Shown piece after piece: positions 1-64,000 of a DNA stretch of 64,000 nt. The DNA is from Acidimicrobiia bacterium (GTDB taxonomy: Bacteria; Actinomycetota; Acidimicrobiia; Spongiisociales; ZC4RG35). Under the pieces are notes generated by a model that saw only the letters and a list, made by a program, of their open reading frames with translations, did no database searches and had not been told where the DNA came from. Each line of letters begins with the position of its first letter. Positions within the stretch are counted from its first letter, which is position 1. The stretch spans positions 54,799 through 118,798 of the forward strand of contig PKRG01000007.1 in assembly GCA_017577575.1 (NCBI GenBank). The letters are read 5' to 3'. The position numbers and the translations under genes are program-made.

Positions 1-162
1 ATCCTGATCGACCGCTATGCGCTCCAGCCGCAACGCACCCTGTACACCGACGACCTGCCCGAGAACGTCGACCAGGCCCGCCGCCTGGGCTTCCAGGCCG
101 AGCTGTTCACCACCCCCGAGTCGCTGCGCGATCGGCTCGGGGGCCTCGGACTCATCCGATAG
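1..162 (+). CDS. HAD-superfamily hydrolase, C-terminal end (5' truncated by window)
   Basis: Frame 1 is open from the first base to a TAG at 160-162 and gives the last 53 residues of a protein. The stretch TDDLPENVDQARRLGF matches motif IV of HAD family IA phosphatases, where the acidic pair binds the catalytic Mg2+ and is followed by the usual N..A...G surface. Substrate and full length cannot be judged because the nucleophile DxD motif lies outside the window. Its stop overlaps the end of the leftward ABC ATPase by 11 nt, so the two genes converge. Confidence 0.75.
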   Translation: MLIDRYALQPQRTLYTDDLPENVDQARRLGFQAELFTTPESLRDRLGGLGLIR

Positions 163-898
163 CCGGCGAAGGCGCCCGCGACAGCGCCGAGAGGACGTGC
201 TGTCTCGTCCTCACCAGCTCCCGGGAGGCCAGGTCCCGGGGCCGGCGGTCGTCGACGTCGACGATCTCGACGACATGCCCGGGTTGGCCGGAGAGGACCA
301 CGATCTCGTCGGCGAGCCGCAGCGCTTCGTCGATGTCGTGGGTGACGAGGAGCACCGTCTGGCGGTCGGCTGACCACAGGTCGAGCAAGTGCTGCTGCAG
401 GTCCGCCCTGGTCAACGCGTCGAGCGCGCTGAACGGCTCGTCCAGCAGCAACACCTCGGGAGATGTCACGAGAGCCCTGGCCAGGGCGACGCGCTGGGCC
501 ATCCCGCCCGACAGTTGCTTGGGCAGGGCGGTGGCGAAGTCCGCCAAGCCCACCCGCTGCAGCGTCGCCTCGGTCCGGGCCCGCGCCTCGGCGGCCGGCA
601 GGTGGCCGATCCCGAACGCCACGTTGGCGGCGACGGTGAGCCACGGCATCAGCCGCGGTTCCTGGAACACGACGCCGACGTCGGGGGAGGGGCCGGTGAC
701 GGGCCGGTCTCCGACCCACACCGTCCCCTCCGTCGGACGCTCCAAGCCCGCCACCAAGCGGAGGAGCGTGCTCTTGCCGCATCCACTCCCACCTATGACA
801 GCTGTCAGCCGGCCTTCCGGCACGTCCAGGTCGACACCGTCCAGGGCGAGATGCCCGTTCGGGTATCGCAGCGAGACGCCCTCGAGACGGACCTTCAT
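152..898 (-). CDS. ssuB: ABC importer ATPase, SsuB/TauB type
   Basis: A 248-residue nucleotide-binding subunit that would power import with the adjacent permease. The Walker A GGSGCGKST lies near residues 36-44, the Q-loop glutamine near 79, the signature LSGGM near 129-133 and Walker B with EP near 148-155. The H-loop THDIDEA and the 'EPRLMPWLTV' context are typical of the nitrate/sulfonate/taurine subfamily. The ATG overlaps the permease stop (ATGA), implying translational coupling. It is the last gene of a leftward operon controlled by a SAM riboswitch, so a sulfur compound is the likely cargo. The exact substrate is inferred; ssuB is a family-level name. Confidence 0.85.
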   Translation of the reverse strand: MKVRLEGVSLRYPNGHLALDGVDLDVPEGRLTAVIGGSGCGKSTLLRLVAGLERPTEGTVWVGDRPVTGPSPDVGVVFQEPRLMPWLTVAANVAFGIGHLPAAEARARTEATLQRVGLADFATALPKQLSGGMAQRVALARALVTSPEVLLLDEPFSALDALTRADLQQHLLDLWSADRQTVLLVTHDIDEALRLADEIVVLSGQPGHVVEIVDVDDRRPRDLASRELVRTRQHVLSALSRAPSPAIG

Positions 899-1746
899 GA
901 AGGCCTCGACTGGAAGTCGTCCTGCCAACGCACCAGCCGGGACCCCGCTCGAGCCAGCCCCCAGTCCGTGACCTTTCCGAGCAGGGCGAAGAGCACGATC
1001 GAGGCGATGATCACCGCCGGGCGGCCGGTCATCTGCCCGTCGACCAGCAGGTAGCCGAGGCCCCGGGAGGCACCGAGGAACTCCGCCGCCACCACGAACA
1101 TCCACCCCAGGCCGAGGCCGCCGCGCAGTCCGACGAGATAGGTGGGGAGGGATGCCGGGAGCAGGATCCGACGTGTCAGGTCGAACGTGCTCAACCCGTA
1201 GGTGCGCCCCACCTCGACGAGCTTGCGGTCCACCGAGCCGATGCCTTCCACCAGCGCCAGGTAGACCGGGAAGAACACGCCGACGGCGATCAACAGCACC
1301 TTCGGGGTCTCGAATATCCCGAACCACAGGATGAACAACGGGGTCCAGGCGATCGACGGGATGCTGCGCAGCGCCTGGAACGTCGGGTCGACGAACGCCC
1401 GGAACCTGCGGGACACGCCGCTCGCCGCCCCCAGCACCGTGGCCACGGTGACGCCCAGAAGGAATCCCCAGAGAACGCGCCACAACGTGGCCACGGTGTG
1501 GTCGGCGAGCTCCCCCGATGCCGCGAGCTCGAAGACCGTGCCGGCGATCTGGCTGGGGGAGGGGAGCAGCCGGGTGGAGACGAATCCCACCCGGGCTCCC
1601 ACCTCCCACAGCACCGCAGCCAGCAGGGGGAGGAGGAGCCCCTGCCAGCCCCATCCCCTGCGGCGGGCGACGGTCGGTCGTCGGGTGGGAACGACCACCT
1701 CGCCCAGGTTGGGGGACGTCTCGACGATCGTTTCGGGAAGGGCCAT
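895..1746 (-). CDS. ssuC: ABC importer permease, SsuC/TauC type
   Basis: A 283-residue inner-membrane subunit with about six hydrophobic segments and a polar N-terminal tail of some 30 residues. The cytoplasmic loop reading VEVGRTYGLSTFDLTRRILLP resembles the EAA coupling loop of binding-protein-dependent permeases. Length and order (binding protein, permease, ATPase) match sulfonate/taurine importers. It overlaps the binding-protein stop by 1 nt and the ATPase start by 4 nt, so the three genes are surely one transcript. Substrate assignment rests on the riboswitch and the binding-protein family. Confidence 0.85.
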   Translation of the reverse strand: MALPETIVETSPNLGEVVVPTRRPTVARRRGWGWQGLLLPLLAAVLWEVGARVGFVSTRLLPSPSQIAGTVFELAASGELADHTVATLWRVLWGFLLGVTVATVLGAASGVSRRFRAFVDPTFQALRSIPSIAWTPLFILWFGIFETPKVLLIAVGVFFPVYLALVEGIGSVDRKLVEVGRTYGLSTFDLTRRILLPASLPTYLVGLRGGLGLGWMFVVAAEFLGASRGLGYLLVDGQMTGRPAVIIASIVLFALLGKVTDWGLARAGSRLVRWQDDFQSRPS

Positions 1747-2732
1747 CAGTCCTCCAGGTCCGCGGTGAAGCTCGGGTCGAACAGCTCGTCGAGCACCGCC
1801 TGCACGTCGACGTCGGCCTCGATCTCACCGGCGGCCTGCAGCGCCTCGCCGGCGCCGAGGATCGACTCGTACTGCGGGTCACCGAGCTTCGGCGTCGTGA
1901 AGCTCGTCCGGTCCAGCTGCGCCTGGGCGACCTCGATCGACAGGTCGGCGGCCTCGGCGAGGATCTCGGCCAGCTCGTCTGGGTTCTCCAGAGCCCACTT
2001 CCGGGCCCGCTCGTAGGCGGCGATCACCCTCTCGACCAGCTCGGGGTGCTGGGCGGCGAACTCCTCGTTGACGTTGAGGATCCCCCACGTGTTCAGCTCC
2101 GGACGGCGGTAGAACAGCCTCGCCCCCTGCTCCAGCTCCGCCTCGGCCATCATCGGGTCCAGGCCGGCCCAGGCGTCCACCTGTCCCTGTACCAGAGCGT
2201 TGCGGCCATCGGCGTGCTGGAGGAGCACCGCTTCGATGTCGTCCTCGGACAGGCCGTGATCGGCCAGAGCCCTGACCAGGAAGATGTGAGGATCGGTGCC
2301 ACGGGTCACCGCCACCCTCCGCCCCGCCAGGTCCTCGACCGTCTGGATGTCGCTGTCCTCGAGTGTGACGAGGGCGGTCCACTCCGGCTGCGAGTAGGCG
2401 TACACGGACTTGATCGGGCTGCCGGAGACCTTGGCGAGCAGGGCGGCGGCCCCGGCGGTCGAACCGAACTGCACGCTGCCGGAGTTCAGGAACTCGATCG
2501 CCTTGTTGCTGCCGGCGCTCTGGACCCAGGCGACCTCGATGCCATCGGCGCTCAGCTCTTCCTCGAGCCAGCCGAAGTGCCTCAGGACCAGGCTCGTCGG
2601 GTTGTAGTACGCCCAGTCGAGCGTGATGGTGGACGGCGTCTGGGCGGCTGCCCCGCCGCTGCACGCGGCGAGGGCCACGGCGGCGACCAGAGCCAAGACG
2701 CCAACGGTCGTGTCGAAGCGACGACGAAACAT
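1746..2732 (-). CDS. ssuA: Periplasmic-type binding lipoprotein of sulfonate ABC importer (SsuA-like)
   Basis: A 328-residue solute-binding protein. A hydrophobic signal segment ends in the lipobox LAAC near residue 23, followed by SGG, so the mature protein is a lipoprotein anchored outside the membrane. The body (TLDWAYYNPTSLVLRHFGWL, then GSAGA-like substrate loops) fits the NMT1/SsuA/TauA fold. A strong AGGAGGT lies 6 nt before the ATG. It is the first full-length gene after a SAM-I riboswitch and a cysteine-rich leader peptide, so expression should rise when S-adenosylmethionine, and perhaps cysteine, is scarce. The substrate could be an alkanesulfonate, taurine or another organosulfur compound. 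Confidence 0.85.
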   Translation of the reverse strand: MFRRRFDTTVGVLALVAAVALAACSGGAAAQTPSTITLDWAYYNPTSLVLRHFGWLEEELSADGIEVAWVQSAGSNKAIEFLNSGSVQFGSTAGAAALLAKVSGSPIKSVYAYSQPEWTALVTLEDSDIQTVEDLAGRRVAVTRGTDPHIFLVRALADHGLSEDDIEAVLLQHADGRNALVQGQVDAWAGLDPMMAEAELEQGARLFYRRPELNTWGILNVNEEFAAQHPELVERVIAAYERARKWALENPDELAEILAEAADLSIEVAQAQLDRTSFTTPKLGDPQYESILGAGEALQAAGEIEADVDVQAVLDELFDPSFTADLED

Positions 2733-2819
2733 GCAAGACCTCCTGTGGACGAACGGAACGAACGGACGGACGCCGGAAAGGGGGATCCTCTCGGGTGATG
2801 GCGTCTCGAGGGCCGGCTG

Positions 2820-2906
2820 TCAGGCGGCCCCGGGGGACACCCGAGAGCAGCCACAACAGCGCCCACAGGCGGATGTCGTCGCCGACGGAAGTCGTGTGAT
2901 CGTCAT
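2820..2906 (-). CDS. Cysteine-rich leader peptide (28 aa) upstream of the sulfonate importer
   Basis: A short reading frame of 28 codons starts with ATG at 2906 and ends with TGA at 2820. It contains the run ACGRCCGC, that is four cysteines at residues 14, 17, 18 and 20, all within 7 codons (TGT, TGT, TGT, TGC). GAGG sits about 6 nt before the ATG. The stop codon falls in the loop of a 6-bp hairpin (arms 2825-2830 and 2810-2815). Cysteine-codon leader peptides that sense Cys-tRNA by ribosome stalling are known upstream of sulfur genes in mycobacteria. Here the peptide lies between a SAM riboswitch and the importer. Translation is inferred from RBS, context and codon content only. Confidence 0.55.
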   Translation of the reverse strand: MTITRLPSATTSACGRCCGCSRVSPGAA

Positions 2907-2974
2907 GTCGAGCCTCGGTTGTCGGTGCTTACTTCTGATGCGCTCTGAGCGCCGCAAGCCTCCGACGGCTCGAC
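2907..2974 (-). promoter_or_regulatory. Possible RBS-masking helix of the leader peptide (riboswitch expression platform)
   Basis: On the minus-strand RNA the 8-mer GTCGAGCC (2974-2967) is perfectly complementary to GGCTCGAC (2914-2907), which ends directly before the leader ATG and covers part of the GAGG. A further GTCGG/CCGAC pairing extends the inner side past a bulge. The 5' arm begins only 5 nt after the riboswitch P1 strand, so ligand-dependent switching of this helix is plausible. This is a paper fold only. Confidence 0.45.
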
Positions 2975-2978
2975 GGCA

Positions 2979-3073
2979 ACTCATCGATCGGGCGTTAGCA
3001 CCGTGCCCGAGTCAGGACTCGGGTCGGTTGCCGCGGCTTCACAGGGCCCGTCCCTCCACCGCTCTGGATGAGC
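2979..3073 (-). promoter_or_regulatory. SAM-I (S-box) riboswitch
   Basis: The minus strand shows the S-box core almost letter for letter: CTCATCCAGAGCGGTGGAGG, then GACGGGCCC, TGAAGCC and GGCAACC. Later segments are GGTGCTAA and the closing GATGAG. P1 is CTCATC/GATGAG (3072-3067 with 2985-2980). These are the conserved P1, P2 internal loop (GGAGGGA.UGGCCC) and SAM-contacting positions of RF00162. In this family SAM binding switches off sulfur and methionine genes. It precedes an SsuABC-type importer, which fits. The downstream part shows no clear U-tract terminator, so translational or leader-coupled control is more likely. Confidence 0.92.
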
Positions 3074-3091
3074 GCGTTGTCAACCGGCGAG

Positions 3092-3121
3092 AGGCTACAA
3101 CACCGCGGCTGGAAAGGACAA
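3092..3121 (-). promoter_or_regulatory. Candidate promoter of the SAM-riboswitch transcript
   Basis: Reading leftward, TAGCCT (3097-3092) makes a TANNNT -10 box, with TTGTCC 18 bp upstream (3121-3116) as a possible -35. Transcription would start near 3085, about 12 nt before the riboswitch P1 helix. Placement supports the call; the -35 match is weak. Confidence 0.35.
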
Positions 3122-3186
3122 GCCAGTAGCCGGAGACGCCCGTCCGGGGCCGGCAGGGGGTGGGGGTTACAATCACGGGGACACAC

Positions 3187-3260
3187 GGGGCTGTAGCTCA
3201 GTCCGGCAGAGCACCTGCCTTGCACGCAGGGGGTCAGGGGTTCGAATCCCCTCAGCTCCA
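3187..3260 (+). tRNA. tRNA-Ala (TGC)
   Basis: A full cloverleaf can be drawn. The acceptor is GGGGCTG/CAGCTCC with one G-U, the D arm contains TAGCTCAG, the anticodon stem CCTGC/GCAGG encloses loop CTTGCAC (anticodon TGC), and the T arm is GGGGTTCGAATCCCC. The discriminator is A. CCA is not encoded. Confidence 0.95.
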
Positions 3261-3269
3261 CTCCGCCTC

Positions 3270-4025
3270 TCAGGGTGTCCCGGCGCCGTCGACGACCAGG
3301 TCGTGGCCGACGGTGTAGCTCGAAGCCGGAGACGCCAGCCACACGATCGCTTCGGCTATCTCGGCCGTGGTGGCCACCCTCCCCATCGGAACCACGGCGG
3401 ATATGCGGGCGTCACGGTCGGCGTCGGTCTCGCCGGGCAAACGCGACATCGGCGTGTCCACCGGCCCCGGGCTGACGGCATTGATCCGGATCCCGTGAGC
3501 GATGTTCTCCTTGGCCGCCGCACGGGTGAGAGTGCCGATCGCCGTTTTCGTGGCGGCGTAGGCGCCCAGCATCGGGAGCGTCAGGTGGGCGCCGATGGTC
3601 GAGGCGACGTTGACGATCACTCCACCGCCGTGGGCCCGCATGTGACGGATCTCGTGCTTCATGCACAGCCACGTGCCGGTGAGGTTGGTCGCTACCAGCC
3701 GATTCCACGACTCCTCGTCCAGGTCGGCGAGCGGGCGGTGGGGCCCCAGCATTCCGGCATTGTTGACGGCGACGTGCAGCCCGCCGTGACGCCGGACCGT
3801 CTCACCGACCAGATCCGCCACCTGGCCACCGTCGGTGACGTCGGTCGGGATCGCGTCGGCGGAGCCCCCCTCTCGCTCGATCATCTCCACCGTCTCCTTC
3901 AGGAGCTCCGGGCGCCGTCCCGCCACCACCACCGTGGCCCCGCGACGGGCGAGGGCGAGGGCGGTGGCCCGTCCGATCCCGGAGCCCCCGCCGGTGACTA
4001 CGGCGACCTGGCCCTGGAACTGGAC
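3270..4025 (-). CDS. Short-chain dehydrogenase/reductase with no visible start codon
   Basis: An NAD(P)-dependent oxidoreductase of the classical SDR type, about 251 residues. The Rossmann motif TGGGSGIG lies at residues 11-18 of the frame, then NNAG, and the catalytic set with S in VASTIG and YAATK (YxxxK). Upstream of the Rossmann motif the frame reads S-VQFQGQVAVVTGGG and then meets an in-frame TGA at 4029-4031, with no ATG, GTG or TTG between. The first usable start, GTG at 3932, would delete the cofactor site. The codon GTC at 4023-4025 sits where homologs begin, so a GTG-to-GTC change or base-call error is likely. Substrate unknown. Confidence 0.7.
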   Translation of the reverse strand, partial: VQFQGQVAVVTGGGSGIGRATALALARRGATVVVAGRRPELLKETVEMIEREGGSADAIPTDVTDGGQVADLVGETVRRHGGLHVAVNNAGMLGPHRPLADLDEESWNRLVATNLTGTWLCMKHEIRHMRAHGGGVIVNVASTIGAHLTLPMLGAYAATKTAIGTLTRAAAKENIAHGIRINAVSPGPVDTPMSRLPGETDADRDARISAVVPMGRVATTAEIAEAIVWLASPASSYTVGHDLVVDGAGTP

Positions 4026-4052
4026 CGATCAGTCAAGAATTGGCCGTCGCGG

Positions 4053-5018
4053 TCAGCCGAATGGCAGCGAGGTCTGCACCGGCTTCTTCTCGGGCGGTTT
4101 CGGCTCCCGCCGGTAGGGGCTCCTCCTGCGCTTCGGGTTCGACAGGTAGGCCCGGTCGCGATACAGCTTCTCGTATTCGGGCACCAGGTCCGGCCGCTTC
4201 ATCGCCAGCCAGGACATGAAGTGCTGTTTCACCCCGGGCCGCAGGTGGAGCATGATCCGCGAAACCGACTGCGCTCCCGCTTCCCGGCACGCCTCCTCCA
4301 CCGCCGCGATCTGGTCGGGGCGGTCGGAGAGGCCGGGGATGATGGGGGCGACGAGGACGCTGCTCGGCACGCCGGCCTCGGTGAGCCTCGCCACCGCCTC
4401 GACGCGTCGCCGGGGGTGGGGTGTCCCCGGCTCCGTCAGCTTCCACACTTCGGGGTCGAGAGTGCCGATCGAGAAGTTGACCGAGATCTCGGTGCGCTTG
4501 GCCGCTTCCACGAACAGGTCGAGGTCGCGCAGCGCCAGCGTCGACTTGGTGAGGATCGAGAACGGGTTCGACCTCTCCACCAGCACCTCGAGCACGCCCC
4601 GGGTCAGCCGGTACTTGCCCTCTGCCGGTTGATAGGGGTCGGTGTTGGTGCCCATGGCGATCAGCTCGCCCGCCCAGCGGCCCGGCTCCGTCTCGGCCCG
4701 GACGAGCTCCACGGCGTTGATCTTCACCACGATCTGGGTCTCGAAGTCGGAACCGATGTCGAAGCCGAGGTACTCGTGGGTGGGGCGGGCGAAGCAGTAG
4801 ACGCAGGCGTGGCTGCAGCCCCGATAGGGGTTGATCGTCCAGTTGAAGCCGAATCGGTCCCAGGGGACGTGGTTGAGGATCGTCTTGGCCTCGACCTCGT
4901 GGAACGTGAGGCCGCGATACTCGCCCCGGCCCGCCACCCGACGGCCCAGTTCGAAGAGTCCCCCTGAGGCCGGTGTCGGCCAAGGCAGTTCCGTCACCGC
5001 GCCCAGGCTATCGAACAT
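4053..5018 (-). CDS. Radical SAM protein, Rv2578c/SplB-like family
   Basis: A 321-residue protein with the [4Fe-4S] radical SAM cluster motif GCSHACVYCFAR (CxxxCxxC) near residues 69-80. It carries downstream TNTDPYQP and PIIPGLSD segments typical of the Rv2578c group, which is related in sequence to spore photoproduct lyase. I chose the ATG at 5018 because conserved sequence begins soon after it (LFELGRRVAGRGEYRGLTF). The C-terminal tail is basic (KRRRSPYRREPKPPEKKP). It is divergent from the thiolase with a 99-nt gap and lies 27 nt upstream of the SDR. The reaction is unknown for this family; nucleic-acid modification or repair is a guess. Confidence 0.8.
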   Translation of the reverse strand: MFDSLGAVTELPWPTPASGGLFELGRRVAGRGEYRGLTFHEVEAKTILNHVPWDRFGFNWTINPYRGCSHACVYCFARPTHEYLGFDIGSDFETQIVVKINAVELVRAETEPGRWAGELIAMGTNTDPYQPAEGKYRLTRGVLEVLVERSNPFSILTKSTLALRDLDLFVEAAKRTEISVNFSIGTLDPEVWKLTEPGTPHPRRRVEAVARLTEAGVPSSVLVAPIIPGLSDRPDQIAAVEEACREAGAQSVSRIMLHLRPGVKQHFMSWLAMKRPDLVPEYEKLYRDRAYLSNPKRRRSPYRREPKPPEKKPVQTSLPFG

Positions 5019-5117
5019 GTGTTCTGGGTGCAATCGGATTGGGCTTTGTTCCCCGGCCGACGACCGGAATTCCGGTGGCGCAGATAAGGTTGGGGCTACG
5101 GGAGCGAAAGGATTCGA

Positions 5118-6296
5118 ATGCCGAACGCGGTCATCGTCGACGCAGTCCGCACGCCGATCGGAAGGCGCAACGGGAAGCTCAAGGACATCCACCCGGTCGA
5201 CCTCGCCGCCATCCCCCTCAAGGCGCTCGTCGAGCGCAACGACCTCGATCCGGGCCTCATCGAGGACGTGATCATGGGAACGGTGATGCAGACCGGCGAA
5301 CAGGGTGTGAACGTCGGTCGCAACGCCGCCCTCGCCGCCGGGTTCCCCGAGGAGGTCGTGGGGGTCACGATCGACCGTCAGTGCGGCTCTTCGCAGCAAG
5401 CGGCCCACTTCGCCGCCCAGGGTGTGATCGCCGGGGCCTACGACGTCGTCATCGCCGCCGGGGTCGAGTCCATGACCAGGGTGCCGATGGGCATCACCTC
5501 CCAGCAGGGGCCGGGAAAGCCCTTCGGGCCCAAGATGCTGGAGCGCTACAGCCAGGGTCTCGTGCCCCAGGGCATCTCGGCGGAGATGATCGCCGAGAAG
5601 TGGGGCCTCAGCCGGGAGGCTCTGGATGAGTTGTCCTTGGAGTCCCATCGTCGGGCGGCCCGGGCCACCGACGAGGGCCGTTTCGAGAGCCAGATCGTGC
5701 CCGTCGAGGTGCAGACCGAAGACGGCGTCGAGGTGATGACCACCGACGAAGGCATTCGCCGGGACACGTCCATGGAGAAGCTGTCGTCGCTGCAGCCGGC
5801 GTTCAAGCCCGACGGCGTGGTCACCGCCGGCAACTCGTCACAGATCTCCGACGGCGCCGCCGCCGTCCTCATCATGTCCGAGGACAAGGCCGAGGAGCTG
5901 GGCCTCGAGCCCATGGCCCGCTTCGTGTCGTTCTCGCTCGCCGGTGTCGACCCCATCACCATGCTCACCGGGCCCATTCCCGCCACCTCGAAGGTGCTGG
6001 AGCGTGCCGGCCTCACCATCGACGACATCGACCTGTTCGAGATCAACGAGGCGTTCGCCTCGGTGGTCGGCGCGTGGCGCATGGAGCATGGTGGCAGCGA
6101 CCCCGACGGCCTGTGGGAGCGGACCAACGTCAACGGAGGGGCGATCGCCCTGGGCCACCCGCTCGGCGCCTCCGGTGCCCGCCTCCTGACGACCCTCGTC
6201 CACGAGCTGGTTCGGACCGGTGGACGCTACGGACTGCAGAGCATGTGCGAGGGCGGCGGGATGGCCAACGGCACCATCATCGAACGCATCGGGTAG
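5118..6296 (+). CDS. Acetyl-CoA acetyltransferase (thiolase)
   Basis: A 392-residue thiolase, the normal length. The nucleophile is Cys89 in DRQCGSSQQA, the NEAFA motif lies near residue 318, GHPLGASG carries the catalytic histidine, and CEGGGMANG near the C-terminus holds the second active cysteine. It makes or cleaves acetoacetyl-CoA or longer 3-ketoacyl-CoA; chain-length preference cannot be read. GAAAGGA about 5 nt before the ATG serves as RBS. The next small gene starts one base inside its stop (TAGTG), so the two are coupled. Confidence 0.9.
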   Translation: MPNAVIVDAVRTPIGRRNGKLKDIHPVDLAAIPLKALVERNDLDPGLIEDVIMGTVMQTGEQGVNVGRNAALAAGFPEEVVGVTIDRQCGSSQQAAHFAAQGVIAGAYDVVIAAGVESMTRVPMGITSQQGPGKPFGPKMLERYSQGLVPQGISAEMIAEKWGLSREALDELSLESHRRAARATDEGRFESQIVPVEVQTEDGVEVMTTDEGIRRDTSMEKLSSLQPAFKPDGVVTAGNSSQISDGAAAVLIMSEDKAEELGLEPMARFVSFSLAGVDPITMLTGPIPATSKVLERAGLTIDDIDLFEINEAFASVVGAWRMEHGGSDPDGLWERTNVNGGAIALGHPLGASGARLLTTLVHELVRTGGRYGLQSMCEGGGMANGTIIERIG

Positions 6297-6577
6297 TGGC
6301 ACAGATCGGAATCGGACAGATCCTCATCGCTCTCGCCATCGGCGTGACGGTCTGGGTCGTGTCCATGAAGATCCTGCGCATCCTCGCCACCCCACCTCCT
6401 CCCATCGACCCCGAGGACGTGGTGGAAGTGGAGGACCAGGACTACAAGTGCACGGTCTGCGGCACCGAGGTCACGCTCCGCGTCGCCAACGTGCTCGAGA
6501 TGTCCCCGCCCAAGCACTGCCGTGAAGAGATGGTGCCGGTCTGGCGCCCGGGCTCGGGCCGGCACCTCCGTGCCTAG
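6296..6577 (+). CDS. Small membrane protein with C-terminal zinc-ribbon-like motif
   Basis: A 93-residue protein starting at a GTG that overlaps the thiolase stop by 1 nt. Residues 5-28 form one membrane helix (IGQILIALAIGVTVWVVSM). A proline-rich linker and an acidic stretch follow, then YKCTVCGTEVTLR and PKHCREEMVPVW, giving CxxC and HC pairs that could bind zinc. Proteins of this shape occur beside thiolase or near crgA in actinobacteria, but I do not know a function. It is the last gene before a DnaA-box-like palindrome. Confidence 0.65.
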   Translation: MAQIGIGQILIALAIGVTVWVVSMKILRILATPPPPIDPEDVVEVEDQDYKCTVCGTEVTLRVANVLEMSPPKHCREEMVPVWRPGSGRHLRA

Positions 6578-6598
6578 TTGTCCACAGCCTGTGGACAA
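6578..6598. promoter_or_regulatory. Perfect 10-bp inverted repeat made of two DnaA-box-like 9-mers
   Basis: TTGTCCACAG-C-CTGTGGACAA reads the same on both strands apart from the centre base. Each arm contains TTGTCCACA, one base from the DnaA-box consensus TTATCCACA. It begins directly after the stop of the zinc-ribbon protein and lies 76 bp before crgA. It may be a DnaA or other regulator site, or a small terminator hairpin. No further boxes cluster here, so it is not an origin by itself. Confidence 0.5.
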
Positions 6599-6674
6599 GT
6601 CTTGGGAAAACTACAAGTTTGTCATTCACAAGCAGAGGGCTGTGGCCCACCGAGCGAGAGTTACGCTAGGGCGC

Positions 6675-6911
6675 ATGCCAGAGTCGAAGCGTCGCAAGCC
6701 GAGATCCAAGGGTCCGACCCCGCCCAAGCGCGCCATCCCCAAAGACGCCCCGGAGAGCCCGCGCTGGTACGTGGCCCTGATGGCCGGTCTCATGGCGGTC
6801 GGTGTGATCCTCGTCCTGGTCCGGTTCTTCTTCCGAACTGACCAGTGGGTGCTCCTGTTGGGCCTGATCGCGATCTCGGCGGGCTTCATAATGACGACGA
6901 ACTACCGGTGA
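6675..6911 (+). CDS. crgA: Cell division protein CrgA
   Basis: A 78-residue two-helix membrane protein. The N-terminus is basic and proline-rich (MPESKRRKPRSKGPTPPK), followed by PRWYVALMAGLMAVGVILVL and a second helix ending in the family tail TTNYR. This matches CrgA, which helps assemble the septal divisome with FtsZ, FtsQ and penicillin-binding proteins in actinobacteria. A TACGCT box (6662-6667) stands 7 nt before the ATG with no Shine-Dalgarno, so the mRNA is probably leaderless. It overlaps the amidotransferase gene (GTGA). Conserved linkage with the pknB block supports the call. Confidence 0.92.
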   Translation: MPESKRRKPRSKGPTPPKRAIPKDAPESPRWYVALMAGLMAVGVILVLVRFFFRTDQWVLLLGLIAISAGFIMTTNYR

Positions 6912-7468
6912 GAGTCCTCGTCCTCGACAACTACGACTCCTTTACTTTCAACCTCGCCCAGTACCTGGGCGAGCTGGGTGCCGAGCCCGAGGTGATCCGC
7001 GCCGATCAGATCACCCCCGACGAGGCGGAAGCCAGCGGTTACGACCGGATCGTGATCTCACCCGGCCCGGGGCGGCCCGAGGAGGCGGGCAACTCCATCG
7101 CCTTCGTCCAGCGGTTCGCCGGGCGGATCCCCATCCTCGGGGTTTGCCTGGGCCATCAGGCGATCGTGGCGGCGTTCGGGGGCTCGGTGGACCTGGCCCC
7201 CGAGCCGCGGCACGGCAAGACCTCGATGATCCGCCACGACGGGAGGGGCGTGTTCTCCGGGCTGAGCGACCCGTTCGAAGCGACTCGCTACCACTCGCTG
7301 GCCGCCGTCCGGCTCCCCGACGAGCTGGAGGCCTGCGCCTGGTCGGAGGACGGGGTGGTCCAGGGAGTGCGCCACCGCCGCCACGACATCCATGGCGTCC
7401 AGTTCCACCCCGAGTCGGTGATGACGACGGAGGGCAAGGCCCTCCTCGCCAATTTCTTGTCCCCCTGA
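6908..7468 (+). CDS. pabA: Anthranilate / aminodeoxychorismate synthase glutamine amidotransferase subunit
   Basis: A 186-residue class I glutamine amidotransferase that would feed ammonia to TrpE or PabB. DNYDSFTFNLAQYL opens the protein, the nucleophile elbow is GVCLGHQAI and the His-Glu pair is VQFHPES. The GTG start overlaps the crgA stop. In mycobacteria the same slot between crgA and pknB holds trpG/pabA (Rv0013). No partner synthase subunit is nearby, so the choice between tryptophan and folate pathways is open. It converges with pknB, 11 nt apart. Confidence 0.88.
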   Translation: MRVLVLDNYDSFTFNLAQYLGELGAEPEVIRADQITPDEAEASGYDRIVISPGPGRPEEAGNSIAFVQRFAGRIPILGVCLGHQAIVAAFGGSVDLAPEPRHGKTSMIRHDGRGVFSGLSDPFEATRYHSLAAVRLPDELEACAWSEDGVVQGVRHRRHDIHGVQFHPESVMTTEGKALLANFLSP

Positions 7469-7479
7469 CCAGCGGGGCC

Positions 7480-9477
7480 TCAGCCGCCGCCCGTGTCGGG
7501 TGGGGCGGTGTCCGGAGGTGTCGTGTCCGGCACCGTGGTCGTGGTGGTCGTGGTGGTGGTTGTCGTCGTCGTGGTGGTGGTCGTCGTCGGGGGCACCCGG
7601 CCCAAGGTCACCGTGATCACGTCGCCGGGCACGGCCGACCCGCCGGCGGCCGGGAACTGCGACACGATCCGCCCGTCGAGGCTCGGATCGGAGACCGTCT
7701 CGGTGGCGTTGGAGATGTTGATCCCCAATCCCCGCTCCGAGAGCAGCCGTTCGGCGTCCTCGGGCGTCAACCCGCGCACGTCGGGGATCGTCACCGGCTC
7801 GGGACCGTTGGAGACGACCAGTTTGACGCTGTCGCCGACCCTGACGGTCGAGCCCGGGGCCGGGTCCGTGGTGATCACCAGCCCCTGCGGCACCTCGTCG
7901 TGGTAGCGGTTCTCGACCGTGGCGCGCAGACCGAGGTCGGCGAGCCGCTGGGTGGCGTCGGCGACCGTCAGACCCGACAGGTCCTCCAGCTCGAGGGTCT
8001 GGGGGCCTTCGGAGATGACGAAGTCGATCGGTGAGCCCGCCCCGGCCCGCACACCCGCCGGCGGCTGCTGGTCGATCACCACCCCTTCCGGCTGGTCCGA
8101 AGGGCGCGTGCTCACGTTGCCCACCACGAAGCCCGCCTCCTCGATGAGGCGTCTGGCGGTCGTTTCGTCCTGGCCCAGCAAGTTGGGCACCTCGAACTCC
8201 TCCGGGCCGGCGGACACGAACAACTCCACCGTCGAGTCCACCGGCACCTCTTCGCCGGCGGGCGGGTCGGTGCGGATGGCGTTGCCCTGGGGGATCTCGT
8301 CGCTGGGCTCGCGGGTGATCCGCACCCGCAGGTTTTCGTCTTCGAGGCGTTGGACGGCTTCGGCCTCCGGCAGGTTCGTGACGTTGGGTATCACCACCGT
8401 CTCCGGCGCCTCCTCCCCGCCCAGCGCCCGGAACAGGACGAACACGAGGACCACCAGCAGGGCGAGCAGGCCGAAGGCGGTGAGGATGAACGGCAGCTGC
8501 GAGGGGGGTTCCTCCTCGAGGTCGCGGTAGACCTCGTCGGGGGGTGCGGTGGGTGGCGGCGTGGGAGCGGCCGAGGGGATCACCCGGGTGGAGGCGTCGG
8601 GGTCGGCGTAGCTGCCGGTGGGAGCCGGCAACGGCGGGGGCGCCGACGGGGTCTGGCCCCGCAGAACCGCCACCAGGTCGGCACGCATGTCCTCTGCGCT
8701 CTGGTACCGCCCGGCCGGATCCTTCCGGAGGGCACGCATCACCACCGCGTCGAGTTGCGGTGACACGTCGGGGTTGAGCTGGGACGGGGGCACCGGCTCC
8801 GTCGAGACGTGCTGGAACGCCACCGACATCGGGCTGTCGCCCTGGAAGGGCGGGCGGCCGGTCAGCATCTCGTAGAGCACCACCCCGAGCGAGTACACGT
8901 CGGAGCGGGCATCGGCTGCCGCGCCCTGTGCCTGCTCGGGAGAGAAATAGGTGGCCGTGCCGATCACCGACCCGGTCCGGGTCAACTCCTGGGAGTCGTC
9001 CCAGGCGCGGGCGATGCCGAAGTCGGTGACTTTCACCGTCCCGTCGGTCGACAAGAGGATGTTTCCCGGCTTGATGTCGCGATGGACCAGCCCCGCCCGG
9101 TGGGCGACGGACAGGGCCGCCGCCACCTCCGAAGCGATCTCGACGGCACGACGGGGCAGCAGCGCCCCCTCGGATTTCAGGACCTCTCGGAGGGAGCGGC
9201 CTTCGACCAGCTCCATCACGATGAAGTAGGTGTCGCCCGCCTCGCCCCAGTCGTAGATGCTGACGATGTTCGGGTGGCTGAGGTTGGCGGCCGCCTGCGC
9301 TTCCCGGCGGAAGCGCTTCACGAACGCCTCGTCGCTGGAGTACTGGGAGTGGAGGATCTTGATGGCGACCTTCCGGCCGAGGAGAGTGTCCTGGCCCTGG
9401 TAGACGTCGGCCATCCCTCCCCGTGCGATGTGCGAGGACAGGTGATATCTATCGGTGAGAGGACGTGGAGTTTCCAT
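7480..9477 (-). CDS. pknB: Serine/threonine protein kinase PknB with four PASTA domains
   Basis: A 665-residue membrane kinase. The kinase domain spans about residues 10-275: glycine loop ARGGMADVY, Lys40, HRDIKPGN with Asp134, DFG at 152-154 and an activation loop with TRTGSVIGT. One helix follows at about 329-350, then four PASTA repeats outside the cell (about 360-635), which sense peptidoglycan fragments or lipid II in homologs. The C-terminus has 18 consecutive threonines followed by a Pro/Asp/Thr tail, which is unusual. It is the last gene of the leftward fhaA-fhaB-pstP-rodA-pbpA-pknB operon and should control growth and wall synthesis. Confidence 0.95.
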   Translation of the reverse strand: METPRPLTDRYHLSSHIARGGMADVYQGQDTLLGRKVAIKILHSQYSSDEAFVKRFRREAQAAANLSHPNIVSIYDWGEAGDTYFIVMELVEGRSLREVLKSEGALLPRRAVEIASEVAAALSVAHRAGLVHRDIKPGNILLSTDGTVKVTDFGIARAWDDSQELTRTGSVIGTATYFSPEQAQGAAADARSDVYSLGVVLYEMLTGRPPFQGDSPMSVAFQHVSTEPVPPSQLNPDVSPQLDAVVMRALRKDPAGRYQSAEDMRADLVAVLRGQTPSAPPPLPAPTGSYADPDASTRVIPSAAPTPPPTAPPDEVYRDLEEEPPSQLPFILTAFGLLALLVVLVFVLFRALGGEEAPETVVIPNVTNLPEAEAVQRLEDENLRVRITREPSDEIPQGNAIRTDPPAGEEVPVDSTVELFVSAGPEEFEVPNLLGQDETTARRLIEEAGFVVGNVSTRPSDQPEGVVIDQQPPAGVRAGAGSPIDFVISEGPQTLELEDLSGLTVADATQRLADLGLRATVENRYHDEVPQGLVITTDPAPGSTVRVGDSVKLVVSNGPEPVTIPDVRGLTPEDAERLLSERGLGINISNATETVSDPSLDGRIVSQFPAAGGSAVPGDVITVTLGRVPPTTTTTTTTTTTTTTTTTTVPDTTPPDTAPPDTGGG
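7534..7587 (-). repeat. Trinucleotide tract encoding 18 consecutive threonines in PknB
   Basis: Eighteen successive Thr codons (mostly ACC and ACG, one ACA) form a near-microsatellite of G-G-T/C-G-T on the plus strand. It lies after the fourth PASTA domain. Such tracts can change length by slippage and the tail could be O-mannosylated, both inferences. Confidence 0.9.
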
Positions 9478-9509
9478 ACGGTTCGGGACGGCCTGCCGAA
9501 TGATAGGGA

Positions 9510-10967
9510 TCAGTCACGTGTTTCCAGCCAACCTCGGATGAGTTCGGCGGCGACGGGCGCTGCCACCCGGCCACCGGTCTCGGAAGTACCTTCGGCAGGA
9601 AGGGGCTCGAACATGACCGCGACCGCGATCTGGGGGTCGTCGACCGGGGCGAAGCCGATGAACCACGGATAGGAGCGCCCCTGTCCCGCTTCGGCCGTGC
9701 CCGTCTTTCCCGCCACCCGCACGCCGGGAACGGTGGCGGCGGTTCCGGTCCCTTCGGTGACGACCCGTTCCATCATCTCGGTCAACGTTTCCGCCGTCTC
9801 GGGGGACATGGCCTCGCTGAGCACCTCGGGCTCCGTCCTCGAGACGGTGTTCCCGTCGGGGTCGAACATCTCGTCGACGAGGTACGGCTGCATGAGGACC
9901 CCGTCGTTGGCGACGGCGGCGGCGACCATCGCCATCTGCAACGGGGTCGCCCGCACGTTGCGTTCCCCGAGACCGCTCTGGCCCAAGGCGGCGTCGTCGT
10001 TCTCCAGTTCGGCGGTCGGGAAGACCGATTCGGCGACGGGGAGCGGGAAGTCGAGGTCCCGGTTGAACCCGAGGGCCTCCGCCATGAACCCGATGTCGGG
10101 GGCTCCCACCTGGATCGCCAGGTCGGCGAACACGGTGTTGCAGGAGCGGACGAAGGCTCGCATCAGGTCGACCTGGCTGCCGTTTCCGCACAGGCCACCG
10201 CCGAAGTTGGAGATCGTCGCCGTCGAGCCCGGTAGCTGGAACTCGGATGGGTCGTCGAACAGCGTGTCCGGGCCGGCCACTCCCGCTTCGAGAGCGGCCG
10301 CCGCCACCACCGTCTTGAACGTGGATCCCGGCGGGAACAGCTCGCGAGTGGCCCGGTCCAGCAGGGGACGGCCGGGATCCTGCAGCAACTGGTCCCAGTT
10401 GGCGGCCGCGTCGGCGCCTCCCAGCAGCGTCGGTTCGAACGACGGTTTCGAGACGGAGGCGAGGACGGCCCCCGTGCGGGGATCGAGGGCGACGACCGCC
10501 CCGGCCCGGTCGCCGAGAGCGTCGTAGGCGATCTGTTGCAGCCGGGAATCCAGCGTGAGGCGCATGCTCCTGGGCCGCAGGTCGCGTCCCAGGATCGCCG
10601 CCACGATGTCGGACAGGGTGAGGTCGCGGCGGCTGCGGAGCGCGTCGACGTAGGCCGCTTCCAGCCCGCCGTCGCCGACGATCGGCGAGGTGTAGCCCAC
10701 GGTGTGGGCGAACACCGGGCCCAGCGGATACTCACGTGTGAAGCGGCGGGGGTCGTCCTCGTCGGGAACGGATTCGGCCAGGACCGCTCCGTCGGCGGAC
10801 ACGATCATGCCGCGCTCCTTGCCCGCCTGGGCGATGGCGACCCGAGCGTTGCGGGGATCGGACCGGTACGTGTCGGCCCGGACGGCCTGGATCCACGTCA
10901 CCGCTCCGAGCAGCACGGTGAAGCAGAGAAAGAGCGCCGTGGCGAGGCGACGGATCGGCCCGTTCAC
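9510..10967 (-). CDS. pbpA: Penicillin-binding protein PbpA (class B transpeptidase)
   Basis: A 485-residue bitopic membrane enzyme that cross-links peptidoglycan. One N-terminal helix (about residues 8-28) precedes a dimerisation region and the transpeptidase domain. The domain has the active-site motifs STFK (SxxK), SCN (SxN) and KTG in VAGKTGTAEAG. It overlaps rodA (4 nt), its usual SEDS partner glycosyltransferase, and sits above pknB. Mycobacterial PbpA is a substrate of PknB, so phosphorylation control is likely here by analogy. Confidence 0.93.
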   Translation of the reverse strand: MNGPIRRLATALFLCFTVLLGAVTWIQAVRADTYRSDPRNARVAIAQAGKERGMIVSADGAVLAESVPDEDDPRRFTREYPLGPVFAHTVGYTSPIVGDGGLEAAYVDALRSRRDLTLSDIVAAILGRDLRPRSMRLTLDSRLQQIAYDALGDRAGAVVALDPRTGAVLASVSKPSFEPTLLGGADAAANWDQLLQDPGRPLLDRATRELFPPGSTFKTVVAAAALEAGVAGPDTLFDDPSEFQLPGSTATISNFGGGLCGNGSQVDLMRAFVRSCNTVFADLAIQVGAPDIGFMAEALGFNRDLDFPLPVAESVFPTAELENDDAALGQSGLGERNVRATPLQMAMVAAAVANDGVLMQPYLVDEMFDPDGNTVSRTEPEVLSEAMSPETAETLTEMMERVVTEGTGTAATVPGVRVAGKTGTAEAGQGRSYPWFIGFAPVDDPQIAVAVMFEPLPAEGTSETGGRVAAPVAAELIRGWLETRD

Positions 10968-12259
10968 GATCGTTCCTCCTGGCTGGCGCGGGCCAGTAGC
11001 CCGAGGAGCAGGAAGTTGCCGATCAGAGCCGAGCCACCGTAGGACATGAACGGCAACGTGATCCCGGTGAGGGGCAGGACGCGCAGCACGCCGCCGATGA
11101 TGAGGAACGTCTGGAGGCCGATCACGAAGGTGAGCCCCGCCGCCAGGAGGGTGCGGAACCGGTCCCGGCTACGGAGGGCGATGCCGAAGCCGGCGGCGAG
11201 GAAGAGGGCGAAGCAGCACAGAACGGCGATCGACCCGGCCAACCCGAGCTCCTCGCCGACGGCGGCGAAGATGAAGTCGGTCTCGGCATTGGGGATGAGG
11301 TCGGGACGTCCCAGGCCGGGCCCCGACCCCGACAGGCTGCCGGTGCCGAGAGCGAACAACCCCTGAGCGACCTGGTAGCCGGTGTCGGCGTAGTCGGCGA
11401 ACGGGTCGAGCCACGCCTGCACCCGGCGTTGGACGTGGTCGAACAACCGCCAAGCCGCCAAACCCCCGCCGGCGGCGAGCAGACCCCCGGCGACGAGATA
11501 ACCGGCGGCTCCGGTGGCGGCGTAGAGCAGGGCGGCGAAGGTCAAGAAGAGGAGGAGCGACGCGCCGAGGTCGCGCTGGTAGACGAGGATCAGGAGGCTC
11601 CCCGCCCACACCGCGATCAACGGGACGAGCTGGCGGGGCTCGGGGATGCGGATCGGGCCGAGCTTGCGGTGGGCGCCGGTGAGGGCGGCTTGACGGTCGG
11701 CCAGGTAGGCGGCGAGGAAAGCGACGAAGAGGACCTTGGCTATCTCGGCGGGCTGGAAATGCAACTCGGTGAAGCCGAGGTCGAACACCACCCACAGGCG
11801 GCTGCCTCCCTGGGTCAGGCCCCGGATGGGCAGCGGGCCGGACGACGGGAGGTTGGGCAGCAGGAGGAGGCCGACCGCCACGAGCAGCATGGTGTTCCGG
11901 TAGCGGCGGAGCAGGCTCAGCCCTGCCCGGGAGAGGAACGCCAGCACCGCGCACGTCACCGCCGCCGCCAACAAGAGCCACCATCGTTGCAGGCCGGCCC
12001 GGTAGGGAGAGAGGCGATACACCTCGAGGAAGCCGATGGCGGCGAGCAACGCCACCGGGGGCAACAGGAGAGGGGTGGCGTCGGGAGCCCAGGCGCGAAG
12101 GGACACGTGGATGCCGCCGAAGGCGATCACGAACACGAGGAAGGTGAGTCCGACCTGAGCCCCGATGGACTCGCCGCCGGCGAACTCGACCAGGGCGACG
12201 CCGAACGCGGCGAGCGCCGAGGCGACGGCGACGAGAACACCTTCGGTGTTTCGGGTCAT
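10964..12259 (-). CDS. rodA: SEDS-family peptidoglycan glycosyltransferase RodA/FtsW
   Basis: A 431-residue polytopic protein with about 10-12 membrane helices. The long loop carrying FHFQ-like FTELHFQPAEIAKV and the C-terminal GGVLRVLPLTGITLPFMSYGG segment (split here only in description) are SEDS signatures. It polymerises lipid II together with the class B PBP encoded next door. Its start lies 104 nt after pstP; GGACC precedes the ATG. The pairing with pbpA and kinase genes favours RodA over FtsW. Confidence 0.92.
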   Translation of the reverse strand: MTRNTEGVLVAVASALAAFGVALVEFAGGESIGAQVGLTFLVFVIAFGGIHVSLRAWAPDATPLLLPPVALLAAIGFLEVYRLSPYRAGLQRWWLLLAAAVTCAVLAFLSRAGLSLLRRYRNTMLLVAVGLLLLPNLPSSGPLPIRGLTQGGSRLWVVFDLGFTELHFQPAEIAKVLFVAFLAAYLADRQAALTGAHRKLGPIRIPEPRQLVPLIAVWAGSLLILVYQRDLGASLLLFLTFAALLYAATGAAGYLVAGGLLAAGGGLAAWRLFDHVQRRVQAWLDPFADYADTGYQVAQGLFALGTGSLSGSGPGLGRPDLIPNAETDFIFAAVGEELGLAGSIAVLCCFALFLAAGFGIALRSRDRFRTLLAAGLTFVIGLQTFLIIGGVLRVLPLTGITLPFMSYGGSALIGNFLLLGLLARASQEERS

Positions 12260-12363
12260 ACGAGGGTCCTAACGGAGTGGGCGACGGTCACGTTCCCCCC
12301 GGGTCCCGGCGTGGGGCCGGTTGCGTATCTGTTACCAGGTGCCACTTCCTAGAGGAGGCGGCG

Positions 12364-13068
12364 TCACTCGACGACGTCGACGACGACCGCAGAGATGTTG
12401 TCGTTTCCTCCGGCGGCGTTGGCCGCCTCGACCAGGCCCCATGCCGCCTCCTCCGGTGAATCGGCCCGGAGCTGCTCGGCGATCTGGTCGTCGGTGAGCA
12501 TCGAGTTCACACCGTCCGAGCACAACAGGAACCGGTCGCCCGGACGGGCGGGCTCTTCCACCTCGTCGACGAGCAGGTCCTGGGTGAGCCCGAGCGCCCG
12601 GGTGATCATGTTCCGTTGCGGGTGGGTCATCGCCTCCTCCGGGCTGAGGCGACCCGCGGCCACGTATTCGGCGGCGACGGTGTGGTCTTCGGTGAGCTGG
12701 CGGAGCACGCCGTCGCGGAGGAGATAGGCACGGCTGTCGCCGACGTGAGCGATGTGGGCGACGTCGTCGACGATCTCGAGGAGCGTCATGGTGGTGCCCA
12801 TCCCGGCGAGCTCGGGCTTCTCTGCCACCTCGAGCAGGAGGGCGTGGTTGGCGCCGATCACCCGCTGGGTGGGACCTCCGACGATGTCCACCGCGGTGTC
12901 GACGGCGATGCGTGAGGCGACCTCGCCGGCGACGTGACCTCCCATCCCGTCGGCCACGATGAACAAGGTCGAGTCGTCACCAGCCCCCGATGTCGGCGGA
13001 TAGACCGCGTCCTCGTTGTTGGAGCGCACTCGCCCGGTGTGGGTGGCGCTCGCCCATCGGTACTTCAC
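12364..13068 (-). CDS. pstP: PP2C-family serine/threonine phosphatase PstP
   Basis: A 234-residue catalytic domain that reverses PknB phosphorylation. Metal-binding motifs are visible in order: VADGMGGHVAG, GDSRAYLL, CSDGV and GGNDNISAVVVDV. Mycobacterial PstP has an additional membrane segment and extracellular part of about 200 residues; this protein stops right after the catalytic domain, so it appears to be soluble. The ATG overlaps the fhaB stop by 4 nt. Confidence 0.92.
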   Translation of the reverse strand: MKYRWASATHTGRVRSNNEDAVYPPTSGAGDDSTLFIVADGMGGHVAGEVASRIAVDTAVDIVGGPTQRVIGANHALLLEVAEKPELAGMGTTMTLLEIVDDVAHIAHVGDSRAYLLRDGVLRQLTEDHTVAAEYVAAGRLSPEEAMTHPQRNMITRALGLTQDLLVDEVEEPARPGDRFLLCSDGVNSMLTDDQIAEQLRADSPEEAAWGLVEAANAAGGNDNISAVVVDVVE

Positions 13069-13475
13069 CGTATCTCCATCACCGTCTTGCCCACTTGCAC
13101 GGCGTCACCCCGCCGCAGCTCTGCTGGAGCGGTGACACGTCGGCCATTCAAGTACGTCCCATTGGTGCTGCCGAGATCGTGCAAGGTCAGGCCGTTCTCG
13201 GTGGCGACCAGTCTGAGGTGGAACTCGGAAGCATACGGGTCGTCGATGACAATATCCGCTTCGGGGCTGCGTCCGATCACGGTGGCGTCGGTGACGGTGA
13301 AATCGAGGCCCGCCTGGGTGTCGGAGCGGACGATCACGACCTTGGTCCCGCGGCGCCTCCGCCTCTCGGCGTGGATGCCGAGGTGCGTGGCGATGCCCCG
13401 GGCCACCTGCCACACGAACAGGTAGATCAGGCCGAGGAAGATCAGGCGCAGCAAGGCGAGGATGATGTCGGGCAT
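13065..13475 (-). CDS. fhaB: FHA-domain protein FhaB (FipA)
   Basis: A 136-residue protein with an N-terminal membrane helix (IILALLRLIFLGLIYLFVW) and a C-terminal FHA domain. The phosphothreonine-binding residues are GRSPEAD, DPYASEFH and GSTNGTYLNGR. Homologs bind phosphorylated PknB/PknA targets and link the kinase to the division machinery. It is directly adjacent to fhaA (stop and start touch) and overlaps pstP. Confidence 0.92.
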   Translation of the reverse strand: MPDIILALLRLIFLGLIYLFVWQVARGIATHLGIHAERRRRRGTKVVIVRSDTQAGLDFTVTDATVIGRSPEADIVIDDPYASEFHLRLVATENGLTLHDLGSTNGTYLNGRRVTAPAELRRGDAVQVGKTVMEIR

Positions 13476-14126
13476 TCAGGCCAGTTCGAGGCGATAGGAA
13501 CGGTCGGCGAAGGTTACGACAGAACCGGGCTGGATCTCGACACTCTCGTCCTCTCCGACCCGCTGACCGTTGGCGAAGGTGCCGTTCGCCGAGCCCAGGT
13601 CCCGGATCCAGATGGAGCCGTGGCGGCGCACGATCTCGGCGTGGCGGCGCGAAACGGCGTCGTAGGGCAGGACGACGTCGCATTCGTCGGAGCGGCCCAC
13701 CCACAGCCGGTTGTTGGACAGGTCGAGCGTCGGTTTGCCCGTCAGACGACCCCAGGGGTGGCGCATCCCCCGACGGACCTCGAGGTCGCAGTCGATCGTC
13801 CCGACGCCGAGATCGGGGTCGAGCTTGATGTTGACGAACGTCGGCCCGGGCAACCGCCACCCTTGCTCGGCGGCGTGGGCTTCGTAGGCCTCGGCGAGGA
13901 TCCGCGACAGGGAATCGGGGGGCAGGTCGAGGTCGTTGGGATTGATGGTGACCGTGATGCAGTTCGGCACCATCGGGCCCGTGTGGTGCTCGATCGTCGA
14001 CAGGTCGGCTTCACGCACCATGCGCGAAGCGATCTCGGTCGGGTGCACCCTTCCCGAGAAGACCCGCCCGGCCATGCCGTCGAGCATCCGCTCGAGGCGT
14101 CGTTCGACTGCCCTTGCGAGTTTCAC
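13476..14126 (-). CDS. fhaA: FHA-domain protein FhaA (DUF3662 + FHA)
   Basis: A 216-residue protein. Residues 1-115 match the DUF3662 domain (VERRLERMLDGMAGRVFSG..HPTEIA), and the C-terminal FHA domain shows GRSDECDV, VSRRHAEI and GSANGTFANGQ. It is shorter than mycobacterial FhaA because the long Pro/Gln linker between domains is nearly absent. The start is GTG. TACACT (14139-14134) ends 7 nt upstream and there is no Shine-Dalgarno, so the whole pknB operon probably begins with a leaderless FhaA message. Confidence 0.92.
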   Translation of the reverse strand: MKLARAVERRLERMLDGMAGRVFSGRVHPTEIASRMVREADLSTIEHHTGPMVPNCITVTINPNDLDLPPDSLSRILAEAYEAHAAEQGWRLPGPTFVNIKLDPDLGVGTIDCDLEVRRGMRHPWGRLTGKPTLDLSNNRLWVGRSDECDVVLPYDAVSRRHAEIVRRHGSIWIRDLGSANGTFANGQRVGEDESVEIQPGSVVTFADRSYRLELA

Positions 14127-14198
14127 CTGCGCCAGTGTACGGCGGCGGTGGTACGATGAGGCTCCCGCACGCGCCGATCACGGCGTCGCGCGTGTCCG

Positions 14199-14282
<84 letters not shown>

Positions 14283-14330
14283 CTCCCCGAGTGGTCCCTT
14301 CCAGACACTCGCGCCCTCACTCGTTTGGTC

Positions 14331-14582
14331 CCCTGAGGCGAGGCTGCCGACGCCCCACCACCTGGTGCGACGCCCACCACCTCATCTCCTGGTGGGAACA
14401 CCAAGGCCCCACCGACTTCGACAACTCATCCTCCTCTGCCGGTATCACCACACCCTCATCCACCGCCGAGGATGGAAACTCCCGGCACCGCCACCCACCC
14501 CACCTTCACCCGACCCGACGGCACGACCCTCCCCAACGGCCCGCCACCCCGAACCCAGCGTCGAGTTCCCGTTGCGGGATGA
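14331..14582 (+). pseudogene. Remnant of a DUF222/13E12-type HNH endonuclease (C-terminal fragment, two frameshifts)
   Basis: Joining three frames rebuilds the end of an HNH protein. First comes TTWCDAHHLISWWEHQGPTD with FDN, then after a 1-base loss LILLCRYHHTLIHRRGWKL, then in the third frame THPTFTRPDGTTLPNGPPP up to a TGA at 14580-14582. These are the HNH zinc-finger and tail segments common to actinobacterial 13E12 repeat proteins. The DUF222 part and any start codon are missing. It begins some 50 bp after tRNA-Leu and ends 4 bp before the next gene. Confidence 0.7.
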
Positions 14583-14586
14583 GATG

Positions 14587-14961
14587 TCAAAGGCCCAGCG
14601 CCGCCCGCGTCTTCTCCAGGTCGTTCGAGCTGAGCACCAGCTGGCCGTTGGTGCCGAAGTACGCCAGGTAGACGGTCACCCCCGCCTCGGCCACCCGGGT
14701 CCCGATGGCGGGCACCCCGCCGGGGAAGTTCGGAGGGACCACCACGCACTCCCGGTCGTCGGCCACCGCCACCCCCAGCTCGGCGGCGACGTCGTGGACC
14801 TTGTCCACGTCGCCGTCTTCGACCGCGATGTGCATGACTCGGCCTTCGGTGCGCGGGAACAAGCACCCCGCTTCGACGTTGACTCCCCGGCCGAACAGTG
14901 CCTCGAGGAAGCGTGCTGGTCGGCCCTGCTGGGTGTCCATCAGGATCGTCATGTCTCTCAT
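14587..14961 (-). CDS. Unknown small protein with ACT-like fold features, end of the inositol operon
   Basis: A 124-residue protein (MRDMTILMDTQQGRPARFLE...). Its two halves each read as a beta-alpha-beta unit (TILMDTQQGRPARFLEALF, VMHIAVEDGDVDKVHDVAAE), which resembles a regulatory ACT or ACT-like domain. No catalytic motif is seen. The ATG overlaps the iolB stop (ATGA) and AGGAGG lies 5 nt upstream, so it is co-translated with inositol catabolism. A role sensing a pathway metabolite is speculative. Confidence 0.6.
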   Translation of the reverse strand: MRDMTILMDTQQGRPARFLEALFGRGVNVEAGCLFPRTEGRVMHIAVEDGDVDKVHDVAAELGVAVADDRECVVVPPNFPGGVPAIGTRVAEAGVTVYLAYFGTNGQLVLSSNDLEKTRAALGL

Positions 14962-15803
14962 TCGCTCCTCCTCACAGGAAGCCGGGAGTCGATCGGCGTC
15001 GACTCCAGTTCTGCTGTGATCCAGGCGTGGGCCGGGTCCGTGCAGATGCGCCAGGCCCGCTCCGGACCGGCCATGACGTTCAGGTAGTACATGTCGTACC
15101 CCGGCGCGGCGACGCACGGCCCGTGGTAGCCCCGGGGGATCAGGTAGACGTCGCCGTCGCGGACGGTCACCGTCTCGTCGTGGGACGAGTCGGCGGTGTA
15201 CGTCCGGTGGAACCCAAACCCTCCCTCTCCGTCGATGCGGAAGTAGTAGATCTCCTCCAACGGGACCTCGTCGTTGCCCCACTCGTCGTGTTTGTGGGGC
15301 GGAAACGAGGACCAGTTCCCGGCCGGCGTCAGCACCTCCACCACGATGAGCCGCTCCGGGCCCGTCACCTCGGCCGGCAGCAAGCCGTTGATCTGGCGGC
15401 TCGCCTGGCCGCCGCCCCGCAGCTCCACCGACGTGGACCCGGCGTCCAGGTACATCGCTTCGCCGCCGGCGTCCGCCCGGGCGGTCGCGATCGCGACCTC
15501 CCCGCCGGTGGACGACTCCAGTTCGAACGGGACGCCGCAGCCGAAGTACACGCGGTCGGTGATCGGTCCGAACACGTGCTCACGTCCGGCGAGGTCAGCC
15601 GTCAGCGGCTCCGATCGGACCCGGTACGAGCCGGAGAGCGGGACGATCAGGACCTCCTCCGAGTCGAAGCGCAACGAGCGCTTCTCCCCGGGTTGCAGCG
15701 ACAGGACGTGCAGACCCGAGTACTCCCATCCCGCCTCCCCGGGGCCGACGCGGAGGGGATCGGGAGGGGACTGGAGGGTGCCGGCGGGGCGATGCCAGCT
15801 CAC
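14958..15803 (-). CDS. iolB: 5-deoxy-glucuronate isomerase IolB
   Basis: A 281-residue cupin-type enzyme that converts 5-deoxy-D-glucuronate to 2-deoxy-5-keto-D-gluconate in inositol breakdown. The metal site is visible as FPPHKHDEW and EEIYYFR, and GDVYLIPRGYHGP closes the second cupin. Normal family length is about 270-300. The start is GTG at 15803, overlapping the stop of the upstream aldolase gene (GTGA). It sits between the aldolase and the ACT-like gene. Confidence 0.9.
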   Translation of the reverse strand: MSWHRPAGTLQSPPDPLRVGPGEAGWEYSGLHVLSLQPGEKRSLRFDSEEVLIVPLSGSYRVRSEPLTADLAGREHVFGPITDRVYFGCGVPFELESSTGGEVAIATARADAGGEAMYLDAGSTSVELRGGGQASRQINGLLPAEVTGPERLIVVEVLTPAGNWSSFPPHKHDEWGNDEVPLEEIYYFRIDGEGGFGFHRTYTADSSHDETVTVRDGDVYLIPRGYHGPCVAAPGYDMYYLNVMAGPERAWRICTDPAHAWITAELESTPIDSRLPVRRSE

Positions 15804-16699
15804 ATGCTTCCTCCGTGGACGATCTCGACCGCCTGGTCGGTGGCCCGCTCGACGTCGCCGTCGGCGGGGAAGAGGAGGCTGCGCCCGGCGACCAGGCCGC
15901 GGACGTTGGGGATCTCCATCGCCCGCTTCCACGATGCCAGCAGGGCCTCGGTGTCCTTTCCGGGGTCGCCGCCGAGGAGCAGGCCGGGGAGAGTCGTGGC
16001 GGCCATCATCTTCTCCGGGTCGGAAGCGGCAGGCAGCTTCAACCAGGTGTAGGCCGAGGTGCTGCCCAGGGCGGAGGCGACTGCGACGGCGTCGACGATG
16101 TCGTCCATGTCGGTGGACACGCGCACCTTCCCCGACTCGTCCCGGTAGGCGGGCAGGGGCTCGACCATCGCGATCAGCTCGCGGCGGGCGAGCTCGTCGA
16201 CGGCGCGGGCGCACGCTTCCAGCGTTTCGATCGTGCCCCGGTCCTCGTAGTCGATCCGCACCAGCATCTTTCCGCCATGCAGGCCCATCTCGGCGATGGC
16301 CTCGGCGTCGTAGGCGGTGAACCGGTCGTCGAGCTCCCACGCCGATCCGGTGAGACCTCCCCGGTTCATCGAGCCGAACAGGACTTTCCCTTCCAGCTCC
16401 CCGAGCAGCAGCAGATCCTCGAGGATGTCCGGGGTGGCCAAGAGCCCGTCGACGCCGGGTCGGCGCAACGCCCGGATCGTGTTCTCGAGCACGACCCGGC
16501 GGTCCGCCATGGCCCGCGGGTCGCTGCCCACGCCCAGGATGCGGCGGGCGGGGTGGTCGATGGCCACTATCACGAGCTTGCCGTCGTCGCCGAGGAGGGG
16601 ACGGCTCTGGCGGGCACGAGCCGCCTCCCGCACGGCGGCGGGGTCAGCGGCTCTCTTCTCCAGCAGCTTGCGGTAGCGGTCTTCGTCCAGAATGGTCAC
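15800..16699 (-). CDS. Cgl0159-family (beta/alpha)8 aldolase of the inositol cluster
   Basis: A 299-residue class I aldolase-like TIM barrel. Conserved segments are VIVAIDHPARRILGVG, MLVRIDYED, STSAYTWLKLP with a lysine at the end of a strand, and LLLGGDPGKD. The family occurs in Corynebacterium inositol loci. No separate iolJ (2-deoxy-5-keto-6-phosphogluconate aldolase) is present here, so this protein most likely cleaves the IolC product to malonic semialdehyde and DHAP. That role is inference from context. Start GTG at 16699, only 2 nt from the divergent lipoprotein gene. Confidence 0.75.
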   Translation of the reverse strand: MTILDEDRYRKLLEKRAADPAAVREAARARQSRPLLGDDGKLVIVAIDHPARRILGVGSDPRAMADRRVVLENTIRALRRPGVDGLLATPDILEDLLLLGELEGKVLFGSMNRGGLTGSAWELDDRFTAYDAEAIAEMGLHGGKMLVRIDYEDRGTIETLEACARAVDELARRELIAMVEPLPAYRDESGKVRVSTDMDDIVDAVAVASALGSTSAYTWLKLPAASDPEKMMAATTLPGLLLGGDPGKDTEALLASWKRAMEIPNVRGLVAGRSLLFPADGDVERATDQAVEIVHGGSM

Positions 16700-16701
16700 G
16701 G

Positions 16702-17247
16702 ATGCGTCCTCTTCTCGTTGCGGTCGCTCTGATATTGGTTGCCTGCCGGGCCGGCGCCGTCGTAGCCGAAGGGACACCTGCGGACCTGACGGCGCTGGTC
16801 GAAGAGACCCTGGCACGCATCGAGCAGGCTCTTCCCGCTCACGGGAGATGCCTCTCCGGGCTCACCATCACCCACGCCTGGGAGCTCGACGACCGAGCCG
16901 AGTACCGGGTGGTCGATCGCACGATCGTCCTGCGGGTGCCGGCGACGGCACCGCATCTCGAGTTCTCTCTCGCCCACGAGGTCGCCCACCACATCGACTT
17001 CGGCTGCGGCCTGGAAGAAGGGGTACGGGAAGCGTTTCTGGCCGCTCAGGGCCTGGCTCCAAACACCCCCTGGGACACAGCCGAATCGTGGGAGTCGACG
17101 CCGGCGGAGCTCTTCGCCACGGCCGTCGCCCAACTGGTGACGGGTCGCTCCGACCCCCTGCGGGTGATCCTCATCACCGACGAGGCGATGGAGGTGGTGG
17201 AGGCGTGGGCGACCGGCACCTTCATGCATTCGCCATCAGCTCCCTGA
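16702..17247 (+). CDS. Putative HExxH zinc-metalloprotease-like lipoprotein
   Basis: A 181-residue protein. The N-terminus LLVAVALILVAC is a lipoprotein signal with lipobox LVAC. The middle carries SLAHEVAHHIDFGCG, a HExxH-type zinc site, and a C-terminal helix with ESTPAELFATAVAQL. It could be a small secreted peptidase or a non-catalytic relative. It is the only rightward gene inside the leftward inositol operon. Its ATG lies 2 nt from the aldolase GTG, with no Shine-Dalgarno visible, and its end overlaps iolC by 26 nt. Function is unknown. Confidence 0.7.
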   Translation: MRPLLVAVALILVACRAGAVVAEGTPADLTALVEETLARIEQALPAHGRCLSGLTITHAWELDDRAEYRVVDRTIVLRVPATAPHLEFSLAHEVAHHIDFGCGLEEGVREAFLAAQGLAPNTPWDTAESWESTPAELFATAVAQLVTGRSDPLRVILITDEAMEVVEAWATGTFMHSPSAP

Positions 17248-18154
17248 CCTCCGCCTCCGTCGGCATGGCGTCGGCGCAGGCGAGCTGGGAGGCGACGTAG
17301 GCCCCGGCGGCGTTGGCGAAGGGGATCGTCTCGGCCCAGTCCCAGCCCTCGAGCAGACCGTGGCACAGGGCGCCGCCGAAGGCGTCGCCCGCACCGAGCC
17401 CGTTCACCACGTCCACCACGACGGGGTCGGCGTGCACCCGACGGTCGCCGACGAAAGCGGTCACGCCCTCGCCGCCCTGCTTCACGATCACCACCTCGAC
17501 GCCCAGCTCGAAGATCCGCTGGGCCATCTCCTCCGGGCTGCCCCCGCCCACGGCCACGCTGCACTCCTCGACGTTTCCCACGGCGACGGTCGCCCTCTTC
17601 AGTGCCTCCCGTTGCCACTCGCCGGCCTCGCCGGGATCGGCCCACAACGACGGCCGGTAGTCGAGGTCGTGTATGACCGTTCCCCGGGCCGCGTCGAGCG
17701 CGGCCAGGGTGGCGGTGCGGCTCGGCTCCACGGACAACCCCGTGCCCGTGGTCCAGAAGATCCTCGTCTGGCTGATCGCGTCGAGAGGCAGCTCCTCGGG
17801 CGACAGCGTCACATCGGGGGCCGTCGGCTGGCGATAGAACAGGATCGGGAAGTGGTCGGGGGGATGGACCTCGCAGAACACGATCGGGGTCCGCAGCTCG
17901 GGATGGGTGCCGACGAAGGCCGGATCCACCCCGAAGCCTTCCAGCGCCCGCCGGACGTAGGTCCCGAAGGGATCGTCGCCCACCTTTGTGATGACGGCAC
18001 TGCGATGCCCGTAGCGAGCGGCGGCGACGGCGACGTTGGTGGCGGTCCCTCCCAGGTAGCGGTTGAACTGCTCGACCCGGTCGAGAGTCACGCCGATCTG
18101 GGCGGGATACAGGTCGACCCCGACCCGTCCCATGGTGATCAGCTCGTAGCTCAT
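17222..18154 (-). CDS. iolC: 5-dehydro-2-deoxygluconokinase IolC (PfkB family)
   Basis: A 310-residue sugar kinase that phosphorylates 2-deoxy-5-keto-gluconate. Family features are GRVGVDLYP at the N-terminus, the GGTATNVAVAAARYG substrate motif, and the C-terminal anion-hole and base motif NGLGAGDAFGGALCHG. Context in an iol cluster selects IolC over other PfkB kinases. It lies 5 nt after the ABC ATPase gene in the leftward operon. Confidence 0.92.
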   Translation of the reverse strand: MSYELITMGRVGVDLYPAQIGVTLDRVEQFNRYLGGTATNVAVAAARYGHRSAVITKVGDDPFGTYVRRALEGFGVDPAFVGTHPELRTPIVFCEVHPPDHFPILFYRQPTAPDVTLSPEELPLDAISQTRIFWTTGTGLSVEPSRTATLAALDAARGTVIHDLDYRPSLWADPGEAGEWQREALKRATVAVGNVEECSVAVGGGSPEEMAQRIFELGVEVVIVKQGGEGVTAFVGDRRVHADPVVVDVVNGLGAGDAFGGALCHGLLEGWDWAETIPFANAAGAYVASQLACADAMPTEAEVRELMANA

Positions 18155-18159
18155 CGCGG

Positions 18160-19023
18160 TCAGGTCGTCGACTCTCGCTGGAACTCGGCGGCCGCTTCCG
18201 CCATCTCCTTCGACCCGGTGGCCCGGGAAGCGGCTTCGAGTTCGTGGCTCAGCGCCTCGAGATCGGCTCCGCCGGCCATCATCTGCACCAGCTGCTCCAG
18301 CGGGATCTCGTCTTTCGTGTAGTCGCCGAAGACCTTCCCTCGCCTCAGGATGACGAAGTGGTCACCCACCGGATAGGCGTGGTGGGGGTTGTGGGTGATG
18401 AAGATCACCCCGATGCCCCGCTGCTTGGCCTGCAGGATGTACTTCAAGACCACCCCGGCCTGCTTCACGCCCAGGGCGGCGGTCGGCTCGTCGAGGATGA
18501 GGACCTTGGCGCCGAAGTAGACCGCCCGGGCGATGGCCACCGACTGGCGCTCGCCGCCGGAGAGGGTGCCGACCGGCTGGTCAGGGTCGCGGATGTCGAT
18601 CCCCATCTTCTTCATCTCTTCGCGGGTGACCCGCTTGGCGAACTTGGCGTCGAACCTCCTCCACGGGCCCCATCCCTTCGTCGGCTCCGAGCCGAGGAAG
18701 AAGTTCCTCCAGATCGACATCAGCGGGATCATCGCCAGGTCCTGGTAGACGGTGGCGATCCCCATCTCCAGGGCGTCCCGGGGTGAGTCGAACGAGACCT
18801 CCTTGCCTTCGAACAGGTAGGTCCCCGACGACGGCTTGTGCACTCCCGACAGGATCTTGATCAGCGTGGACTTCCCGGCGCCGTTGTCGCCCAGGAGGCA
18901 GGTGACCTCGCCGGCGCGGACGAACATCGACACGTCGGACAAGGCGACGACGCTGCCGAAGTACTTGGAGACGTTCCGGACCTCGAGCAGCTTGTCGGTG
19001 GTCGAGGCGGTGGTCGCGCTCAT
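18160..19023 (-). CDS. Sugar (inositol) ABC importer ATPase, single domain
   Basis: A 287-residue ATPase of the carbohydrate uptake family CUT2 (RbsA/FrcA/IatA group). Walker A is GDNGAGKST at 45-53, then [24 protein letters not shown] and the H-loop ITHNPHHA. Most CUT2 ATPases are fused tandem domains of about 500 residues; this one is a single domain like FrcA and must act as a homodimer. With the next two genes it probably imports myo-inositol. Confidence 0.88.
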
Positions 19024-19027
19024 CTGA

Positions 19028-20098
19028 TCATCTCCTCTGTGCCCGCTGACGGACGTAGTTGTTGAAGATCACCGCCAGCACCAGGATCACGCCGACGAAG
19101 ACCTTGAACCAGTCGCCGTCGACCCCGGTGACGATGACTCCCTGCTGGACCATGGCGAAGGTGAGGGCGCCCACGGCGGCGCCGATCACCGACCCGTAGC
19201 CGCCGGTGAGGAGCACCCCACCCACCACGGAAGCGATGATGGCGTAGAACTCGGTGAGCTCGCCGCGCAGCGAGTCGGCGGTGCCGGTGGACGACACCTG
19301 CAGGAGCGCCACGAAGAACGCCGCCAACGCGGTGAACATGAAGAGGCCGATCTTCAAGCGGGCCACGGGCACACCCACGTTGCGGGAGGCGTTGGCGTCC
19401 CCGCCGACGCCGAAGATCCAGTTGCCCACCCGGGTCTTGTTGAGCACCCACACCGCGGCGGCGGTGATGACGATCCACCACAGGATCCCGGTGTCGAATC
19501 GAGCCCCGAAGACCTCGATCTTGGAGCCGAAGATCGAGATGAGGATGTCGGCGCCGGGGATGTTCGAGAACCCGCCGAGCTGGGTGCGGTTGGTCATGGT
19601 GCGGGGGATGGCGGTCGCCAGTCCCCGGAACACGAACAAGGCGCCGAGAGTGATGATGAACGACGGGAGCTTCGTCGTCTGGACGAGGAACCCGTTCAGG
19701 AACCCGGCGGCGACGGTGATCAGCAGAGCGACGAGGATCGCCGGGCCCAAAGGCCACGCCAGCCCACCTTGGGCCGAAGGCGACACGAAGATCATGATCG
19801 CCATCCCGCCGAAGCCGATCAGCGAGCCGACCGACAGGTCGAACTCCCCGGCGATCATCAGCATCGCCACCGCCACGGCGATGATCCCCAGCGGCGCCGC
19901 CCGGTTCAGGATGGCGGCCGTCGTCTGCATGCTGACGAAGTTGTTGTCGAAGGCGACGATGGCGAAGAAGATCCAGACGAGGATCAGAGCGAGGATCGCG
20001 CCGATCTCGGGCCGAACCATGAGCCGGCCCAGGAGTCCGACATCACGTATCCGATCATCGGCGGGCGGTGATTCAGTCGGGGGAGCGACGGTTGCCAT
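19028..20098 (-). CDS. Sugar (inositol) ABC importer permease
   Basis: A 356-residue CUT2-type permease (RbsC/IatP-like) with about nine or ten hydrophobic helices, including [20 protein letters not shown], the typical conserved loop. The N-terminal 30 residues are polar. A 4-nt gap separates it from the ATPase. Its position between binding protein and ATPase and within the iol cluster supports inositol transport. Confidence 0.88.
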
Positions 20099-20157
20099 AG
20101 GCCCTCCTCATTCGGTTCGAGTGGGGGGAGCGTTGCCGCTCCCCCCACTCCCCAGTG

Positions 20158-21240
20158 TTAGCGGAGACCGGCGGCGGCTGCGTCGATGACGTCGGCGGCC
20201 GTCTCGGCGGTGACGATCTGGGGTCCGGTGAGGATCACCCTGTCGACCGAGCCGAGCGGAATGGCGCCCGTCTCGAGGTACTGGGTGAGCAGCACGATCG
20301 GCAGGTACCCCTGCAGGTACTGAGCCTGGTCGATGGCGAAGAGCATGTCGCCGTCGATGATCGCCTGCAGCACCTCGGGCGCCAGGTCGAAGGTGGCCAA
20401 CGCCACGTCCGCTCCGACCTCCTGCACCGCAGCCAGCGTGGGCAGGGCACCGGTGGGGCCCAGGGCGAGGATGCCGTCCACGTCGGGGTTGGCCGAGAGG
20501 GCACCGGCGACGGTCGCCTGGGTGCCCGTGGGGTCGGCGAGGTCGACCGGGACGACCTCGACGTTGCCTCCCAGGCCGTCGGTGAAGCCCTCGCACCGCT
20601 GGTCCAGGCCCACGTTGCCCACTTCCTGGTTGATGCACAGGGCGTTGGTCACCCCCGCTTCGGCCATCTGCTGGCCGGCGAGCAGGCCGGCCTCGTACTC
20701 GGTCTGGCCGACGTGGACGAGCACACCGAGGTCAGCGAACACGTCGGAACCGGAGTTGATCGAGATGACCGGGATGCCGGCGTCGACGGCGGCGCGGATC
20801 GGATCAGCGAGGGCTTCGGGATCCGGGATGGAGACCACGAGGCCGTCCGGCTGCGAGGCGACCGCGGCCTCGATGATCTGGCCCATCTCCACCATGTCGA
20901 AGGTGCCGGGCGCCTGGTACTCGACCGTCACGCCCATGTCGTCACCGGCGGCGGCGACGCCGTTGGCGGCCACCGACCAGAACGGGTCGGACGACTGGCC
21001 GTGGGTGACGACTACGAAGCGGTAGTCACGCTGGGCCACGGCACCGCCGTCGTCTTCGTCCCCTCCGGTGTCGGTGGTGGCCGGAGCGGTGGTGTCGGCG
21101 GTCCCGTCGTCGGTGGCTGCGGGGGTGGTTTCGGTCGCCCCGTCGCCAGCGGTCGGAGTCGCTTCGTCCACCGAAGTGCAGGCAGCGGCGATCAACGCCA
21201 ACACTGCCAGCAGCACCAGCCAGATTCGCTTACTTCGCAT
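20158..21240 (-). CDS. Sugar (inositol) ABC importer binding lipoprotein
   Basis: A 360-residue periplasmic-binding-protein type 1 protein. The signal [14 protein letters not shown] ends in a lipobox, followed by a Thr/Ala/Asp-rich linker (residues 25-60). The ligand-binding body follows with [12 protein letters not shown] and the hinge SINSGSD. I chose the ATG at 21240 (MRSKRIW) because GAGGAGG precedes it; that RBS lies inside the end of iolE, which overlaps by 11 nt. It resembles RbsB/IbpA. Ligand identity is inferred from the cluster. Confidence 0.88.
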
Positions 21241-22162
21241 GGGTTCCTCCTCGTTCCCATCTCTGGTGACCGGCATCGATGCCGATCACCCCTTCGAGGT
21301 GGCGGAGGCTCGCCCCTGCCGCCTCGTAGGGACCTTCGTTGTCGGGCGGCTCCTCGGAGAGGACGGTGTCCTGTTCCAGGACCACCCAACCCGAAAAACC
21401 GTTGGCGTCGAGGACCTCGAAGAGGGTGGGGATGTCGAGGTCCCCTTGGCCCAGGGGACGGTACAGCCCTCGGCCCACCGCTTCGTGGTATCCCAGTTCT
21501 CGCTGGCGCACCCGGGTGGCGACCGTGGAGTCGACGTCCTTCAGGTGGACGTGCCGCACCCTGGTGCCGGCTGCCCTGGCCACGGCGATCGGGTCGGCTC
21601 CTCCCACCATCAGGTGCCCGGTATCGAGGCAGATGGCGGCGGAGCTCTCCCGCAGGAAGCGGTCGACCTGGTCGGCGGTCTCGACGACGGTGCCGTAGTG
21701 AGGATGCAGGGTGAGGAGGAGGCCTTCGGCGTCGGCGACCTCCTGCAGTTCGGTGATCGTCATCGCCAGGTGAGCCCATTCGGGGTCGGAGAGGTCGGTG
21801 GTCCGCTCGTACCCCTCGGTGCCGGTGGCGGCGGCGATCACCGCGACCTCCCCTCCGGCGGCGGCGATCAGGCGAATGCGGCGGATGGCTTCTTCCCGCT
21901 CGGCGGGCCAGCGCCCGGCGTCGTGGAGGACGACCGGGATGAACGCGCCGACCAGCTGCAGATGGTGGTCGTGGAGGAGACGGGACATGTCCGCCGGGTC
22001 GTCGGGCAGAAACCCGTCCGGCCCTGCCTCGGTGGCAGTCAGGCCCAGATCCGCCATCTCACGCAGGACCCGCTCGGGCGTCATCTGATGTCCCCAGCCG
22101 GGGACCTCGCACACCCCCCAGGTGATGGGGGCGCCGGCGAGGCGGACCTGGGCCGGGCTCAC
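21230..22162 (-). CDS. iolE: Inosose dehydratase IolE
   Basis: A 310-residue xylose-isomerase-like TIM barrel that dehydrates 2-keto-myo-inositol. Metal-binding positions are seen in [29 protein letters not shown] and the last VVLEQDT. The start is GTG at 22162, overlapping the iolG stop (GTGA). N-terminal [14 protein letters not shown] is characteristic of IolE. Confidence 0.92.
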
Positions 22163-23148
22163 GAGACCTCCTCCAGCCGCACCGGCCGGTGCTCGGCCCG
22201 GGAGATGTCGCAGGCGACCGCCACCGCCAGGGCCCGCTCGGCGTCGACGACGGTGCAGGGGTTGTCCCTCTCTCCGCGGGCGAACTCCAAGAAGGCCGCC
22301 AGCTCGTCCGTGTAGGCCTTGCGGAAGCGATCCTGGAAGTTGCGATAGGGGTCGGGTGGCACCCCGGGCCCGTTGGGCTCCAGCGACCGGAGCGGGGTGC
22401 GGTCGTCCCATCCCACTACGCCACTGTCGTCGCGGCCGAACAGCTCCATCCGGACGTCGTAGCCGAAAGGATGGCGGCGGGTCGTGGACAGGATGCCGAG
22501 GGCGCCGGATTCGAGGGTCAGGGTGGCGACTCCGGTGTCGATGTCGCCGTACTTCTCGAACACGGGGTACTCGCGCACCGACCCGGTGGCGTACACCTCC
22601 ACCACCTCCTCGCCGGTGACGAAGCGGAGGGCGTCGAAGTCGTGGACGGAGAAGTCCCGGAAGAGGCCACCCGATAGGGGGATGTAGTCGTCGTGGGGGG
22701 GATCGGGGTCGTGTCCCGCCATCCGCACCACGAACAAGGTGCCGAGGCGGCCCGACGTCACCAGCTCGCGCGCTGCCACGTAGCCGGGATCGAACCGGCG
22801 CTGGAAGCCGATCTGCACCCTGCCCTCCTTGCGGGTGACGTGGTCGACCACCTGCCGGGTCGTCTCCAGGTCGAGGGCGATGGGCTTTTCGCAGAACACG
22901 GGGAGCCCGGCGTCGACACCGGCCACGATCAGCTCGGCGTGAGCCGAGGTGGCAGCGGTGATGACCAGCGCATCGGAGCGCTCGATCAGCTCCTCGACGG
23001 TGGCGGCGGCCTGGATCTGCAGATCGGCGGCCAGCGAACGGGCCCGTTCCGTGTCGGCGTCGGTGACGAAGGTCTCGACGCCCAGCTCCTTGAGGATCGT
23101 GGCGTGGAGTGTTCCGATCCGCCCGGTCCCAATCACACCGACTCTCAT
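22159..23148 (-). CDS. iolG: Inositol 2-dehydrogenase IolG (Gfo/Idh/MocA family)
   Basis: A 329-residue NAD-dependent oxidoreductase performing the first step, myo-inositol to 2-keto-myo-inositol. The Rossmann motif GVIGTGRIGTLHA begins at residue 4, the EKPIALD motif carries the active lysine, and the catalytic DxxxH appears as DFDALRF after VHD. The ATG at 23148 (MRVGVIG) is chosen because it abuts the Rossmann strand. It is the first leftward gene, divergent from iolD across a LacI-type operator. Confidence 0.88.
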   Translation of the reverse strand: MRVGVIGTGRIGTLHATILKELGVETFVTDADTERARSLAADLQIQAAATVEELIERSDALVITAATSAHAELIVAGVDAGLPVFCEKPIALDLETTRQVVDHVTRKEGRVQIGFQRRFDPGYVAARELVTSGRLGTLFVVRMAGHDPDPPHDDYIPLSGGLFRDFSVHDFDALRFVTGEEVVEVYATGSVREYPVFEKYGDIDTGVATLTLESGALGILSTTRRHPFGYDVRMELFGRDDSGVVGWDDRTPLRSLEPNGPGVPPDPYRNFQDRFRKAYTDELAAFLEFARGERDNPCTVVDAERALAVAVACDISRAEHRPVRLEEVS

Positions 23149-23179
23149 CGATTCGGAAACCTCAGCCTCGCGGTGATTC

Positions 23180-23211
23180 TGTTGGAACGTTCCAACAAGC
23201 GGGGCTACCAT
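23180..23211 (+). promoter_or_regulatory. LacI-type operator overlapping the iolD promoter
   Basis: TGTTGGAACGTTCCAACA (23180-23197) is a perfect 18-bp palindrome with the central CG that LacI-family repressors require. A rightward promoter can be read as TTGGAA (23182-23187), 18-bp spacer, TACCAT (23206-23211), so bound repressor would cover the -35. The palindrome also lies 32 bp upstream of the leftward iolG start. The LacI gene downstream of iolD is the obvious binder. Confidence 0.8.
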
Positions 23212-23258
23212 ACGGTTCGGCTTTTCGGCCTGTCAAGCGAAACCGGAGGATTTCTGCC

Positions 23259-25115
23259 ATGGAGACGGTCAGGGCGACGGTGGCGCAGGCGCTGGTGCGA
23301 TTTCTGATCGCCCAGAAGGTCGAGATCGACGGAGAGATCCAGCCCCTCTTCCCCGGTGTCTTCGCGATCTTCGGCCACGGCAACGTCACTTGCTTGGGGG
23401 AGGCGCTGGAGCCGGTCCAGGACGTCCTCCCCACGTGGAGGGGGCACAACGAGCAGACCATGGCGCTCGCCGCCATCGCCTTCGCCAAGGCGAAGCGGCG
23501 GCGCCAGATCATGGTGGCGACCACCTCGATCGGTCCCGGGGCGCTCAATCTCGTCACCGCCGCCGGCACCGCTCTGGCCAACCGCCTTCCGGTGCTGTTG
23601 CTCTCGGGGGACACCTTCGCCAACCGGGTCCCCGACCCGGTCCTCCAGCAGGTGGAGCACTTCGGCGACCCGACCATCTCGGTCAACGACGCGTTCAAGG
23701 CGGTCGTCCGCTACTGGGACCGCATCACCCGTCCCGAGCAGCTCCTCCACACCCTCCCGCACGCGGTGGCCACCCTCACCGATCCCGCCGACTGCGGGCC
23801 GGTCTTCATCGGCCTTCCCCAGGACGTCCAGGGAGAGGCGTTCGACTGGCCGGTCCGGTTCTTCGAAGAGCGGGTGCACCACATCCGGCGCCCGGCACCC
23901 GATGCCGAGGAACTGGCGCGGGCGGCGGAGCTGATCCGCGCCGCCCGGCGCCCGCTCGTCATCGCTGGCGGAGGCGTCCGCTACTCGGCGGCCGAGAGAG
24001 AGCTGTTGGAGTTCGCTACTCGCCACGGGATCCCCGTGGCCGAGACCGTGGCGGGAAAGGGCAGCATGCCCTTCGACGACCCCCGCAACGTCGGGCCCAT
24101 CGGTGTCACCGGGTCGTCGGCCGCCAACGCCCTGGCCGAGGATGCGGACGTCGTCATCGCCGTCGGGACACGGCTCAACGACTTCGTGACCGGATCGTGG
24201 TCGGTGTTCGGCAACGAGCAGCTGCGGATCGTCGGCGTCAACGTCGCCCGCTTCGACGCCGAAAAGCACCTGGCCGCACCCGTGGTGGGTGATGCCGCCG
24301 TGGCCCTGGCCGAGTTGGACCGCCGCCTCGAAGGGTGGAAGGCACCCCAGGACTGGCTCGAGCGTGCCGCCGCCGAGGTCCGTGAGTGGAGGGCATACAC
24401 CGACGAGGTCACCTCACCGGAGTACGCCACCCCCACCGGCCTGCCGTCGTACGCCCAGGTGATCAAGGTGATCAACGATCTCACCGGGCCCGAGGACTAC
24501 GCCGTCGCCGCCGCCGGCGGCTTCCCCGGAGAGCTCAACAAACTGTGGCGCTCCCATGCCCCCGGCACCTTCGACTGCGAGTACGGGTTCAGCTGCATGG
24601 GCTACGAGATCGGAGGGGCGTGGGGCGCGGCGATGGCCCACTCCGGCGGCGAGGTGGTCTCCTTCTGCGGCGACGGCTCCTACCTGATGACCAACTCCGA
24701 CGTGTACTCGTCGGTGCTGTCGGGCCACAAGATGATCCTCGTCCTCTGCGACAACGGCGGATACGCCGTCATCCAGCGTCTCCAGGAGTTCAAGGGCGGC
24801 GTTCCGTTCAACAACCGCTACGAGGAGGGCACGCGTCGGGTCACCGACTTCGAGGTGGATTTCGCCGCCCACGCCGCCTCGATGGGAGCCTACGTCGAGA
24901 AGGTCGAGACCCTCGAGGAGCTCGCCGCTGCCTTCGAGCGAGCCCGCGGGGTGGACCGAACCGCCGTCATCGTCATCCGCACCGACCCCTACACCTGGAC
25001 CGGCGGCGACGCCTGGTGGGACGTCGGTGTGCCCGAAGTCTCGGAGCGGGAAGAGGTCCGGGTCGCCCACGCCCAGCACGAAGCCGAGCGGAAACGCCAG
25101 CGCCTCGGAGTCTGA
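23259..25115 (+). CDS. iolD: 3D-(3,5/4)-trihydroxycyclohexane-1,2-dione hydrolase IolD
   Basis: A 618-residue thiamine diphosphate enzyme that opens the inositol ring to give 5-deoxy-glucuronate. Three domains are seen: the N-terminal Pyr domain with FGHGNVTCLGEAL and the catalytic glutamate in RGHNEQTMA; the central Rossmann-like domain; and the C-terminal PP domain with the ThDP motif GDGSYLMTNSDV ending near NGGYAVI. GGAGGA lies 8 nt before the ATG at 23259. It is divergent from iolG and followed 2 nt later by the LacI regulator. Confidence 0.93.
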   Translation: METVRATVAQALVRFLIAQKVEIDGEIQPLFPGVFAIFGHGNVTCLGEALEPVQDVLPTWRGHNEQTMALAAIAFAKAKRRRQIMVATTSIGPGALNLVTAAGTALANRLPVLLLSGDTFANRVPDPVLQQVEHFGDPTISVNDAFKAVVRYWDRITRPEQLLHTLPHAVATLTDPADCGPVFIGLPQDVQGEAFDWPVRFFEERVHHIRRPAPDAEELARAAELIRAARRPLVIAGGGVRYSAAERELLEFATRHGIPVAETVAGKGSMPFDDPRNVGPIGVTGSSAANALAEDADVVIAVGTRLNDFVTGSWSVFGNEQLRIVGVNVARFDAEKHLAAPVVGDAAVALAELDRRLEGWKAPQDWLERAAAEVREWRAYTDEVTSPEYATPTGLPSYAQVIKVINDLTGPEDYAVAAAGGFPGELNKLWRSHAPGTFDCEYGFSCMGYEIGGAWGAAMAHSGGEVVSFCGDGSYLMTNSDVYSSVLSGHKMILVLCDNGGYAVIQRLQEFKGGVPFNNRYEEGTRRVTDFEVDFAAHAASMGAYVEKVETLEELAAAFERARGVDRTAVIVIRTDPYTWTGGDAWWDVGVPEVSEREEVRVAHAQHEAERKRQRLGV

Positions 25116-25117
25116 GC

Positions 25118-26134
25118 GTGGGCGGGAGGCGGGATCGGCGGCCCACCATCGTCGACGTCGCCCGCAAGGCGGGGGTGTCGAAGTCGCTGGTCTCTCTCGT
25201 CATGCGGGGTGCCTCCAACGTCTCGGAGGCGAGCCGCCAGGCGGTGCTCGAGGCGGCCCAGGAGTTGGGGTACCGGCCCAACGCCATGGCCCGCAGCCTC
25301 GTGCAGCAGCGCAGCTTCGTCATCGGGGTGATGGTCTCGGACCTGTCGAACCCGTTCTTCATCGACGTCATCCAGGGCGCCACCGAAGCCGCCCGCGAGG
25401 CGGGCTACCGGGCGCTGGTGAACACGGGCGGTCGGCAGAAAGACAACGAGGAAGACGCCATCGAGACTCTGGTGCGCCTGCAGGTCGACGGCCTGGTCCT
25501 GGCCGGGTCGATCGTCGACGCCCAGTTCATCGAGCGGGTGGGGGCCGAGGTGCCGACCGTGATCACCAACCGCCACAGCCGGTCGAAGGTGATAGACAGC
25601 ATCGTGATCCACGACCGCAAAGGGGCGGCGATGGCCGTCGATCACCTGGTCGGCCTCGGGCACCGCAAGATCGTCCACATCACCGGCGGTCGCGGTGCCG
25701 GAGCCCGGAACCGCCTCAACGGGTACCGCCAGGCGATGAAGCGGCACGGGTTGGAAGAGGAGATCCGGGTCGTCGCCGGCGCCTACACGGAGAAGGGCGG
25801 CGCCGAGGGCGTTGCCCGTCTCGTCGACGAAGGGGTCGAGTTCACCGCCATCCTCGCCCCCAACGACCTCGCCGCCCTCGGCGTGCTCGAGGCGCTGAAC
25901 GCCCGCGGGTTCCGGGTTCCCGAGGACGTGTCGGTGGTGGGTTACGACGACACGTTCCTCGCCGGCCTCGGCCACATCGACATGACGAGCGTCCGCCAGG
26001 ACGCCCGCCAGATGGGAGCCCAGGCCGTGGAGATGCTCATCGAGCGGGCCGACGGCCAGCGCACCACCACCGACCACATCGTGCTGGAGCCGACGCTGAC
26101 GATCCGCTCCAGCACCGCCCCGCCGCCTCACTAG
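25118..26134 (+). CDS. iolR: LacI-family transcriptional regulator of inositol catabolism
   Basis: A 338-residue repressor. The helix-turn-helix (PTIVDVARKAGVSKSLVSLV) and hinge helix (PNAMARSLVQQ) are at the N-terminus, followed by a sugar-binding core ending in PEDVSVVGYDDTFLAGL. The GTG start lies 2 nt after the iolD stop, so it is in the iolD transcript and probably autoregulated through the palindrome at 23180-23197. The name iolR is by context; in other bacteria IolR can be of DeoR, RpiR or GntR type. Confidence 0.85.
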   Translation: MGGRRDRRPTIVDVARKAGVSKSLVSLVMRGASNVSEASRQAVLEAAQELGYRPNAMARSLVQQRSFVIGVMVSDLSNPFFIDVIQGATEAAREAGYRALVNTGGRQKDNEEDAIETLVRLQVDGLVLAGSIVDAQFIERVGAEVPTVITNRHSRSKVIDSIVIHDRKGAAMAVDHLVGLGHRKIVHITGGRGAGARNRLNGYRQAMKRHGLEEEIRVVAGAYTEKGGAEGVARLVDEGVEFTAILAPNDLAALGVLEALNARGFRVPEDVSVVGYDDTFLAGLGHIDMTSVRQDARQMGAQAVEMLIERADGQRTTTDHIVLEPTLTIRSSTAPPPH

Positions 26135-26246
26135 GCCTGTCGGCTCCGCGCTCGCATCCGCCGGATCCCGGGGCCCTCGTGCGGGTGCATCTTCCGAGCG
26201 ATGGCCAGGAGCCCGCTGCCGCGTCGGGTGAGCCGGCTCCAGTCGA

Positions 26247-27470
26247 TCAGGGCCGCCCGAGCTCGCGCCCGGGGGCCAGATACTCTCCCCGGCGCCGGTC
26301 TGCCGGCCCCGTGCGGATCAGGGAGCTTCGGCGGGCCGAAGCGGCGATCGCCTCGCATCTCTCGGCGATGACCGGCCAGTGCAGGGTCTCGCCCACCGCC
26401 TCTGCCCGGCGGCGGGCGGCGTCGAGGGCCTCCGGGTCGGTGAGCAGCTTCGAGATGGCTTCGGCCATGGCTCGCGGGTCCCGGTGGGGCACCACGATGC
26501 CGGCGCCGCCCTCCAGCATCTCGACCGCGTGGGGGAAGGCGGTGGCGACGACCGGCAGCCCCGCTCCCAGCGCCTCCACCAGCACGCCCGAGCTGACCTG
26601 GTCCGTGGAGTCGTAGGGGAGGAAGGCGATGTCGGCGGAGCCGAGCAGGCGTCCGAGGTCGTCGTCCGACAGGTACGTGTCTTCCATCTGCAGCAGGTCG
26701 GTCACGTCCAGGTCGCGGGCGAGTTGCTCGAGGCCCAGCCGGTAGGCATCGCCTTGGGTGCGCAGGACCTGGGGATGGGTGGCTCCGGCCACGACGTAGC
26801 GAGGCGGCGGATCGAGGCTCTTGAGGTGGCTGAGAGCCTCGATGCCCCATTCGATCCCCTTGCCAGGACCGAGCAGGCCCCAGGTGAGGACGGTCGGCCG
26901 GTCGCCCGGATGCCGAGCCGGCTGAGGCAGGTGGTGGACGCCATGGGGCACCACCTCGATGGCCGTCGGGTCGACGCGGTAGGACTCCGCCAGCATCCGT
27001 CGGGCCGCCTGGGAGATCACGACCGTGTGGGCGCTGCGCTTGACGAGGAGGCGGGTCAACTCGCGCTGCAGCGGGTCGGGGCGGCGCAGGACCGTGTGCA
27101 ACGTGGTGACGATCGGCGTGGTGACCTTCTCGACGAGGCGACGGAGGGCACGGTCGCCGACCTCCCCGTAGATCCCGAACTCGTGCTGGAGCCACAGCAC
27201 GTCGTAGGAGCGGGCGACGCGGGCGACGTGGTCGACCCAGCGGGTGTTGGAGATCCCGGCGTAGGCCTCGACCATCGGGTCGGGCACGGGGATCTCGCCG
27301 GGTGTCAGGAGGCGCACGACACCCAGCTCGGCGGCGGAGCCCCGGCGCTGGGCGATCGCCTCGACCAGCGAGTGCGTGTAGTTGGCGATCCCGCAGCGAG
27401 TGGGCGGATACGTGCTCACGAAGAGGATCCGCGGCGCCTGCAGCCGTGATGTCGGCGGCCGTTCAGTCAC
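26247..27470 (-). CDS. Glycosyltransferase family 4 protein
   Basis: A cytosolic GT-B glycosyltransferase of about 407 residues. The N-terminal domain begins FVSTYPPTRCGIANYTHSL, typical of GT4 enzymes. The C-terminal nucleotide-sugar domain has LTWGLLGPGKGIEWG and the signature DQVSSGVLVEALGAGLPVVAT with the E-x7-E pattern around SGVLVEALGAG. The GTG at 27470 is preceded by GAGAGAGG; earlier GTG or ATG codons are possible. Sugar donor and acceptor are unknown. The 112 bp between this stop and the LacI gene hold only a 39-codon open tail without a canonical start. Confidence 0.85.
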   Translation of the reverse strand: MTERPPTSRLQAPRILFVSTYPPTRCGIANYTHSLVEAIAQRRGSAAELGVVRLLTPGEIPVPDPMVEAYAGISNTRWVDHVARVARSYDVLWLQHEFGIYGEVGDRALRRLVEKVTTPIVTTLHTVLRRPDPLQRELTRLLVKRSAHTVVISQAARRMLAESYRVDPTAIEVVPHGVHHLPQPARHPGDRPTVLTWGLLGPGKGIEWGIEALSHLKSLDPPPRYVVAGATHPQVLRTQGDAYRLGLEQLARDLDVTDLLQMEDTYLSDDDLGRLLGSADIAFLPYDSTDQVSSGVLVEALGAGLPVVATAFPHAVEMLEGGAGIVVPHRDPRAMAEAISKLLTDPEALDAARRRAEAVGETLHWPVIAERCEAIAASARRSSLIRTGPADRRRGEYLAPGRELGRP

Positions 27471-27697
27471 AACCCAGCCTCTCTCTCCGTGTATAGCCAC
27501 ATTTCGATCTTGAGGGCGGGGCCGCCCCGGGGCTAGGGCCACAAGTCATTCCCTCGCGTGGCGGACGACCGTGAGAAAAGGCTTCAGTGTCCTGTGGTCT
27601 CTTGCCGTTGCTACGGTTCACGCAACGTCCCCGCCTCCCGCGGCCGTCGGTCTCGACGCTCGCCCGTGTCCCAGGCCGACAGCCGAAACGACCCCAG

Positions 27698-28720
27698 ATG
27701 TTCGATCAGCCACGTAAACGCCGCCGCCGCCGGATCATCTGGCCGATCCTGGTGACGCTCGTCGTCGCCATCGGCGTGATCGTCGCCACCGCCGGCGGGG
27801 ACGCCCGCGCCACCATCTCGTACCTCGAAGAGGTGCAGCTGAGCGCCCAGCAGGTCGCTCGGGCCGGGGCGACCCTCGAGACGCTGGTCGGGGACCTCTC
27901 CCGGGTCGACAGGAGCGAGTTCGAGTCCGTCGTCAGGGGAGTGCGCGACTCGTTGCGGGAAGCGGCCGCGGTCGCCGAGCTGCCCGTGCCCGACCAGGAG
28001 CTGCTGGGAGCGCAGGTCCTCTACCGGCTCGCCGTCGACTCGTGGAGCCAGGGGATCGAAGGGTTCTCGGAGGCGATCCTCCTCGCCGCCGACGAGCCGA
28101 GCAACCAGGAGGTCATCGACCAGCTCGCTTCCGCCGTCGTGGCGGTGCGCGCCGGCGACGAGCTGTACGGGGCGCTCCTCGAGGAATTCGCCCGCGACGA
28201 CGTCCCTTCCCCCGTGGGGCAGATGCCCCAGGTGCGGCTGCTCCCCGTCGACACCCCGATCACGGTGCTGGCTCCCGCCTGGGTGGAGGCGGCTCGATCC
28301 GAGACGAGCGGGCTGGCCATGCGGCCGTCGATCCGGATCGAACAGGTCAGCACCCGGCCCGAATGGGTACAGAGCGCCGACGGGACGATCGTGGTGCCCG
28401 CCGTCGCCGACACCATCGACCTGATAGTGGTGGTCGGCAACGCCGGCAACACCCCCACCGGGGAGGCCAGTCTCAGTCTCGTTTTCGCCGCCCAGGGCGC
28501 CGAGCCCGAAGAGCTGACCCAGCCGGTGTCGCCCATCGAGCCGGGAATGAGCACGTCGGTGGTGTTCCAGGATCTCGAAGTGGTGCCCGGGACTTTCTAC
28601 GAGATCCATCTCGAGCTGGATCCGCAGGGCCCCGACACCTTCTCGGAGGACAACCGCCATTCCACGGCCTTCCTCGTGAACGAGGCGACTCCCACCACCG
28701 ACACCACCAGCGCCGGCTGA
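27698..28720 (+). CDS. Membrane-anchored extracellular protein of unknown function
   Basis: A 340-residue protein: a short basic cytoplasmic tail (PRKRRRRR), one membrane helix (about residues 15-35, IWPILVTLVVAIGVIVATA), a helical segment rich in Glu/Asp and Arg, and a C-terminal beta-rich part. The last part includes VVVGNAGNTPTGEASLSL and EIHLELDPQGPDTFSEDN and reads like an extracellular CARDB/Ig-like domain, then a Thr/Pro tail. No enzyme motif is visible. The 227 bp upstream hold no other gene. It lies 37 nt before serS. Confidence 0.7.
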   Translation: MFDQPRKRRRRRIIWPILVTLVVAIGVIVATAGGDARATISYLEEVQLSAQQVARAGATLETLVGDLSRVDRSEFESVVRGVRDSLREAAAVAELPVPDQELLGAQVLYRLAVDSWSQGIEGFSEAILLAADEPSNQEVIDQLASAVVAVRAGDELYGALLEEFARDDVPSPVGQMPQVRLLPVDTPITVLAPAWVEAARSETSGLAMRPSIRIEQVSTRPEWVQSADGTIVVPAVADTIDLIVVVGNAGNTPTGEASLSLVFAAQGAEPEELTQPVSPIEPGMSTSVVFQDLEVVPGTFYEIHLELDPQGPDTFSEDNRHSTAFLVNEATPTTDTTSAG

Positions 28721-28757
28721 CGGCTGGCCGACGTCCAGTCGGTAGCATGGCCCTGCC

Positions 28758-30023
28758 GTGATCGATCCCCGCATCCTCCGTGAGAATCCGGATGTCGTCC
28801 GCCAGTCGCTCCAGCGGCGCGGGTCCGACATCGACCTGGACGCCCTGATCGATCTCGAGGCCCGGGCCCGTGCCGTCCAGGCCGAAGCGGAGCAGGCGCG
28901 GGCGGACCAGAAGGAAGCCGGGAGGCGCATCGCCCAGCTCCAGGGCGAGGAGAAGGAGGCGGCGATCGCCGAGGTGTCGAGCCTGGCCGATCGCGTCAAG
29001 GCGCTGACCGCCGAAGCGGATCGGCTCCGTGAAGAGTTCGAGCGCCTCTGGCTCACGGTGCCGAACCTGGTCGACCCCACCGCGGCAGAAGGCTTCACCG
29101 AAGAGGACGCCGAGGTGGTCCGGGAGGTGGGCACCCGCCGCGACTTCGACTTCGAGCCGGCCGACCACGCCACCCTGGGCGAGCGGCTGGACGTCATCGA
29201 CACGGAGCGGGCCGCCAAGGTCTCGGGGTCCCGGTTCGGCTACCTCAAAGGCCAGGCCGTGCTCCTCGAGTTCGCCCTCGTCCGGTGGGCGCTCGACAAG
29301 CTGGTCGCCCACGGCCACACCCCCATGGTCCCCCCGGTGCTCGTCCGGGAAGAGGCTCTGGTGGGGACCGGCTTCTTCCCCGCCGACCGGGAGCAGGTAT
29401 ACGCCATTCCCGAGGACGAGCTCTACCTGGTCGGCACTTCAGAGGTGCCGCTGGCGGCGTACCACATGGACGAGATCTTCGACCCCGAAGACCTGCCCGC
29501 CCGCTACGCCGGGTTCTCGACCTGTTTCCGGCGCGAGGCCGGCACCTACGGCAAGGACACCGCCGGGATCTTCCGGGTCCACCAGTTCGACAAGGTGGAG
29601 ATGTTCGTGTTCTGCCGCCCCGAGGAGTCGGCCGACGAACACGAGCGCCTGCTCGGAATCGAGGAGGAGCTGGTCAGAGAGCTCGAGGTGCCCTACCGGG
29701 TCGTCAACATCGCCGCCGGGGACCTGGGTGCCTCCGCTGCCAAGAAGTACGACATCGAGGCGTGGTTCCCGTCCCAGGGCAGGTACCGGGAGATCACGTC
29801 CTGTTCCAACACGACCGACTACCAGGCCCGTCGGCTCCGCGTCCGGTATCGGGCCGGGTCCTCCAACGAGGTGGTGCACACTCTCAACGGGACGGCGTCG
29901 GCGATCGGCCGGACCATCCTCGCCATCCTGGAGAACCACCAGCAGGCCGACGGCTCGGTGGTGATCCCGGAGGCCCTGCGTCCCTACACCGGCTTCGACC
30001 GCATCGTCCCCCCGGCGAAGTGA
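28758..30023 (+). CDS. serS: Seryl-tRNA synthetase
   Basis: A 421-residue class II aminoacyl-tRNA synthetase. The N-terminal coiled-coil arm that grips the long variable arm of tRNA-Ser spans about residues 25-110. The catalytic core has motif 2 FRREAGTYGKDTAGIFRVHQF (shown as parts in the protein) and motif 3 NGTASAIGRTILAILE. The start is GTG; TAGCAT (28743-28748) lies 9 nt upstream with no RBS, so a leaderless message is likely. All four tRNA-Ser genes lie within the next 10 kb. Confidence 0.95.
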   Translation: MIDPRILRENPDVVRQSLQRRGSDIDLDALIDLEARARAVQAEAEQARADQKEAGRRIAQLQGEEKEAAIAEVSSLADRVKALTAEADRLREEFERLWLTVPNLVDPTAAEGFTEEDAEVVREVGTRRDFDFEPADHATLGERLDVIDTERAAKVSGSRFGYLKGQAVLLEFALVRWALDKLVAHGHTPMVPPVLVREEALVGTGFFPADREQVYAIPEDELYLVGTSEVPLAAYHMDEIFDPEDLPARYAGFSTCFRREAGTYGKDTAGIFRVHQFDKVEMFVFCRPEESADEHERLLGIEEELVRELEVPYRVVNIAAGDLGASAAKKYDIEAWFPSQGRYREITSCSNTTDYQARRLRVRYRAGSSNEVVHTLNGTASAIGRTILAILENHQQADGSVVIPEALRPYTGFDRIVPPAK

Positions 30024-30655
30024 GCGCCAAGTCCGATCCGGTGTTCGCCCGGATCGCCCGCCGTTACGACCGCATCAACCGGCTGCTGTCGCTCGGGCAC
30101 GAACAGGAATGGCGGCGCCGGGGCGCCGACCACCTCCCCCCTGGCCGGGTCCTCGACCTCGGAAGCGGCACCGGGGCGGCGCTCGAGATCTTCGGTGACC
30201 GGGAGGTGATCGCCCTGGACCCGGTGGTGGAGATGCTGCGCCTCAGCCCCATCCGCCATCGGGTGGCGGCGGTGGGCGAGCAACTCCCCTTCCGCGACGA
30301 GACCTTCGACGGAGTCTTCTCCGCCTACGTGTTCCGCAACCTCACGTCGGTGCCCCGCACCCTGGAGGAGATACACCGGGTGCTCCGACCCGGCGGGCGT
30401 GCCGTCGTCGTCGACCTCACCCGCCCCAAGTCGCCGGTGTCCCGGGTCGTCCACCGCATCGGCACGGCGGTGCTGCTGCCGCTGGTCGGAGCCGTGTTCG
30501 CCGGTGCTCCGGGCGAGTACCGCTACCTGCACCGGACGCTCGACGCGCTGCCTCCTCCCGAGGAGCTGCTCGCGCACAGCCCGTTGCGCCTGGAACGCGT
30601 GTGGCGGATGGGGATGAACGGCTTCGTCTACGGAGCCGTCCTCGAAAAGAAGTGA
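30020..30655 (+). CDS. menG: Demethylmenaquinone methyltransferase-like SAM methyltransferase
   Basis: A 211-residue class I methyltransferase. It has the UbiE/MenG start FARIARRYDRINRLLSLGHE, the SAM motif VLDLGSGTGAAL, the acidic post-motif ALDPVVEML and the UbiE-like YVFRNLTSVPRTLEEIHRVL. It would add the last methyl group in menaquinone synthesis. The GTG start overlaps the serS stop (GTGA). Homologs are 230-250 residues, so this one is slightly short. Other methyltransferase substrates cannot be excluded. Confidence 0.8.
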   Translation: MSAKSDPVFARIARRYDRINRLLSLGHEQEWRRRGADHLPPGRVLDLGSGTGAALEIFGDREVIALDPVVEMLRLSPIRHRVAAVGEQLPFRDETFDGVFSAYVFRNLTSVPRTLEEIHRVLRPGGRAVVVDLTRPKSPVSRVVHRIGTAVLLPLVGAVFAGAPGEYRYLHRTLDALPPPEELLAHSPLRLERVWRMGMNGFVYGAVLEKK

Positions 30656-30689
30656 TCGTGCACCCCACCGTCGGAGAAAAGCCGATCCG

Positions 30690-30928
30690 GTGGCGACGGC
30701 CGCCGGCTCCAGCCAGGCACCCCTACGGCACCCGGGATGCTCCGCTTAGGGCTGCTTCCTTCCGGACCTGACCCGGTTCACGGTATCCCGCCGCGTAGGA
30801 CCCGGCCTTCGACACCACGTGTCCGCCGACCTGTTAGCCCGGTCGGCGCCCTCCTCGGGTGGGGAATTCGGCCCCGCATGGAGGGGATTTCGGGTACAGG
30901 GCACCCCTAGCGCCCCGCTTAGCACGAT
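30690..30928 (-). ncRNA. ffs: Signal recognition particle RNA, large form with Alu domain
   Basis: The universally conserved SRP54-binding hairpin reads GGGTCAGGTCCGGAAGGAAG then CAGCCCTAA on the minus strand (about 30768-30740). It is flanked by complementary arms CCTACG (30799-30794) and CGTAGG (30727-30722), then GGCC-type pairings. About 90 nt upstream the RNA shows CCTGTACCCGAAA (30900-30888), then CATGCGGGGCCGAA, closely resembling the Alu domain of archaeal and large bacterial SRP RNAs. A TAGCCT box at 30941-30936 predicts a 5' end near 30928, and a short T run (complement of 30677-30680) lies after the 3' end. Boundaries are approximate. Confidence 0.85.
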
Positions 30929-31037
30929 CGCTTCCAGGCTACCCGCTGCCGCTCGGCGTGGGTAATGGAGTGGCACACTCAACTCCGCGCCACGCCCCCG
31001 TGACGACTCCGCGCCACCCGTCCCCGCCCACCGCCCG

Positions 31038-31487
31038 TCACCGGCGGGCGGCGAAGAAGGAGGTGAGCAGCTCGGACGCGTCGGCGGCGAGGACGCCCGC
31101 CGCCATCTCCATCTGGTGGTTGAGGCGACGGTCCTGGGGGATGTTGTAGAGGCTCCAGCAGGCGCCGCCTTTCAGATCCGCCGCCCCGTAGACGAGGCGG
31201 GAGATCCTGGCGTTGACGGCGGCACCGGCGCACATGGCACACGGCTCCAACGTGACGTACAGGGTGTGGCCCTCGAGCCGCCAGGTGCCGGCGCGACGAG
31301 CGGCAGCCGAGAGGACCAGGATCTCGGCGTGGGCGGTGGGGTCGCCGAGCTCCTCCCTGCGGTTGTGGTCGGCCGCCACCACCGCTCCCTCCGGGTCGAC
31401 GAGGATGGCGCCGACCGGCACGTCGCCGTGGTCCATGGCGAGGCGCGCCTGGTCGAGGGCGTGACGCATCAGAGCGGTGTCGTCCAT
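31038..31487 (-). CDS. tadA: tRNA-specific adenosine deaminase TadA
   Basis: A 149-residue zinc deaminase that converts A34 to inosine in tRNA-Arg(ACG). The zinc and proton-shuttle motifs are HAEILVL and PCAMCAGA, with MDDTALMRHALDQARLA at the start. I chose the ATG at 31487; a longer open frame upstream lacks conserved sequence. Its substrate tRNA-Arg(ACG) is encoded 8.5 kb away at 39959. It ends 110 bp from the SRP RNA 5' end, both leftward. Confidence 0.92.
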   Translation of the reverse strand: MDDTALMRHALDQARLAMDHGDVPVGAILVDPEGAVVAADHNRREELGDPTAHAEILVLSAAARRAGTWRLEGHTLYVTLEPCAMCAGAAVNARISRLVYGAADLKGGACWSLYNIPQDRRLNHQMEMAAGVLAADASELLTSFFAARR

Positions 31488-31615
31488 TCGGCCCGTTACT
31501 CCTCGTCGACTACCATGTGGGTACTCTCCTGGGCTCTCCGGGAGAGTTCCGCGAGGGGCCACAGTCTGGTCCCTCGAACTCGCGACAGACGCGAACCACA
31601 ACTGAATTCAGCATT

Positions 31616-31709
31616 GGAGGGATCGCATAGTCTGGTCTAGTGCGCGGCACTGGAAATGCCGTTGGGGGTCACCGCCCCCTCGAGGGTTCAAATCCCTCTC
31701 CCTCCGCCA
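31616..31709 (+). tRNA. tRNA-Ser (GGA)
   Basis: Class II tRNA: acceptor GGAGGGA/TCCCTCC, anticodon stem CGGCA/TGCCG with loop CTGGAAA (anticodon GGA), long variable arm, T arm AGGGTTCAAATCCCT, discriminator G and encoded CCA at 31707-31709. Mature body 31616-31706. It reads UCC and UCU. Confidence 0.95.
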
Positions 31710-31733
31710 CACCAGCCACAACTGAATAGACCT

Positions 31734-31827
31734 GGAGGGGTCGCATAGTCTGGCCTAGTGCGCGGCACTCGAAATGCCGTAAGGGGTTACCGCCCCTTCG
31801 TGGGTTCGAATCCCACCCCCTCCGCCA
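31734..31827 (+). tRNA. tRNA-Ser (CGA)
   Basis: Class II tRNA: acceptor GGAGGGG/CCCCTCC, anticodon stem CGGCA/TGCCG with loop CTCGAAA (anticodon CGA), long variable arm, T arm around GGGTTCGAATCCC, discriminator G and encoded CCA at 31825-31827. It is 24 bp after the preceding tRNA-Ser and nearly identical in its 5' half. Confidence 0.95.
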
Positions 31828-31893
31828 TCCTCTTTCCATGGGTCCGGGGAGTCGCTCACGGTCCCGACACGGCTCTGGAGGGATGATCGCCCC

Positions 31894-32361
31894 GTGACCA
31901 TCGACACACCTGCCATCCGCCACATCGCCGGCCTCGGCATCGCCTACGAGGTGACAGATCACGGGCCGGTGCGTTCTCTCGAGGAGGCGGCGGCCGCTCG
32001 GGGCATGGATCCCGACGATCTGATCAAGACGCTCGTCGTCCGCCGCGGTCCCGACGACTACGTGCTGGTGCTGGTGCCCGGGCTGCGGGTCATCGCCTGG
32101 CCGAGGCTGCGCGCCTTGCTCGGCGTCAACCGCCTGACGATGGCCGACCCCGACGAGGCGAAAGACGTCACCGGCTACGAGCGGGGCGCCATCACCCCCT
32201 TCGGGCTGAAAAGGCCCCTGCCGGTGATCGCCGACGAGCGGATCGCGGGACGCCGGGTGTCGATAGGAGGGGGAGCGCACGGGGTCGGCGTGATGGTCGA
32301 CGGCGACGACCTGATCCGGGTGACGGACGCGACGGTGGCCGACGTGACCGACCCCCGGTAG
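31894..32361 (+). CDS. YbaK/EbsC-family aminoacyl-tRNA deacylase
   Basis: A 155-residue single-domain protein of the YbaK/ProX editing family, which hydrolyses mischarged tRNAs such as Cys-tRNA-Pro. Characteristic segments are the lysine in LIKTLVVRR, YVLVLVPG and the C-terminal GGGAHGVGVMVD. The start is GTG. It lies between tRNA-Ser(CGA) and tRNA-Ser(TGA), 20 bp before the latter. Its specificity (Cys, Ala or Ser on tRNA-Pro or others) cannot be told. Confidence 0.85.
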   Translation: MTIDTPAIRHIAGLGIAYEVTDHGPVRSLEEAAAARGMDPDDLIKTLVVRRGPDDYVLVLVPGLRVIAWPRLRALLGVNRLTMADPDEAKDVTGYERGAITPFGLKRPLPVIADERIAGRRVSIGGGAHGVGVMVDGDDLIRVTDATVADVTDPR

Positions 32362-32380
32362 GCGTACCATGACGCCCGAC

Positions 32381-32469
32381 GGAGGGGTGGCCGAGCGGAC
32401 GAAGGCGACGGTCTTGAAAACCGTTAGGCCCCGTGAGGGGTCTCGCGGGTTCGAATCCCGCCCCCTCCG
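32381..32469 (+). tRNA. tRNA-Ser (TGA)
   Basis: Class II tRNA: acceptor GGAGGGG/CCCCTCC, anticodon stem ACGGT/ACCGT with loop CTTGAAA (anticodon TGA), long variable arm, T arm CGGGTTCGAATCCCG, discriminator G; CCA not encoded. TACCAT at 32366-32371 is a likely -10 box. It ends exactly where the leftward gene's stop begins. Confidence 0.95.
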
Positions 32470-32808
32470 CTAGTTCTCCTGGACGTCCTCCCGCTTCTCG
32501 CGTTTGATCGCCGCTTCGAGGTCGACGATGGCGTTGTCGAGCTCGAGGATCTTCTCGGCCGCCGACAGCTGCTCGCGCTCAGCCCGCACGATCCTCTCCT
32601 GGGCTTCCAGCTCCTCCATCTTCAGCCGATGCCGGTGGGTCATCAGGGAACGGATCGCCAGCGTCACCGCGATGAGCACGATGATCCCGGAGACGACCGA
32701 GGTGAGGATCACGTTTTCGCCGATGATGGCGAAGATGGGGATGCTGAGGGCGGCGAGGGGGACGAGGATCCAGATGTTGTCGCCGAGCCCGTCCTTCTTC
32801 TGTGCCAT
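32470..32808 (-). CDS. Small membrane protein with C-terminal coiled coil
   Basis: A 112-residue protein. Two hydrophobic segments (about residues 11-30 and 34-53) are followed by a charged helix of about 55 residues rich in E, K, R and A (RHRLKMEELEAQERIVRAER...), a probable coiled coil. No family recognised. TAAGCT (32820-32815) lies 6 nt before the ATG without an RBS, so the message is probably leaderless. The stop touches the 3' end of tRNA-Ser(TGA). Confidence 0.7.
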   Translation of the reverse strand: MAQKKDGLGDNIWILVPLAALSIPIFAIIGENVILTSVVSGIIVLIAVTLAIRSLMTHRHRLKMEELEAQERIVRAEREQLSAAEKILELDNAIVDLEAAIKREKREDVQEN

Positions 32809-32825
32809 GCCCCAAGCTTATGCCG

Positions 32826-33809
32826 TCACGGCAACAGGTCGTCTGTGAACACCTCCGACACGTCGACCGTCGTTGCCAGGGCGTCGTAGGACAACAGGAA
32901 GTCGTGGAGCGCCTGCCACTGGCCGGCGGTCTGGAACCCGAAGCCGTGCGCTTCGGTCTGGTCGGTGATCGCCTCTTCGAGCTCGGTCTGGAGCATGAAC
33001 AGCTGGTGGTCCCGGTCGCCGTCATCACCGACGTACTGCATGACGATGTCGACCGCTGCCTCCGGGTCGTCACGGGCGAACTCGATCCCCCGGATCACCG
33101 CCCGCATGAAAGCGCGGAACTTCTCCGGGTTCTCTTCGATGGCCTCTTCGGTCGCCACGTAGGCCAGGCCGAGGGTGGGGGCGCCGTAGTCGGCGGCGTC
33201 CCACATGTTGAGCTCGAAGCCCCAGCTGCGCAGAGTGTCGGGCTCGTTGGACTTGAACACCGGGTACACGTCGACCTGGCCCTCGGTCAGCACCCGGGGG
33301 TCGAAGCCGACGTTGACCAACTCGACGTCCGACTCGTCCAGCCCGACGGCGTCGAGGATGGCGAACACGTCGGGCGGGGGAGTGCCCTTGTAGCCGACCG
33401 TGCGGCCCGCCCAGTCCTCCGGCGTCTCGATCCCGCTGTCCGCCAGCGCCACGAAGGCCTGCTGGCCCCGCTGGCCAATGAGGCCGATCGACACCAGCGG
33501 CAGCCCCGGGTCGGCCCGGCGCTGGAGGAGGACCGCAGCGTCCTGGGTCGTCACGTCGACCTCTCCGGCCGTCAGCAACTGGAGGTGCTCACCCCCGCCG
33601 GCGGAGTGCTCGATCGTCACCTCGAGGCCCTCCTCGGCGAAGAACCCCTGCTCCTGGGCGACGTACGCCCCCACGAATGGCAGGTTCGCCTGCGGGGCGA
33701 ACCCGGCCATGAACGTCATCGCCTCCTTCTCGGAGGTGGCGGCGGCTCCGCCACCGCATGCCGACACCACCACGGCGAGAGCCGCGGCCAACAACGGGAA
33801 ACGTCTCAT
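32826..33809 (-). CDS. NMT1/THI5-type ABC binding lipoprotein (riboflavin or thiamine-precursor importer)
   Basis: A 327-residue binding protein. The signal ends in the lipobox VVSAC, followed by GGG. The body starts FMAGFAPQANLPFVGAYVAQ and continues GFFAEEGLEVTIE, a pattern of the NMT1/THI5-like group that includes ThiY (formylaminopyrimidine) and RibY (riboflavin). The four-gene operon is headed by a regulator with a flavin-type PNPOx domain, which favours a flavin or related vitamin as ligand; this is inference. No TPP or FMN riboswitch is seen. It is the last gene of the operon, overlapping the permease by 4 nt. Confidence 0.8.
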   Translation of the reverse strand: MRRFPLLAAALAVVVSACGGGAAATSEKEAMTFMAGFAPQANLPFVGAYVAQEQGFFAEEGLEVTIEHSAGGGEHLQLLTAGEVDVTTQDAAVLLQRRADPGLPLVSIGLIGQRGQQAFVALADSGIETPEDWAGRTVGYKGTPPPDVFAILDAVGLDESDVELVNVGFDPRVLTEGQVDVYPVFKSNEPDTLRSWGFELNMWDAADYGAPTLGLAYVATEEAIEENPEKFRAFMRAVIRGIEFARDDPEAAVDIVMQYVGDDGDRDHQLFMLQTELEEAITDQTEAHGFGFQTAGQWQALHDFLLSYDALATTVDVSEVFTDDLLP

Positions 33810-34543
33810 GTCCAGTGGACCGTCCTCTTCTCGGCACCAACGACGAGCCGGTAGACACCGGCACTCAGCGCGGTGAGCACCACCACGGCTGCGAACAGGG
33901 AGGGCATGTCGAGGTTGGTGTAGGCCAGCCACATGCGCCTCCCGAGACCCGAGGAAGCCCCCATCCATTCCGCCACCACCGCCCCGATCAGCGACAGCGG
34001 GGCGGCGACCTTGAGGGCGGCGAACAGGAACGGCCGCGCCGAGGGCCACCGCGCCTGGAGGAAGTATTGGCGGGGAGGGGCGTCCACCGACCGGAACCAC
34101 TCGGCGATGGCCGGATCCACCGAGCGGAACCCTTCCAGCGAGTTGATGAGGACGGGGAAGAAGGTGAGCAGGGCCGTCACCACCACCTTGGGCGCCGGCC
34201 CGAACCCCAGCCACACGGTGAGGATCGGGGCGATGGCGATGATCGGCGTGGACTTGATGAGCAGGGCGAGTGACATGACACCTTGCTCGAGCTGCTGCCA
34301 GAAGGTGATCGCCGTCGCCATGGCCAGGCCCAACGCCCCGCCCAGGACGAGCCCGGCGGTCGCCTGGAGCAGGGTGGTGGCCGCCGCCGGCGCCAGCTCG
34401 GCGACGTCCTCTGCGAGCACGGCGACGATGTCGGTCGGAGCCGGCACCAAGTAGACGGGGGTCTCGGTCACCCGCACGGCGACTTCCCAGACGGCCAGGA
34501 AGGCGAGGATCATCCCCGTGGCGACGATGCCGTTGCGTCTCAT
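33806..34543 (-). CDS. ABC importer permease (SsuC/ThiX/RibX-like)
   Basis: A 245-residue inner-membrane subunit with about six helices. It includes the conserved coupling region FPVLINSLEGFRSVDPAIAE. The ATG (MRRNGIVA) overlaps the ATPase stop (ATGA) and the gene overlaps the binding protein at its end. Its partner genes define it as part of an NMT1/THI5-type importer. Confidence 0.85.
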   Translation of the reverse strand: MRRNGIVATGMILAFLAVWEVAVRVTETPVYLVPAPTDIVAVLAEDVAELAPAAATTLLQATAGLVLGGALGLAMATAITFWQQLEQGVMSLALLIKSTPIIAIAPILTVWLGFGPAPKVVVTALLTFFPVLINSLEGFRSVDPAIAEWFRSVDAPPRQYFLQARWPSARPFLFAALKVAAPLSLIGAVVAEWMGASSGLGRRMWLAYTNLDMPSLFAAVVVLTALSAGVYRLVVGAEKRTVHWT

Positions 34544-35301
34544 GCCACCACTCGTTTCGCCTGCGCCCCCCGCAGGATCATGCGGGCTTGCCTGACCACC
34601 GCCTGGAACGCAGGAGAAGTGGGATCCCGGGGGCGGGCCAGGTCCACATCGATCGTCCCGGCGACACGCCCCGGCCCCGGCGTGAGGAGCACGATGTGGT
34701 CGGCCAGCGAGACGGCCTCCGGGATGTGGTGGGTGACCCACAGCACGGTGGAGCGGACCTGCTGCCAGATCCGCAGTAGGTCCTCGGCCAACGCCTCACG
34801 GGTCAACTCGTCCAGTGCCGAGAAGGGCTCGTCCATCAACCACAGCGGCGCCCCGATGGCGAGGGTGCGGGCCAGGGCGACACGCTGCTGCATCCCGCCC
34901 GACAGCTCGCGGGGGTAGCTGCCGGCGACGTGGGACAGCCCGACCATCTCCAACAGCTCGTCGGGGGAGGGGAGCTCGCGGTCGGGTCGGGGGTTGATCG
35001 ACTGGGCGAGGGCGATGTTGTCGCGGACCCGCCGCCACGGGAGCAAGGCCGGACGCTGGGCCATCCAACCGACTTCCTTGCCCCGGCGCAGCTCGTCGGG
35101 AGTGCGGCCGCCCATGGTCACCTCGCCGGCGTCCGGCTCGGTCATGCCGGCGACGATGCGCAGCAGGGTCGACTTCCCGGACCCGGACGCCCCGACGATG
35201 GCGGTGAACGTGCCCGTCTCGGCCGTGAAATCGATCCCCTCCAGGGCCGGCACCGGCGGGTCCCCGAAGGTCTTTGTGACTCCTCTCAGTTGCAGGCTCA
35301 C
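34540..35301 (-). CDS. ABC importer ATPase (SsuB/ThiZ-like)
   Basis: A 253-residue ATPase. Walker A is GASGSGKST, the Q-loop is WMAQRPALLPW, the signature is LSGGMQQRVALARTL and Walker B LWLMDEPFSALD. It shares its layout with the ATPase at the start of the window but is clearly a separate paralog. The GTG start overlaps the regulator stop (GTGA). Confidence 0.87.
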   Translation of the reverse strand: MSLQLRGVTKTFGDPPVPALEGIDFTAETGTFTAIVGASGSGKSTLLRIVAGMTEPDAGEVTMGGRTPDELRRGKEVGWMAQRPALLPWRRVRDNIALAQSINPRPDRELPSPDELLEMVGLSHVAGSYPRELSGGMQQRVALARTLAIGAPLWLMDEPFSALDELTREALAEDLLRIWQQVRSTVLWVTHHIPEAVSLADHIVLLTPGPGRVAGTIDVDLARPRDPTSPAFQAVVRQARMILRGAQAKRVVA

Positions 35302-36452
35302 GACGCCTCCTCGACGGCGACCGGGCCCAGTCCCTGGCGGCCGAGGATGCGGTCGGGGACGATGCGGATCGCCGCCCAGCCCTCGGTCTCGCTCAGCTCC
35401 GGCTGGCGGTCGGCGCCCTGGCCCAGGTAACGCACCGCCAGGCGGCGGCGGAGACCCTCGAGGCCGCCTTCGACGGCGTCGTCGTCGACCTCTTCGGCGT
35501 GCCCGGTGAGGAACACCCGGCGCAGGGGCGACCACGGCTCGTCGAGTGTCACCGACACTCGGGGCGTCTCCGCCACGTAGGTGCGCCACGACGCCCCGGG
35601 GGAGGCGGCCACCCACATCACCTCGCCGTCCCACTCGTACCAGAGCGGCACCACGTGGGGGGTGCCGTCGGAGCGGACGCAGGCGAGCTGGGCGCCCCAC
35701 AGCCCGGACAGGAACTCGTCGATCTCCTCGGGGGACAGTTCGCGGCTGGGTCCGACCGGCGCGGCGGGCGCCCACCCGTACGGCTGGTAGACGGGCGCGC
35801 CGAGGCGATGAGACAGCCGGGCCGCCGCCTGCCGCAGGCTCCGGTCGACCTCCCCGAGGTGCTCGGCCGATGCCCGCTGGGCGGGGATCCCGGCCACGAG
35901 AGCGGCGATGGGGCGGATCCCGTCGGCGCAGATCGGCACTGCGATCTCGGTGATCTCTTCGTCGGAGGCGGAGGCGCCCGCCTCGCGGCGGACACGACGC
36001 AGATCGGGGTCGTCGGCGGCGCCCCCCGCCGCGATCACCCGGGCGTCGGGTGACGAATGCGGGCGCAGCGTCCCGTGCCGGTACACCGCCCTGACGGCTC
36101 GCTCCGGCTGGGTCTGGGCGACCACCACCGTCCCTCCTCTATCGGGCCAGACCAGCGCCACCGACTCCTCGAAGTCGCGTTCCTCCCGGAAGGCGGCGAT
36201 CAGCGTCTCGAGCTCCTGGGGCCGGCCGGGGACGAGGTTCCAGACCGCCGGGCCGGAGCGGTGGCGGCCGTCCTCGGTGACGACGTACCCGCGGGCCTTC
36301 AGGGTGTTCAGCAAGGCGTAGAGGCCGGAGCGGGAGCTGTCTATCTCATCGAGTAGCTCGGCGGTGGTCAGCCCCCGGGGCGCGACGGCCAGCGACTCGA
36401 GCAGATCGAGCGTGCGTTCTGCCGCCGGGACGGTGGGCTGGGAGCGGTCCAT
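35298..36452 (-). CDS. IclR-type regulator fused to a PNPOx-like flavin-binding domain
   Basis: A 384-residue protein with an unusual layout. Residues 1-70 form an IclR winged helix (AAERTLDLLESLAVAPRGLT..TLKARGYVV). Residues 75-225 resemble the IclR effector domain, though loosely. Residues 240-375 form a pyridoxamine-5'-phosphate-oxidase-like split barrel (LACVRSDGTPHVVPLWYEW, WRTYVAETPRVSVTLDEP, RVFLTGHAEEVDD), a fold that binds FMN, F420 or heme. It is the first gene of the importer operon and is transcribed toward it. TATCGT lies 7 nt before the ATG (leaderless). Two matching palindromes upstream are the likely operators. A flavin-sensing repressor is a hypothesis. Confidence 0.75.
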   Translation of the reverse strand: MDRSQPTVPAAERTLDLLESLAVAPRGLTTAELLDEIDSSRSGLYALLNTLKARGYVVTEDGRHRSGPAVWNLVPGRPQELETLIAAFREERDFEESVALVWPDRGGTVVVAQTQPERAVRAVYRHGTLRPHSSPDARVIAAGGAADDPDLRRVRREAGASASDEEITEIAVPICADGIRPIAALVAGIPAQRASAEHLGEVDRSLRQAAARLSHRLGAPVYQPYGWAPAAPVGPSRELSPEEIDEFLSGLWGAQLACVRSDGTPHVVPLWYEWDGEVMWVAASPGASWRTYVAETPRVSVTLDEPWSPLRRVFLTGHAEEVDDDAVEGGLEGLRRRLAVRYLGQGADRQPELSETEGWAAIRIVPDRILGRQGLGPVAVEEAS

Positions 36453-36474
36453 CCGTCACACGATAGCAACCGGA

Positions 36475-36512
36475 TGTCCAGCATGGTGGACGAATGTCCG
36501 CCATAGTGGACA
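36475..36512. promoter_or_regulatory. Tandem palindromic operator between the IclR-PNPOx operon and mscS
   Basis: Two copies of TGTCC-N8-GGAC lie exactly 20 bp apart: TGTCCAGCATGGTGGAC from 36475 and TGTCCGCCATAGTGGACA at 36495-36512. Tandem sites on one helix face suit a tetrameric IclR-family protein. They sit 10-50 bp upstream of the regulator promoter and before the mscS promoter, so both directions could be controlled. Confidence 0.65.
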
Positions 36513-36550
36513 AAGTCGGGGCCACCTGGCCTGGCTACGCTTTTTCGGTC

Positions 36551-37639
36551 ATGATCCTCGCCCAGGAGACGACGACCACCACCACCCTGGCGCCACCCGA
36601 TCCGGAGAGGCCCCTCACCGACTTCGTGATCGACCTCTTCGACCTGGAGGAAGGCAGCCTCACCGCAGGCCTTCTCGGTCAGATCATCGAGCCCGTCCTC
36701 CAGATCGTCTTCATCGTCGTCGTCGCCTGGCTGGCCTCCCGCTTCCTGCGGGGAGCGGTCCGCCGGGTGGTGAGGCGCATCAAAGAGCGCGGCGTCGGGA
36801 TCGAGATCCGCCTCGGGGAGGGCGATTCGACCGTCTCTACCCGCCGGTCACAACGGCTCGACGCCCTGAGCACGGTGATCTCGAGCGCCGTCAGCTTCGT
36901 GGTGTGGACGATCGCGGGGCTGATGATCCTCGGCACGACCTTCGGCCTCGACATCACGCCCCTGCTCGCCGGGGCCGGGATCCTCGGAATCGCCATCGGC
37001 TTCGGAGCCCAGGACCTGGTCAAGGACGTGATCTCCGGGCTGTTCCTCCTCGCCGAGGACCAGTACGGGGTGGGAGACTCGGTCGACCTGGGCGATGCGT
37101 CCGGGGTCGTCGAAGGCATCAGCCTCCGGACCACCCGAGTCCGCGACGTGACCGGGACGTTGTGGTTCATCCCCAACGGGGAGATAAAGCGGGTCGGCAA
37201 CAAGAGCCAGCAGTGGTCCCGGGCGATCATCGACGTCGACATCGCCTACGACTCCGACATCGACGAGGCGGCCGCAGTGATCAAACGCGTGGCCGACGGG
37301 ATGGCGGCCGAGGACGACTGGAAGCCGATCATCCTCGAGCCTCCCGAGATATGGGGGGTGGAGGCGCTGGGCGCCAACGGCGTCACGCTGCGACTCGTGG
37401 TGAAGACCCGCCCGGGAGAGCAGTGGGCGATGGCCCGGGAGCTGCGGCGGCGCATCAAACAGGCGCTGCAGCATGCGTCGATCGAGTTGCCGTTCCCCCA
37501 GCGGGTCGTTTGGCTGCGCCACGACACCCACTATTTCCGCCACGATCCCGACGATCACGACCACTCGTCGCCGTCGGAGGCCGCCGGCAAGGCGGCGCCC
37601 GAGGAAGGGGCTGCGGTCACATCCGACGAGAAGGCCTGA
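36551..37639 (+). CDS. MscS-family mechanosensitive ion channel
   Basis: A 362-residue membrane protein. It has three or four hydrophobic segments, the pore-lining helix with LLAGAGILGIAIGFGAQDLVKDVISG, the beta domain (VGDSVDLGDASGVVEGISLRT) and the cytoplasmic alpha/beta cage. The tail is His/Asp-rich (HDPDDHDHSS). It opens under membrane tension to relieve osmotic shock. I prefer the ATG at 36551 (MILAQETTTT) over 36494. A TACGCT box ends 9 nt upstream, and the earlier ATG falls inside an operator palindrome. Confidence 0.85.
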   Translation: MILAQETTTTTTLAPPDPERPLTDFVIDLFDLEEGSLTAGLLGQIIEPVLQIVFIVVVAWLASRFLRGAVRRVVRRIKERGVGIEIRLGEGDSTVSTRRSQRLDALSTVISSAVSFVVWTIAGLMILGTTFGLDITPLLAGAGILGIAIGFGAQDLVKDVISGLFLLAEDQYGVGDSVDLGDASGVVEGISLRTTRVRDVTGTLWFIPNGEIKRVGNKSQQWSRAIIDVDIAYDSDIDEAAAVIKRVADGMAAEDDWKPIILEPPEIWGVEALGANGVTLRLVVKTRPGEQWAMARELRRRIKQALQHASIELPFPQRVVWLRHDTHYFRHDPDDHDHSSPSEAAGKAAPEEGAAVTSDEKA

Positions 37640-37647
37640 CCGGGCTG

Positions 37648-38319
37648 TCAGGCGTGGCGCATCTCCCGACGGAACTTCTTCCAGTCGGACGCGTCCACCG
37701 ACCACAGCACGTCGGTGACGATCTGGCCGAGGCCGAGCAACCACAGCGCCACCCGGCTCCACCGGGGCAGCGAGGCGGCGCGGGCGATCGGCACGAGGGC
37801 GAACGGAACTAGCTTGGTGACGATCGCCCCGGCGGCGTGCATCCACGCCCGCTGCCGGGCGGGCGTCACGAGATAGGTGGCGTAGTCGACCTTGACGCCG
37901 GGCTGGGGGCGGGTGATGGATCCGATGTACCAGTCGGTGAAGCGCATACCGAAGGCCCGGCCGACGGCGACATGACCGAGGGTGTGGGTGCTGCCCAACA
38001 GCACCACCGTGCCCATCCAGAACAGCATCCAGTTCCAGGGACGCCGCGCCCGTGTCGACCGGGCGATCAGGGCGACGCCGGCCAGGGTGATGGCGCCGGC
38101 GGCGGCGAGCCCGGACTCGAACGGTACCGTCCACAGCGCCCAATTGCGGAACGCCCGCTGGTCGATGGCGGCGATGCGCGGTCCCAGGCGGGACGCCAGC
38201 TCGGGACGGCGCTTGACCTCTTCGACCGCCTTCCAGAAGCCGGTGCCGCGCAGGCTCTTTCCCTCGTCGAGGGCGGCCTCGGCTCGGTCCAGGGCGGCGA
38301 CGATGTCGGCTTCGGTCAC
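37648..38319 (-). CDS. Polytopic membrane protein of unknown function
   Basis: A 223-residue protein with a helical soluble N-terminus (about 60 residues) and four or five membrane helices. The segment LLGSTHTLGHVAVGRAFG has clustered histidines within a helix, vaguely like site-2 protease zinc motifs, but the HExxH pattern is absent. TATTCT lies 7 nt before the GTG (leaderless). It converges with mscS, 8 nt apart. No function is claimed. Confidence 0.65.
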   Translation of the reverse strand: MTEADIVAALDRAEAALDEGKSLRGTGFWKAVEEVKRRPELASRLGPRIAAIDQRAFRNWALWTVPFESGLAAAGAITLAGVALIARSTRARRPWNWMLFWMGTVVLLGSTHTLGHVAVGRAFGMRFTDWYIGSITRPQPGVKVDYATYLVTPARQRAWMHAAGAIVTKLVPFALVPIARAASLPRWSRVALWLLGLGQIVTDVLWSVDASDWKKFRREMRHA

Positions 38320-38419
38320 GGCTCCGAGAATAGGGAGATGCGACGGCGGCGATTACTCTGACTGGGCGCTTCCGTGGTTCAGGAGCGTCGATCGGGGCGC
38401 CCGAGCGGCGGTGGTGCAC

Positions 38420-38512
<93 letters not shown>

Positions 38513-38525
38513 CCTCTTCCCACTC

Positions 38526-38576
38526 CCGGCGGAGACATCCGCCGGGGGTGCTGCCGAGGAGGAAAGCAGCACCCCC
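38526..38576. terminator. Two adjacent strong hairpins between tRNA-Ser(GCT) and the B3/B4 gene
   Basis: The first hairpin is CCGGCGGA-GACA-TCCGCCGG (38526-38545, 8-bp stem). The second is GGGGGTGCTGC, 11-nt loop, GCAGCACCCCC (38544-38576, 11-bp stem). They lie between the end of a rightward tRNA and the end of a leftward gene, as expected for a bidirectional terminator, but there is no clear U tract. Confidence 0.6.
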
Positions 38577-38668
38577 CAAGGCGGTGTCGGCTCCTCGAGG
38601 AGCGCAAAGGTTCTCTGCCCAATGTTGCGGGAAGATCAACCGGTGGTTAGGAGCCGGTTGCGTTTCTC

Positions 38669-39361
38669 TCACGGGAGGCGCTGCGTCGAGATCTCCGCCT
38701 GCGGCTGGTACTCGACGTAGAGGTCTCCTAGGTCGGCCAAGGCGGCGGCGACGTCGTCCCGAGCGGTCTCGTGCAGGCCCTCCACCACCACGAGCGCTCG
38801 CCGGGTGTTGGGGCCGGTGGCGCTGTCGGCGCTCTGGCGCCAGCACCACCGGCGGGCGTGGACCCGGGCCTGGTCGTCCACGAACACGACCTCTCCGGGC
38901 TCGGGGTTGGTGGTCTCCGACGACCCGAGGTCGGCGAACGGTTCGGTGCCGTCGGCATGACGGACAGTGATACCCCCGTCGATCCCGTCCAAATCGAAGA
39001 CGGCCACGGGGAGAGCATGTCGGATCGAGACCAGGTTCCCGATGTCGACCAGCGTGCTGATGGAGGGGATCTCGCCTTGCTTCGCCAGGCGCCGGAGGAG
39101 CGCTTCCGCCGCGTTGCGGTACTGGGTGGGCTTGGCGCCGAAGCGGCTGAAGGCCCGCCTCCAGGCAACGATCGAAGGCAGCTCGGCGATCGGGGTCTCT
39201 TCGAGGCGCCGTTTCGTGGCGGACTGCTGACCGACGAACCGGTCGGTCAGGGGGGCGGCGGCCGGGCCGTTGACGACCCCCTCGGCGACCAGGACCCCGG
39301 CTCGGATGGCGGGGAAGTCGGCGAGGATCTGGCGGTCGTAGCGGAACACGGGATCCGCCAA
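38669..39361 (-). CDS. B3/B4 tRNA-binding-domain protein (PheT-like fragment family)
   Basis: A 230-residue stand-alone B3/B4 domain related to the editing region of phenylalanyl-tRNA synthetase beta. It has IAELPSIVAWRRAFSRFGAKPTQYR, SISTLVDIGNLVSIRHALPV and DDQARVHARRWCWRQS. Stand-alone forms may clear mischarged tRNA-Phe, but this is not shown for most. The start appears to be TTG at 39361; a GTG a few codons inside is possible. It sits among tRNA genes and an editing deacylase. Confidence 0.8.
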   Translation of the reverse strand: MADPVFRYDRQILADFPAIRAGVLVAEGVVNGPAAAPLTDRFVGQQSATKRRLEETPIAELPSIVAWRRAFSRFGAKPTQYRNAAEALLRRLAKQGEIPSISTLVDIGNLVSIRHALPVAVFDLDGIDGGITVRHADGTEPFADLGSSETTNPEPGEVVFVDDQARVHARRWCWRQSADSATGPNTRRALVVVEGLHETARDDVAAALADLGDLYVEYQPQAEISTQRLP

Positions 39362-39385
39362 CCTAGCTGGAGACGGCTCGCCGGG

Positions 39386-39787
39386 TCACTGGTATATGTG
39401 GCGGAGCCCGGTCCAGGCTCCGTTGGTGGCCGTGGCCACGAGGATCGCCACCGACCTCAGCAAGAGGAACATCAGGGCCACCACTGCGACGATCACGGTC
39501 GGGCTCGGGAGGAGCGACGGCACGGCCAGGAGCCCGGCCGTCGACAGGGCCGCCAGCGCGCCGTGGGCCCATAGGAGACGCCGACGGGCGGCGCGGGATT
39601 CTCGACGTTCCGCCAAGTGCTTCAACACACGGAGCGACGCCGAAGTGGTGACGATGATCTCGGGCTGTGATGGGTCGGCACCGCGGCAGGTCAGCACCCA
39701 CATGCGGGGGGCGAGGCGTTCGATCCGGTACCGGCCCCATCGCCAGCCGTCTTCGGACCGTGTCCAGTTCCGCCCAGGGCTCGGCAT
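39386..39787 (-). CDS. Small two-helix membrane protein
   Basis: A 133-residue protein. A soluble N-terminal part of about 70 residues (RYRIERLAPRMWVLTCRG, then EIIVTTSASLRVLKHLAER) is followed by a basic stretch and two hydrophobic helices (LLWAHGALAALSTAGLLAVP; VIVAVVALMFLLLRSVAIL). GGAG lies 7 nt before the ATG at 39787, which is why I chose it over an upstream ATG. No family recognised. The 170 bp upstream contain only a tRNA-linked motif. Confidence 0.6.
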   Translation of the reverse strand: MPSPGRNWTRSEDGWRWGRYRIERLAPRMWVLTCRGADPSQPEIIVTTSASLRVLKHLAERRESRAARRRLLWAHGALAALSTAGLLAVPSLLPSPTVIVAVVALMFLLLRSVAILVATATNGAWTGLRHIYQ

Positions 39788-39958
39788 GGATCTGCTCCGT
39801 CGCCGCCTGCCTGTCTCTGTACTCAAGGCTATCCGCAGGGAGCCGGCCGCGCCGGTCTGGCGTGCAGAGCGCTTCTGCTACCATTTCTGGGTCGGATCGT
39901 GACGCCCGCCTCACGGCGGGGTTCACTGGCGATTCCCCTTCACAACTGAAGAACGACT

Positions 39959-40032
<74 letters not shown>

Positions 40033-40044
40033 CTGGTCTTCCTC

Positions 40045-40085
40045 TGTGAAGATCCTTCCTCGTATTCCCCGCAGGAATCTTCACA
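40045..40085 (+). terminator. Hairpin 12 nt after tRNA-Arg
   Basis: TGTGAAGATCCT and AGGAATCTTCACA form a 12-bp stem with a single bulged A around a 16-nt loop. Its position just behind the tRNA suggests a terminator or processing signal, though a U tract is lacking. The arms border the point where the MalT-like pseudogene is cut off. Confidence 0.5.
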
Positions 40086-40120
40086 GCCTGACGCGTTGTC
40101 GGCCTCGCTCCGGCTGCCTC

Positions 40121-41457
40121 TCAGCGCCGGAAGCGAGACCGCAACTCTGTCCCCAACCCATCTACCCCACTCGAGTCGAACGTTAGGCCCCGCGCCGTTC
40201 TCGCGTCGCCGCGCAGCCAGTGGGCGCTGGCCTTCCACGCGCACAAGGCGGCGCCGTCGGCGGGGCTGGCCGTTTCGGGGTCTGCCGCCTCGTAGACGGC
40301 CAACGCCGCCCCCACGTCTCCCCGCAGGTAGTGGCCGAGCCCCACCCGCCAGGCGATGCGGGCAGGGATCGGTCCGGAGGCGGGAAGCACCCGGCGGTAG
40401 CGGGCGAGCGCTCCGTCCCAGTCTCCGAGGAGCTGTTTCGCCTCGCCGGCGAAGAGGGCGAGCTCGGGATCGCCGCCGTAGTCCAGCCTCTCGACCAGCT
40501 CGTCGATCTGGCGGGCCATGCCCCGGGCCATCATCTCTTCGCCGCGCCGATGGAGGAACGAGATAGCCGCGGAGGTGTCCCCGGACGTGCCGTGGCAGAG
40601 CATCGCCTCGGCCAGGTGCCCCTCCGCCTCGTACCACTCCGCTGCCCGCGACAGCACCGGGCCCGACGAAGCCGTGGGGCCGTGGACCCGGAGGAAGGCG
40701 CGGACCACCGGGGCCACCGCCCGGCCCTGTGGAGCATCGGGCACCTCGGCGAAGAGGTGGCTGGTCCCGGGACCCAAGTCGATCGCCTCGAGTACCGGGG
40801 CGGTCGGGCGGAGATGGGAGATCAACTCCGGGTTCACCCAGGGGAGGGGACTCACCAGCGCCAACGCCTCCAGAGTCTCTCGTGGCACGCGCGCCAGCAT
40901 CTCCTCGGCGAGAAGGCGAGTTCTTTCTCGGTGATGGTGGCGGCCTCTCCGGCGAGGGCGAGGCGTGAGGTGGGGAAGGGCAGCTGGTTGCGGGAGGCGG
41001 CGACGATGTGCAGGAGGGGCGGGGCGTTGCGGCACAGCGTCGCCAGGAAGCCGACGCTCTCGTCGGAGTCGTCTATCTCGTGGACGTCGTCGACGACGAG
41101 GACGGTGTCGCGGGTCAGGACGCGGGACAGGTCTTGGGCGAGGGCGGCGGCCACCGCCTCCAGGCGCCCGGAGTCACCCGCTCCTTCGATGGCGAGGAGG
41201 ATCTCGGAGGACAGCCCGGGCACCAACAGGCGCGTCTTCTCGTACAGCGCGTGGGCGAACTGGGAAACGGCGGTGTCGACCGACGTGCATGTGTGCCAGA
41301 TGGCGCGCCCGGGCTCGAACACTTGGGTCAACAGTGTCGTCTTGCCGTAGCCGGGGCCGGCGTTGAGCACCGTGAGGCGGCGGGTGGTGGCTTCGGCGAG
41401 GCGCGCCTCGACGCGAGGGCGGCGAAGAATCCCTTCGTGGGATCCGGGCATGGCCAC
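40121..41457 (-). pseudogene. Decayed MalT/LuxR-type STAND ATPase regulator
   Basis: The 5' part (41457 to about 40930) encodes GILRRPRVEARLAEA, Walker A NAGPGYGKTTLL, Walker B VLVVDDVHEID and ITEKELAFS, the normal NTPase start of large MalT-type regulators. The next conserved stretch, LAEEMLARVPRETLEALALV, is in another frame and follows at once, although intact relatives have about 60-80 residues between these elements. So DNA has been deleted and the frame lost. The second part keeps TPR-like repeats (GDWDGALARYRRVLP) but stops at 40121 before the C-terminal LuxR helix-turn-helix. Full relatives are about 850-900 residues. Confidence 0.75.
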
Positions 41458-41676
41458 GCTCCCCTTTGGCGTCGAGTCGAACCCTACCCGGGCGGGCTGG
41501 AGCGCTCCTCGGCTACGATCTCGGGGTCGACCGAAGGGTGGCTAGGGTTCCGGCCGGGCGACCGGCGTCTGGTCCGAGCGCCACAGAAGGCCGCAGGGCG
41601 GCTCGCACCTCATCGGACAAAAGCCTCGAGGGGATAGGTCGGCACGGGAGAACGCGTGCCGATCAGGAGGCTGAGA

Positions 41677-42627
41677 ATGGAACCGAAGTCCGATCGCCGA
41701 GCCCTCGCCCTGGCTCTCGTCGTCACCGTCCTATGGAGCTCCTCGTGGATACTGATCCGATGGGGCCTCGACGACCACGGACTGCGGCCTCTCGGGTTCG
41801 CCGGGCTCCGCTACTCCGCGGCCGCCGTCGTCCTCGGCGCCTGGGTGGCGGCTCGTCCCCGAGCCAGGCAGGCGCTCAAGGGGCTCACCTGGCGTGACAT
41901 CGGACACCTCCTCGCCCTCGGGGTCGTCTTCTACACCCTGACCCAGGGCGCTCAGTTCGTGGCGATCGACAGCCAGCCGGCGGCCACCACCAGCCTCGTC
42001 CTGGCGCTGACACCTCTCGTCGTGGGCCTGATCTCCCGTCGCCTCCTCGGTGAGCCACCCAGCTCTCGCCAGTTGGCCGGCACCGCGGTGATCTTCGGGG
42101 GTGCCCTCGCCTACTTCAGCGGGGCCCTCGGGTTCACTCCCACCGGGATGGTGGCGGCCGCGGTCGCTCTCGGATCCAACGCCGGGGCGTCGATCCTGGG
42201 CCGCCGGGTCAACCGGAGCGGCCGGTTCCCGGCCGAGGTCGTCACCTTGCTCAGCATGGGGATGGGAGCCGCGTTGCTGGTGGCGGTGGGATTCGCCACC
42301 GAAGGCGTCCCCCGCCTCGATGCCGCCGGGTGGCTGATCGTGGCATGGCTGGCCGTGGCCAACACCGCGCTGGCGTTCACCATGTGGAACTGGTCGCTTC
42401 GCCGCCTGTCGGCGACGGCCTCGGCCGCGATCAACAACACCATGCTGATCCAGATCGCCCTCCTGGCATGGGTGTTCCTCGGCGAGCGCCCGAGCCTCTC
42501 CCAGTGGGTCGGCATCATCACCGTCGTCGCCGGCGTCGTCATGTCCACCGCCTCCGACTCCGGCCATCGAAGGTTTCGAGCAAGGGGCGGCGGGAATACC
42601 CGGACGATGTCTGGAGACCACTGGTGA
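41677..42627 (+). CDS. EamA/DMT-family membrane transporter
   Basis: A 316-residue protein with ten hydrophobic helices in two EamA repeats. The first holds VVTVLWSSSWILIRWGL and FVAIDSQPAATTSLVL; the second TMWNWSLRRLSATASAAINN and VFLGERPSLSQWVG. Family members export amino acids or other metabolites. AGGAGG lies 6 nt before the ATG at 41677. The 219 bp upstream hold no gene I can support. The stop overlaps the next gene (GTGA). Confidence 0.88.
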   Translation: MEPKSDRRALALALVVTVLWSSSWILIRWGLDDHGLRPLGFAGLRYSAAAVVLGAWVAARPRARQALKGLTWRDIGHLLALGVVFYTLTQGAQFVAIDSQPAATTSLVLALTPLVVGLISRRLLGEPPSSRQLAGTAVIFGGALAYFSGALGFTPTGMVAAAVALGSNAGASILGRRVNRSGRFPAEVVTLLSMGMGAALLVAVGFATEGVPRLDAAGWLIVAWLAVANTALAFTMWNWSLRRLSATASAAINNTMLIQIALLAWVFLGERPSLSQWVGIITVVAGVVMSTASDSGHRRFRARGGGNTRTMSGDHW

Positions 42628-43028
42628 CCGAGACCTATCGCGGCCCCGATTCCGACCGCTCGTTGGGTGATCTGGCCGGTCATCTCACCACCGAGATCGG
42701 CGGCCTGCTCGGCGACCACCTGCAACTCGCCCGGATGGAGATATCCGACGACCTCAGGCAAGCGGGGAAGGGTGCCCGGCTTGTGGGCGGAGCCGCCATG
42801 TCGGGCTGGATCGCCGCCCTCCTGCTCTCGATGGCGGCGGCGTTCGGCCTCGCCGAGGTCGTCGAGACTTGGCTCGCCTTCCTCGTCGTGGGGGCGGTGT
42901 GGGCCATCCTGGCGGCGGTGATGGCCCTGCGGGGGCGCAAGGAGATCGAAGAGACCGACCTCCGCCCCGAGGCGACCCTGGACGAGATCTCCCGCGACAA
43001 GCAGTGGATCGGCGGGAACAGGTCTTGA
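42624..43028 (+). CDS. Holin-superfamily-III-like small membrane protein
   Basis: A 134-residue protein with an amphipathic N-terminus (SLGDLAGHLTTEIGGLLGDHLQLARMEI). Two hydrophobic helices around residues 57-100 and an acidic tail follow. This matches the actinobacterial 'phage holin family' group (Phage_holin_3_6), which is common as an ordinary chromosomal gene and not a sign of prophage. The GTG start overlaps the transporter stop. Confidence 0.7.
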   Translation: MTETYRGPDSDRSLGDLAGHLTTEIGGLLGDHLQLARMEISDDLRQAGKGARLVGGAAMSGWIAALLLSMAAAFGLAEVVETWLAFLVVGAVWAILAAVMALRGRKEIEETDLRPEATLDEISRDKQWIGGNRS

Positions 43029-43109
43029 GCCTCACATCGAATCGAAGCCGGGTTCCAGCCGACCTAGCCGCGCGGGCCCGGATATGGTTCGCCGGGTGCT
43101 CTGCGGTGG

Positions 43110-43135
43110 GTTTGGAGACCGTCGTCGACGGGAAA
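43110..43135 (+). promoter_or_regulatory. Candidate SigB/SigF-type promoter before the RsbW-like gene
   Basis: GTTT (43110-43113), 16-bp spacer, GGGAAA (43130-43135) approximates the GTTT-N14-17-GGGTAT pattern of actinobacterial general-stress sigma factors. It precedes a partner-switching gene by about 75 bp. The match is imperfect. Confidence 0.3.
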
Positions 43136-43206
43136 CAGGGAGCCGATAAGTACCGGAGACCTATGCGAAAGCCAGGTTCAACGTGTCCCGACTCCGTAGA
43201 GTGGCC

Positions 43207-43605
43207 ATGGTGCCGAGTCTCGAACTGAGACCCGAACCGGCGAGTCCAGGACTAGCCAGAGCATTCGTTCGTCAGTTGCTGGCGGACTGGGGGGTGGAGG
43301 CTGGGATCGCTGACGACGCCGAGTTGCTGGTCACCGAACTGGTGACCAATGCAGTCGTCCACGCCCGCACCTCCGTTCATGTGGAGATCCATCGCGACGG
43401 CGACCGTCTGCGATTCGCCGTGTCCGACGGGAGCAGCCGCCAGGTGCAGCTCCGCATCCCCAGCCCGGAAGCGGTCACCGGTAGGGGCATCTATCTGCTC
43501 GACCTGCTGTCGCCCGGGTGGGATGTCGTCACCACCGCCGGCGGCAAGACGGTTAGGTTCAGCCTGCCGGCGAACGCCGAGGCCGACTTCCGCGTCGACG
43601 CCTGA
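43207..43605 (+). CDS. RsbW-like anti-sigma regulatory factor (GHKL ATPase domain)
   Basis: A protein of about 132 residues with a histidine-kinase-like ATPase fold: N-box ELLVTELVTNAVVHA and G-box GRGIYLLDLL, then GGKTVRFSLP. RsbW/SpoIIAB-type proteins bind sigma factors and phosphorylate STAS antagonists on serine. The start is uncertain. ATG 43207 is listed, but TAGAGT (43197-43202) ends 7 nt before the GTG at 43210, which suits a leaderless start there; GTG 43183 is also open. The STAS and SpoIIE genes converge on it from the other strand. Confidence 0.82.
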   Translation: MVPSLELRPEPASPGLARAFVRQLLADWGVEAGIADDAELLVTELVTNAVVHARTSVHVEIHRDGDRLRFAVSDGSSRQVQLRIPSPEAVTGRGIYLLDLLSPGWDVVTTAGGKTVRFSLPANAEADFRVDA

Positions 43606-43612
43606 GCCCCGT

Positions 43613-43933
43613 TCAGCTCCCGCCCAGGTACTCGTTCACGCCCGCCAACTGCAGCACCCGCGCCACGCGCGGCTGGGGCCCACGCACCGAGAAGCTGCGT
43701 CCGGCGTCGGCCAGCCGCTGCTTGGCCCCGACGAGGGCACTGAGGGCCGTCGAGTCGATGAAGGTGACGTGGGAGAGGTCGACGACGACCTCGTCCGAGT
43801 CGGCCCGTGACACGTCCGCCAGCGCCGCCCGGAGGACGTCGACGTTCCCGTAGTCGATCTCCCCGTGAGGCGACACCACCGTCGTCGTCCCGTTCGTGGT
43901 CACGTCGATGTCTAGGCCGGCTGGGGTGGTCAC
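43613..43933 (-). CDS. STAS-domain anti-sigma factor antagonist
   Basis: A 106-residue STAS protein of the RsbV/SpoIIAA type. VVDLSHVTFIDSTALSALVG contains the phosphorylatable serine in the D-S-T motif. In its unphosphorylated state it would free a sigma factor from the RsbW-like kinase; the SpoIIE phosphatase upstream would reactivate it. It lies 19 nt after the phosphatase gene and 7 nt from the convergent RsbW-like gene. Confidence 0.88.
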   Translation of the reverse strand: MTTPAGLDIDVTTNGTTTVVSPHGEIDYGNVDVLRAALADVSRADSDEVVVDLSHVTFIDSTALSALVGAKQRLADAGRSFSVRGPQPRVARVLQLAGVNEYLGGS

Positions 43934-43952
43934 GAGTGTCCTCGGCTCGGAG

Positions 43953-46900
43953 TCAGGAGTTGCAGCGAATCAGCAACACCGCGGCGTCGTCGCGGCTCTC
44001 CGACTCACCATATCGGTCCTGCAGGACCTGATCCAATGAGTCGAGAGCACTCGATGCGTCGAGTGCCGCCCAGTCGTCCACGAGCCGAAGCAGGTCCGTG
44101 TCGGTCAAGGCATCCGGCACCGGCACGTCGGTCACCCCGTCCGTGTAGATGAGGAGGCTCTCTCCGCCACCCAACACGACCTCCGTCTCGGTCAGCTCCA
44201 CGGATTCGATCAGGCCGAGAACGGTCCCGGGGGAGCCCACGAACTCACACCCCGCTCCCGGCCGTTTCAGGATCGGCAGCGGATGGCCTCCCACCGCGAA
44301 GCGGAAGTGAAAGCCGGAAGGTCCGGTGCGCTCCAGGATCCCGAAGATCGCCGTGCAGTAGCTCTCGGTCGTGCGGGCCTGGGACAGGAACGCTTCGTGG
44401 ACCCAGTGGAGAACCTCCCTCGGGCTGCGACCGTGGCGGGCAGCGGCCCGGGCCGTGTAGCGAGCAATACCCGTCATGGCCGCCGCCGCCACGCCCTTGC
44501 CCGAGACGTCACCGACCATCACCCCCCAGCGGTCGTCTCCCAACTCGATGAGGTCGTAGAAGTCGCCGCCGACCTCCGACAGCTCCGAGGCGGGCCAGTA
44601 TCGGGCCGCGATCTCCAGACCCGGGATGGTGGGCAGAGACGACGGAAGCAGGCTCCGTTGCAGCGTCATCGCCGTGCTGCGATGACGCTCGAAGGCCCGC
44701 CGGCTCTCGACGGCGGCACCCATGCGGCTCGCCAGGTCCTCGGCCAACAGCACCTCCTCCGAAGAGAACGGGTGGTTCGACCGGTGGCGGGCGAGGAGCA
44801 TCGCTCCCAGCGGGCCGGACGCACCCGGGAGGGGCACCGTCATCGCCGACCCCAGCTCGAGAGTCTGGCACAGGTCCCGCAGCAGGGCGTCGGCGAGATC
44901 GGTGGCGTACTCGTCGTCGATCAGTGGATGGACTTCGGGCTTGCCGGAGCGGATCACCTCGGCGAAGCCTTGCGACACGGCGGGGTCGAAAGGATTACGG
45001 GTGACGATCTCGTCGATCGTGCCCGCCGCGTCGGGGTTGCGATGGCTTCGAACCACGAGAGGCGGCCCGGAGTCGGACAGGGCGGCGATGACGCAACAGT
45101 CGGCGATGGTGTCGGCCGCCAGCTTCGCCATCCTCTCCAGCTGGGTGCCGAGCGGACCCGGCTGGTTGACGATGTCGGCGAGCATGCCGATGAGCTCGGA
45201 CCGTTGGCGGGCGGCCCGCTCGATCTCGTAGGCCCGGCTCCGGTCGATGGCAGTGGCGATGCGTTCGGCGGCGATCTCGAGGATCTCCACGTCCTGTTCG
45301 GTGAGCGGCCTGTCGGGGCCGGCGCCGACGTCGAGGACCCCGATGACCCTTCCCCCGGATCGGAGAGGAACTCCCGCTTCGGAGACGACGTGATCCGGGA
45401 AGGCGGGGCGGATCACCTCGTGGCGGGTGATGTCGTCGATGATGCGCGGCTTGCCCGTGGCGCTGATCGTGCCGGCGAGTCCCCGGCCGACCGGCACGCG
45501 GGCCAGGTCCTCGCCGGTGGTCCCGTATTGGCCCCTGACCTCCAGCATCTCTCCTGTCTCGTCGACGAGGAAGATGCGGACCGCGTCGCAGCCGATGGCG
45601 GTGGCGATCCTCCCCGGCAGCTCCTGCAGCAGCTCTTCGAAAGAGAGCCGGGACAGGGCGGCATCGGTGATCTGGTCGATGCTGAGGAGCCGGGCATGGG
45701 CGGCTTGCGCCTGTTCCAGGGCCTGGGCCCGGCCCAGCGTCTGGGCGCAGATGTGGGCGACGATCGAGAGGTGGCGCGACACCTCTTCGCCGATCGGGTT
45801 GGGGTCGTCGAATCCGATCCCCAGCGCCCCTATCGCCTTGCCTTGCACGATGAGGGGGAACATGAAGGAGGTGGCCGGGAAGTCCTCGGGGGAGGCGCCT
45901 TCGGCGAGTTGGGGGTATCGCAGGGCGAAGTCGTCCCAGCCGTGGATCACCAGCGGTGCCTGGGTGCGCACCGCGTCGGTGGGCCCGGCGGCCGCGTCGA
46001 GGGGTATCGCCTCGAACCTCGTCGTCGTGTCTCGGTCGTATCCGTGGATCGCCAGGGCGCGGAGCTCGCCGCCGGCCTCGTCGACGAGGAACAGGCTCCC
46101 TTTCGTCGCCCCGACCGCGGGGAGGAGGTGATGGACGACTGTCTCGGCGACTTCGTAGGCGGTGGCGGCACCCGCCAACCGGCCGAGGACCGACTCCAGA
46201 GCCTGGGACCGGGATGCGGCGCGCCCGGCGGCGTCGTGGAGGTCGGCTCGCTGGAGCGACTGGGCGCTCATGCCGGCGATCGTCGCCGCCAGCTCCATCT
46301 CCTCGTCGAGGAACTCGTGGGGCTCGGCGTACCCGTAGGCGAGGACGGCACGCACCTCCCCGCCGAGCACCACCGGGTAGGCGAGGAAGGCTTCGGCGCC
46401 GTGGAAGGGGTGGCCGGGGAACATGGCCTCGGCCTCCTGGCGGGACGACAGGTAGACCGCCTCGCCGGTTCGGGCGACGTGCGCCACCGCCGTCGCCGAG
46501 TCGATCGGAAGCGATCGGTAGAAGTCGAGGACGTCCCGGGAGGCGCCCCGGGCGGCGCGCAGGGTCAGCCGGCCGATGTCCGGCTCGACCATCGTGAAGA
46601 AGCCGCCGTCGGCGCCGAGGGCGGCAGCGCCTTGATCCACCAGGACTCGGGCGACGTCGTCCACCCCCGCCGCTCCGGCCAGCCGCACCGCCAGGATCTG
46701 GAGTTGGGCGAAACGCGCCCAAGCCAGCTCCAGCGAATCCTGGGTGGCGCGCTCGGCTTCGGTGGGCCCGAGGGTCCGGTCGTATTCGTCGTACTCGCGG
46801 TGACGATGACTCGTGTCGAGGGCGATCCCGAAGCCGCGTTCTGTGGCGCCTCCGTCGCCGGATACGAACTCACCCCGGCTCTCGATCCAACGCAGCGTGC

Positions 46901-47162
46901 CGTCGGGCCACACACAGCGGTGCTCGAAGACGAAAGACGACGCCGTGGCCATCGCTTCCTGGACGGCCTCGATGGCGCGGCGGCGGTCTTCGGGGTGGAT
47001 GAGGTCGGCCCATGCCTCGAAGGTCCCGCCGAAGGCGCCGGGGTCCAAGCCGTAGAGCCGCTCGATCGTGGGATCCCAGCGGATTCGGCCGTCGGCGAGG
47101 TCCCAGGTCCAGTAGCCGACCCCGGCTAGCGCAGGGGCGTTGGGGGCAGGGCCGGTGCTCAT
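43953..47162 (-). CDS. PAS-GAF4-SpoIIE (PP2C) sensor phosphatase
   Basis: A 1069-residue cytosolic phosphatase of the RsbU/RsbP kind. Residues 1-125 read as a PAS domain with PAC end (GYWTWDLADGRIRWDPTIERLYG.. WIESRGEF). About 150-830 hold four GAF domains (FFTMVEPDIGRL, GSLFLVDEAGGELRA, VRIFLVDETGEMLEV, MTVPLPGASGPLGAM). Residues 850-1069 form the SpoIIE PP2C domain with GGDFYDLIEL, VGDVSGKGVAAA, TDGVTD and the final RDDAAVLLIR. It should dephosphorylate the adjacent STAS protein after ligand or redox sensing. No transmembrane segment is seen. Confidence 0.9.
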   Translation of the reverse strand: MSTGPAPNAPALAGVGYWTWDLADGRIRWDPTIERLYGLDPGAFGGTFEAWADLIHPEDRRRAIEAVQEAMATASSFVFEHRCVWPDGTLRWIESRGEFVSGDGGATERGFGIALDTSHRHREYDEYDRTLGPTEAERATQDSLELAWARFAQLQILAVRLAGAAGVDDVARVLVDQGAAALGADGGFFTMVEPDIGRLTLRAARGASRDVLDFYRSLPIDSATAVAHVARTGEAVYLSSRQEAEAMFPGHPFHGAEAFLAYPVVLGGEVRAVLAYGYAEPHEFLDEEMELAATIAGMSAQSLQRADLHDAAGRAASRSQALESVLGRLAGAATAYEVAETVVHHLLPAVGATKGSLFLVDEAGGELRALAIHGYDRDTTTRFEAIPLDAAAGPTDAVRTQAPLVIHGWDDFALRYPQLAEGASPEDFPATSFMFPLIVQGKAIGALGIGFDDPNPIGEEVSRHLSIVAHICAQTLGRAQALEQAQAAHARLLSIDQITDAALSRLSFEELLQELPGRIATAIGCDAVRIFLVDETGEMLEVRGQYGTTGEDLARVPVGRGLAGTISATGKPRIIDDITRHEVIRPAFPDHVVSEAGVPLRSGGRVIGVLDVGAGPDRPLTEQDVEILEIAAERIATAIDRSRAYEIERAARQRSELIGMLADIVNQPGPLGTQLERMAKLAADTIADCCVIAALSDSGPPLVVRSHRNPDAAGTIDEIVTRNPFDPAVSQGFAEVIRSGKPEVHPLIDDEYATDLADALLRDLCQTLELGSAMTVPLPGASGPLGAMLLARHRSNHPFSSEEVLLAEDLASRMGAAVESRRAFERHRSTAMTLQRSLLPSSLPTIPGLEIAARYWPASELSEVGGDFYDLIELGDDRWGVMVGDVSGKGVAAAAMTGIARYTARAAARHGRSPREVLHWVHEAFLSQARTTESYCTAIFGILERTGPSGFHFRFAVGGHPLPILKRPGAGCEFVGSPGTVLGLIESVELTETEVVLGGGESLLIYTDGVTDVPVPDALTDTDLLRLVDDWAALDASSALDSLDQVLQDRYGESESRDDAAVLLIRCNS

Positions 47163-47279
47163 CGTGGGGAAGTGGGGTTGCTGAGAAGCTGATTCGGGAT
47201 CGAAACCGCCTGATACGTCGACTCGAACAATACGCCCGGGTCGGGCGGCGCCGCAGCGAGAAACCGTGTCAGTGCGGAA

Positions 47280-48056
47280 TCACTGCTGGCACGACGGGCA
47301 CCAGTAGGTGATGCGGGCGGGGGTGCCGAGCCAGCCCTCCTGGATCTCGGTGCGGCACCTGCGACACGGCTTTCCCGCTCTCCCGTAGACCCACAGCGAG
47401 CCGTCGCCGAGCCCGCGAGTAGAGCGGTTGTACCGGCGGGTGTTGGGGAGCATCAGCCGGCGGGCCCGTTCGGCGAGGCGCCTCCGGGTGGCGGCGTCGA
47501 TCGTGGCCATGGTCCGGTCCGGGGCGAGGCGCTCCAGGAACAGGACCTCGGACTTGTACACGTTGCCGACGCCCGCCATGACCCGCTGGTCGAGCAGGAA
47601 GTCGCACACCGGGCGGTCGGGCGGGTAACGGCCGGCGCGTTCCTCGAAGGCTCCGACATCGAACTCGTCGGCCAGGAGATCGGGCCCGAGCCGGGCAAGC
47701 GCCCCGTCGATCGCCGCTCTCTTGCCGACCTCCACCTTGGGGGCGCCGACCGCCCACACCGCCCCGCGGTCGGTTCTCAGCCCCAGCCTCACCCCGGCGA
47801 GGTCACGGTCCCGGCCGGGCGGCGTCACCTGGACGGTGCCGTTCATCCCCAAGTGGATGCGCACGGTGAGACCGGAGTCGAAGTCGATGAGCAGGTTCTT
47901 GCCCACGGTGCGGACCGCTTCCACCTTGCGGTCGAGGATCGCCGGCGAATGGCGGCGGATGGCCTTCGCCGATCCTTCCACGGCGGTCACCACCGCGCCG
48001 GCGAGCACGTTCCTGGCCCGATGGGCGGCCTTGGCGTAGGTGTCACCTTCCGGCAC
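47280..48056 (-). CDS. nei2: Endonuclease VIII-type DNA glycosylase (Nei2)
   Basis: A 258-residue Fpg/Nei protein that excises oxidised pyrimidines. The catalytic Pro2-Glu3 follow the initiator methionine (MPEGDT), the H2TH region is DQRVMAGVGNVYKSEVLF, and the C-terminal zinc finger has CRRCRTEI and YWCPSC. Its ATG lies 14 nt inside the end of lhr, so the two are translated together, as in mycobacteria. Confidence 0.92.
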   Translation of the reverse strand: MPEGDTYAKAAHRARNVLAGAVVTAVEGSAKAIRRHSPAILDRKVEAVRTVGKNLLIDFDSGLTVRIHLGMNGTVQVTPPGRDRDLAGVRLGLRTDRGAVWAVGAPKVEVGKRAAIDGALARLGPDLLADEFDVGAFEERAGRYPPDRPVCDFLLDQRVMAGVGNVYKSEVLFLERLAPDRTMATIDAATRRRLAERARRLMLPNTRRYNRSTRGLGDGSLWVYGRAGKPCRRCRTEIQEGWLGTPARITYWCPSCQQ

Positions 48057-51000
48057 GGGCCATCCCTCTCCACACGAGACCGCGGGCCGAGACTGCGAAG
48101 CCGTGGTCGGCCAGGCGGGGGCCGAGCTCGCTCTGGCCGACGGGGGTGCCGTTCACCGTCTCGATCGAGAACCGTCCGTGGCGTCCGGCCAGATCGGCCA
48201 GCACGGCGGCGACCTCGTCGGCGTCGACGCCGGCCCACAGGTGGACGGAGCGCCCACCCTTCTCCAGGTAGCCGGCCAGTTCGCCGTCGGCGATGAGCAC
48301 GTAGGAACCGGCGACCCGCGCCAGCCGGACGTCGGACTCGGGCCAGGCCAGGGCGGCGCCGTAGGGGTTGGCGGGGTCGGTGGAGGCGAGAGCCACCAGT
48401 CGCTCCTGGCGGGCGTTGCGGAGGCGGTCGACCGCACCGGGAGTGGCGAACTGGGCTCCGCCCTGGTGCTCGATGAAGTAGCCCCGCCGGACCCGGCCCG
48501 TTTCCTCCATGTGGGTGAACACCGGGTACAGGCCGCTGAAACCGCCGGGGATCGACTCGCCGAGTACCACCGCGCGGGTGACGACGCCGTGGCGGGTGAG
48601 CAGCTGATCGGCCCATGCGCTGGCCCGTTCCGTGTCGCTCGGCGCGTCGTGGAAGAGCGCCGACACCAGCGACCACCTTCCGGAGGCGTGGGGCGGGAAG
48701 CTGGAGGGCAGGTGGCGGGGCCGGCCGCCTCCGCGGCGCCGGGCGGTGAAAGCCCTCACCGGAGCAAAGGTGTCGTTGGTCACCTCGCCGGCCCAAACCA
48801 GGTCCCACAGGGCATCGAGCACCTCGTTGGGGTCGCCGCCGCCCACCGCGGCGTAGATGTCGGCGAAGAAGCTGGCTCCCCGGTCCTCCAGGCACCGGCG
48901 GATGGCGTCGTGGAGAGGCTCCGAGGGCGCATCACCTGCCGGGTCGAGCGCCAGCCGGGCGACCTGGTGGCGGGCGTAGAGCGCCACCTTCCCGTCCCGG
49001 GGGCCGAGCGAGCCGCGGCCGATCCACACGATCTGGCCTTCCAGCATCAACTGGTCGAGGACCTGGGAGGCGCCTTCGCCGAGCCGTGCCGCCAGCACGT
49101 CCCGTTCCAGGACGGAGGCGGGGATGTCGGCTCCCTGCAGGCGATCGACTGCCTCGGCGACCGCGGCGGCGCCTCGGGCCCCGGAGTCGATGCCGTGCCA
49201 GCCGATCAGGAAGCGGGCCAGGGCCGACTCGTCGACCGGCTCGATCTCGCCGCGCAGCTCGGCCAGGGAACGGCGCTTTATGCGCCGCAGCACCTCGGTG
49301 TCGACCCACTCGGTGCCGGTCCTCCCCGGCGTGAACGAGCCGCGGGCCACCCGTCCCTGGGCCTCGAGCCGCTCGAGGACCATCTCAACGACGGACGGCG
49401 ACAGGTTCAGGTCGGCCGCCGCCTCCGCGGCCAGGAAGGGAGCATGGGTGCGGGCGTAACGGCCGACGACGTCACCGAGGGGATCCTCCACCGGCTCGAG
49501 GAACACGTGCGGCACGCCGGGCGGCGGCTGGACCCCCAGCGCGTCCCGGAGCCGGGCGGCGTCTTCGACGGCCGCCCACTTCTCCTCGCCGGCGATGTGA
49601 ACCGGGATCAGCCGACGTGCCGCCGCCAGCTCCTCGACGACCTCGCCGACGTCCAGGTCGCGGGTGCGGAGGTCGAGCTCCTCGATGGTGAGGGGGCCGA
49701 GATCGCGGAGGAGGTCCACCACCGCATCGGGGTTGCGGGCGGCGCGCTCGTCGGTCAGTCGCTGCAGCTCCACCTCGACTGAGGCTATGACGTCGGCGGA
49801 CAGCAGCTGGCGGAGCTCGCCTTCACCCAGCAACTCCCGGAGCAGGTCCCGGTCGAGCGCCAGCGCCGCCGCCCGTCGCTCGGCGAGGGGCGTGTCCGCC
49901 TCGTAGAGGTAGGCGGCGACGAAGGCGAACAGCAACGACGAGGCGAACGGCGACGGCGAGGCGACCTCCACGTCGACGACGCGTATCGCCCGGGACCGGA
50001 TCTGGCCGAGGACCTCGGTGAGCGAAGGCAGGTCGAAGTCGTCCTGGAGGATCTCCCGGTACGTTTCGAGGACGATCGGGAACGAACCGAACTGCTTGGC
50101 CACCGACAAGAGCCCGGCGGCGCGCCGGCGCTGCAGCCACAGGGGAGTGCGGGTGCCTGGGCGTCGGCGGGGGAGGAGCAACGACCGGCCTGCCGCTTCC
50201 CGGAAGCGAGCCGCGAACAGCGCCGAATCGGCCAGGTGGTCGATCAAGAGCTGCTCGACCTCCTCCGGTTCGAGGACGAGGTCGGCGGTGTCGGGGGTCT
50301 CGTCGGCGTCGGGAAAGCGAAGGGCGATCCCGTCGTCGGACCAGATCACGTCGACGTCGGGCCCGTAGCGGCTCCGCAGCTTCTGGGTGAGCGCCATCGC
50401 CCAGGGGGCGTGGACCCTGGCGCCGAGCGGGGAGAGGATCACGATCCGCCAGTCGCCGATCTCGTCGCGGAAGCGCTCGATGACGAGGGTCTTCTCGTCG
50501 GGGAGATACCCGGTGGCGGCCCTCTCCTCTTCGAGGTAGGCGACGAGATTGGAGGCGGCGAGGCGGTCGAGGCCGTACTCGTCGACCAGCGTGGCCATGG
50601 CCTCCTCCCGCTCCATCGAGGAGATGCGGCGGACGAACCGCCCGACCTCCCGGCCGGTCTCGAGCGGGCGGCCCGCCATGTCGCCGTGCCAGAAGGGCAC
50701 CTTGGGTGCCGGCTCGCCGGGGGCAGGCACCACCTCGACCTTGTCCACTCCGATGTCGGTGATCCTCCAGGTCGAGGCTCCGAGGACGAACACATCGCCC
50801 TGGCGAGACTCGTAGACCATCTCCTCGTCGAGCTCTCCTACCCGTGACCCGTCGGGCAGCACGACCCGGTACAGGCCGCGGTCGGGGATCGTGCCGGGAT
50901 TGGTGACCGCCAGCTGGCGTGCTCCCGGCCGGGCGCTGATGTTCCCGCTGGTGCGGTCCCAGTTGATCCGGGGGCGCAGCTCGGCGAACAGGTCCGACGG

Positions 51001-52419
51001 GTAGCGGCCCGCCAACATGTCGAGTGTCGCCTCGAACGCCGACCGGGGAAGGTCGGCGTAGGGGGCGGCGCGGCGCACCATCGCGTACAGGTCCTCGATG
51101 TTGCGATCCTCGACCACGACGGAGGCGACGAGCTGTTGGGCGAGGACGTCGAGCGGGTTGCGGGGGACGACGGTGGGCTCCACCCGGCCTTTGCGCATCT
51201 GGTCGGCCACGACCGTGGCGACGAGCAGGTCGCCGCGGTACTTGGGGAAGAGCTTGGCGCGGCTCGTCGCTCCGACCTGGTGACCGGCGCGGCCGACGCG
51301 CTGGAGGCCGGAGGCCACCGACACCGGAGCCTCCACCTGGATGACGAGGTCGACTGCCCCCATGTCGATGCCCAACTCCAGCGACGATGTGGCGACCACT
51401 GCCTTCAGCTCGCCCCGTTTCAACGCCTCCTCGATCTCCACCCGTTGCTCGCGGGACACCGACCCGTGGTGGGAGCGGGCGACCTCCTTTCCGGCGAGTT
51501 GGTTCACCTCGGCGCACAGTCGTTCCGCCAGACGGCGGGAGTTGGCGAAGACGATCGTCGACGTGTGCTCCTCGATCAGCTCGAGGATGCGGGGGTGCAC
51601 CGCCGGCCAGATCGACTGCTGGCGGACCTGGTCGGGCTCCAACGGATCGGGCGGCGCCGGGGCGGCCATGTCCTCGACGGGGACGATCAGCTCGATGTCC
51701 AGGTCCCGTGGCGCTTCCACGTCCACGATCGTCACCGGCCGGGGCACCCGCTCGCCGTCGACGAGCTCGGCGCCACCCAGGAAGGCGGCGATCGTCTCCA
51801 GGGGGCGCTGGGTGGCCGACAGGCCGATGCGTTGGGCGCCGGGGGCGAGCTCTTCGAGGCGTTCCAGCGAGAGGGCCAGGTGGGCGCCCCGTTTGGTGCC
51901 GGCCACGGCGTGGACCTCGTCGACGATCACCCAGCGCACCGAGCGCAGGATGTCCCGTGCCTGGGAGGTCAGCACCAGGTACAGCGACTCGGGTGTCGTG
52001 ATGAGGATGTCGGGAGGGGTGCGCTGCATCCGGCGACGGGCGTCGGCGGGGGTGTCGCCGGTGCGGAGGAACGTCGTGAGCTCGGGCAGGGGGCCGGCCC
52101 CGATCCGCTCGGCGGCCTGCCGGATGCCCACCAGCGGGGCGCGCAGGTTGCGGTCGATGTCGTAGGCGAGGGCCTTGAGGGGAGAGATGTAGAGCACCCG
52201 GCATCGCTCCTCCTTCGGGGGGAGGGGCTCGTGGAGGAGCCGGTCGATGGTCCACAGGAAAGCGGCCAGCGTCTTGCCCGAGCCGGTGGGGGCGTGGATC
52301 AGTGTGTGGTCACCGGAGGCGATCGCCTCCCAGCCGCGGCTCTGGGCTGGCGTCGGAGCGGGGAAGCTCGCCTCGAACCAGGCCCTCGTGGCGGGGGTGA
52401 GGCGGTCGAGGATGGCCAT
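48043..52419 (-). CDS. lhr: Large ATP-dependent DNA helicase Lhr
   Basis: A 1458-residue superfamily 2 helicase, the normal length for full Lhr. The N-terminal core has Walker A HAPTGSGKTLAAFL, DEVH box VIVDEVHAVAGTKRG, TSSLELGIDMGAVDLVIQ and QRVGRAGHQVG. A winged helix, beta barrel and the long Lhr-specific C-terminal domain follow. It is a 3'-5' translocase linked to repair of alkylation and mitomycin damage. TACGCT (52432-52427) lies 7 nt before the ATG, so the mRNA is probably leaderless. Confidence 0.93.
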   Translation of the reverse strand: MAILDRLTPATRAWFEASFPAPTPAQSRGWEAIASGDHTLIHAPTGSGKTLAAFLWTIDRLLHEPLPPKEERCRVLYISPLKALAYDIDRNLRAPLVGIRQAAERIGAGPLPELTTFLRTGDTPADARRRMQRTPPDILITTPESLYLVLTSQARDILRSVRWVIVDEVHAVAGTKRGAHLALSLERLEELAPGAQRIGLSATQRPLETIAAFLGGAELVDGERVPRPVTIVDVEAPRDLDIELIVPVEDMAAPAPPDPLEPDQVRQQSIWPAVHPRILELIEEHTSTIVFANSRRLAERLCAEVNQLAGKEVARSHHGSVSREQRVEIEEALKRGELKAVVATSSLELGIDMGAVDLVIQVEAPVSVASGLQRVGRAGHQVGATSRAKLFPKYRGDLLVATVVADQMRKGRVEPTVVPRNPLDVLAQQLVASVVVEDRNIEDLYAMVRRAAPYADLPRSAFEATLDMLAGRYPSDLFAELRPRINWDRTSGNISARPGARQLAVTNPGTIPDRGLYRVVLPDGSRVGELDEEMVYESRQGDVFVLGASTWRITDIGVDKVEVVPAPGEPAPKVPFWHGDMAGRPLETGREVGRFVRRISSMEREEAMATLVDEYGLDRLAASNLVAYLEEERAATGYLPDEKTLVIERFRDEIGDWRIVILSPLGARVHAPWAMALTQKLRSRYGPDVDVIWSDDGIALRFPDADETPDTADLVLEPEEVEQLLIDHLADSALFAARFREAAGRSLLLPRRRPGTRTPLWLQRRRAAGLLSVAKQFGSFPIVLETYREILQDDFDLPSLTEVLGQIRSRAIRVVDVEVASPSPFASSLLFAFVAAYLYEADTPLAERRAAALALDRDLLRELLGEGELRQLLSADVIASVEVELQRLTDERAARNPDAVVDLLRDLGPLTIEELDLRTRDLDVGEVVEELAAARRLIPVHIAGEEKWAAVEDAARLRDALGVQPPPGVPHVFLEPVEDPLGDVVGRYARTHAPFLAAEAAADLNLSPSVVEMVLERLEAQGRVARGSFTPGRTGTEWVDTEVLRRIKRRSLAELRGEIEPVDESALARFLIGWHGIDSGARGAAAVAEAVDRLQGADIPASVLERDVLAARLGEGASQVLDQLMLEGQIVWIGRGSLGPRDGKVALYARHQVARLALDPAGDAPSEPLHDAIRRCLEDRGASFFADIYAAVGGGDPNEVLDALWDLVWAGEVTNDTFAPVRAFTARRRGGGRPRHLPSSFPPHASGRWSLVSALFHDAPSDTERASAWADQLLTRHGVVTRAVVLGESIPGGFSGLYPVFTHMEETGRVRRGYFIEHQGGAQFATPGAVDRLRNARQERLVALASTDPANPYGAALAWPESDVRLARVAGSYVLIADGELAGYLEKGGRSVHLWAGVDADEVAAVLADLAGRHGRFSIETVNGTPVGQSELGPRLADHGFAVSARGLVWRGMARAGR

Positions 52420-52463
52420 TCAGCAGAGCGTATCCCCGGCGCGGGACAACCGAAGGGCCGGGC

Positions 52464-52940
52464 TCAGGTGCAGCAGGTCTCCTCGCCCGAGGGCAGGGCG
52501 GCGAGCACCTTCTCGCAGATCTCGGCGAGGGCCTCGAGCTGTTGGGGGGTGAGCTGGTCGATCAGCAGGCTGCGCACGTCCTCCACGTGGAAGGGAGCGG
52601 CTTCCTCGATGGCCTTGCGGCCCTCGGGGGTGAGGACGACGTCTAGGCCGCGGCCGTCGCGCGTGCACGTGCGGCGCTCGATCAGGCCCCGACTCTCCAT
52701 GCGCCGCAGATGGTGGGACAGCCGGCTCTTCTCCCACCGGAGAGCCGCCCCCAGTTCGTAGGCGCGCATCCGGTCGGTTCCCGACTCCGAGAGGTGGACC
52801 AATACGGCATAGTCGGACAGCGACAGACCCGTGTGGCGGGAGAGTCGCTGTTGGAGGAGTGCGGAGAGTTGGTCGCTCAGTGCCTGGAATCCTCGCCAGG
52901 CACGCGCCTCCTGGTCGTTCAGCCATCGGGCTTCGGGCAT
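52464..52940 (-). CDS. MarR-family transcriptional regulator
   Basis: A 158-residue winged-helix regulator with LSLSDYAVLVHLSESGTD, the recognition helix region WEKSRLSHHLRRME and the wing RRTCTRDGRGLDVVLTPEG. The C-terminus ends GEETCCT, a Cys pair that might sense thiol stress. Divergent from yceI; the shared region has two direct repeats likely to be its binding sites. TACACT lies 9 nt before the ATG (leaderless). Confidence 0.88.
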   Translation of the reverse strand: MPEARWLNDQEARAWRGFQALSDQLSALLQQRLSRHTGLSLSDYAVLVHLSESGTDRMRAYELGAALRWEKSRLSHHLRRMESRGLIERRTCTRDGRGLDVVLTPEGRKAIEEAAPFHVEDVRSLLIDQLTPQQLEALAEICEKVLAALPSGEETCCT

Positions 52941-52968
52941 GCACGAGCCAGTGTATCAGGGACGTTAG

Positions 52969-53011
52969 TTGACACATCATCCAACTCTGCGCTACAGTGG
53001 TTGACACATCA
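52969..53011 (+). promoter_or_regulatory. yceI promoter flanked by two MarR-type operator repeats
   Basis: TTGACACATCA occurs at 52969-52979 and again at 53001-53011, 32 bp apart. The second copy extends to the palindrome GTTGA-CACA-TCAAC. The first copy supplies a perfect -35 TTGACA, and TACAGT (52993-52998) after an 18-bp spacer makes the -10, so the second repeat lies over the start point. A repressor on both sites would block transcription. Confidence 0.7.
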
Positions 53012-53036
53012 ACGATCCCGAAGGAGGAGTCACGAA

Positions 53037-53612
53037 ATGACGAGCGAAGCTCTCACTCAGACCATCGACAGAGCGTCTTTGACCGGTACCTACACCATCG
53101 ACCCCAGCCACAGCCGATTCGGCTTCGTGGTGCGCCACGCCATGGTCTCCAAGGTGCGCGGCCAGTTCAACGAGTTCGAGGGGACCATCAACGTGGACGC
53201 CGCCGAGCCGACCCGTTCCTCGGCCGAGCTGGTGATCAAGACCGCCTCGATCGACACCCGCAACGCCGAGCGGGATGCCCACCTGCGCAGCAACGACTTC
53301 TTCGCCATGGAGGAGTACCCCGAGATCCGGTTCGTCTCGACCGGCATCGAGCAGGGTGAGGACGAGGACCACTTCAAGGTCACCGGCGACCTGACCATCC
53401 GTGGCGTCACCAAGCCGATCACCTTCGACCTGGAGTTCACTGGCGCTGCCATCGATCCGTGGGGCAACACCCGGATCGGTTTCGAAGGCTCCACCGTCGT
53501 CAACCGCAAGGACTGGGGAGTCAGCTGGAACGCCCCGCTCGAGGCCGGCGGCGTGCTGGTCTCCGAGAAGGTCACGATCGAGTTCGAGGTCGAAGGCATC
53601 AAGAACGCCTGA
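53037..53612 (+). CDS. yceI: YceI-family lipid-binding protein
   Basis: A 191-residue lipocalin-like protein: GTYTIDPSHSRFGFVVRHAMVSKVRG (start of barrel), AELVIKTASIDTRNAERDAHLRSNDFF, then the EYPEIRF strand and GDLTIRGVTKPITFDLEF. YceI proteins bind polyprenyl chains or fatty amides. No signal peptide is visible, so this one is cytosolic. GGAGGAG lies 7 nt before the ATG. Regulated with or by the divergent MarR gene. Confidence 0.9.
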   Translation: MTSEALTQTIDRASLTGTYTIDPSHSRFGFVVRHAMVSKVRGQFNEFEGTINVDAAEPTRSSAELVIKTASIDTRNAERDAHLRSNDFFAMEEYPEIRFVSTGIEQGEDEDHFKVTGDLTIRGVTKPITFDLEFTGAAIDPWGNTRIGFEGSTVVNRKDWGVSWNAPLEAGGVLVSEKVTIEFEVEGIKNA

Positions 53613-53635
53613 GTCGTCTCCTCCGACGACAGAAC

Positions 53636-53669
53636 GAGCCGCCTCCTTCGGGAGGCGGCTCTTCTGTTT
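53636..53669 (+). terminator. Rho-independent terminator of yceI
   Basis: GAGCCGCCTCC-TTCG-GGAGGCGGCTC is a perfect 11-bp stem with a UUCG tetraloop (53636-53661), followed by TTCTGTTT. It starts 23 bp after the yceI stop. Confidence 0.9.
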
Positions 53670-53707
53670 CACGGCCGATTCCGCCATGGCAGGTACGCTT
53701 TGCGGCC

Positions 53708-54499
53708 ATGGAGTGGCTCTCCAATCCGGACACGTGGGTGGCACTGCTCACCCTCACCGTGTTGGAGGTCGTCCTCGGGATCGACAACATCATCTTCATA
53801 TCGATCCTCTCCGGAAAGCTCCCCCAGGCCCAGCAGGCCCGGGCCCGTAACCTCGGGCTGGGGCTGGCGATGCTGACTCGGATCCTGCTGCTCTTGGCGA
53901 TCTCCTGGGTGATCGGCCTCACCGCCCCCCTCTTCGGGCTCTTCGGTCAGGAGATCTCCGGCCGTGACCTCATCCTCTTGATCGGGGGCCTGTTCCTGTT
54001 GGGCAAGGCCACCTTCGAGATCCACGAGAAGTTGGAGGGCGAGGAAGCCCACACCGAGGACGGCACCCCGGAGGTGTCGAGCTTCGCCAGCGTGATCGTC
54101 CAGATCCTCCTCCTCGACATCGTCTTCAGCCTCGACTCGGTGATCACCGCGGTGGGGATGGCCGACGAGGTGGGAGTGATGATCGCGGCGGTGATCATCG
54201 CCATCGGCGTGATGCTGCTCTCCGCCGGCAAGATCAGCGACTTCGTCAACCGTCACCCCACCGTGAAGATGCTGGCGCTGAGCTTCCTGCTGCTCATCGG
54301 TATGTCGCTCGTGGCCGAGGGGTGGGACCTGCACATTCCGAAGGGCTACATCTACTTCGCCATGGGCTTCTCGGTGTTCGTCGAAGCCCTCAACCTGCGC
54401 CTGCGCAAGCGCCCTGAGGAGCCGATCGAGCTGCGCCCCACCTATATCAAGCTCCCCGAGGCCAGGGGAGCCGTGGGCCGGTTCGAGCGCCGCCGCTAG
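53708..54499 (+). CDS. TerC-family membrane protein
   Basis: A 263-residue protein with seven or eight helices and the family acidic motifs VVLGIDNIIFISIL and LDIVFSLDSVITAVGM, thought to bind metal ions. TerC/Alx relatives export manganese or load it onto secreted enzymes; others confer tellurite resistance. TACGCT (53694-53699) lies 8 nt before the ATG, indicating a leaderless message of its own after the yceI terminator. Confidence 0.9.
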   Translation: MEWLSNPDTWVALLTLTVLEVVLGIDNIIFISILSGKLPQAQQARARNLGLGLAMLTRILLLLAISWVIGLTAPLFGLFGQEISGRDLILLIGGLFLLGKATFEIHEKLEGEEAHTEDGTPEVSSFASVIVQILLLDIVFSLDSVITAVGMADEVGVMIAAVIIAIGVMLLSAGKISDFVNRHPTVKMLALSFLLLIGMSLVAEGWDLHIPKGYIYFAMGFSVFVEALNLRLRKRPEEPIELRPTYIKLPEARGAVGRFERRR

Positions 54500-54506
54500 A
54501 CGCCGG

Positions 54507-55316
54507 TCAGGTGCCGGTGAACTTCGGGCGGCGCCTCTCGATCTGAGCGGTTATCGCTTCGGTCAGGTCGTTGGAGCGCAGGAACGCCGAGTTCCACAAC
54601 GCCACGTGTTGGAGGGCCTGCTCGACCGTCATGGCTTCCCCGGCTGCCAGGACGGCCTTGGCGCCCTGGACAGCGAGCGGCGAGTTGGCGGCGATCTCCT
54701 CGGCCAGCCCCTGCGCCGCCTCGTGCAGCGCCTCGGTGGTGGGGTGGACCTCGTTCACGAGCCCGATCTTCTCGGCCCGGGCGGCGTCGATGTCCTTTCC
54801 CGTGTAGACCAACTCGGCGACGTGGCCCGGCCCGACGATCCGTGGAAGGCGCTGGAGGGTGCCCACGTCGGCGACGATGGCCAGCCGCGTCTCGCGGACG
54901 GAGAAGACGGCGTCGGCGGACGCCAGCCGGATGTCACAGGCGGTGATCAAGTCGACCCCGGCACCCAGGCAATACCCGTGGATGGCGGCGATCACCGGCA
55001 CCGGGCAGGCGGCGAACGCCGTCATCGTCGCCTGGAGACGGCGTATCGTCCGGTACAGCTCCTGATTGGCGGCGGCGTCCGAATCGCCTTCCGGCTGGAG
55101 CCCGGCGAGCATCTCGAGGTCGATGCCCACCGTGAACGCCGGGCCGCGCCCTGCGACCACCAGGGCCCTCACCGAGTCGTCGCCGGTCAGGTCGGACACG
55201 GCCTTCGGGAGGTCCTCCCACATGTCCGCCGACAACGCATTGAGCTTGTCCGGACGGTCCAGCCACAGCCATCCGATGTCGCCGCGGCGCTCGACGCCGA
55301 TGTGCGCGTAACCCAT
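54507..55316 (-). CDS. Enoyl-CoA hydratase/isomerase
   Basis: A 269-residue crotonase-fold enzyme. The oxyanion-hole segment is AAIHGYCLGAGVDLITACDIRLAS and the second catalytic region is RLAIVADVGTLQRLPRIVG. The residue after 'ADVG' is T where hydratases have a catalytic Glu; together with D in IVADVG this resembles delta3,5-delta2,4-dienoyl-CoA isomerases. So isomerase activity is as likely as hydration. TACCGT lies 6 nt before the ATG (leaderless). Converges with terC, 7 nt apart. Confidence 0.83.
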   Translation of the reverse strand: MGYAHIGVERRGDIGWLWLDRPDKLNALSADMWEDLPKAVSDLTGDDSVRALVVAGRGPAFTVGIDLEMLAGLQPEGDSDAAANQELYRTIRRLQATMTAFAACPVPVIAAIHGYCLGAGVDLITACDIRLASADAVFSVRETRLAIVADVGTLQRLPRIVGPGHVAELVYTGKDIDAARAEKIGLVNEVHPTTEALHEAAQGLAEEIAANSPLAVQGAKAVLAAGEAMTVEQALQHVALWNSAFLRSNDLTEAITAQIERRRPKFTGT

Positions 55317-55341
55317 CAGCCCACGGTATCCGAAGGTGCCG

Positions 55342-56547
55342 TCACTCCGCCGAACGGAACGCTTCCAGCCACTTCACCCGCCCGCCGTAGCGCAGCAGCC
55401 CGCCGGCGTACACCCGGCCCGCCAGGAGCACGAGGACGGCGATCGACGCCGCGGTGATGACCACGGCGAGGGCCATCTCCCACGCCGAGATCTCGCCGAT
55501 GGCGAGGCGGATGGGCGCCACGTAGGGGGCGCTGAAGGGGATGTAGGTGCCGATGACCGCCACGTTCCCGGTCGGGTCGTTCAAGGCGGCGAAGCTGAAG
55601 AAGTAGCCGACCAGGGCAACGATGGTGAGCGGGGCGGCGGCCGACTGGGCGTCCTCCATGCGGGAGACGAGGGATCCCGCCGCGCCGTAGATGATGGCGT
55701 AGAGGAGGAACCCGAGGACGAACCAGCCGATCAGGGCGACGAGCAGATCGATGGGCACCGAGGGCACCTCGAATGCGCCGGTGAGGACCACGGCGGCCCC
55801 GCCGACCGCGATCAGAAGCGTCATCTGGATGATGCCGAGCGCTCCGATCCCCAACAGCTTCCCGCCCAGGATGTGCCACGGCCGCAGGGTGGAGAGCAGC
55901 ACCTCCACCACCCGGTTGGTCTTCTCTTCGGTGACCCCCGACAGCATCCAGGCGCCATAGGTGAGGATGGCGATGTACATCAGGACCAGCCCGGCGAAAG
56001 CCGCCAAGCTGCGGAGGGCCTGCTCCTCCTCGTCGGCGCCGCCCACCCGGCGGGTCTCCAAAGGGGACGAAGACAGCAGCTCGATGACTTCGGCCGCCTC
56101 TTCGTTGCTCGCCACCATCTCCTGGACTCGCCGTGTGCCGGCGGCTTCCTGGAGGTACCGTTCGACCACGGACCCGCCGAAGGCCCCTACCGGCCCCGCG
56201 ATGAGCTCTTGGCCGTCGACGATGACCGCCTCCACCTCGCCGGCCTCGAGGGCCGCCTCGGCGGATGCCACATCTTCGAACACCTGCACTTCGTAGCGGT
56301 CGGCCTCATCGGGGTCCTCCGCCGACCCGACCGACAACGAGTCGGCGGTCTCCACGATCTCGGCGCCTCCTTCGCCCACCACCCCGATGGTGTAGGTAGT
56401 GGCACCCCCGCCGATCGCCTGCGGGACGACGATGGCCCCGCCGAGGAGGACCAGGGTGAGAATCGTCGACAGGATGTAGGCGCGGGAGCGCCCACGCTCT
56501 TTGATCTCCCTCAGGGCGACCAATCCGACGGCTCGGAGACCTCTCAT
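55342..56547 (-). CDS. ABC-2 type exporter permease (NatB-like)
   Basis: A 401-residue membrane protein: one N-terminal helix (AYILSTILTLVLLGGAIVV), a large external domain of about 140 residues, then five or six helices with GVTEEKTNRVVEVLLSTLRPWHILGGK and VSRMEDAQSAAAPLTIVAL. This is the NatB/YhaP layout of Na+ or drug exporters. The ATG overlaps the stop of the ATPase gene (ATGA). Substrate unknown. Confidence 0.87.
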   Translation of the reverse strand: MRGLRAVGLVALREIKERGRSRAYILSTILTLVLLGGAIVVPQAIGGGATTYTIGVVGEGGAEIVETADSLSVGSAEDPDEADRYEVQVFEDVASAEAALEAGEVEAVIVDGQELIAGPVGAFGGSVVERYLQEAAGTRRVQEMVASNEEAAEVIELLSSSPLETRRVGGADEEEQALRSLAAFAGLVLMYIAILTYGAWMLSGVTEEKTNRVVEVLLSTLRPWHILGGKLLGIGALGIIQMTLLIAVGGAAVVLTGAFEVPSVPIDLLVALIGWFVLGFLLYAIIYGAAGSLVSRMEDAQSAAAPLTIVALVGYFFSFAALNDPTGNVAVIGTYIPFSAPYVAPIRLAIGEISAWEMALAVVITAASIAVLVLLAGRVYAGGLLRYGGRVKWLEAFRSAE

Positions 56548-57431
56548 GCCACTGCCTCCCGGAACAGATCGGTGAGCGAAGGCGTGCTGTACACGAAGTG
56601 ACGGACGACACCGCTCCGCTCCGCCTCGGCGAGCACCTGGCGGACGTCGGTGGTGGCGTCCACGACGATGACGTGACGGCCGTCCACCACCTCGGCCGAC
56701 CTGACGCCGTCGAGGGAAGACAGGATCTCGTCCACGGGGCCGTCGATCTCGAGCTCGAGGTGACGAATCGGGGCGGCGTCCTTCAGCTGCTTGACGTTGC
56801 CGGACACCACGATGCGTCCCCGGTTGATGATCGCCACGTCGTCGCACAGGTCTTCGACCAGGTCGAGCTGGTGGGACGAGAAGACCACCGCCTTCCCGGC
56901 GCGGGCCTGGCTGCGCAGGATCTCTGCCATGGTGTCGACACCGATCGGATCGAGACCCGACAGCGGCTCGTCGAGGACCAGGAGCTCGGCGTCGTGGATC
57001 AGGGCGGCCGCCAGCTGCACTCGCTGCTGATTGCCGTGGGAGAGGGTCTCGGTCGGCGAGTTGCGGCGCTCGGTCAGGCCGAGGACCTCCAGCCAATGGT
57101 CGGCCGCCGCCGCCGCATCCTTCTTCGTCATGCCGTGGATGCGGCCCATGTAGACCAACTGGTCGTGGACTTTCATCTTCGGGTACAAGCCGCGTTGTTC
57201 CGGCATGTACCCGAAACGCAGCCGGGTCTCGGGGATGACCGGCTCCCCTTTCCACCGGACCTCCCCGGCGTCGGGCCGCACCAGGCCGAAGATGCTGCGC
57301 ATCGCCGTCGTCTTGCCGGCGCCGTTGGGACCCAGGAATCCGAGCATCCGTCCCGGCCGCACCTCGAAGGTGCACCCGTCGAGAGCCACCACATCGCCGT
57401 AGCGCTTGTGGAGGTCGATGATCTCGAGCAT
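56544..57431 (-). CDS. ABC exporter ATPase (NatA-like)
   Basis: A 295-residue ATPase with Walker A GPNGAGKTT, signature LSHGNQQRVQLAAAL (H replaces the second G), Walker B LLVLDEPLSGLDP and H-loop FSSHQ. A C-terminal extension of about 80 residues is typical of the NatA/DrrA group. TAACCT (57444-57439) lies 7 nt before the ATG, so the two-gene operon starts leaderless. It is divergent from the sensor kinase gene, 110 bp apart. Confidence 0.88.
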   Translation of the reverse strand: MLEIIDLHKRYGDVVALDGCTFEVRPGRMLGFLGPNGAGKTTAMRSIFGLVRPDAGEVRWKGEPVIPETRLRFGYMPEQRGLYPKMKVHDQLVYMGRIHGMTKKDAAAAADHWLEVLGLTERRNSPTETLSHGNQQRVQLAAALIHDAELLVLDEPLSGLDPIGVDTMAEILRSQARAGKAVVFSSHQLDLVEDLCDDVAIINRGRIVVSGNVKQLKDAAPIRHLELEIDGPVDEILSSLDGVRSAEVVDGRHVIVVDATTDVRQVLAEAERSGVVRHFVYSTPSLTDLFREAVA

Positions 57432-57541
57432 GGCCGCCAGGTTACGTGAGGGCCGGGTGGGCGTGTTCCCCCCGGAGTCGGATATCGGGATCCGCCTGGC
57501 GGATGAGGTGCATCCCGAACCGGTGTCATAACCTGTCGGTC

Positions 57542-58744
57542 GTGAGTGCCGAACGGCAGCCACTCCGCTTCTCCGACCTCCTTCCACCCGCCTTCCTCTT
57601 CGCATTCGGGTGGATGGCCGAGATCGTGAACCGATCGGCCCTGCCCGAGTTCGCCGACGAGGTCCCGGCGTCGGACGTGGCCCTGTTGGCTGTGACGATC
57701 CTGCCGTTGGCGTTCCGCCGCCGCTTTCCCCTCACCGTCCTCTCGATCGTGACGGCGGCGTTCCTGGTCACGAGGTTCGCCGAGGTGCCCGAGTTCACCT
57801 CCACCTCCCTGACCTTGTTCATCGCCCTCTTCGCCGCCGGCGCCTACAGCCGCCACCGGATGCGGGACTGGGTGCGGGGAGCGGCGATCGGGGTGCCGAT
57901 GGGCACGGTGATTTGGGGGGTCGCCACCTCCCAGCCCGACCTCCCCGACAACATCGCCCTCTACAGCGTGTTCTCCGTGGTGATCAACTCGGCGTTCTTC
58001 GTCGCCGGCTGGTTGATGGGCGACTTGTGGCGCAAGCGAACCGAAGACCAGGCGGAGCTGGCGAGACGGGCCGAGATGTTGGAGCGCCAGGCCGACCAGC
58101 TCGCCGAGCAGGCGGTGGCCTCCGAGCGCCTCCGGATCGCCCAGGAGCTGCACGACGTCGTTGCCCACCACGTCAGCGTCATGGGGGTGCAGGCGGCGGC
58201 CGCTCGTCGTTCCCTGCCTCCGGAGGCCCAGGCGGTGGCGCCCTTGCTGGAGAGCATCGAGGAGGGCGGCCGGAGGGCCGTCGCCGAGATGGGGCGCCTC
58301 GTCGGGTTCCTGCGCTCCTCGGAGGACCGTTCCACCGACCCTCAGCCCACCCTCGAGCGCGTCGACGAGCTCGTCGAGTCGATGCGGGCATCGGGCCTGG
58401 GCGTCGAGCTGCACCGCGTCGGACGTCCCCGGCGGTTGGACACCGCGGCGGACCTGGCGGCCTACCGGGTCATACAGGAGGCGCTCACCAACGCCCTCAA
58501 ACACGGGTCGCGTCCCGAGGCGGTCGTGGAGATCACGTACCTCGTCGACGAGCTCTCGATCCGGGTCCGCAACCCCCTCGACGTTCGTTCCGGCAACGGC
58601 AACGGGCGGTTCGCCGGCAACGGGCGCGGCCTGGTGGGGATGAGGGAGCGGGTGTCCCTGTCGGGAGGGAGGATCGAAGCGGGGCCCCGGGGCGACGGCT
58701 ACTTCGAGGTCTCGGCCACCCTCCCGTACGAGGAGGCGGAATGA
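57542..58744 (+). CDS. NarL-type sensor histidine kinase
   Basis: A 400-residue HisKA_3 kinase with five or six N-terminal membrane helices (residues 10-165), a coiled-coil linker (QAELARRAEMLERQADQL), the H-box IAQELHDVVAHHVSVMGVQ with the phospho-acceptor histidine, and an ATPase domain with EALTNALKH and GRGLVGMRERV. The start is GTG; TAACCT (57529-57534) ends 7 nt upstream (leaderless). It overlaps the response regulator by 4 nt. Confidence 0.9.
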   Translation: MSAERQPLRFSDLLPPAFLFAFGWMAEIVNRSALPEFADEVPASDVALLAVTILPLAFRRRFPLTVLSIVTAAFLVTRFAEVPEFTSTSLTLFIALFAAGAYSRHRMRDWVRGAAIGVPMGTVIWGVATSQPDLPDNIALYSVFSVVINSAFFVAGWLMGDLWRKRTEDQAELARRAEMLERQADQLAEQAVASERLRIAQELHDVVAHHVSVMGVQAAAARRSLPPEAQAVAPLLESIEEGGRRAVAEMGRLVGFLRSSEDRSTDPQPTLERVDELVESMRASGLGVELHRVGRPRRLDTAADLAAYRVIQEALTNALKHGSRPEAVVEITYLVDELSIRVRNPLDVRSGNGNGRFAGNGRGLVGMRERVSLSGGRIEAGPRGDGYFEVSATLPYEEAE

Positions 58745-59391
58745 TCAGGGTCGTTCTCGCCGACGACCAGGACCTCGTCCGGGCCGGGATCCGGATGATC
58801 CTCGAGAGCGAAGCGGACATCACGGTGGTGGGCGAGGCCGCCAACGGAAAGGAAGCGGTGCGGGTCGCCGACCTCGAACAGCCCGACGTGGTCTTGTTGG
58901 ACGTCCAGATGCCCGTCATGGACGGCCTCGAAGCCACGTCGCTGATCGTCGAGCGGTGCCCCGACTCCCGGGTCGTGATCCTCACGACGTTCGAGCGTGA
59001 CGACTACATCTTCACCGCCTTGCGGGCGGGGGCGGCGGGGTTCATGCTGAAGAACGCCCCGCCCGAGTCGCTCATCGACGGCGTGCGGGTCGTCGCCGCC
59101 GGCGAGGCTCTCCTGGCCCCTTCGGTCACCCGCCGGATCATCGAAGAGTTCTCGTCCCACGTCCCCGTCACCCGATCCCCGGATCTGGAGAGGCTGACGG
59201 ACCGTGAACTGGAAGTGTTGGAGCTGGTGGGACGCGGTATGTCCAACCCGGAGATCGCCGAGGCCCTCGTGGTGGGTGAGGCGACGGTCAAGACCCACGT
59301 CTCGGCGATTCTCGCCAAGCTGGGGCTCCGGGATAGGGTCCAGGCCGTCGTCTTCGCCTACGAGTCGGGTCTCATAAGACCGGGGGTATAG
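58741..59391 (+). CDS. NarL/LuxR-family response regulator
   Basis: A 216-residue regulator. The receiver domain has LADDQDLVRAG, phospho-acceptor Asp in VVLLDVQMPVMDG and the lysine in FMLKNAPPE. The LuxR helix-turn-helix is LTDRELEVLELVGRGMSNPEIAEALVV followed by ATVKTHVSAILAKLG. Its partner is the kinase just upstream (ATGA overlap). Such pairs next to NatAB-type exporters often control them, as in envelope-stress systems; that link is inference. Confidence 0.92.
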   Translation: MIRVVLADDQDLVRAGIRMILESEADITVVGEAANGKEAVRVADLEQPDVVLLDVQMPVMDGLEATSLIVERCPDSRVVILTTFERDDYIFTALRAGAAGFMLKNAPPESLIDGVRVVAAGEALLAPSVTRRIIEEFSSHVPVTRSPDLERLTDRELEVLELVGRGMSNPEIAEALVVGEATVKTHVSAILAKLGLRDRVQAVVFAYESGLIRPGV

Positions 59392-60762
59392 ATGCGCAGA
59401 TACACAGCCTTGCTCGTCGCCGTCGTCCTCTCCGCCTGCAGCGGTGGCGGGTCGACGACGACCCAGACCGCGGAGACGACTCCGGCCACGACCGGCGCCT
59501 CTTCGGCGCCGGCGACGACGGCAGCGGGAAGCCCGCTCGACACTCGCCTCGATTGGATCGCCGACGCCCTGAGCCGTGGCGAGGTGACAGAGACCGAGTA
59601 CGAGGCCACATTCACCTCCGATTTCCTGGAGGCGGTCTCCCACGACGAGTTCGTTGCCGGACTGCAGCAATTGGGCGGAGAGGGCCAGCTCCAGTGGAGC
59701 GTCGGCGAGTTCGAAGAGCGCGAGGACACCTCGGCGGTGGTGCTCCTCGTCTCCGACGGCGGCGAGGCACTTCGGGCCAACATCGTGATCGAGAACGTCG
59801 CTCCCTACCGCATCGCCGGGCTCCTCCTGCAGCCCGCCGAGCCGCCCAGCCTCGAGAACCCGCCGGCGAGTCTCGACGATGCCGCTGCCCAGCTCGGGGA
59901 GCTGGGGACACTCGAGTTGGCGGTGTACGACGTGACCGAGGGCGAATGCGACCCGGTGTTCGAATCGGGCACCGGCGATCCGATGCCGATCGGGTCGGCG
60001 TTCAAGCTCTATGTCCTCGGGGCGCTGGCGGATGCCGTGACCGCCGGCGAGGTCGCCTGGGACAACGAGATCGCCATATCCGAGGACCACCGCTCCATCC
60101 CCACGGGCGTGCTCCAGGACGAGGAGGCGGGCGCCCAGTTCTCCGTGCGCCAGGTGGCCGAGACCATGATCGCCTTCTCCGACAACACCGGGACCGACCA
60201 CCTCATCGCGCTGCTCGGGCGGCGAGCGGTCGAGGCGGCCTTCGAGCGCTACGGGATGGAAGACCCCAGCCTCAACATCCCGCTCATGGACACGATGGAT
60301 CTGACCGCGCTCAAGCTGGGGCCCGCCTCGGGGCTGGCAGAGCAGTGGATCGACGCCGACGAATCCGGGCGGCGGGAGATCCTCGACCAGATCTCGGACA
60401 TCCACCCCTCGGACATCCCGCTGGCGGAATGGGACCGTCCCATCCACGTCGACACGATCGAATGGTTCGCCACCACCGCCGACATGTGCCGGGTGCTGGT
60501 GGCTCTCGTCGAACAGGGCGAGCCCGTGACCAACATCCTCTCCATCAACCCCGGCATCCCCGACGACGAGGGCCTCTTCGAGGCGATCTACTTCAAGGGC
60601 GGGGCCGAGGTGGGCCTGACGGCCATGAACTGGCTGGTGGAACGCCCGGACGGTCGCCGTTTTGTCGTCTCCGGATCGGTGTACGACACCGAAAGCGACA
60701 TCGACCAGCTCAGGGCCACCCTCCTGTTCGGGGCGGTCAGGGATCTGGTCGCCGACCTGTGA
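59392..60762 (+). CDS. Class A beta-lactamase-like serine hydrolase lipoprotein
   Basis: A 456-residue secreted lipoprotein. The signal ends in the lipobox VLSAC, then a Thr/Ala-rich linker (to about 50), an N-terminal Cpl-7/NTF2-like region (about 55-150) and the hydrolase domain. The latter has IGSAFKLYV (SxxK), FSDNTGTDHL (SDN) and FKGGAE (KxG with G instead of T/S). These motifs fit penicillin-recognising enzymes, including peptidoglycan-processing forms. It starts directly after the response regulator stop, so it may be its target. Confidence 0.82.
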   Translation: MRRYTALLVAVVLSACSGGGSTTTQTAETTPATTGASSAPATTAAGSPLDTRLDWIADALSRGEVTETEYEATFTSDFLEAVSHDEFVAGLQQLGGEGQLQWSVGEFEEREDTSAVVLLVSDGGEALRANIVIENVAPYRIAGLLLQPAEPPSLENPPASLDDAAAQLGELGTLELAVYDVTEGECDPVFESGTGDPMPIGSAFKLYVLGALADAVTAGEVAWDNEIAISEDHRSIPTGVLQDEEAGAQFSVRQVAETMIAFSDNTGTDHLIALLGRRAVEAAFERYGMEDPSLNIPLMDTMDLTALKLGPASGLAEQWIDADESGRREILDQISDIHPSDIPLAEWDRPIHVDTIEWFATTADMCRVLVALVEQGEPVTNILSINPGIPDDEGLFEAIYFKGGAEVGLTAMNWLVERPDGRRFVVSGSVYDTESDIDQLRATLLFGAVRDLVADL

Positions 60763-60785
60763 CGTCCCGTCCCTACGCTGCGGGA

Positions 60786-61433
60786 ATGGACCTGTTCGAA
60801 GCCCTGTACACCACTCGCGCCATGCGGCGGGTGTCGCCCGACCCGGTGCCCGAAGAGGTGGCGGCGGCCATGCTCGACGCCGCCATCCGGGCGCCGTCGG
60901 GCGGGAACAGCCAGAACTGGCGCTTCATCGTCGTCACCGACCCCGAAGTGCGCTCCCGCCTCGGCCCTCTCTACCGTCGGGCGTGGGACCGGCTTCGGTC
61001 CACCGTCTACGCCGGACGGTGGGAGAAGGCCCAGGAGGCCGGAGACGAGGCCGCGCTCGCGGTCATGCGCTCGTCGCAGTGGCTGGCCGACAACTTCGAG
61101 ACCGTCCCGATGTGGCTGATGGCGTTCCACCGCAACGACCCGTCCGGCGCTTCGATCTACCCGGCCGTGTGGAGCGCGATGCTCGCCGCCCGCGCCCACG
61201 GGGTGGGCACCTGCCTGACGACCATCCTCGGGACGTTCGAGCACGACTCCACCTGCGAGGTCCTGGGGGTGCCCACCGAGCGCGGGTGGAGGCTGGCGGC
61301 GGCAGTCTCCTGCGGCTACCCGCTGGGACGGTGGGGCCTGGCCCGTCGGGAGCCGGCGGACCGGGTGGCGTTCCAGGACCGCTGGGGCGAGCCCCTGCCC
61401 TTCGCGGTGCCGAACCCGATGTGGCTGCCCTAG
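60786..61433 (+). CDS. Nitroreductase-family FMN oxidoreductase
   Basis: A 215-residue protein with the family start TTRAMRRVSPDPVPEE, the FMN phosphate region IRAPSGGNSQNWRFIVV, PAVWSAMLAARAHGVGTCLTT and the tail CGYPLGRWG. Substrates range from nitroaromatics to flavins and quinones. TACGCT (60774-60779) lies 6 nt before the ATG (leaderless). It overlaps the convergent dGTPase gene by 4 nt. Confidence 0.88.
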   Translation: MDLFEALYTTRAMRRVSPDPVPEEVAAAMLDAAIRAPSGGNSQNWRFIVVTDPEVRSRLGPLYRRAWDRLRSTVYAGRWEKAQEAGDEAALAVMRSSQWLADNFETVPMWLMAFHRNDPSGASIYPAVWSAMLAARAHGVGTCLTTILGTFEHDSTCEVLGVPTERGWRLAAAVSCGYPLGRWGLARREPADRVAFQDRWGEPLPFAVPNPMWLP

Positions 61434-62428
61434 AAGAGGGTGGGGCGGAACAGCCGGTCGTGGGTGCGGAGGGCGTAGCGGTCGGTCATGCCCGCCACGT
61501 AGTCGATCGCCCGGGTGAGCGGGTCGGCGTCGGGCACGGTGTATGAGTCGGGCACCTCGTCGGGATGGGACGAGAAGTACTCGACCAGGTCCCGGATCAC
61601 CTTGATCGCCCGTTCCTTCTCGGCGGACAGAGCCGGCGACAGATACACCCGCTCGAACATGAAGTCCCGCAGCTCGTTCATGACGTCGAGGTCCTCGGGG
61701 TCCATGGTCACGGTCCCCTCCCGGGCGGAAGTCTCGATCACCGACGTGATCATCGAGTTGATCCATTCCCGGGCGGTGGCTCCGAATCGGGTGAGCACGC
61801 GGGTGGGGATCTCGTGGTACTCGAGCACTCCGGCCCGCAGCGCGTCGGCGACATCGTGGGTGAGGTAGGCGATGCGGTCGGCGAAACGGCACAGCATGCC
61901 CTCGGGGGTCTCGGGGGGAGGGTCGATGCGCCAGGAATGCGCCCGGACGCCGTCGAGCACTTCGTGGGTCAGGTTCAGGGGCTCGAGCAGGCGCAGTGTG
62001 CGGACTCCGTGGTGGGCGTGGAGCCAGTCCCCGTCCACGTAAGGGCTGAGGGCGTCCTCGCCGGTGTGGCCGAACGGCGAGTGGCCCACGTCGTGAGCCA
62101 GGCAGATGGCCTCGGTGAGTGTCTGGTTGAGGCCGAGCGCCACGGCCATCGCCCGTCCCACCTGGGTCACCTGCAGCGTGTGGGTGAGGCGGGTGACGTA
62201 GTGGTCGCCTTCGGGGTTGAGGAACACCTGCGTCTTGTGCTTCAGCCGCCGGAAAGCCTTGGAGTGGACGATCCGGTCCCGGTCGCGCTCGAAGGCGGTC
62301 CGGTACTCGTCGGGCTCCTCGTCCTCCTCCCGGCCCTTGCTCTCGTCGGACTTGGTGGCGGCGGGTGACAGGAGATCGTGCTCGAGCCGCTCTCGTTCTT
62401 CACGCTTGCGGAGGAAGAGCTCACTCAT
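61430..62428 (-). CDS. dgt: Deoxyguanosinetriphosphate triphosphohydrolase-like protein
   Basis: A 332-residue HD-domain phosphohydrolase. H in TRLTHTLQV, the HD pair in CLAHDVGHSPFGHTGE and the later D in YLTHDVADAL form the metal site. KAFRRLKHKTQVF at the start is typical of the dGTPase type 2 group. It hydrolyses dNTPs to nucleoside and triphosphate. It follows the permease gene by 1 nt in the leftward direction. Confidence 0.9.
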   Translation of the reverse strand: MSELFLRKREERERLEHDLLSPAATKSDESKGREEDEEPDEYRTAFERDRDRIVHSKAFRRLKHKTQVFLNPEGDHYVTRLTHTLQVTQVGRAMAVALGLNQTLTEAICLAHDVGHSPFGHTGEDALSPYVDGDWLHAHHGVRTLRLLEPLNLTHEVLDGVRAHSWRIDPPPETPEGMLCRFADRIAYLTHDVADALRAGVLEYHEIPTRVLTRFGATAREWINSMITSVIETSAREGTVTMDPEDLDVMNELRDFMFERVYLSPALSAEKERAIKVIRDLVEYFSSHPDEVPDSYTVPDADPLTRAIDYVAGMTDRYALRTHDRLFRPTLF

Positions 62429-62429
62429 G

Positions 62430-63842
62430 TCACACGTAACGCTCGCGGAGCCGGGACGACGCCCAGTCCATCGTGGCCACCACTATGGCGATCGCCAGCA
62501 TCTGGACCGCCGCCGCCCGGTAGTTGAGCAGGTTGATGTTCTGCTGGAGGATCGACCCGATCCCGCCGCCGCCGACGAAGCCCAGGATGGTCGACATCCG
62601 GACGTTGATGTCCCACCGGTACATGGTGAACGAGATGTAAGGAGGGACGATCTGGGGCACCACCGAGTAGATGATCGTCTGCAGCCGGTTGGCGCCGGTG
62701 GCCCGCACCGCCTCGATCGGTCCGGGTGAGATCGACTCCACCTGCTCCGAATACAGCTTGGCCAGCGCCGCCGCGGTGTGCAGGGCGAGCGCCAGCGAGC
62801 CGGCGAAGGGCCCAGCTCCGACCCAGACGACGAACACGATGGCCATCACGAGCGGCTCGATGGAGCGCAACGTGTTGAACACCGTCCGAGCGGCGTAGTA
62901 GATCGACAGGCCGATCCTCACCTCCCCCCTCTGCATCCCCCGGAGGGCGACGAGCACGCCGACGACGGCGCCGACGACCGCCGGGATGAGCACGACCGTG
63001 CGGAACTCGTCGATCCGATAGAACCAGTCGATGACCTGGCCGACCAGCACGGCCCACAGGGCGCCGGCCGCCGCTCCCATGACCACGTCGAGGACTCCGA
63101 CGACGGACCGGGGAGTGCGACGGCGGATGGCGTATCCGAGCTTGGAGGCGAGTTGGGCCAGCACCCCGGCGCCGGCGAGGGCGGCGATCAGGACGAAGGC
63201 GACGTCGAAGATCTCGCCCAGGTCGGCGACGAACGAGCCCACGAACCCGAACCAGCCCAGCACGCTGCGGGCAGCGGTGCCGGCGGACTGGAACAGGAGC
63301 GCCAGGACGAGCAGCCCCACCAGCGCCAGGGCGCCGGCGACGACCAGCAGCACCGCCCGTCTCACCCTCTCCGCCCGGGTCGGGACGTGGTCCTCGACGG
63401 TGGGGAGGGCCATCCGGGCGATCCCGTAGGCGAGGGCGACGGCGACGACCAGCACGCCGACCAGTGCGAGGGCATCGTCGGAGAACGGCGCGACGAGGTC
63501 GCGTGCCGCCCGGGAGGCGAGAACACCCAACGCCGCTCCTACCGGCACGGCGATGAGGATGAGGACCAGGTTCGTGACCGTGACCGAGATGTCGCGCATG
63601 ATGTTGCGGGCGGCGATGAACGAGAGCGGCACCGCCACCAGCAGACCGGCCGTGGTCGCCACCAACGCCAGGAAGACCGTCTCGAGGATCTTGTCGAAGG
63701 TGATGCGCGCCGTCTCGGAGATGCGTGGCGAGAGCCGGATCGTGTCGGAGATGAAGGTGGTGCCGGCAGGCTCGCCGGTGACGCCGTCGTAGGCGGCGGC
63801 CCCCCACGTCGGAACGTCGAAACCCGGGCGGGCCCCGGCGGG
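62430..63842 (-). CDS. phnE: Phosphonate ABC permease PhnE, 5' end lost at the contig end
   Basis: A membrane protein of at least 470 residues. The N-terminal half includes TTFISDTIRLSPRISETARI and FDKILETVFLALVATTAGLL, then VAVPLSFIAARNIM. The C-terminal half carries the permease core LRSIEPLVMAIVFVVWVGAGPFAG and the coupling loop PIEAVRATGANRLQTIIYSVVPQ. I infer that the frame continues past the first internal GTG at 63665 because the PhnE-like sequence VPTWGAAAYDGVTGEPAG is in frame up to about 63815. Beyond that the sequence turns low-complexity. The binding protein and ATPase would lie outside the window. Confidence 0.75.
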   Translation of the reverse strand, partial: PAGARPGFDVPTWGAAAYDGVTGEPAGTTFISDTIRLSPRISETARITFDKILETVFLALVATTAGLLVAVPLSFIAARNIMRDISVTVTNLVLILIAVPVGAALGVLASRAARDLVAPFSDDALALVGVLVVAVALAYGIARMALPTVEDHVPTRAERVRRAVLLVVAGALALVGLLVLALLFQSAGTAARSVLGWFGFVGSFVADLGEIFDVAFVLIAALAGAGVLAQLASKLGYAIRRRTPRSVVGVLDVVMGAAAGALWAVLVGQVIDWFYRIDEFRTVVLIPAVVGAVVGVLVALRGMQRGEVRIGLSIYYAARTVFNTLRSIEPLVMAIVFVVWVGAGPFAGSLALALHTAAALAKLYSEQVESISPGPIEAVRATGANRLQTIIYSVVPQIVPPYISFTMYRWDINVRMSTILGFVGGGGIGSILQQNINLLNYRAAAVQMLAIAIVVATMDWASSRLRERYV

Positions 63843-64000
63843 GTCCCCCAGGGTCCCCCCCGCGGCCCCCGAGGCCGGGAGGGGCGGGCCGGGGTGCGGG
63901 GGGGTCCTGGCGCGTTCGTTTAAAAACTTTGACAGCCCGGCGGAAAGGAGAGGGGAAAGTTATGGGGGGGGCGAAGCATAAAAAAAAAAAAAAGAAATAA
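63843..64000. other. Low-quality or artefactual contig end
   Basis: GC-rich homopolymer-like blocks (runs of C and G) give way at about 63915 to AT-rich text with a run of G at 63964-63971 and a long A run at 63980-63992. This does not resemble the rest of the window. No feature should be trusted here. Confidence 0.75.

Follow-up and report, generated by a model that had tools for sequence, protein, structure and literature searches.

A candidate cysteine-codon leader element, found with and without a SAM-I riboswitch, before sulfur-related genes in an order of Acidimicrobiia

The leader region of the ssuA locus

The window analysed here is the whole 64,000-nucleotide stretch of an Acidimicrobiia bacterium genome (assembly GCA_017577575.1, contig PKRG01000007.1), and one end of its minus strand carries a presumed operon whose first gene (1746..2732) encodes an ssuA-like sulfonate-binding protein, matching the aliphatic sulfonate binding family TIGR01728 of NCBIfam with 236.8 bits (cut-off 163.5) and PF09084 with 2e-31. 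The same strand continues with genes for an SsuC-like ABC transporter permease (895..1746; PF00528, 7e-27; best NCBIfam match NF008470, SsuC, below its cut-off) and an ABC transporter ATPase (152..895; PF00005, 5e-36). Upstream of the operon, likewise on the minus strand, lies a SAM-I (S-box) riboswitch aptamer at 2978..3074 (RF00162, 70.2 bits against a gathering score of 44.4, model positions 1-108), one of three SAM-I riboswitches in this genome. Elsewhere in the window, the minus strand encodes a second SsuA-like relative with 32% identity (33039-33794; G000:C52:87837-88592) and a bacterial large SRP RNA (30656-30927; RF01854, 163.5 bits), while the plus strand has seven tRNA matches, among them one (3187-3260) that lies close upstream of the riboswitch, on the strand opposite to it.

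Between the riboswitch and ssuA, the minus strand contains a 28-codon frame (2820..2906; ATG at 2906-2904, stop codon TGA at 2822-2820) with the product MTITRLPSATTSACGRCCGCSRVSPGAA (28 aa), in which Cys occupies residues 14, 17, 18, and 20, the corresponding codons (2867-2865, 2858-2856, 2855-2853, and 2849-2847) amounting to four in seven positions. A Shine-Dalgarno-like GAGG (2913..2916, minus strand) stands six bases 5' of the ATG; together with the position of the frame 73 bases behind riboswitch helix P1, it argues against a leaderless start if the riboswitch is co-transcribed. An earlier note on this DNA had described the frame, the GAGG, the four Cys codons in seven positions, and a stop codon in a hairpin loop, all of which are confirmed on the minus strand, and had placed the leader between a SAM-I riboswitch and ssuA, as is now borne out by RF00162 upstream and TIGR01728 downstream. 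As in an attenuator, the frame is short and its control codons are clustered and match the pathway of the gene behind them (four Cys in seven, before ssuA). No frame of 10-60 codons with four Cys in seven appeared in 3000 dinucleotide shuffles of the 245-base interval, and neither strand of the window has another stop-terminated frame of this type and length. Unlike most of its relatives, it has no Met near the hairpin. The frame matched nothing in Pfam, queried with the longer frame 2984-2823, or in NCBIfam, and a search of the leader stretch 2725-2980 against Rfam gave nothing over the gathering score, the only match being RF02464 with 19.1 bits against a required 50.

The frame runs from its Cys codons directly into a hairpin, here designated S1. 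Its 5' arm (CTCTCGGGTG, 2838..2847, minus strand; alignment A1) starts with the final base of the fourth Cys codon, reads Ser-Arg-Val right after it, and forms a 10-bp hairpin with the 3' arm CACCCGAGAG (2788..2797, minus strand), so that the stop codon of the leader falls in the loop. The second helix, S2, consists of GACGCC (2800..2805, minus strand), which is part of the S1 loop and ends two bases short of the S1 3' arm, and GGCGTC (2769..2774, minus strand). S1 and S2 share no bases, and their arrangement in the sequence is such that they could form an H-type pseudoknot or act alternately. The minimum-energy fold of the 354-base leader includes 10 of 10 S1 pairs, with pair probabilities of 0.65-0.94; in a 179-base piece without the riboswitch, S1 is absent from the minimum-energy fold and has a pair probability of 0.05-0.07. 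Neither the 354-base leader (z -1.44) nor the 179-base piece (z -0.56) is more stable than its own shuffles, and whole-leader stability was for this reason discarded as evidence.

The interval between riboswitch and frame is occupied by a hairpin, termed the platform, in which the strand GTCGAGCC (2967..2974, minus strand) is complementary to the Shine-Dalgarno region of the leader peptide, GGCTCGAC (2914-2907); all eight pairs of this helix are present in the minimum-energy folds of both the isolated platform and the 354-base leader. The inner helix of the platform contains GAGCGC (2940..2945, minus strand), which is complementary to GCGCTC (3070..3075, minus strand), the 5' strand of P1, and constitutes a possible alternative, anti-sequestor partner for that strand without SAM. 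If GAGCGC paired with the P1 strand instead, the sequestor would open in the absence of SAM.

Distribution and conservation of the element

A SAM-I riboswitch was detected in 95 of the 138 genomes of the order, and the 113 SAM-I loci that were read, which are part of the matches listed, include 36 with the element, that is, a Cys/Met frame running in a fixed phase into S1; it is absent from the other 77. When the loci are sorted by downstream gene, using BLAST clusters of first frames that were named from representatives, the element precedes 27 of 30 OsmC-like genes, 8 of 22 metY-like genes, and the only ssuA gene (1/1), together 36 of the 53 loci in these three classes, and 0 of 60 others, among which is a large metH-like group. 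The gene-class names metX and thrC are presumptive. The loci that keep the riboswitch without the element comprise three before OsmC-like genes (L078, L083, and L121) and 14 of the 22 before metY-like genes. Two loci, L072 and L078, have other short Cys/Met frames behind SAM-I (MTYNNSPATPLTLIRCVMGTCMCIHVGTRGPCQ and MRYPIEPSVSSPRHRCCRMP) with no standard S1 and have possibly diverged. A separate observation concerns a protein family located behind SAM-I in four clustered loci (L002:1645-2670 in the window's own genome, L038, L059, and L120), the L002 member of which (342 aa) has no Pfam match and is possibly an undescribed methionine-cycle enzyme.

Two further copies found later bring the SAM-I leaders to 38. 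In the eight codons before S1, Cys makes up 24% in the leader frame of these copies, 14.5% in frame 1, and 2.3% in frame 2, the respective values for Met being 17%, 0%, and 0.7%, and in-frame stops before S1 occur at 0 loci in the leader frame, 10 in frame 1, and 4 in frame 2. At least two Cys are present in 24 of the 38 leaders and at least two Cys/Met in 36; one leader has no Cys and six have no Met. Across all 79 copies read (38 with SAM-I and 41 riboswitch-free), the 5' arm is entered in one reading phase with no in-frame stop before it, and it reads Ser-Arg-Val in most. The 36 SAM-I copies found by riboswitch and hairpin provide the fairer test, although some of them were first noticed by their Cys frame. 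From these patterns, the frame looks coding rather than a by-product of the helix, and comparative conservation is the strongest sequence evidence against a chance frame. Since Cys and Met interchange among relatives, the pattern would fit the sensing of charged tRNA better than a metal-binding peptide.

Covariation of S1 was assessed over the 36 SAM-I leaders plus L005, a riboswitch-free relative described below. Two-sided changes occur in 7 of 12 pairs, 93.5% of 444 cells pair, and 0 of 500 shuffles reached the S1 score, while slid registers pair at 33-49%, a comparison that favours S1 because its structure was derived from the same sequences, which had themselves been chosen partly for the hairpin. 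Changes in one arm are matched by the partner, as in CTCTTGAGCG/CGCTCAAGAG, CTCCCCGGTG/CACCGGGGAG, and CTCTCAGGTG/CACCTGAGAG. L089 and L132 have the TGA stop of the leader within the S1 5' arm (CTCTTGAGCG) rather than in the loop, with a corresponding change in the partner arm. The distance between the arms ranges from 19 to 55 bases. S2 takes the form GACGACCGCC/GGCGGTCGTC in L069 and TGACCCGCCGC/GCGGCGGGTCA in L001; over 37 leaders its mean score is 8.1, as opposed to 6.3 +/- 0.3 with swapped partners and 6.7 with shuffled letters, and a score of at least 7 is attained by 26 of 37, swapped partners giving a mean of 16 and a maximum of 23. In several leaders, e.g., L062, L063, L086, L125, L131, L137, and L139, S2 is poor, absent, or located elsewhere.

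The platform shows a comparable tendency. The probability that the leader Shine-Dalgarno site is unpaired averages 0.20 over 33 loci, versus 0.47 with shuffled upstream sequence; the site is less free than in shuffles in 29 of the 33, and the probability falls below 0.3 in 24. The window itself is one of the four exceptions, its own site having a value of 0.49 versus 0.39 for shuffles in the isolated platform. The sequestering strands vary by locus, for example, GGTCTCC/GGAGACC in L066 and GACCTCC/GGAGGTC in L071. All 38 SAM-I leaders have a candidate start with an upstream Shine-Dalgarno match of at least four bases, a count that is not an independent test because the best candidate was chosen from several at each locus. 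The leader start lies 61-79 bases from P1 in 32 loci and 13-16 bases in five (L062, L063, L086, L092, and L093), L098 being mis-anchored. The best complement between the P1 5' strand and the platform averages 7.09 over 30 loci, eight having been skipped for a differing P1 and L098 being mis-anchored, compared with 5.96 +/- 0.15 for shuffled platforms. The anti-P1 pairing is thus present, but its sequences are nearly invariant, and it is hence weak as covariation.

The leader also occurs by itself. The nearest relative of the window's SsuA, in L005 of the same family, is 69% identical (the best among the 99 genomes searched, not counting the window's own), and the L005 locus has no riboswitch by Rfam and nevertheless keeps a Cys frame into the same hairpin, the peptide ending in CAVCRNSRV as compared with CGRCCGCSRV in the window. 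A leader without a riboswitch in L005 indicates that the two putative sensors are separable modules. A covariance model built on the element, R1, has matches at E values up to 0.01 in 64 of the order's 138 genomes, and these matches lean to Cys/Met since codon columns were included. Forty-four R1 matches without SAM-I in front were read; with L005 added and three false matches (L206, L212, and L214) and one cut match (L188) removed, 41 leader copies without SAM-I on their own strand remain, and 38 of the 79 copies read have one. Pattern and Rfam searches found no SAM-I on the leader strand at any of the 41, L162 covering only 148 bases upstream. Three riboswitch-free leaders (L184, L197, and L205) are divergent from a SAM-I riboswitch on the opposite strand. 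The genes behind riboswitch-free copies, classified from representatives only, include OsmC-like, rhodanese, metZ-like, and DUF4395 genes. In several such copies (L185, L187, L189, L194, L197, L200, L201, L205, L208, and L210), TTGACA-like and TAGCTT/TANNNT-like boxes are visible by eye shortly before the first ATG, a placement that suggests leaderless transcripts in those copies, a further likeness to the Cys-codon leaders of mycobacteria.

All 62 genomes with R1 matches in a class sample of 395 belong to the window's order, and the three matching genomes in a phylum sample of 396 are that of the window, another from its order, and L214, judged false; no accepted match lies outside the order in either sample, an absence that is weak because sensitivity was limited, nine candidates being scored per genome. 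A scan of named genomes with part of S1 and a CGCCA flank returned 78 stretches: 34 with the full 5' arm, 43 without it, and one cut by a contig end. Every full-arm stretch (34/34) has at least two Cys/Met in the ten preceding codons, and 23 have SAM-I in front, while 5 of the 43 arm-less stretches reach two Cys/Met. The titles of the full-arm stretches name Acidimicrobiia, Acidimicrobiaceae, Actinomycetes, Actinobacteria, Actinomycetota bacterium, plain bacterium, and, twice, Acidobacteria.

Considered against these data, the proposal in the earlier note that one leader combines two sensors is supported by the comparison (36 of 113 loci, in phase with a covarying S1), but not its Cys-only signal, as most relatives mix Cys and Met. 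The alignment of related leaders that the note called for retains Cys/Met codons before S1, although Cys and Met stand in for each other and the N-terminal parts differ. Loss of the frame with retention of the riboswitch, which it had named as contrary evidence, is not the rule yet does occur (3/30 OsmC-like, 14/22 metY-like). Its AND logic appears plausible insofar as the platform tends, in predicted folds, to enclose the leader Shine-Dalgarno site.

A proposed serial reading of the two sensors, and its rivals

The reading that we consider reasonably probable, from sequence comparison and predicted folds, is a serial two-input attenuating leader in which SAM-I would gate translation of the leader and Cys-tRNA (Met-tRNA in relatives) would gate S1. 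With SAM bound, P1 would form and the Shine-Dalgarno site of the leader would be hidden by the platform hairpin; in the absence of SAM, pairing of the P1 5' strand with the platform could release the site. The riboswitch is accordingly read as a translational OFF switch aimed at the leader peptide, its anatomy being observed and the switching being what we infer from it. Once translation is under way, the ribosome would read Cys codons (Cys and Met in most relatives) just 5' of the S1 arm. If charged tRNA is ample, it would reach the stop codon and leave, S1 and S2 would form, and the operon would be off; if charged tRNA is scarce, it would stall on the control codons and cover the S1 5' arm, and the operon would be read. 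The geometry of this step is observed: the S1 arm follows immediately on the control codons, so that a ribosome stalled on them would cover it, and the conserved helix is placed, as in an attenuator, for blocking by a ribosome on those codons; from this placement, we infer the stalling, the blocking, and their outcome. The predicted ON state would arise solely from low SAM combined with low Cys-tRNA (and low Met-tRNA in relatives).

Several routes were considered for the output step. The view of the S1 hairpin as a standard intrinsic terminator had to be given up because it lacks a U-tract (TTTT within 12 bases of S1 in 3 of 79 copies), and a search of 2650-3260 yielded nothing resembling a terminator. 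Sequestration of the downstream Shine-Dalgarno site by S1 was likewise rejected, as nested folding of 75 genes gave no consistent effect: mean access is 0.31 with S1 free and 0.35 with S1 masked, and masking raises access by more than 0.2 in 11 of 75 and lowers it in 5. S1 lies a median of 63 bases from the gene start and is followed by a C-rich stretch that would suit Rho; Rho-dependent termination in this stretch is our best guess for the shut-off route.

Other explanations account for parts of these data. Both sensors might be real and yet independent, with the riboswitch ending transcription or setting mRNA stability and the leader attenuating separately. Such independence would agree with the separability of the modules (41 leaders without SAM-I on their own strand, 77 of 113 SAM-I loci without the leader) and with the failure of the window's own Shine-Dalgarno site in the shuffle test, but we hold it to be unlikely given that the platform hides this site beyond shuffles in 29 of 33 loci and that the interval searched for terminators contains none. 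It is more doubtful still that the logic is inverted, with S1/S2 representing the ON state, as an antiterminator or a ribosome stand-by structure, and stalling lowering expression: a ribosome stalled directly 5' of the S1 arm would be expected from the geometry to block S1, and genes for sulfur uptake and assimilation are expected to be derepressed by starvation, even though the inversion could draw on the negative results for a terminator and for Shine-Dalgarno sequestration by S1.

The remaining explanations concern the nature of the conserved sequence itself. It seems very improbable that a sulfur regulator binds the inverted repeat as a DNA operator, the frame being incidental; the arms are strongly conserved, in the manner of a protein site, and covariation of a palindrome would be expected for DNA as well, but the spacing of the arms varies from 19 to 55 bases, the 5' arm follows Cys/Met codons in a single phase with 0 in-frame stops in 79 copies, and the second helix covaries. 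Equally slight is the chance that the product of the frame is itself functional, as a small Cys-rich, metal- or redox-binding protein under joint control by the riboswitch. Its CxxCCxC motif resembles metal-binding clusters, an impression opposed by the interchange of Cys and Met among relatives, the differing N-terminal parts, and the empty Pfam and NCBIfam searches. Least credible of all is a chance frame beside a riboswitch, for which its small size speaks and nothing more, against 0 of 3000 shuffles and conservation across the order.

Extending the serial leader beyond the window, we tentatively propose, at somewhat less than even odds, an order-wide RNA regulon of Acidimicrobiia built on an undescribed element, in about half of whose copies (38/79) SAM-I would control initiation of the sensor peptide, giving a serial AND gate for three sulfur metabolites, SAM, Cys-tRNA, and Met-tRNA, with no protein regulator.

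Significance and relation to known systems

Leader attenuation and riboswitches are both already known; a search of mainly open-access literature, judged by titles and the openings of abstracts, found no description of a SAM-I riboswitch combined with a Cys/Met leader peptide, or of the RNA element. Aptamers and codon-based sensors are usually studied singly, whereas in the present leader it seems to be a metabolite aptamer that determines if the codon-based sensor gets read, and the logic can be tested in relatives that naturally have or lack either module. With R1, the presumed sulfur regulon has a covariance model, in a class represented here chiefly by metagenome assemblies, and this presumed regulon would tie OsmC-like, rhodanese, and DUF4395 genes to the supply of cysteine and methionine.

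The mgtA and mgtCBR leaders of Salmonella are multi-signal leaders in which, as proposed here, a short peptide provides one of the sensors through its codons, next to another signal, although the signals, the RNA, and the lineage differ and no SAM-I aptamer is involved. These leaders are reported to carry Pro-codon peptides (PMC3641672, PMC6460261). The B12 (PMC11260477) and Mbox (PMC12810186) riboswitches of Mycobacterium tuberculosis likewise act with translated uORFs, Mbox being described as having a translational platform on its uORF together with Rho-dependent termination (PMC12810186). In the abstracts of these papers, the uORFs are not described as aminoacyl-tRNA sensors, whereas the uORF codons found here match the pathway of the riboswitch ligand (PMC11260477, PMC12810186). 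The LEU element of actinobacterial leuA resembles the present element in joining a control-codon leader peptide to a pseudoknot (PMC1262725). In LEU, the run of control codons is complementary to and pairs with the gene's Shine-Dalgarno sequence, an effect not seen here (PMC1262725).

Closer parallels exist among leaders with sulfur-related codons. MetL of Streptomyces lividans, a 29-residue leader before the methionine import genes metNIQ, likewise has mixed Cys/Met codons near its end, and termination there is called unclear by its authors (PMC8079986). As far as its description permits comparison, MetL differs in being leaderless, in having no riboswitch named, and in lacking Ser-Arg-Val in the printed peptide (PMC8079986). 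Cys-codon leaders without a conserved hairpin were predicted by Seliverstov in 2005 before mycobacterial and other actinobacterial cys genes (PMC1262725), one with ribosome occupancy was reported in M. smegmatis in 2015 (PMC4633059), and a response to cysteine was reported in 2020 by Canestrari et al., as cited in PMC9031893 and PMC13236596. Cysteine supply is thought to set the progress of the ribosome on these mycobacterial polycysteine leaders (PMC1262725, PMC4633059). The window shares with them an actinobacterial host and Cys codons clustered late in a short frame that precedes sulfur genes (PMC1262725, PMC4633059); compared with that prediction, the element described here differs in its covarying S1 and S2, its mixed Met codons, and its 38 copies behind SAM-I (PMC1262725).
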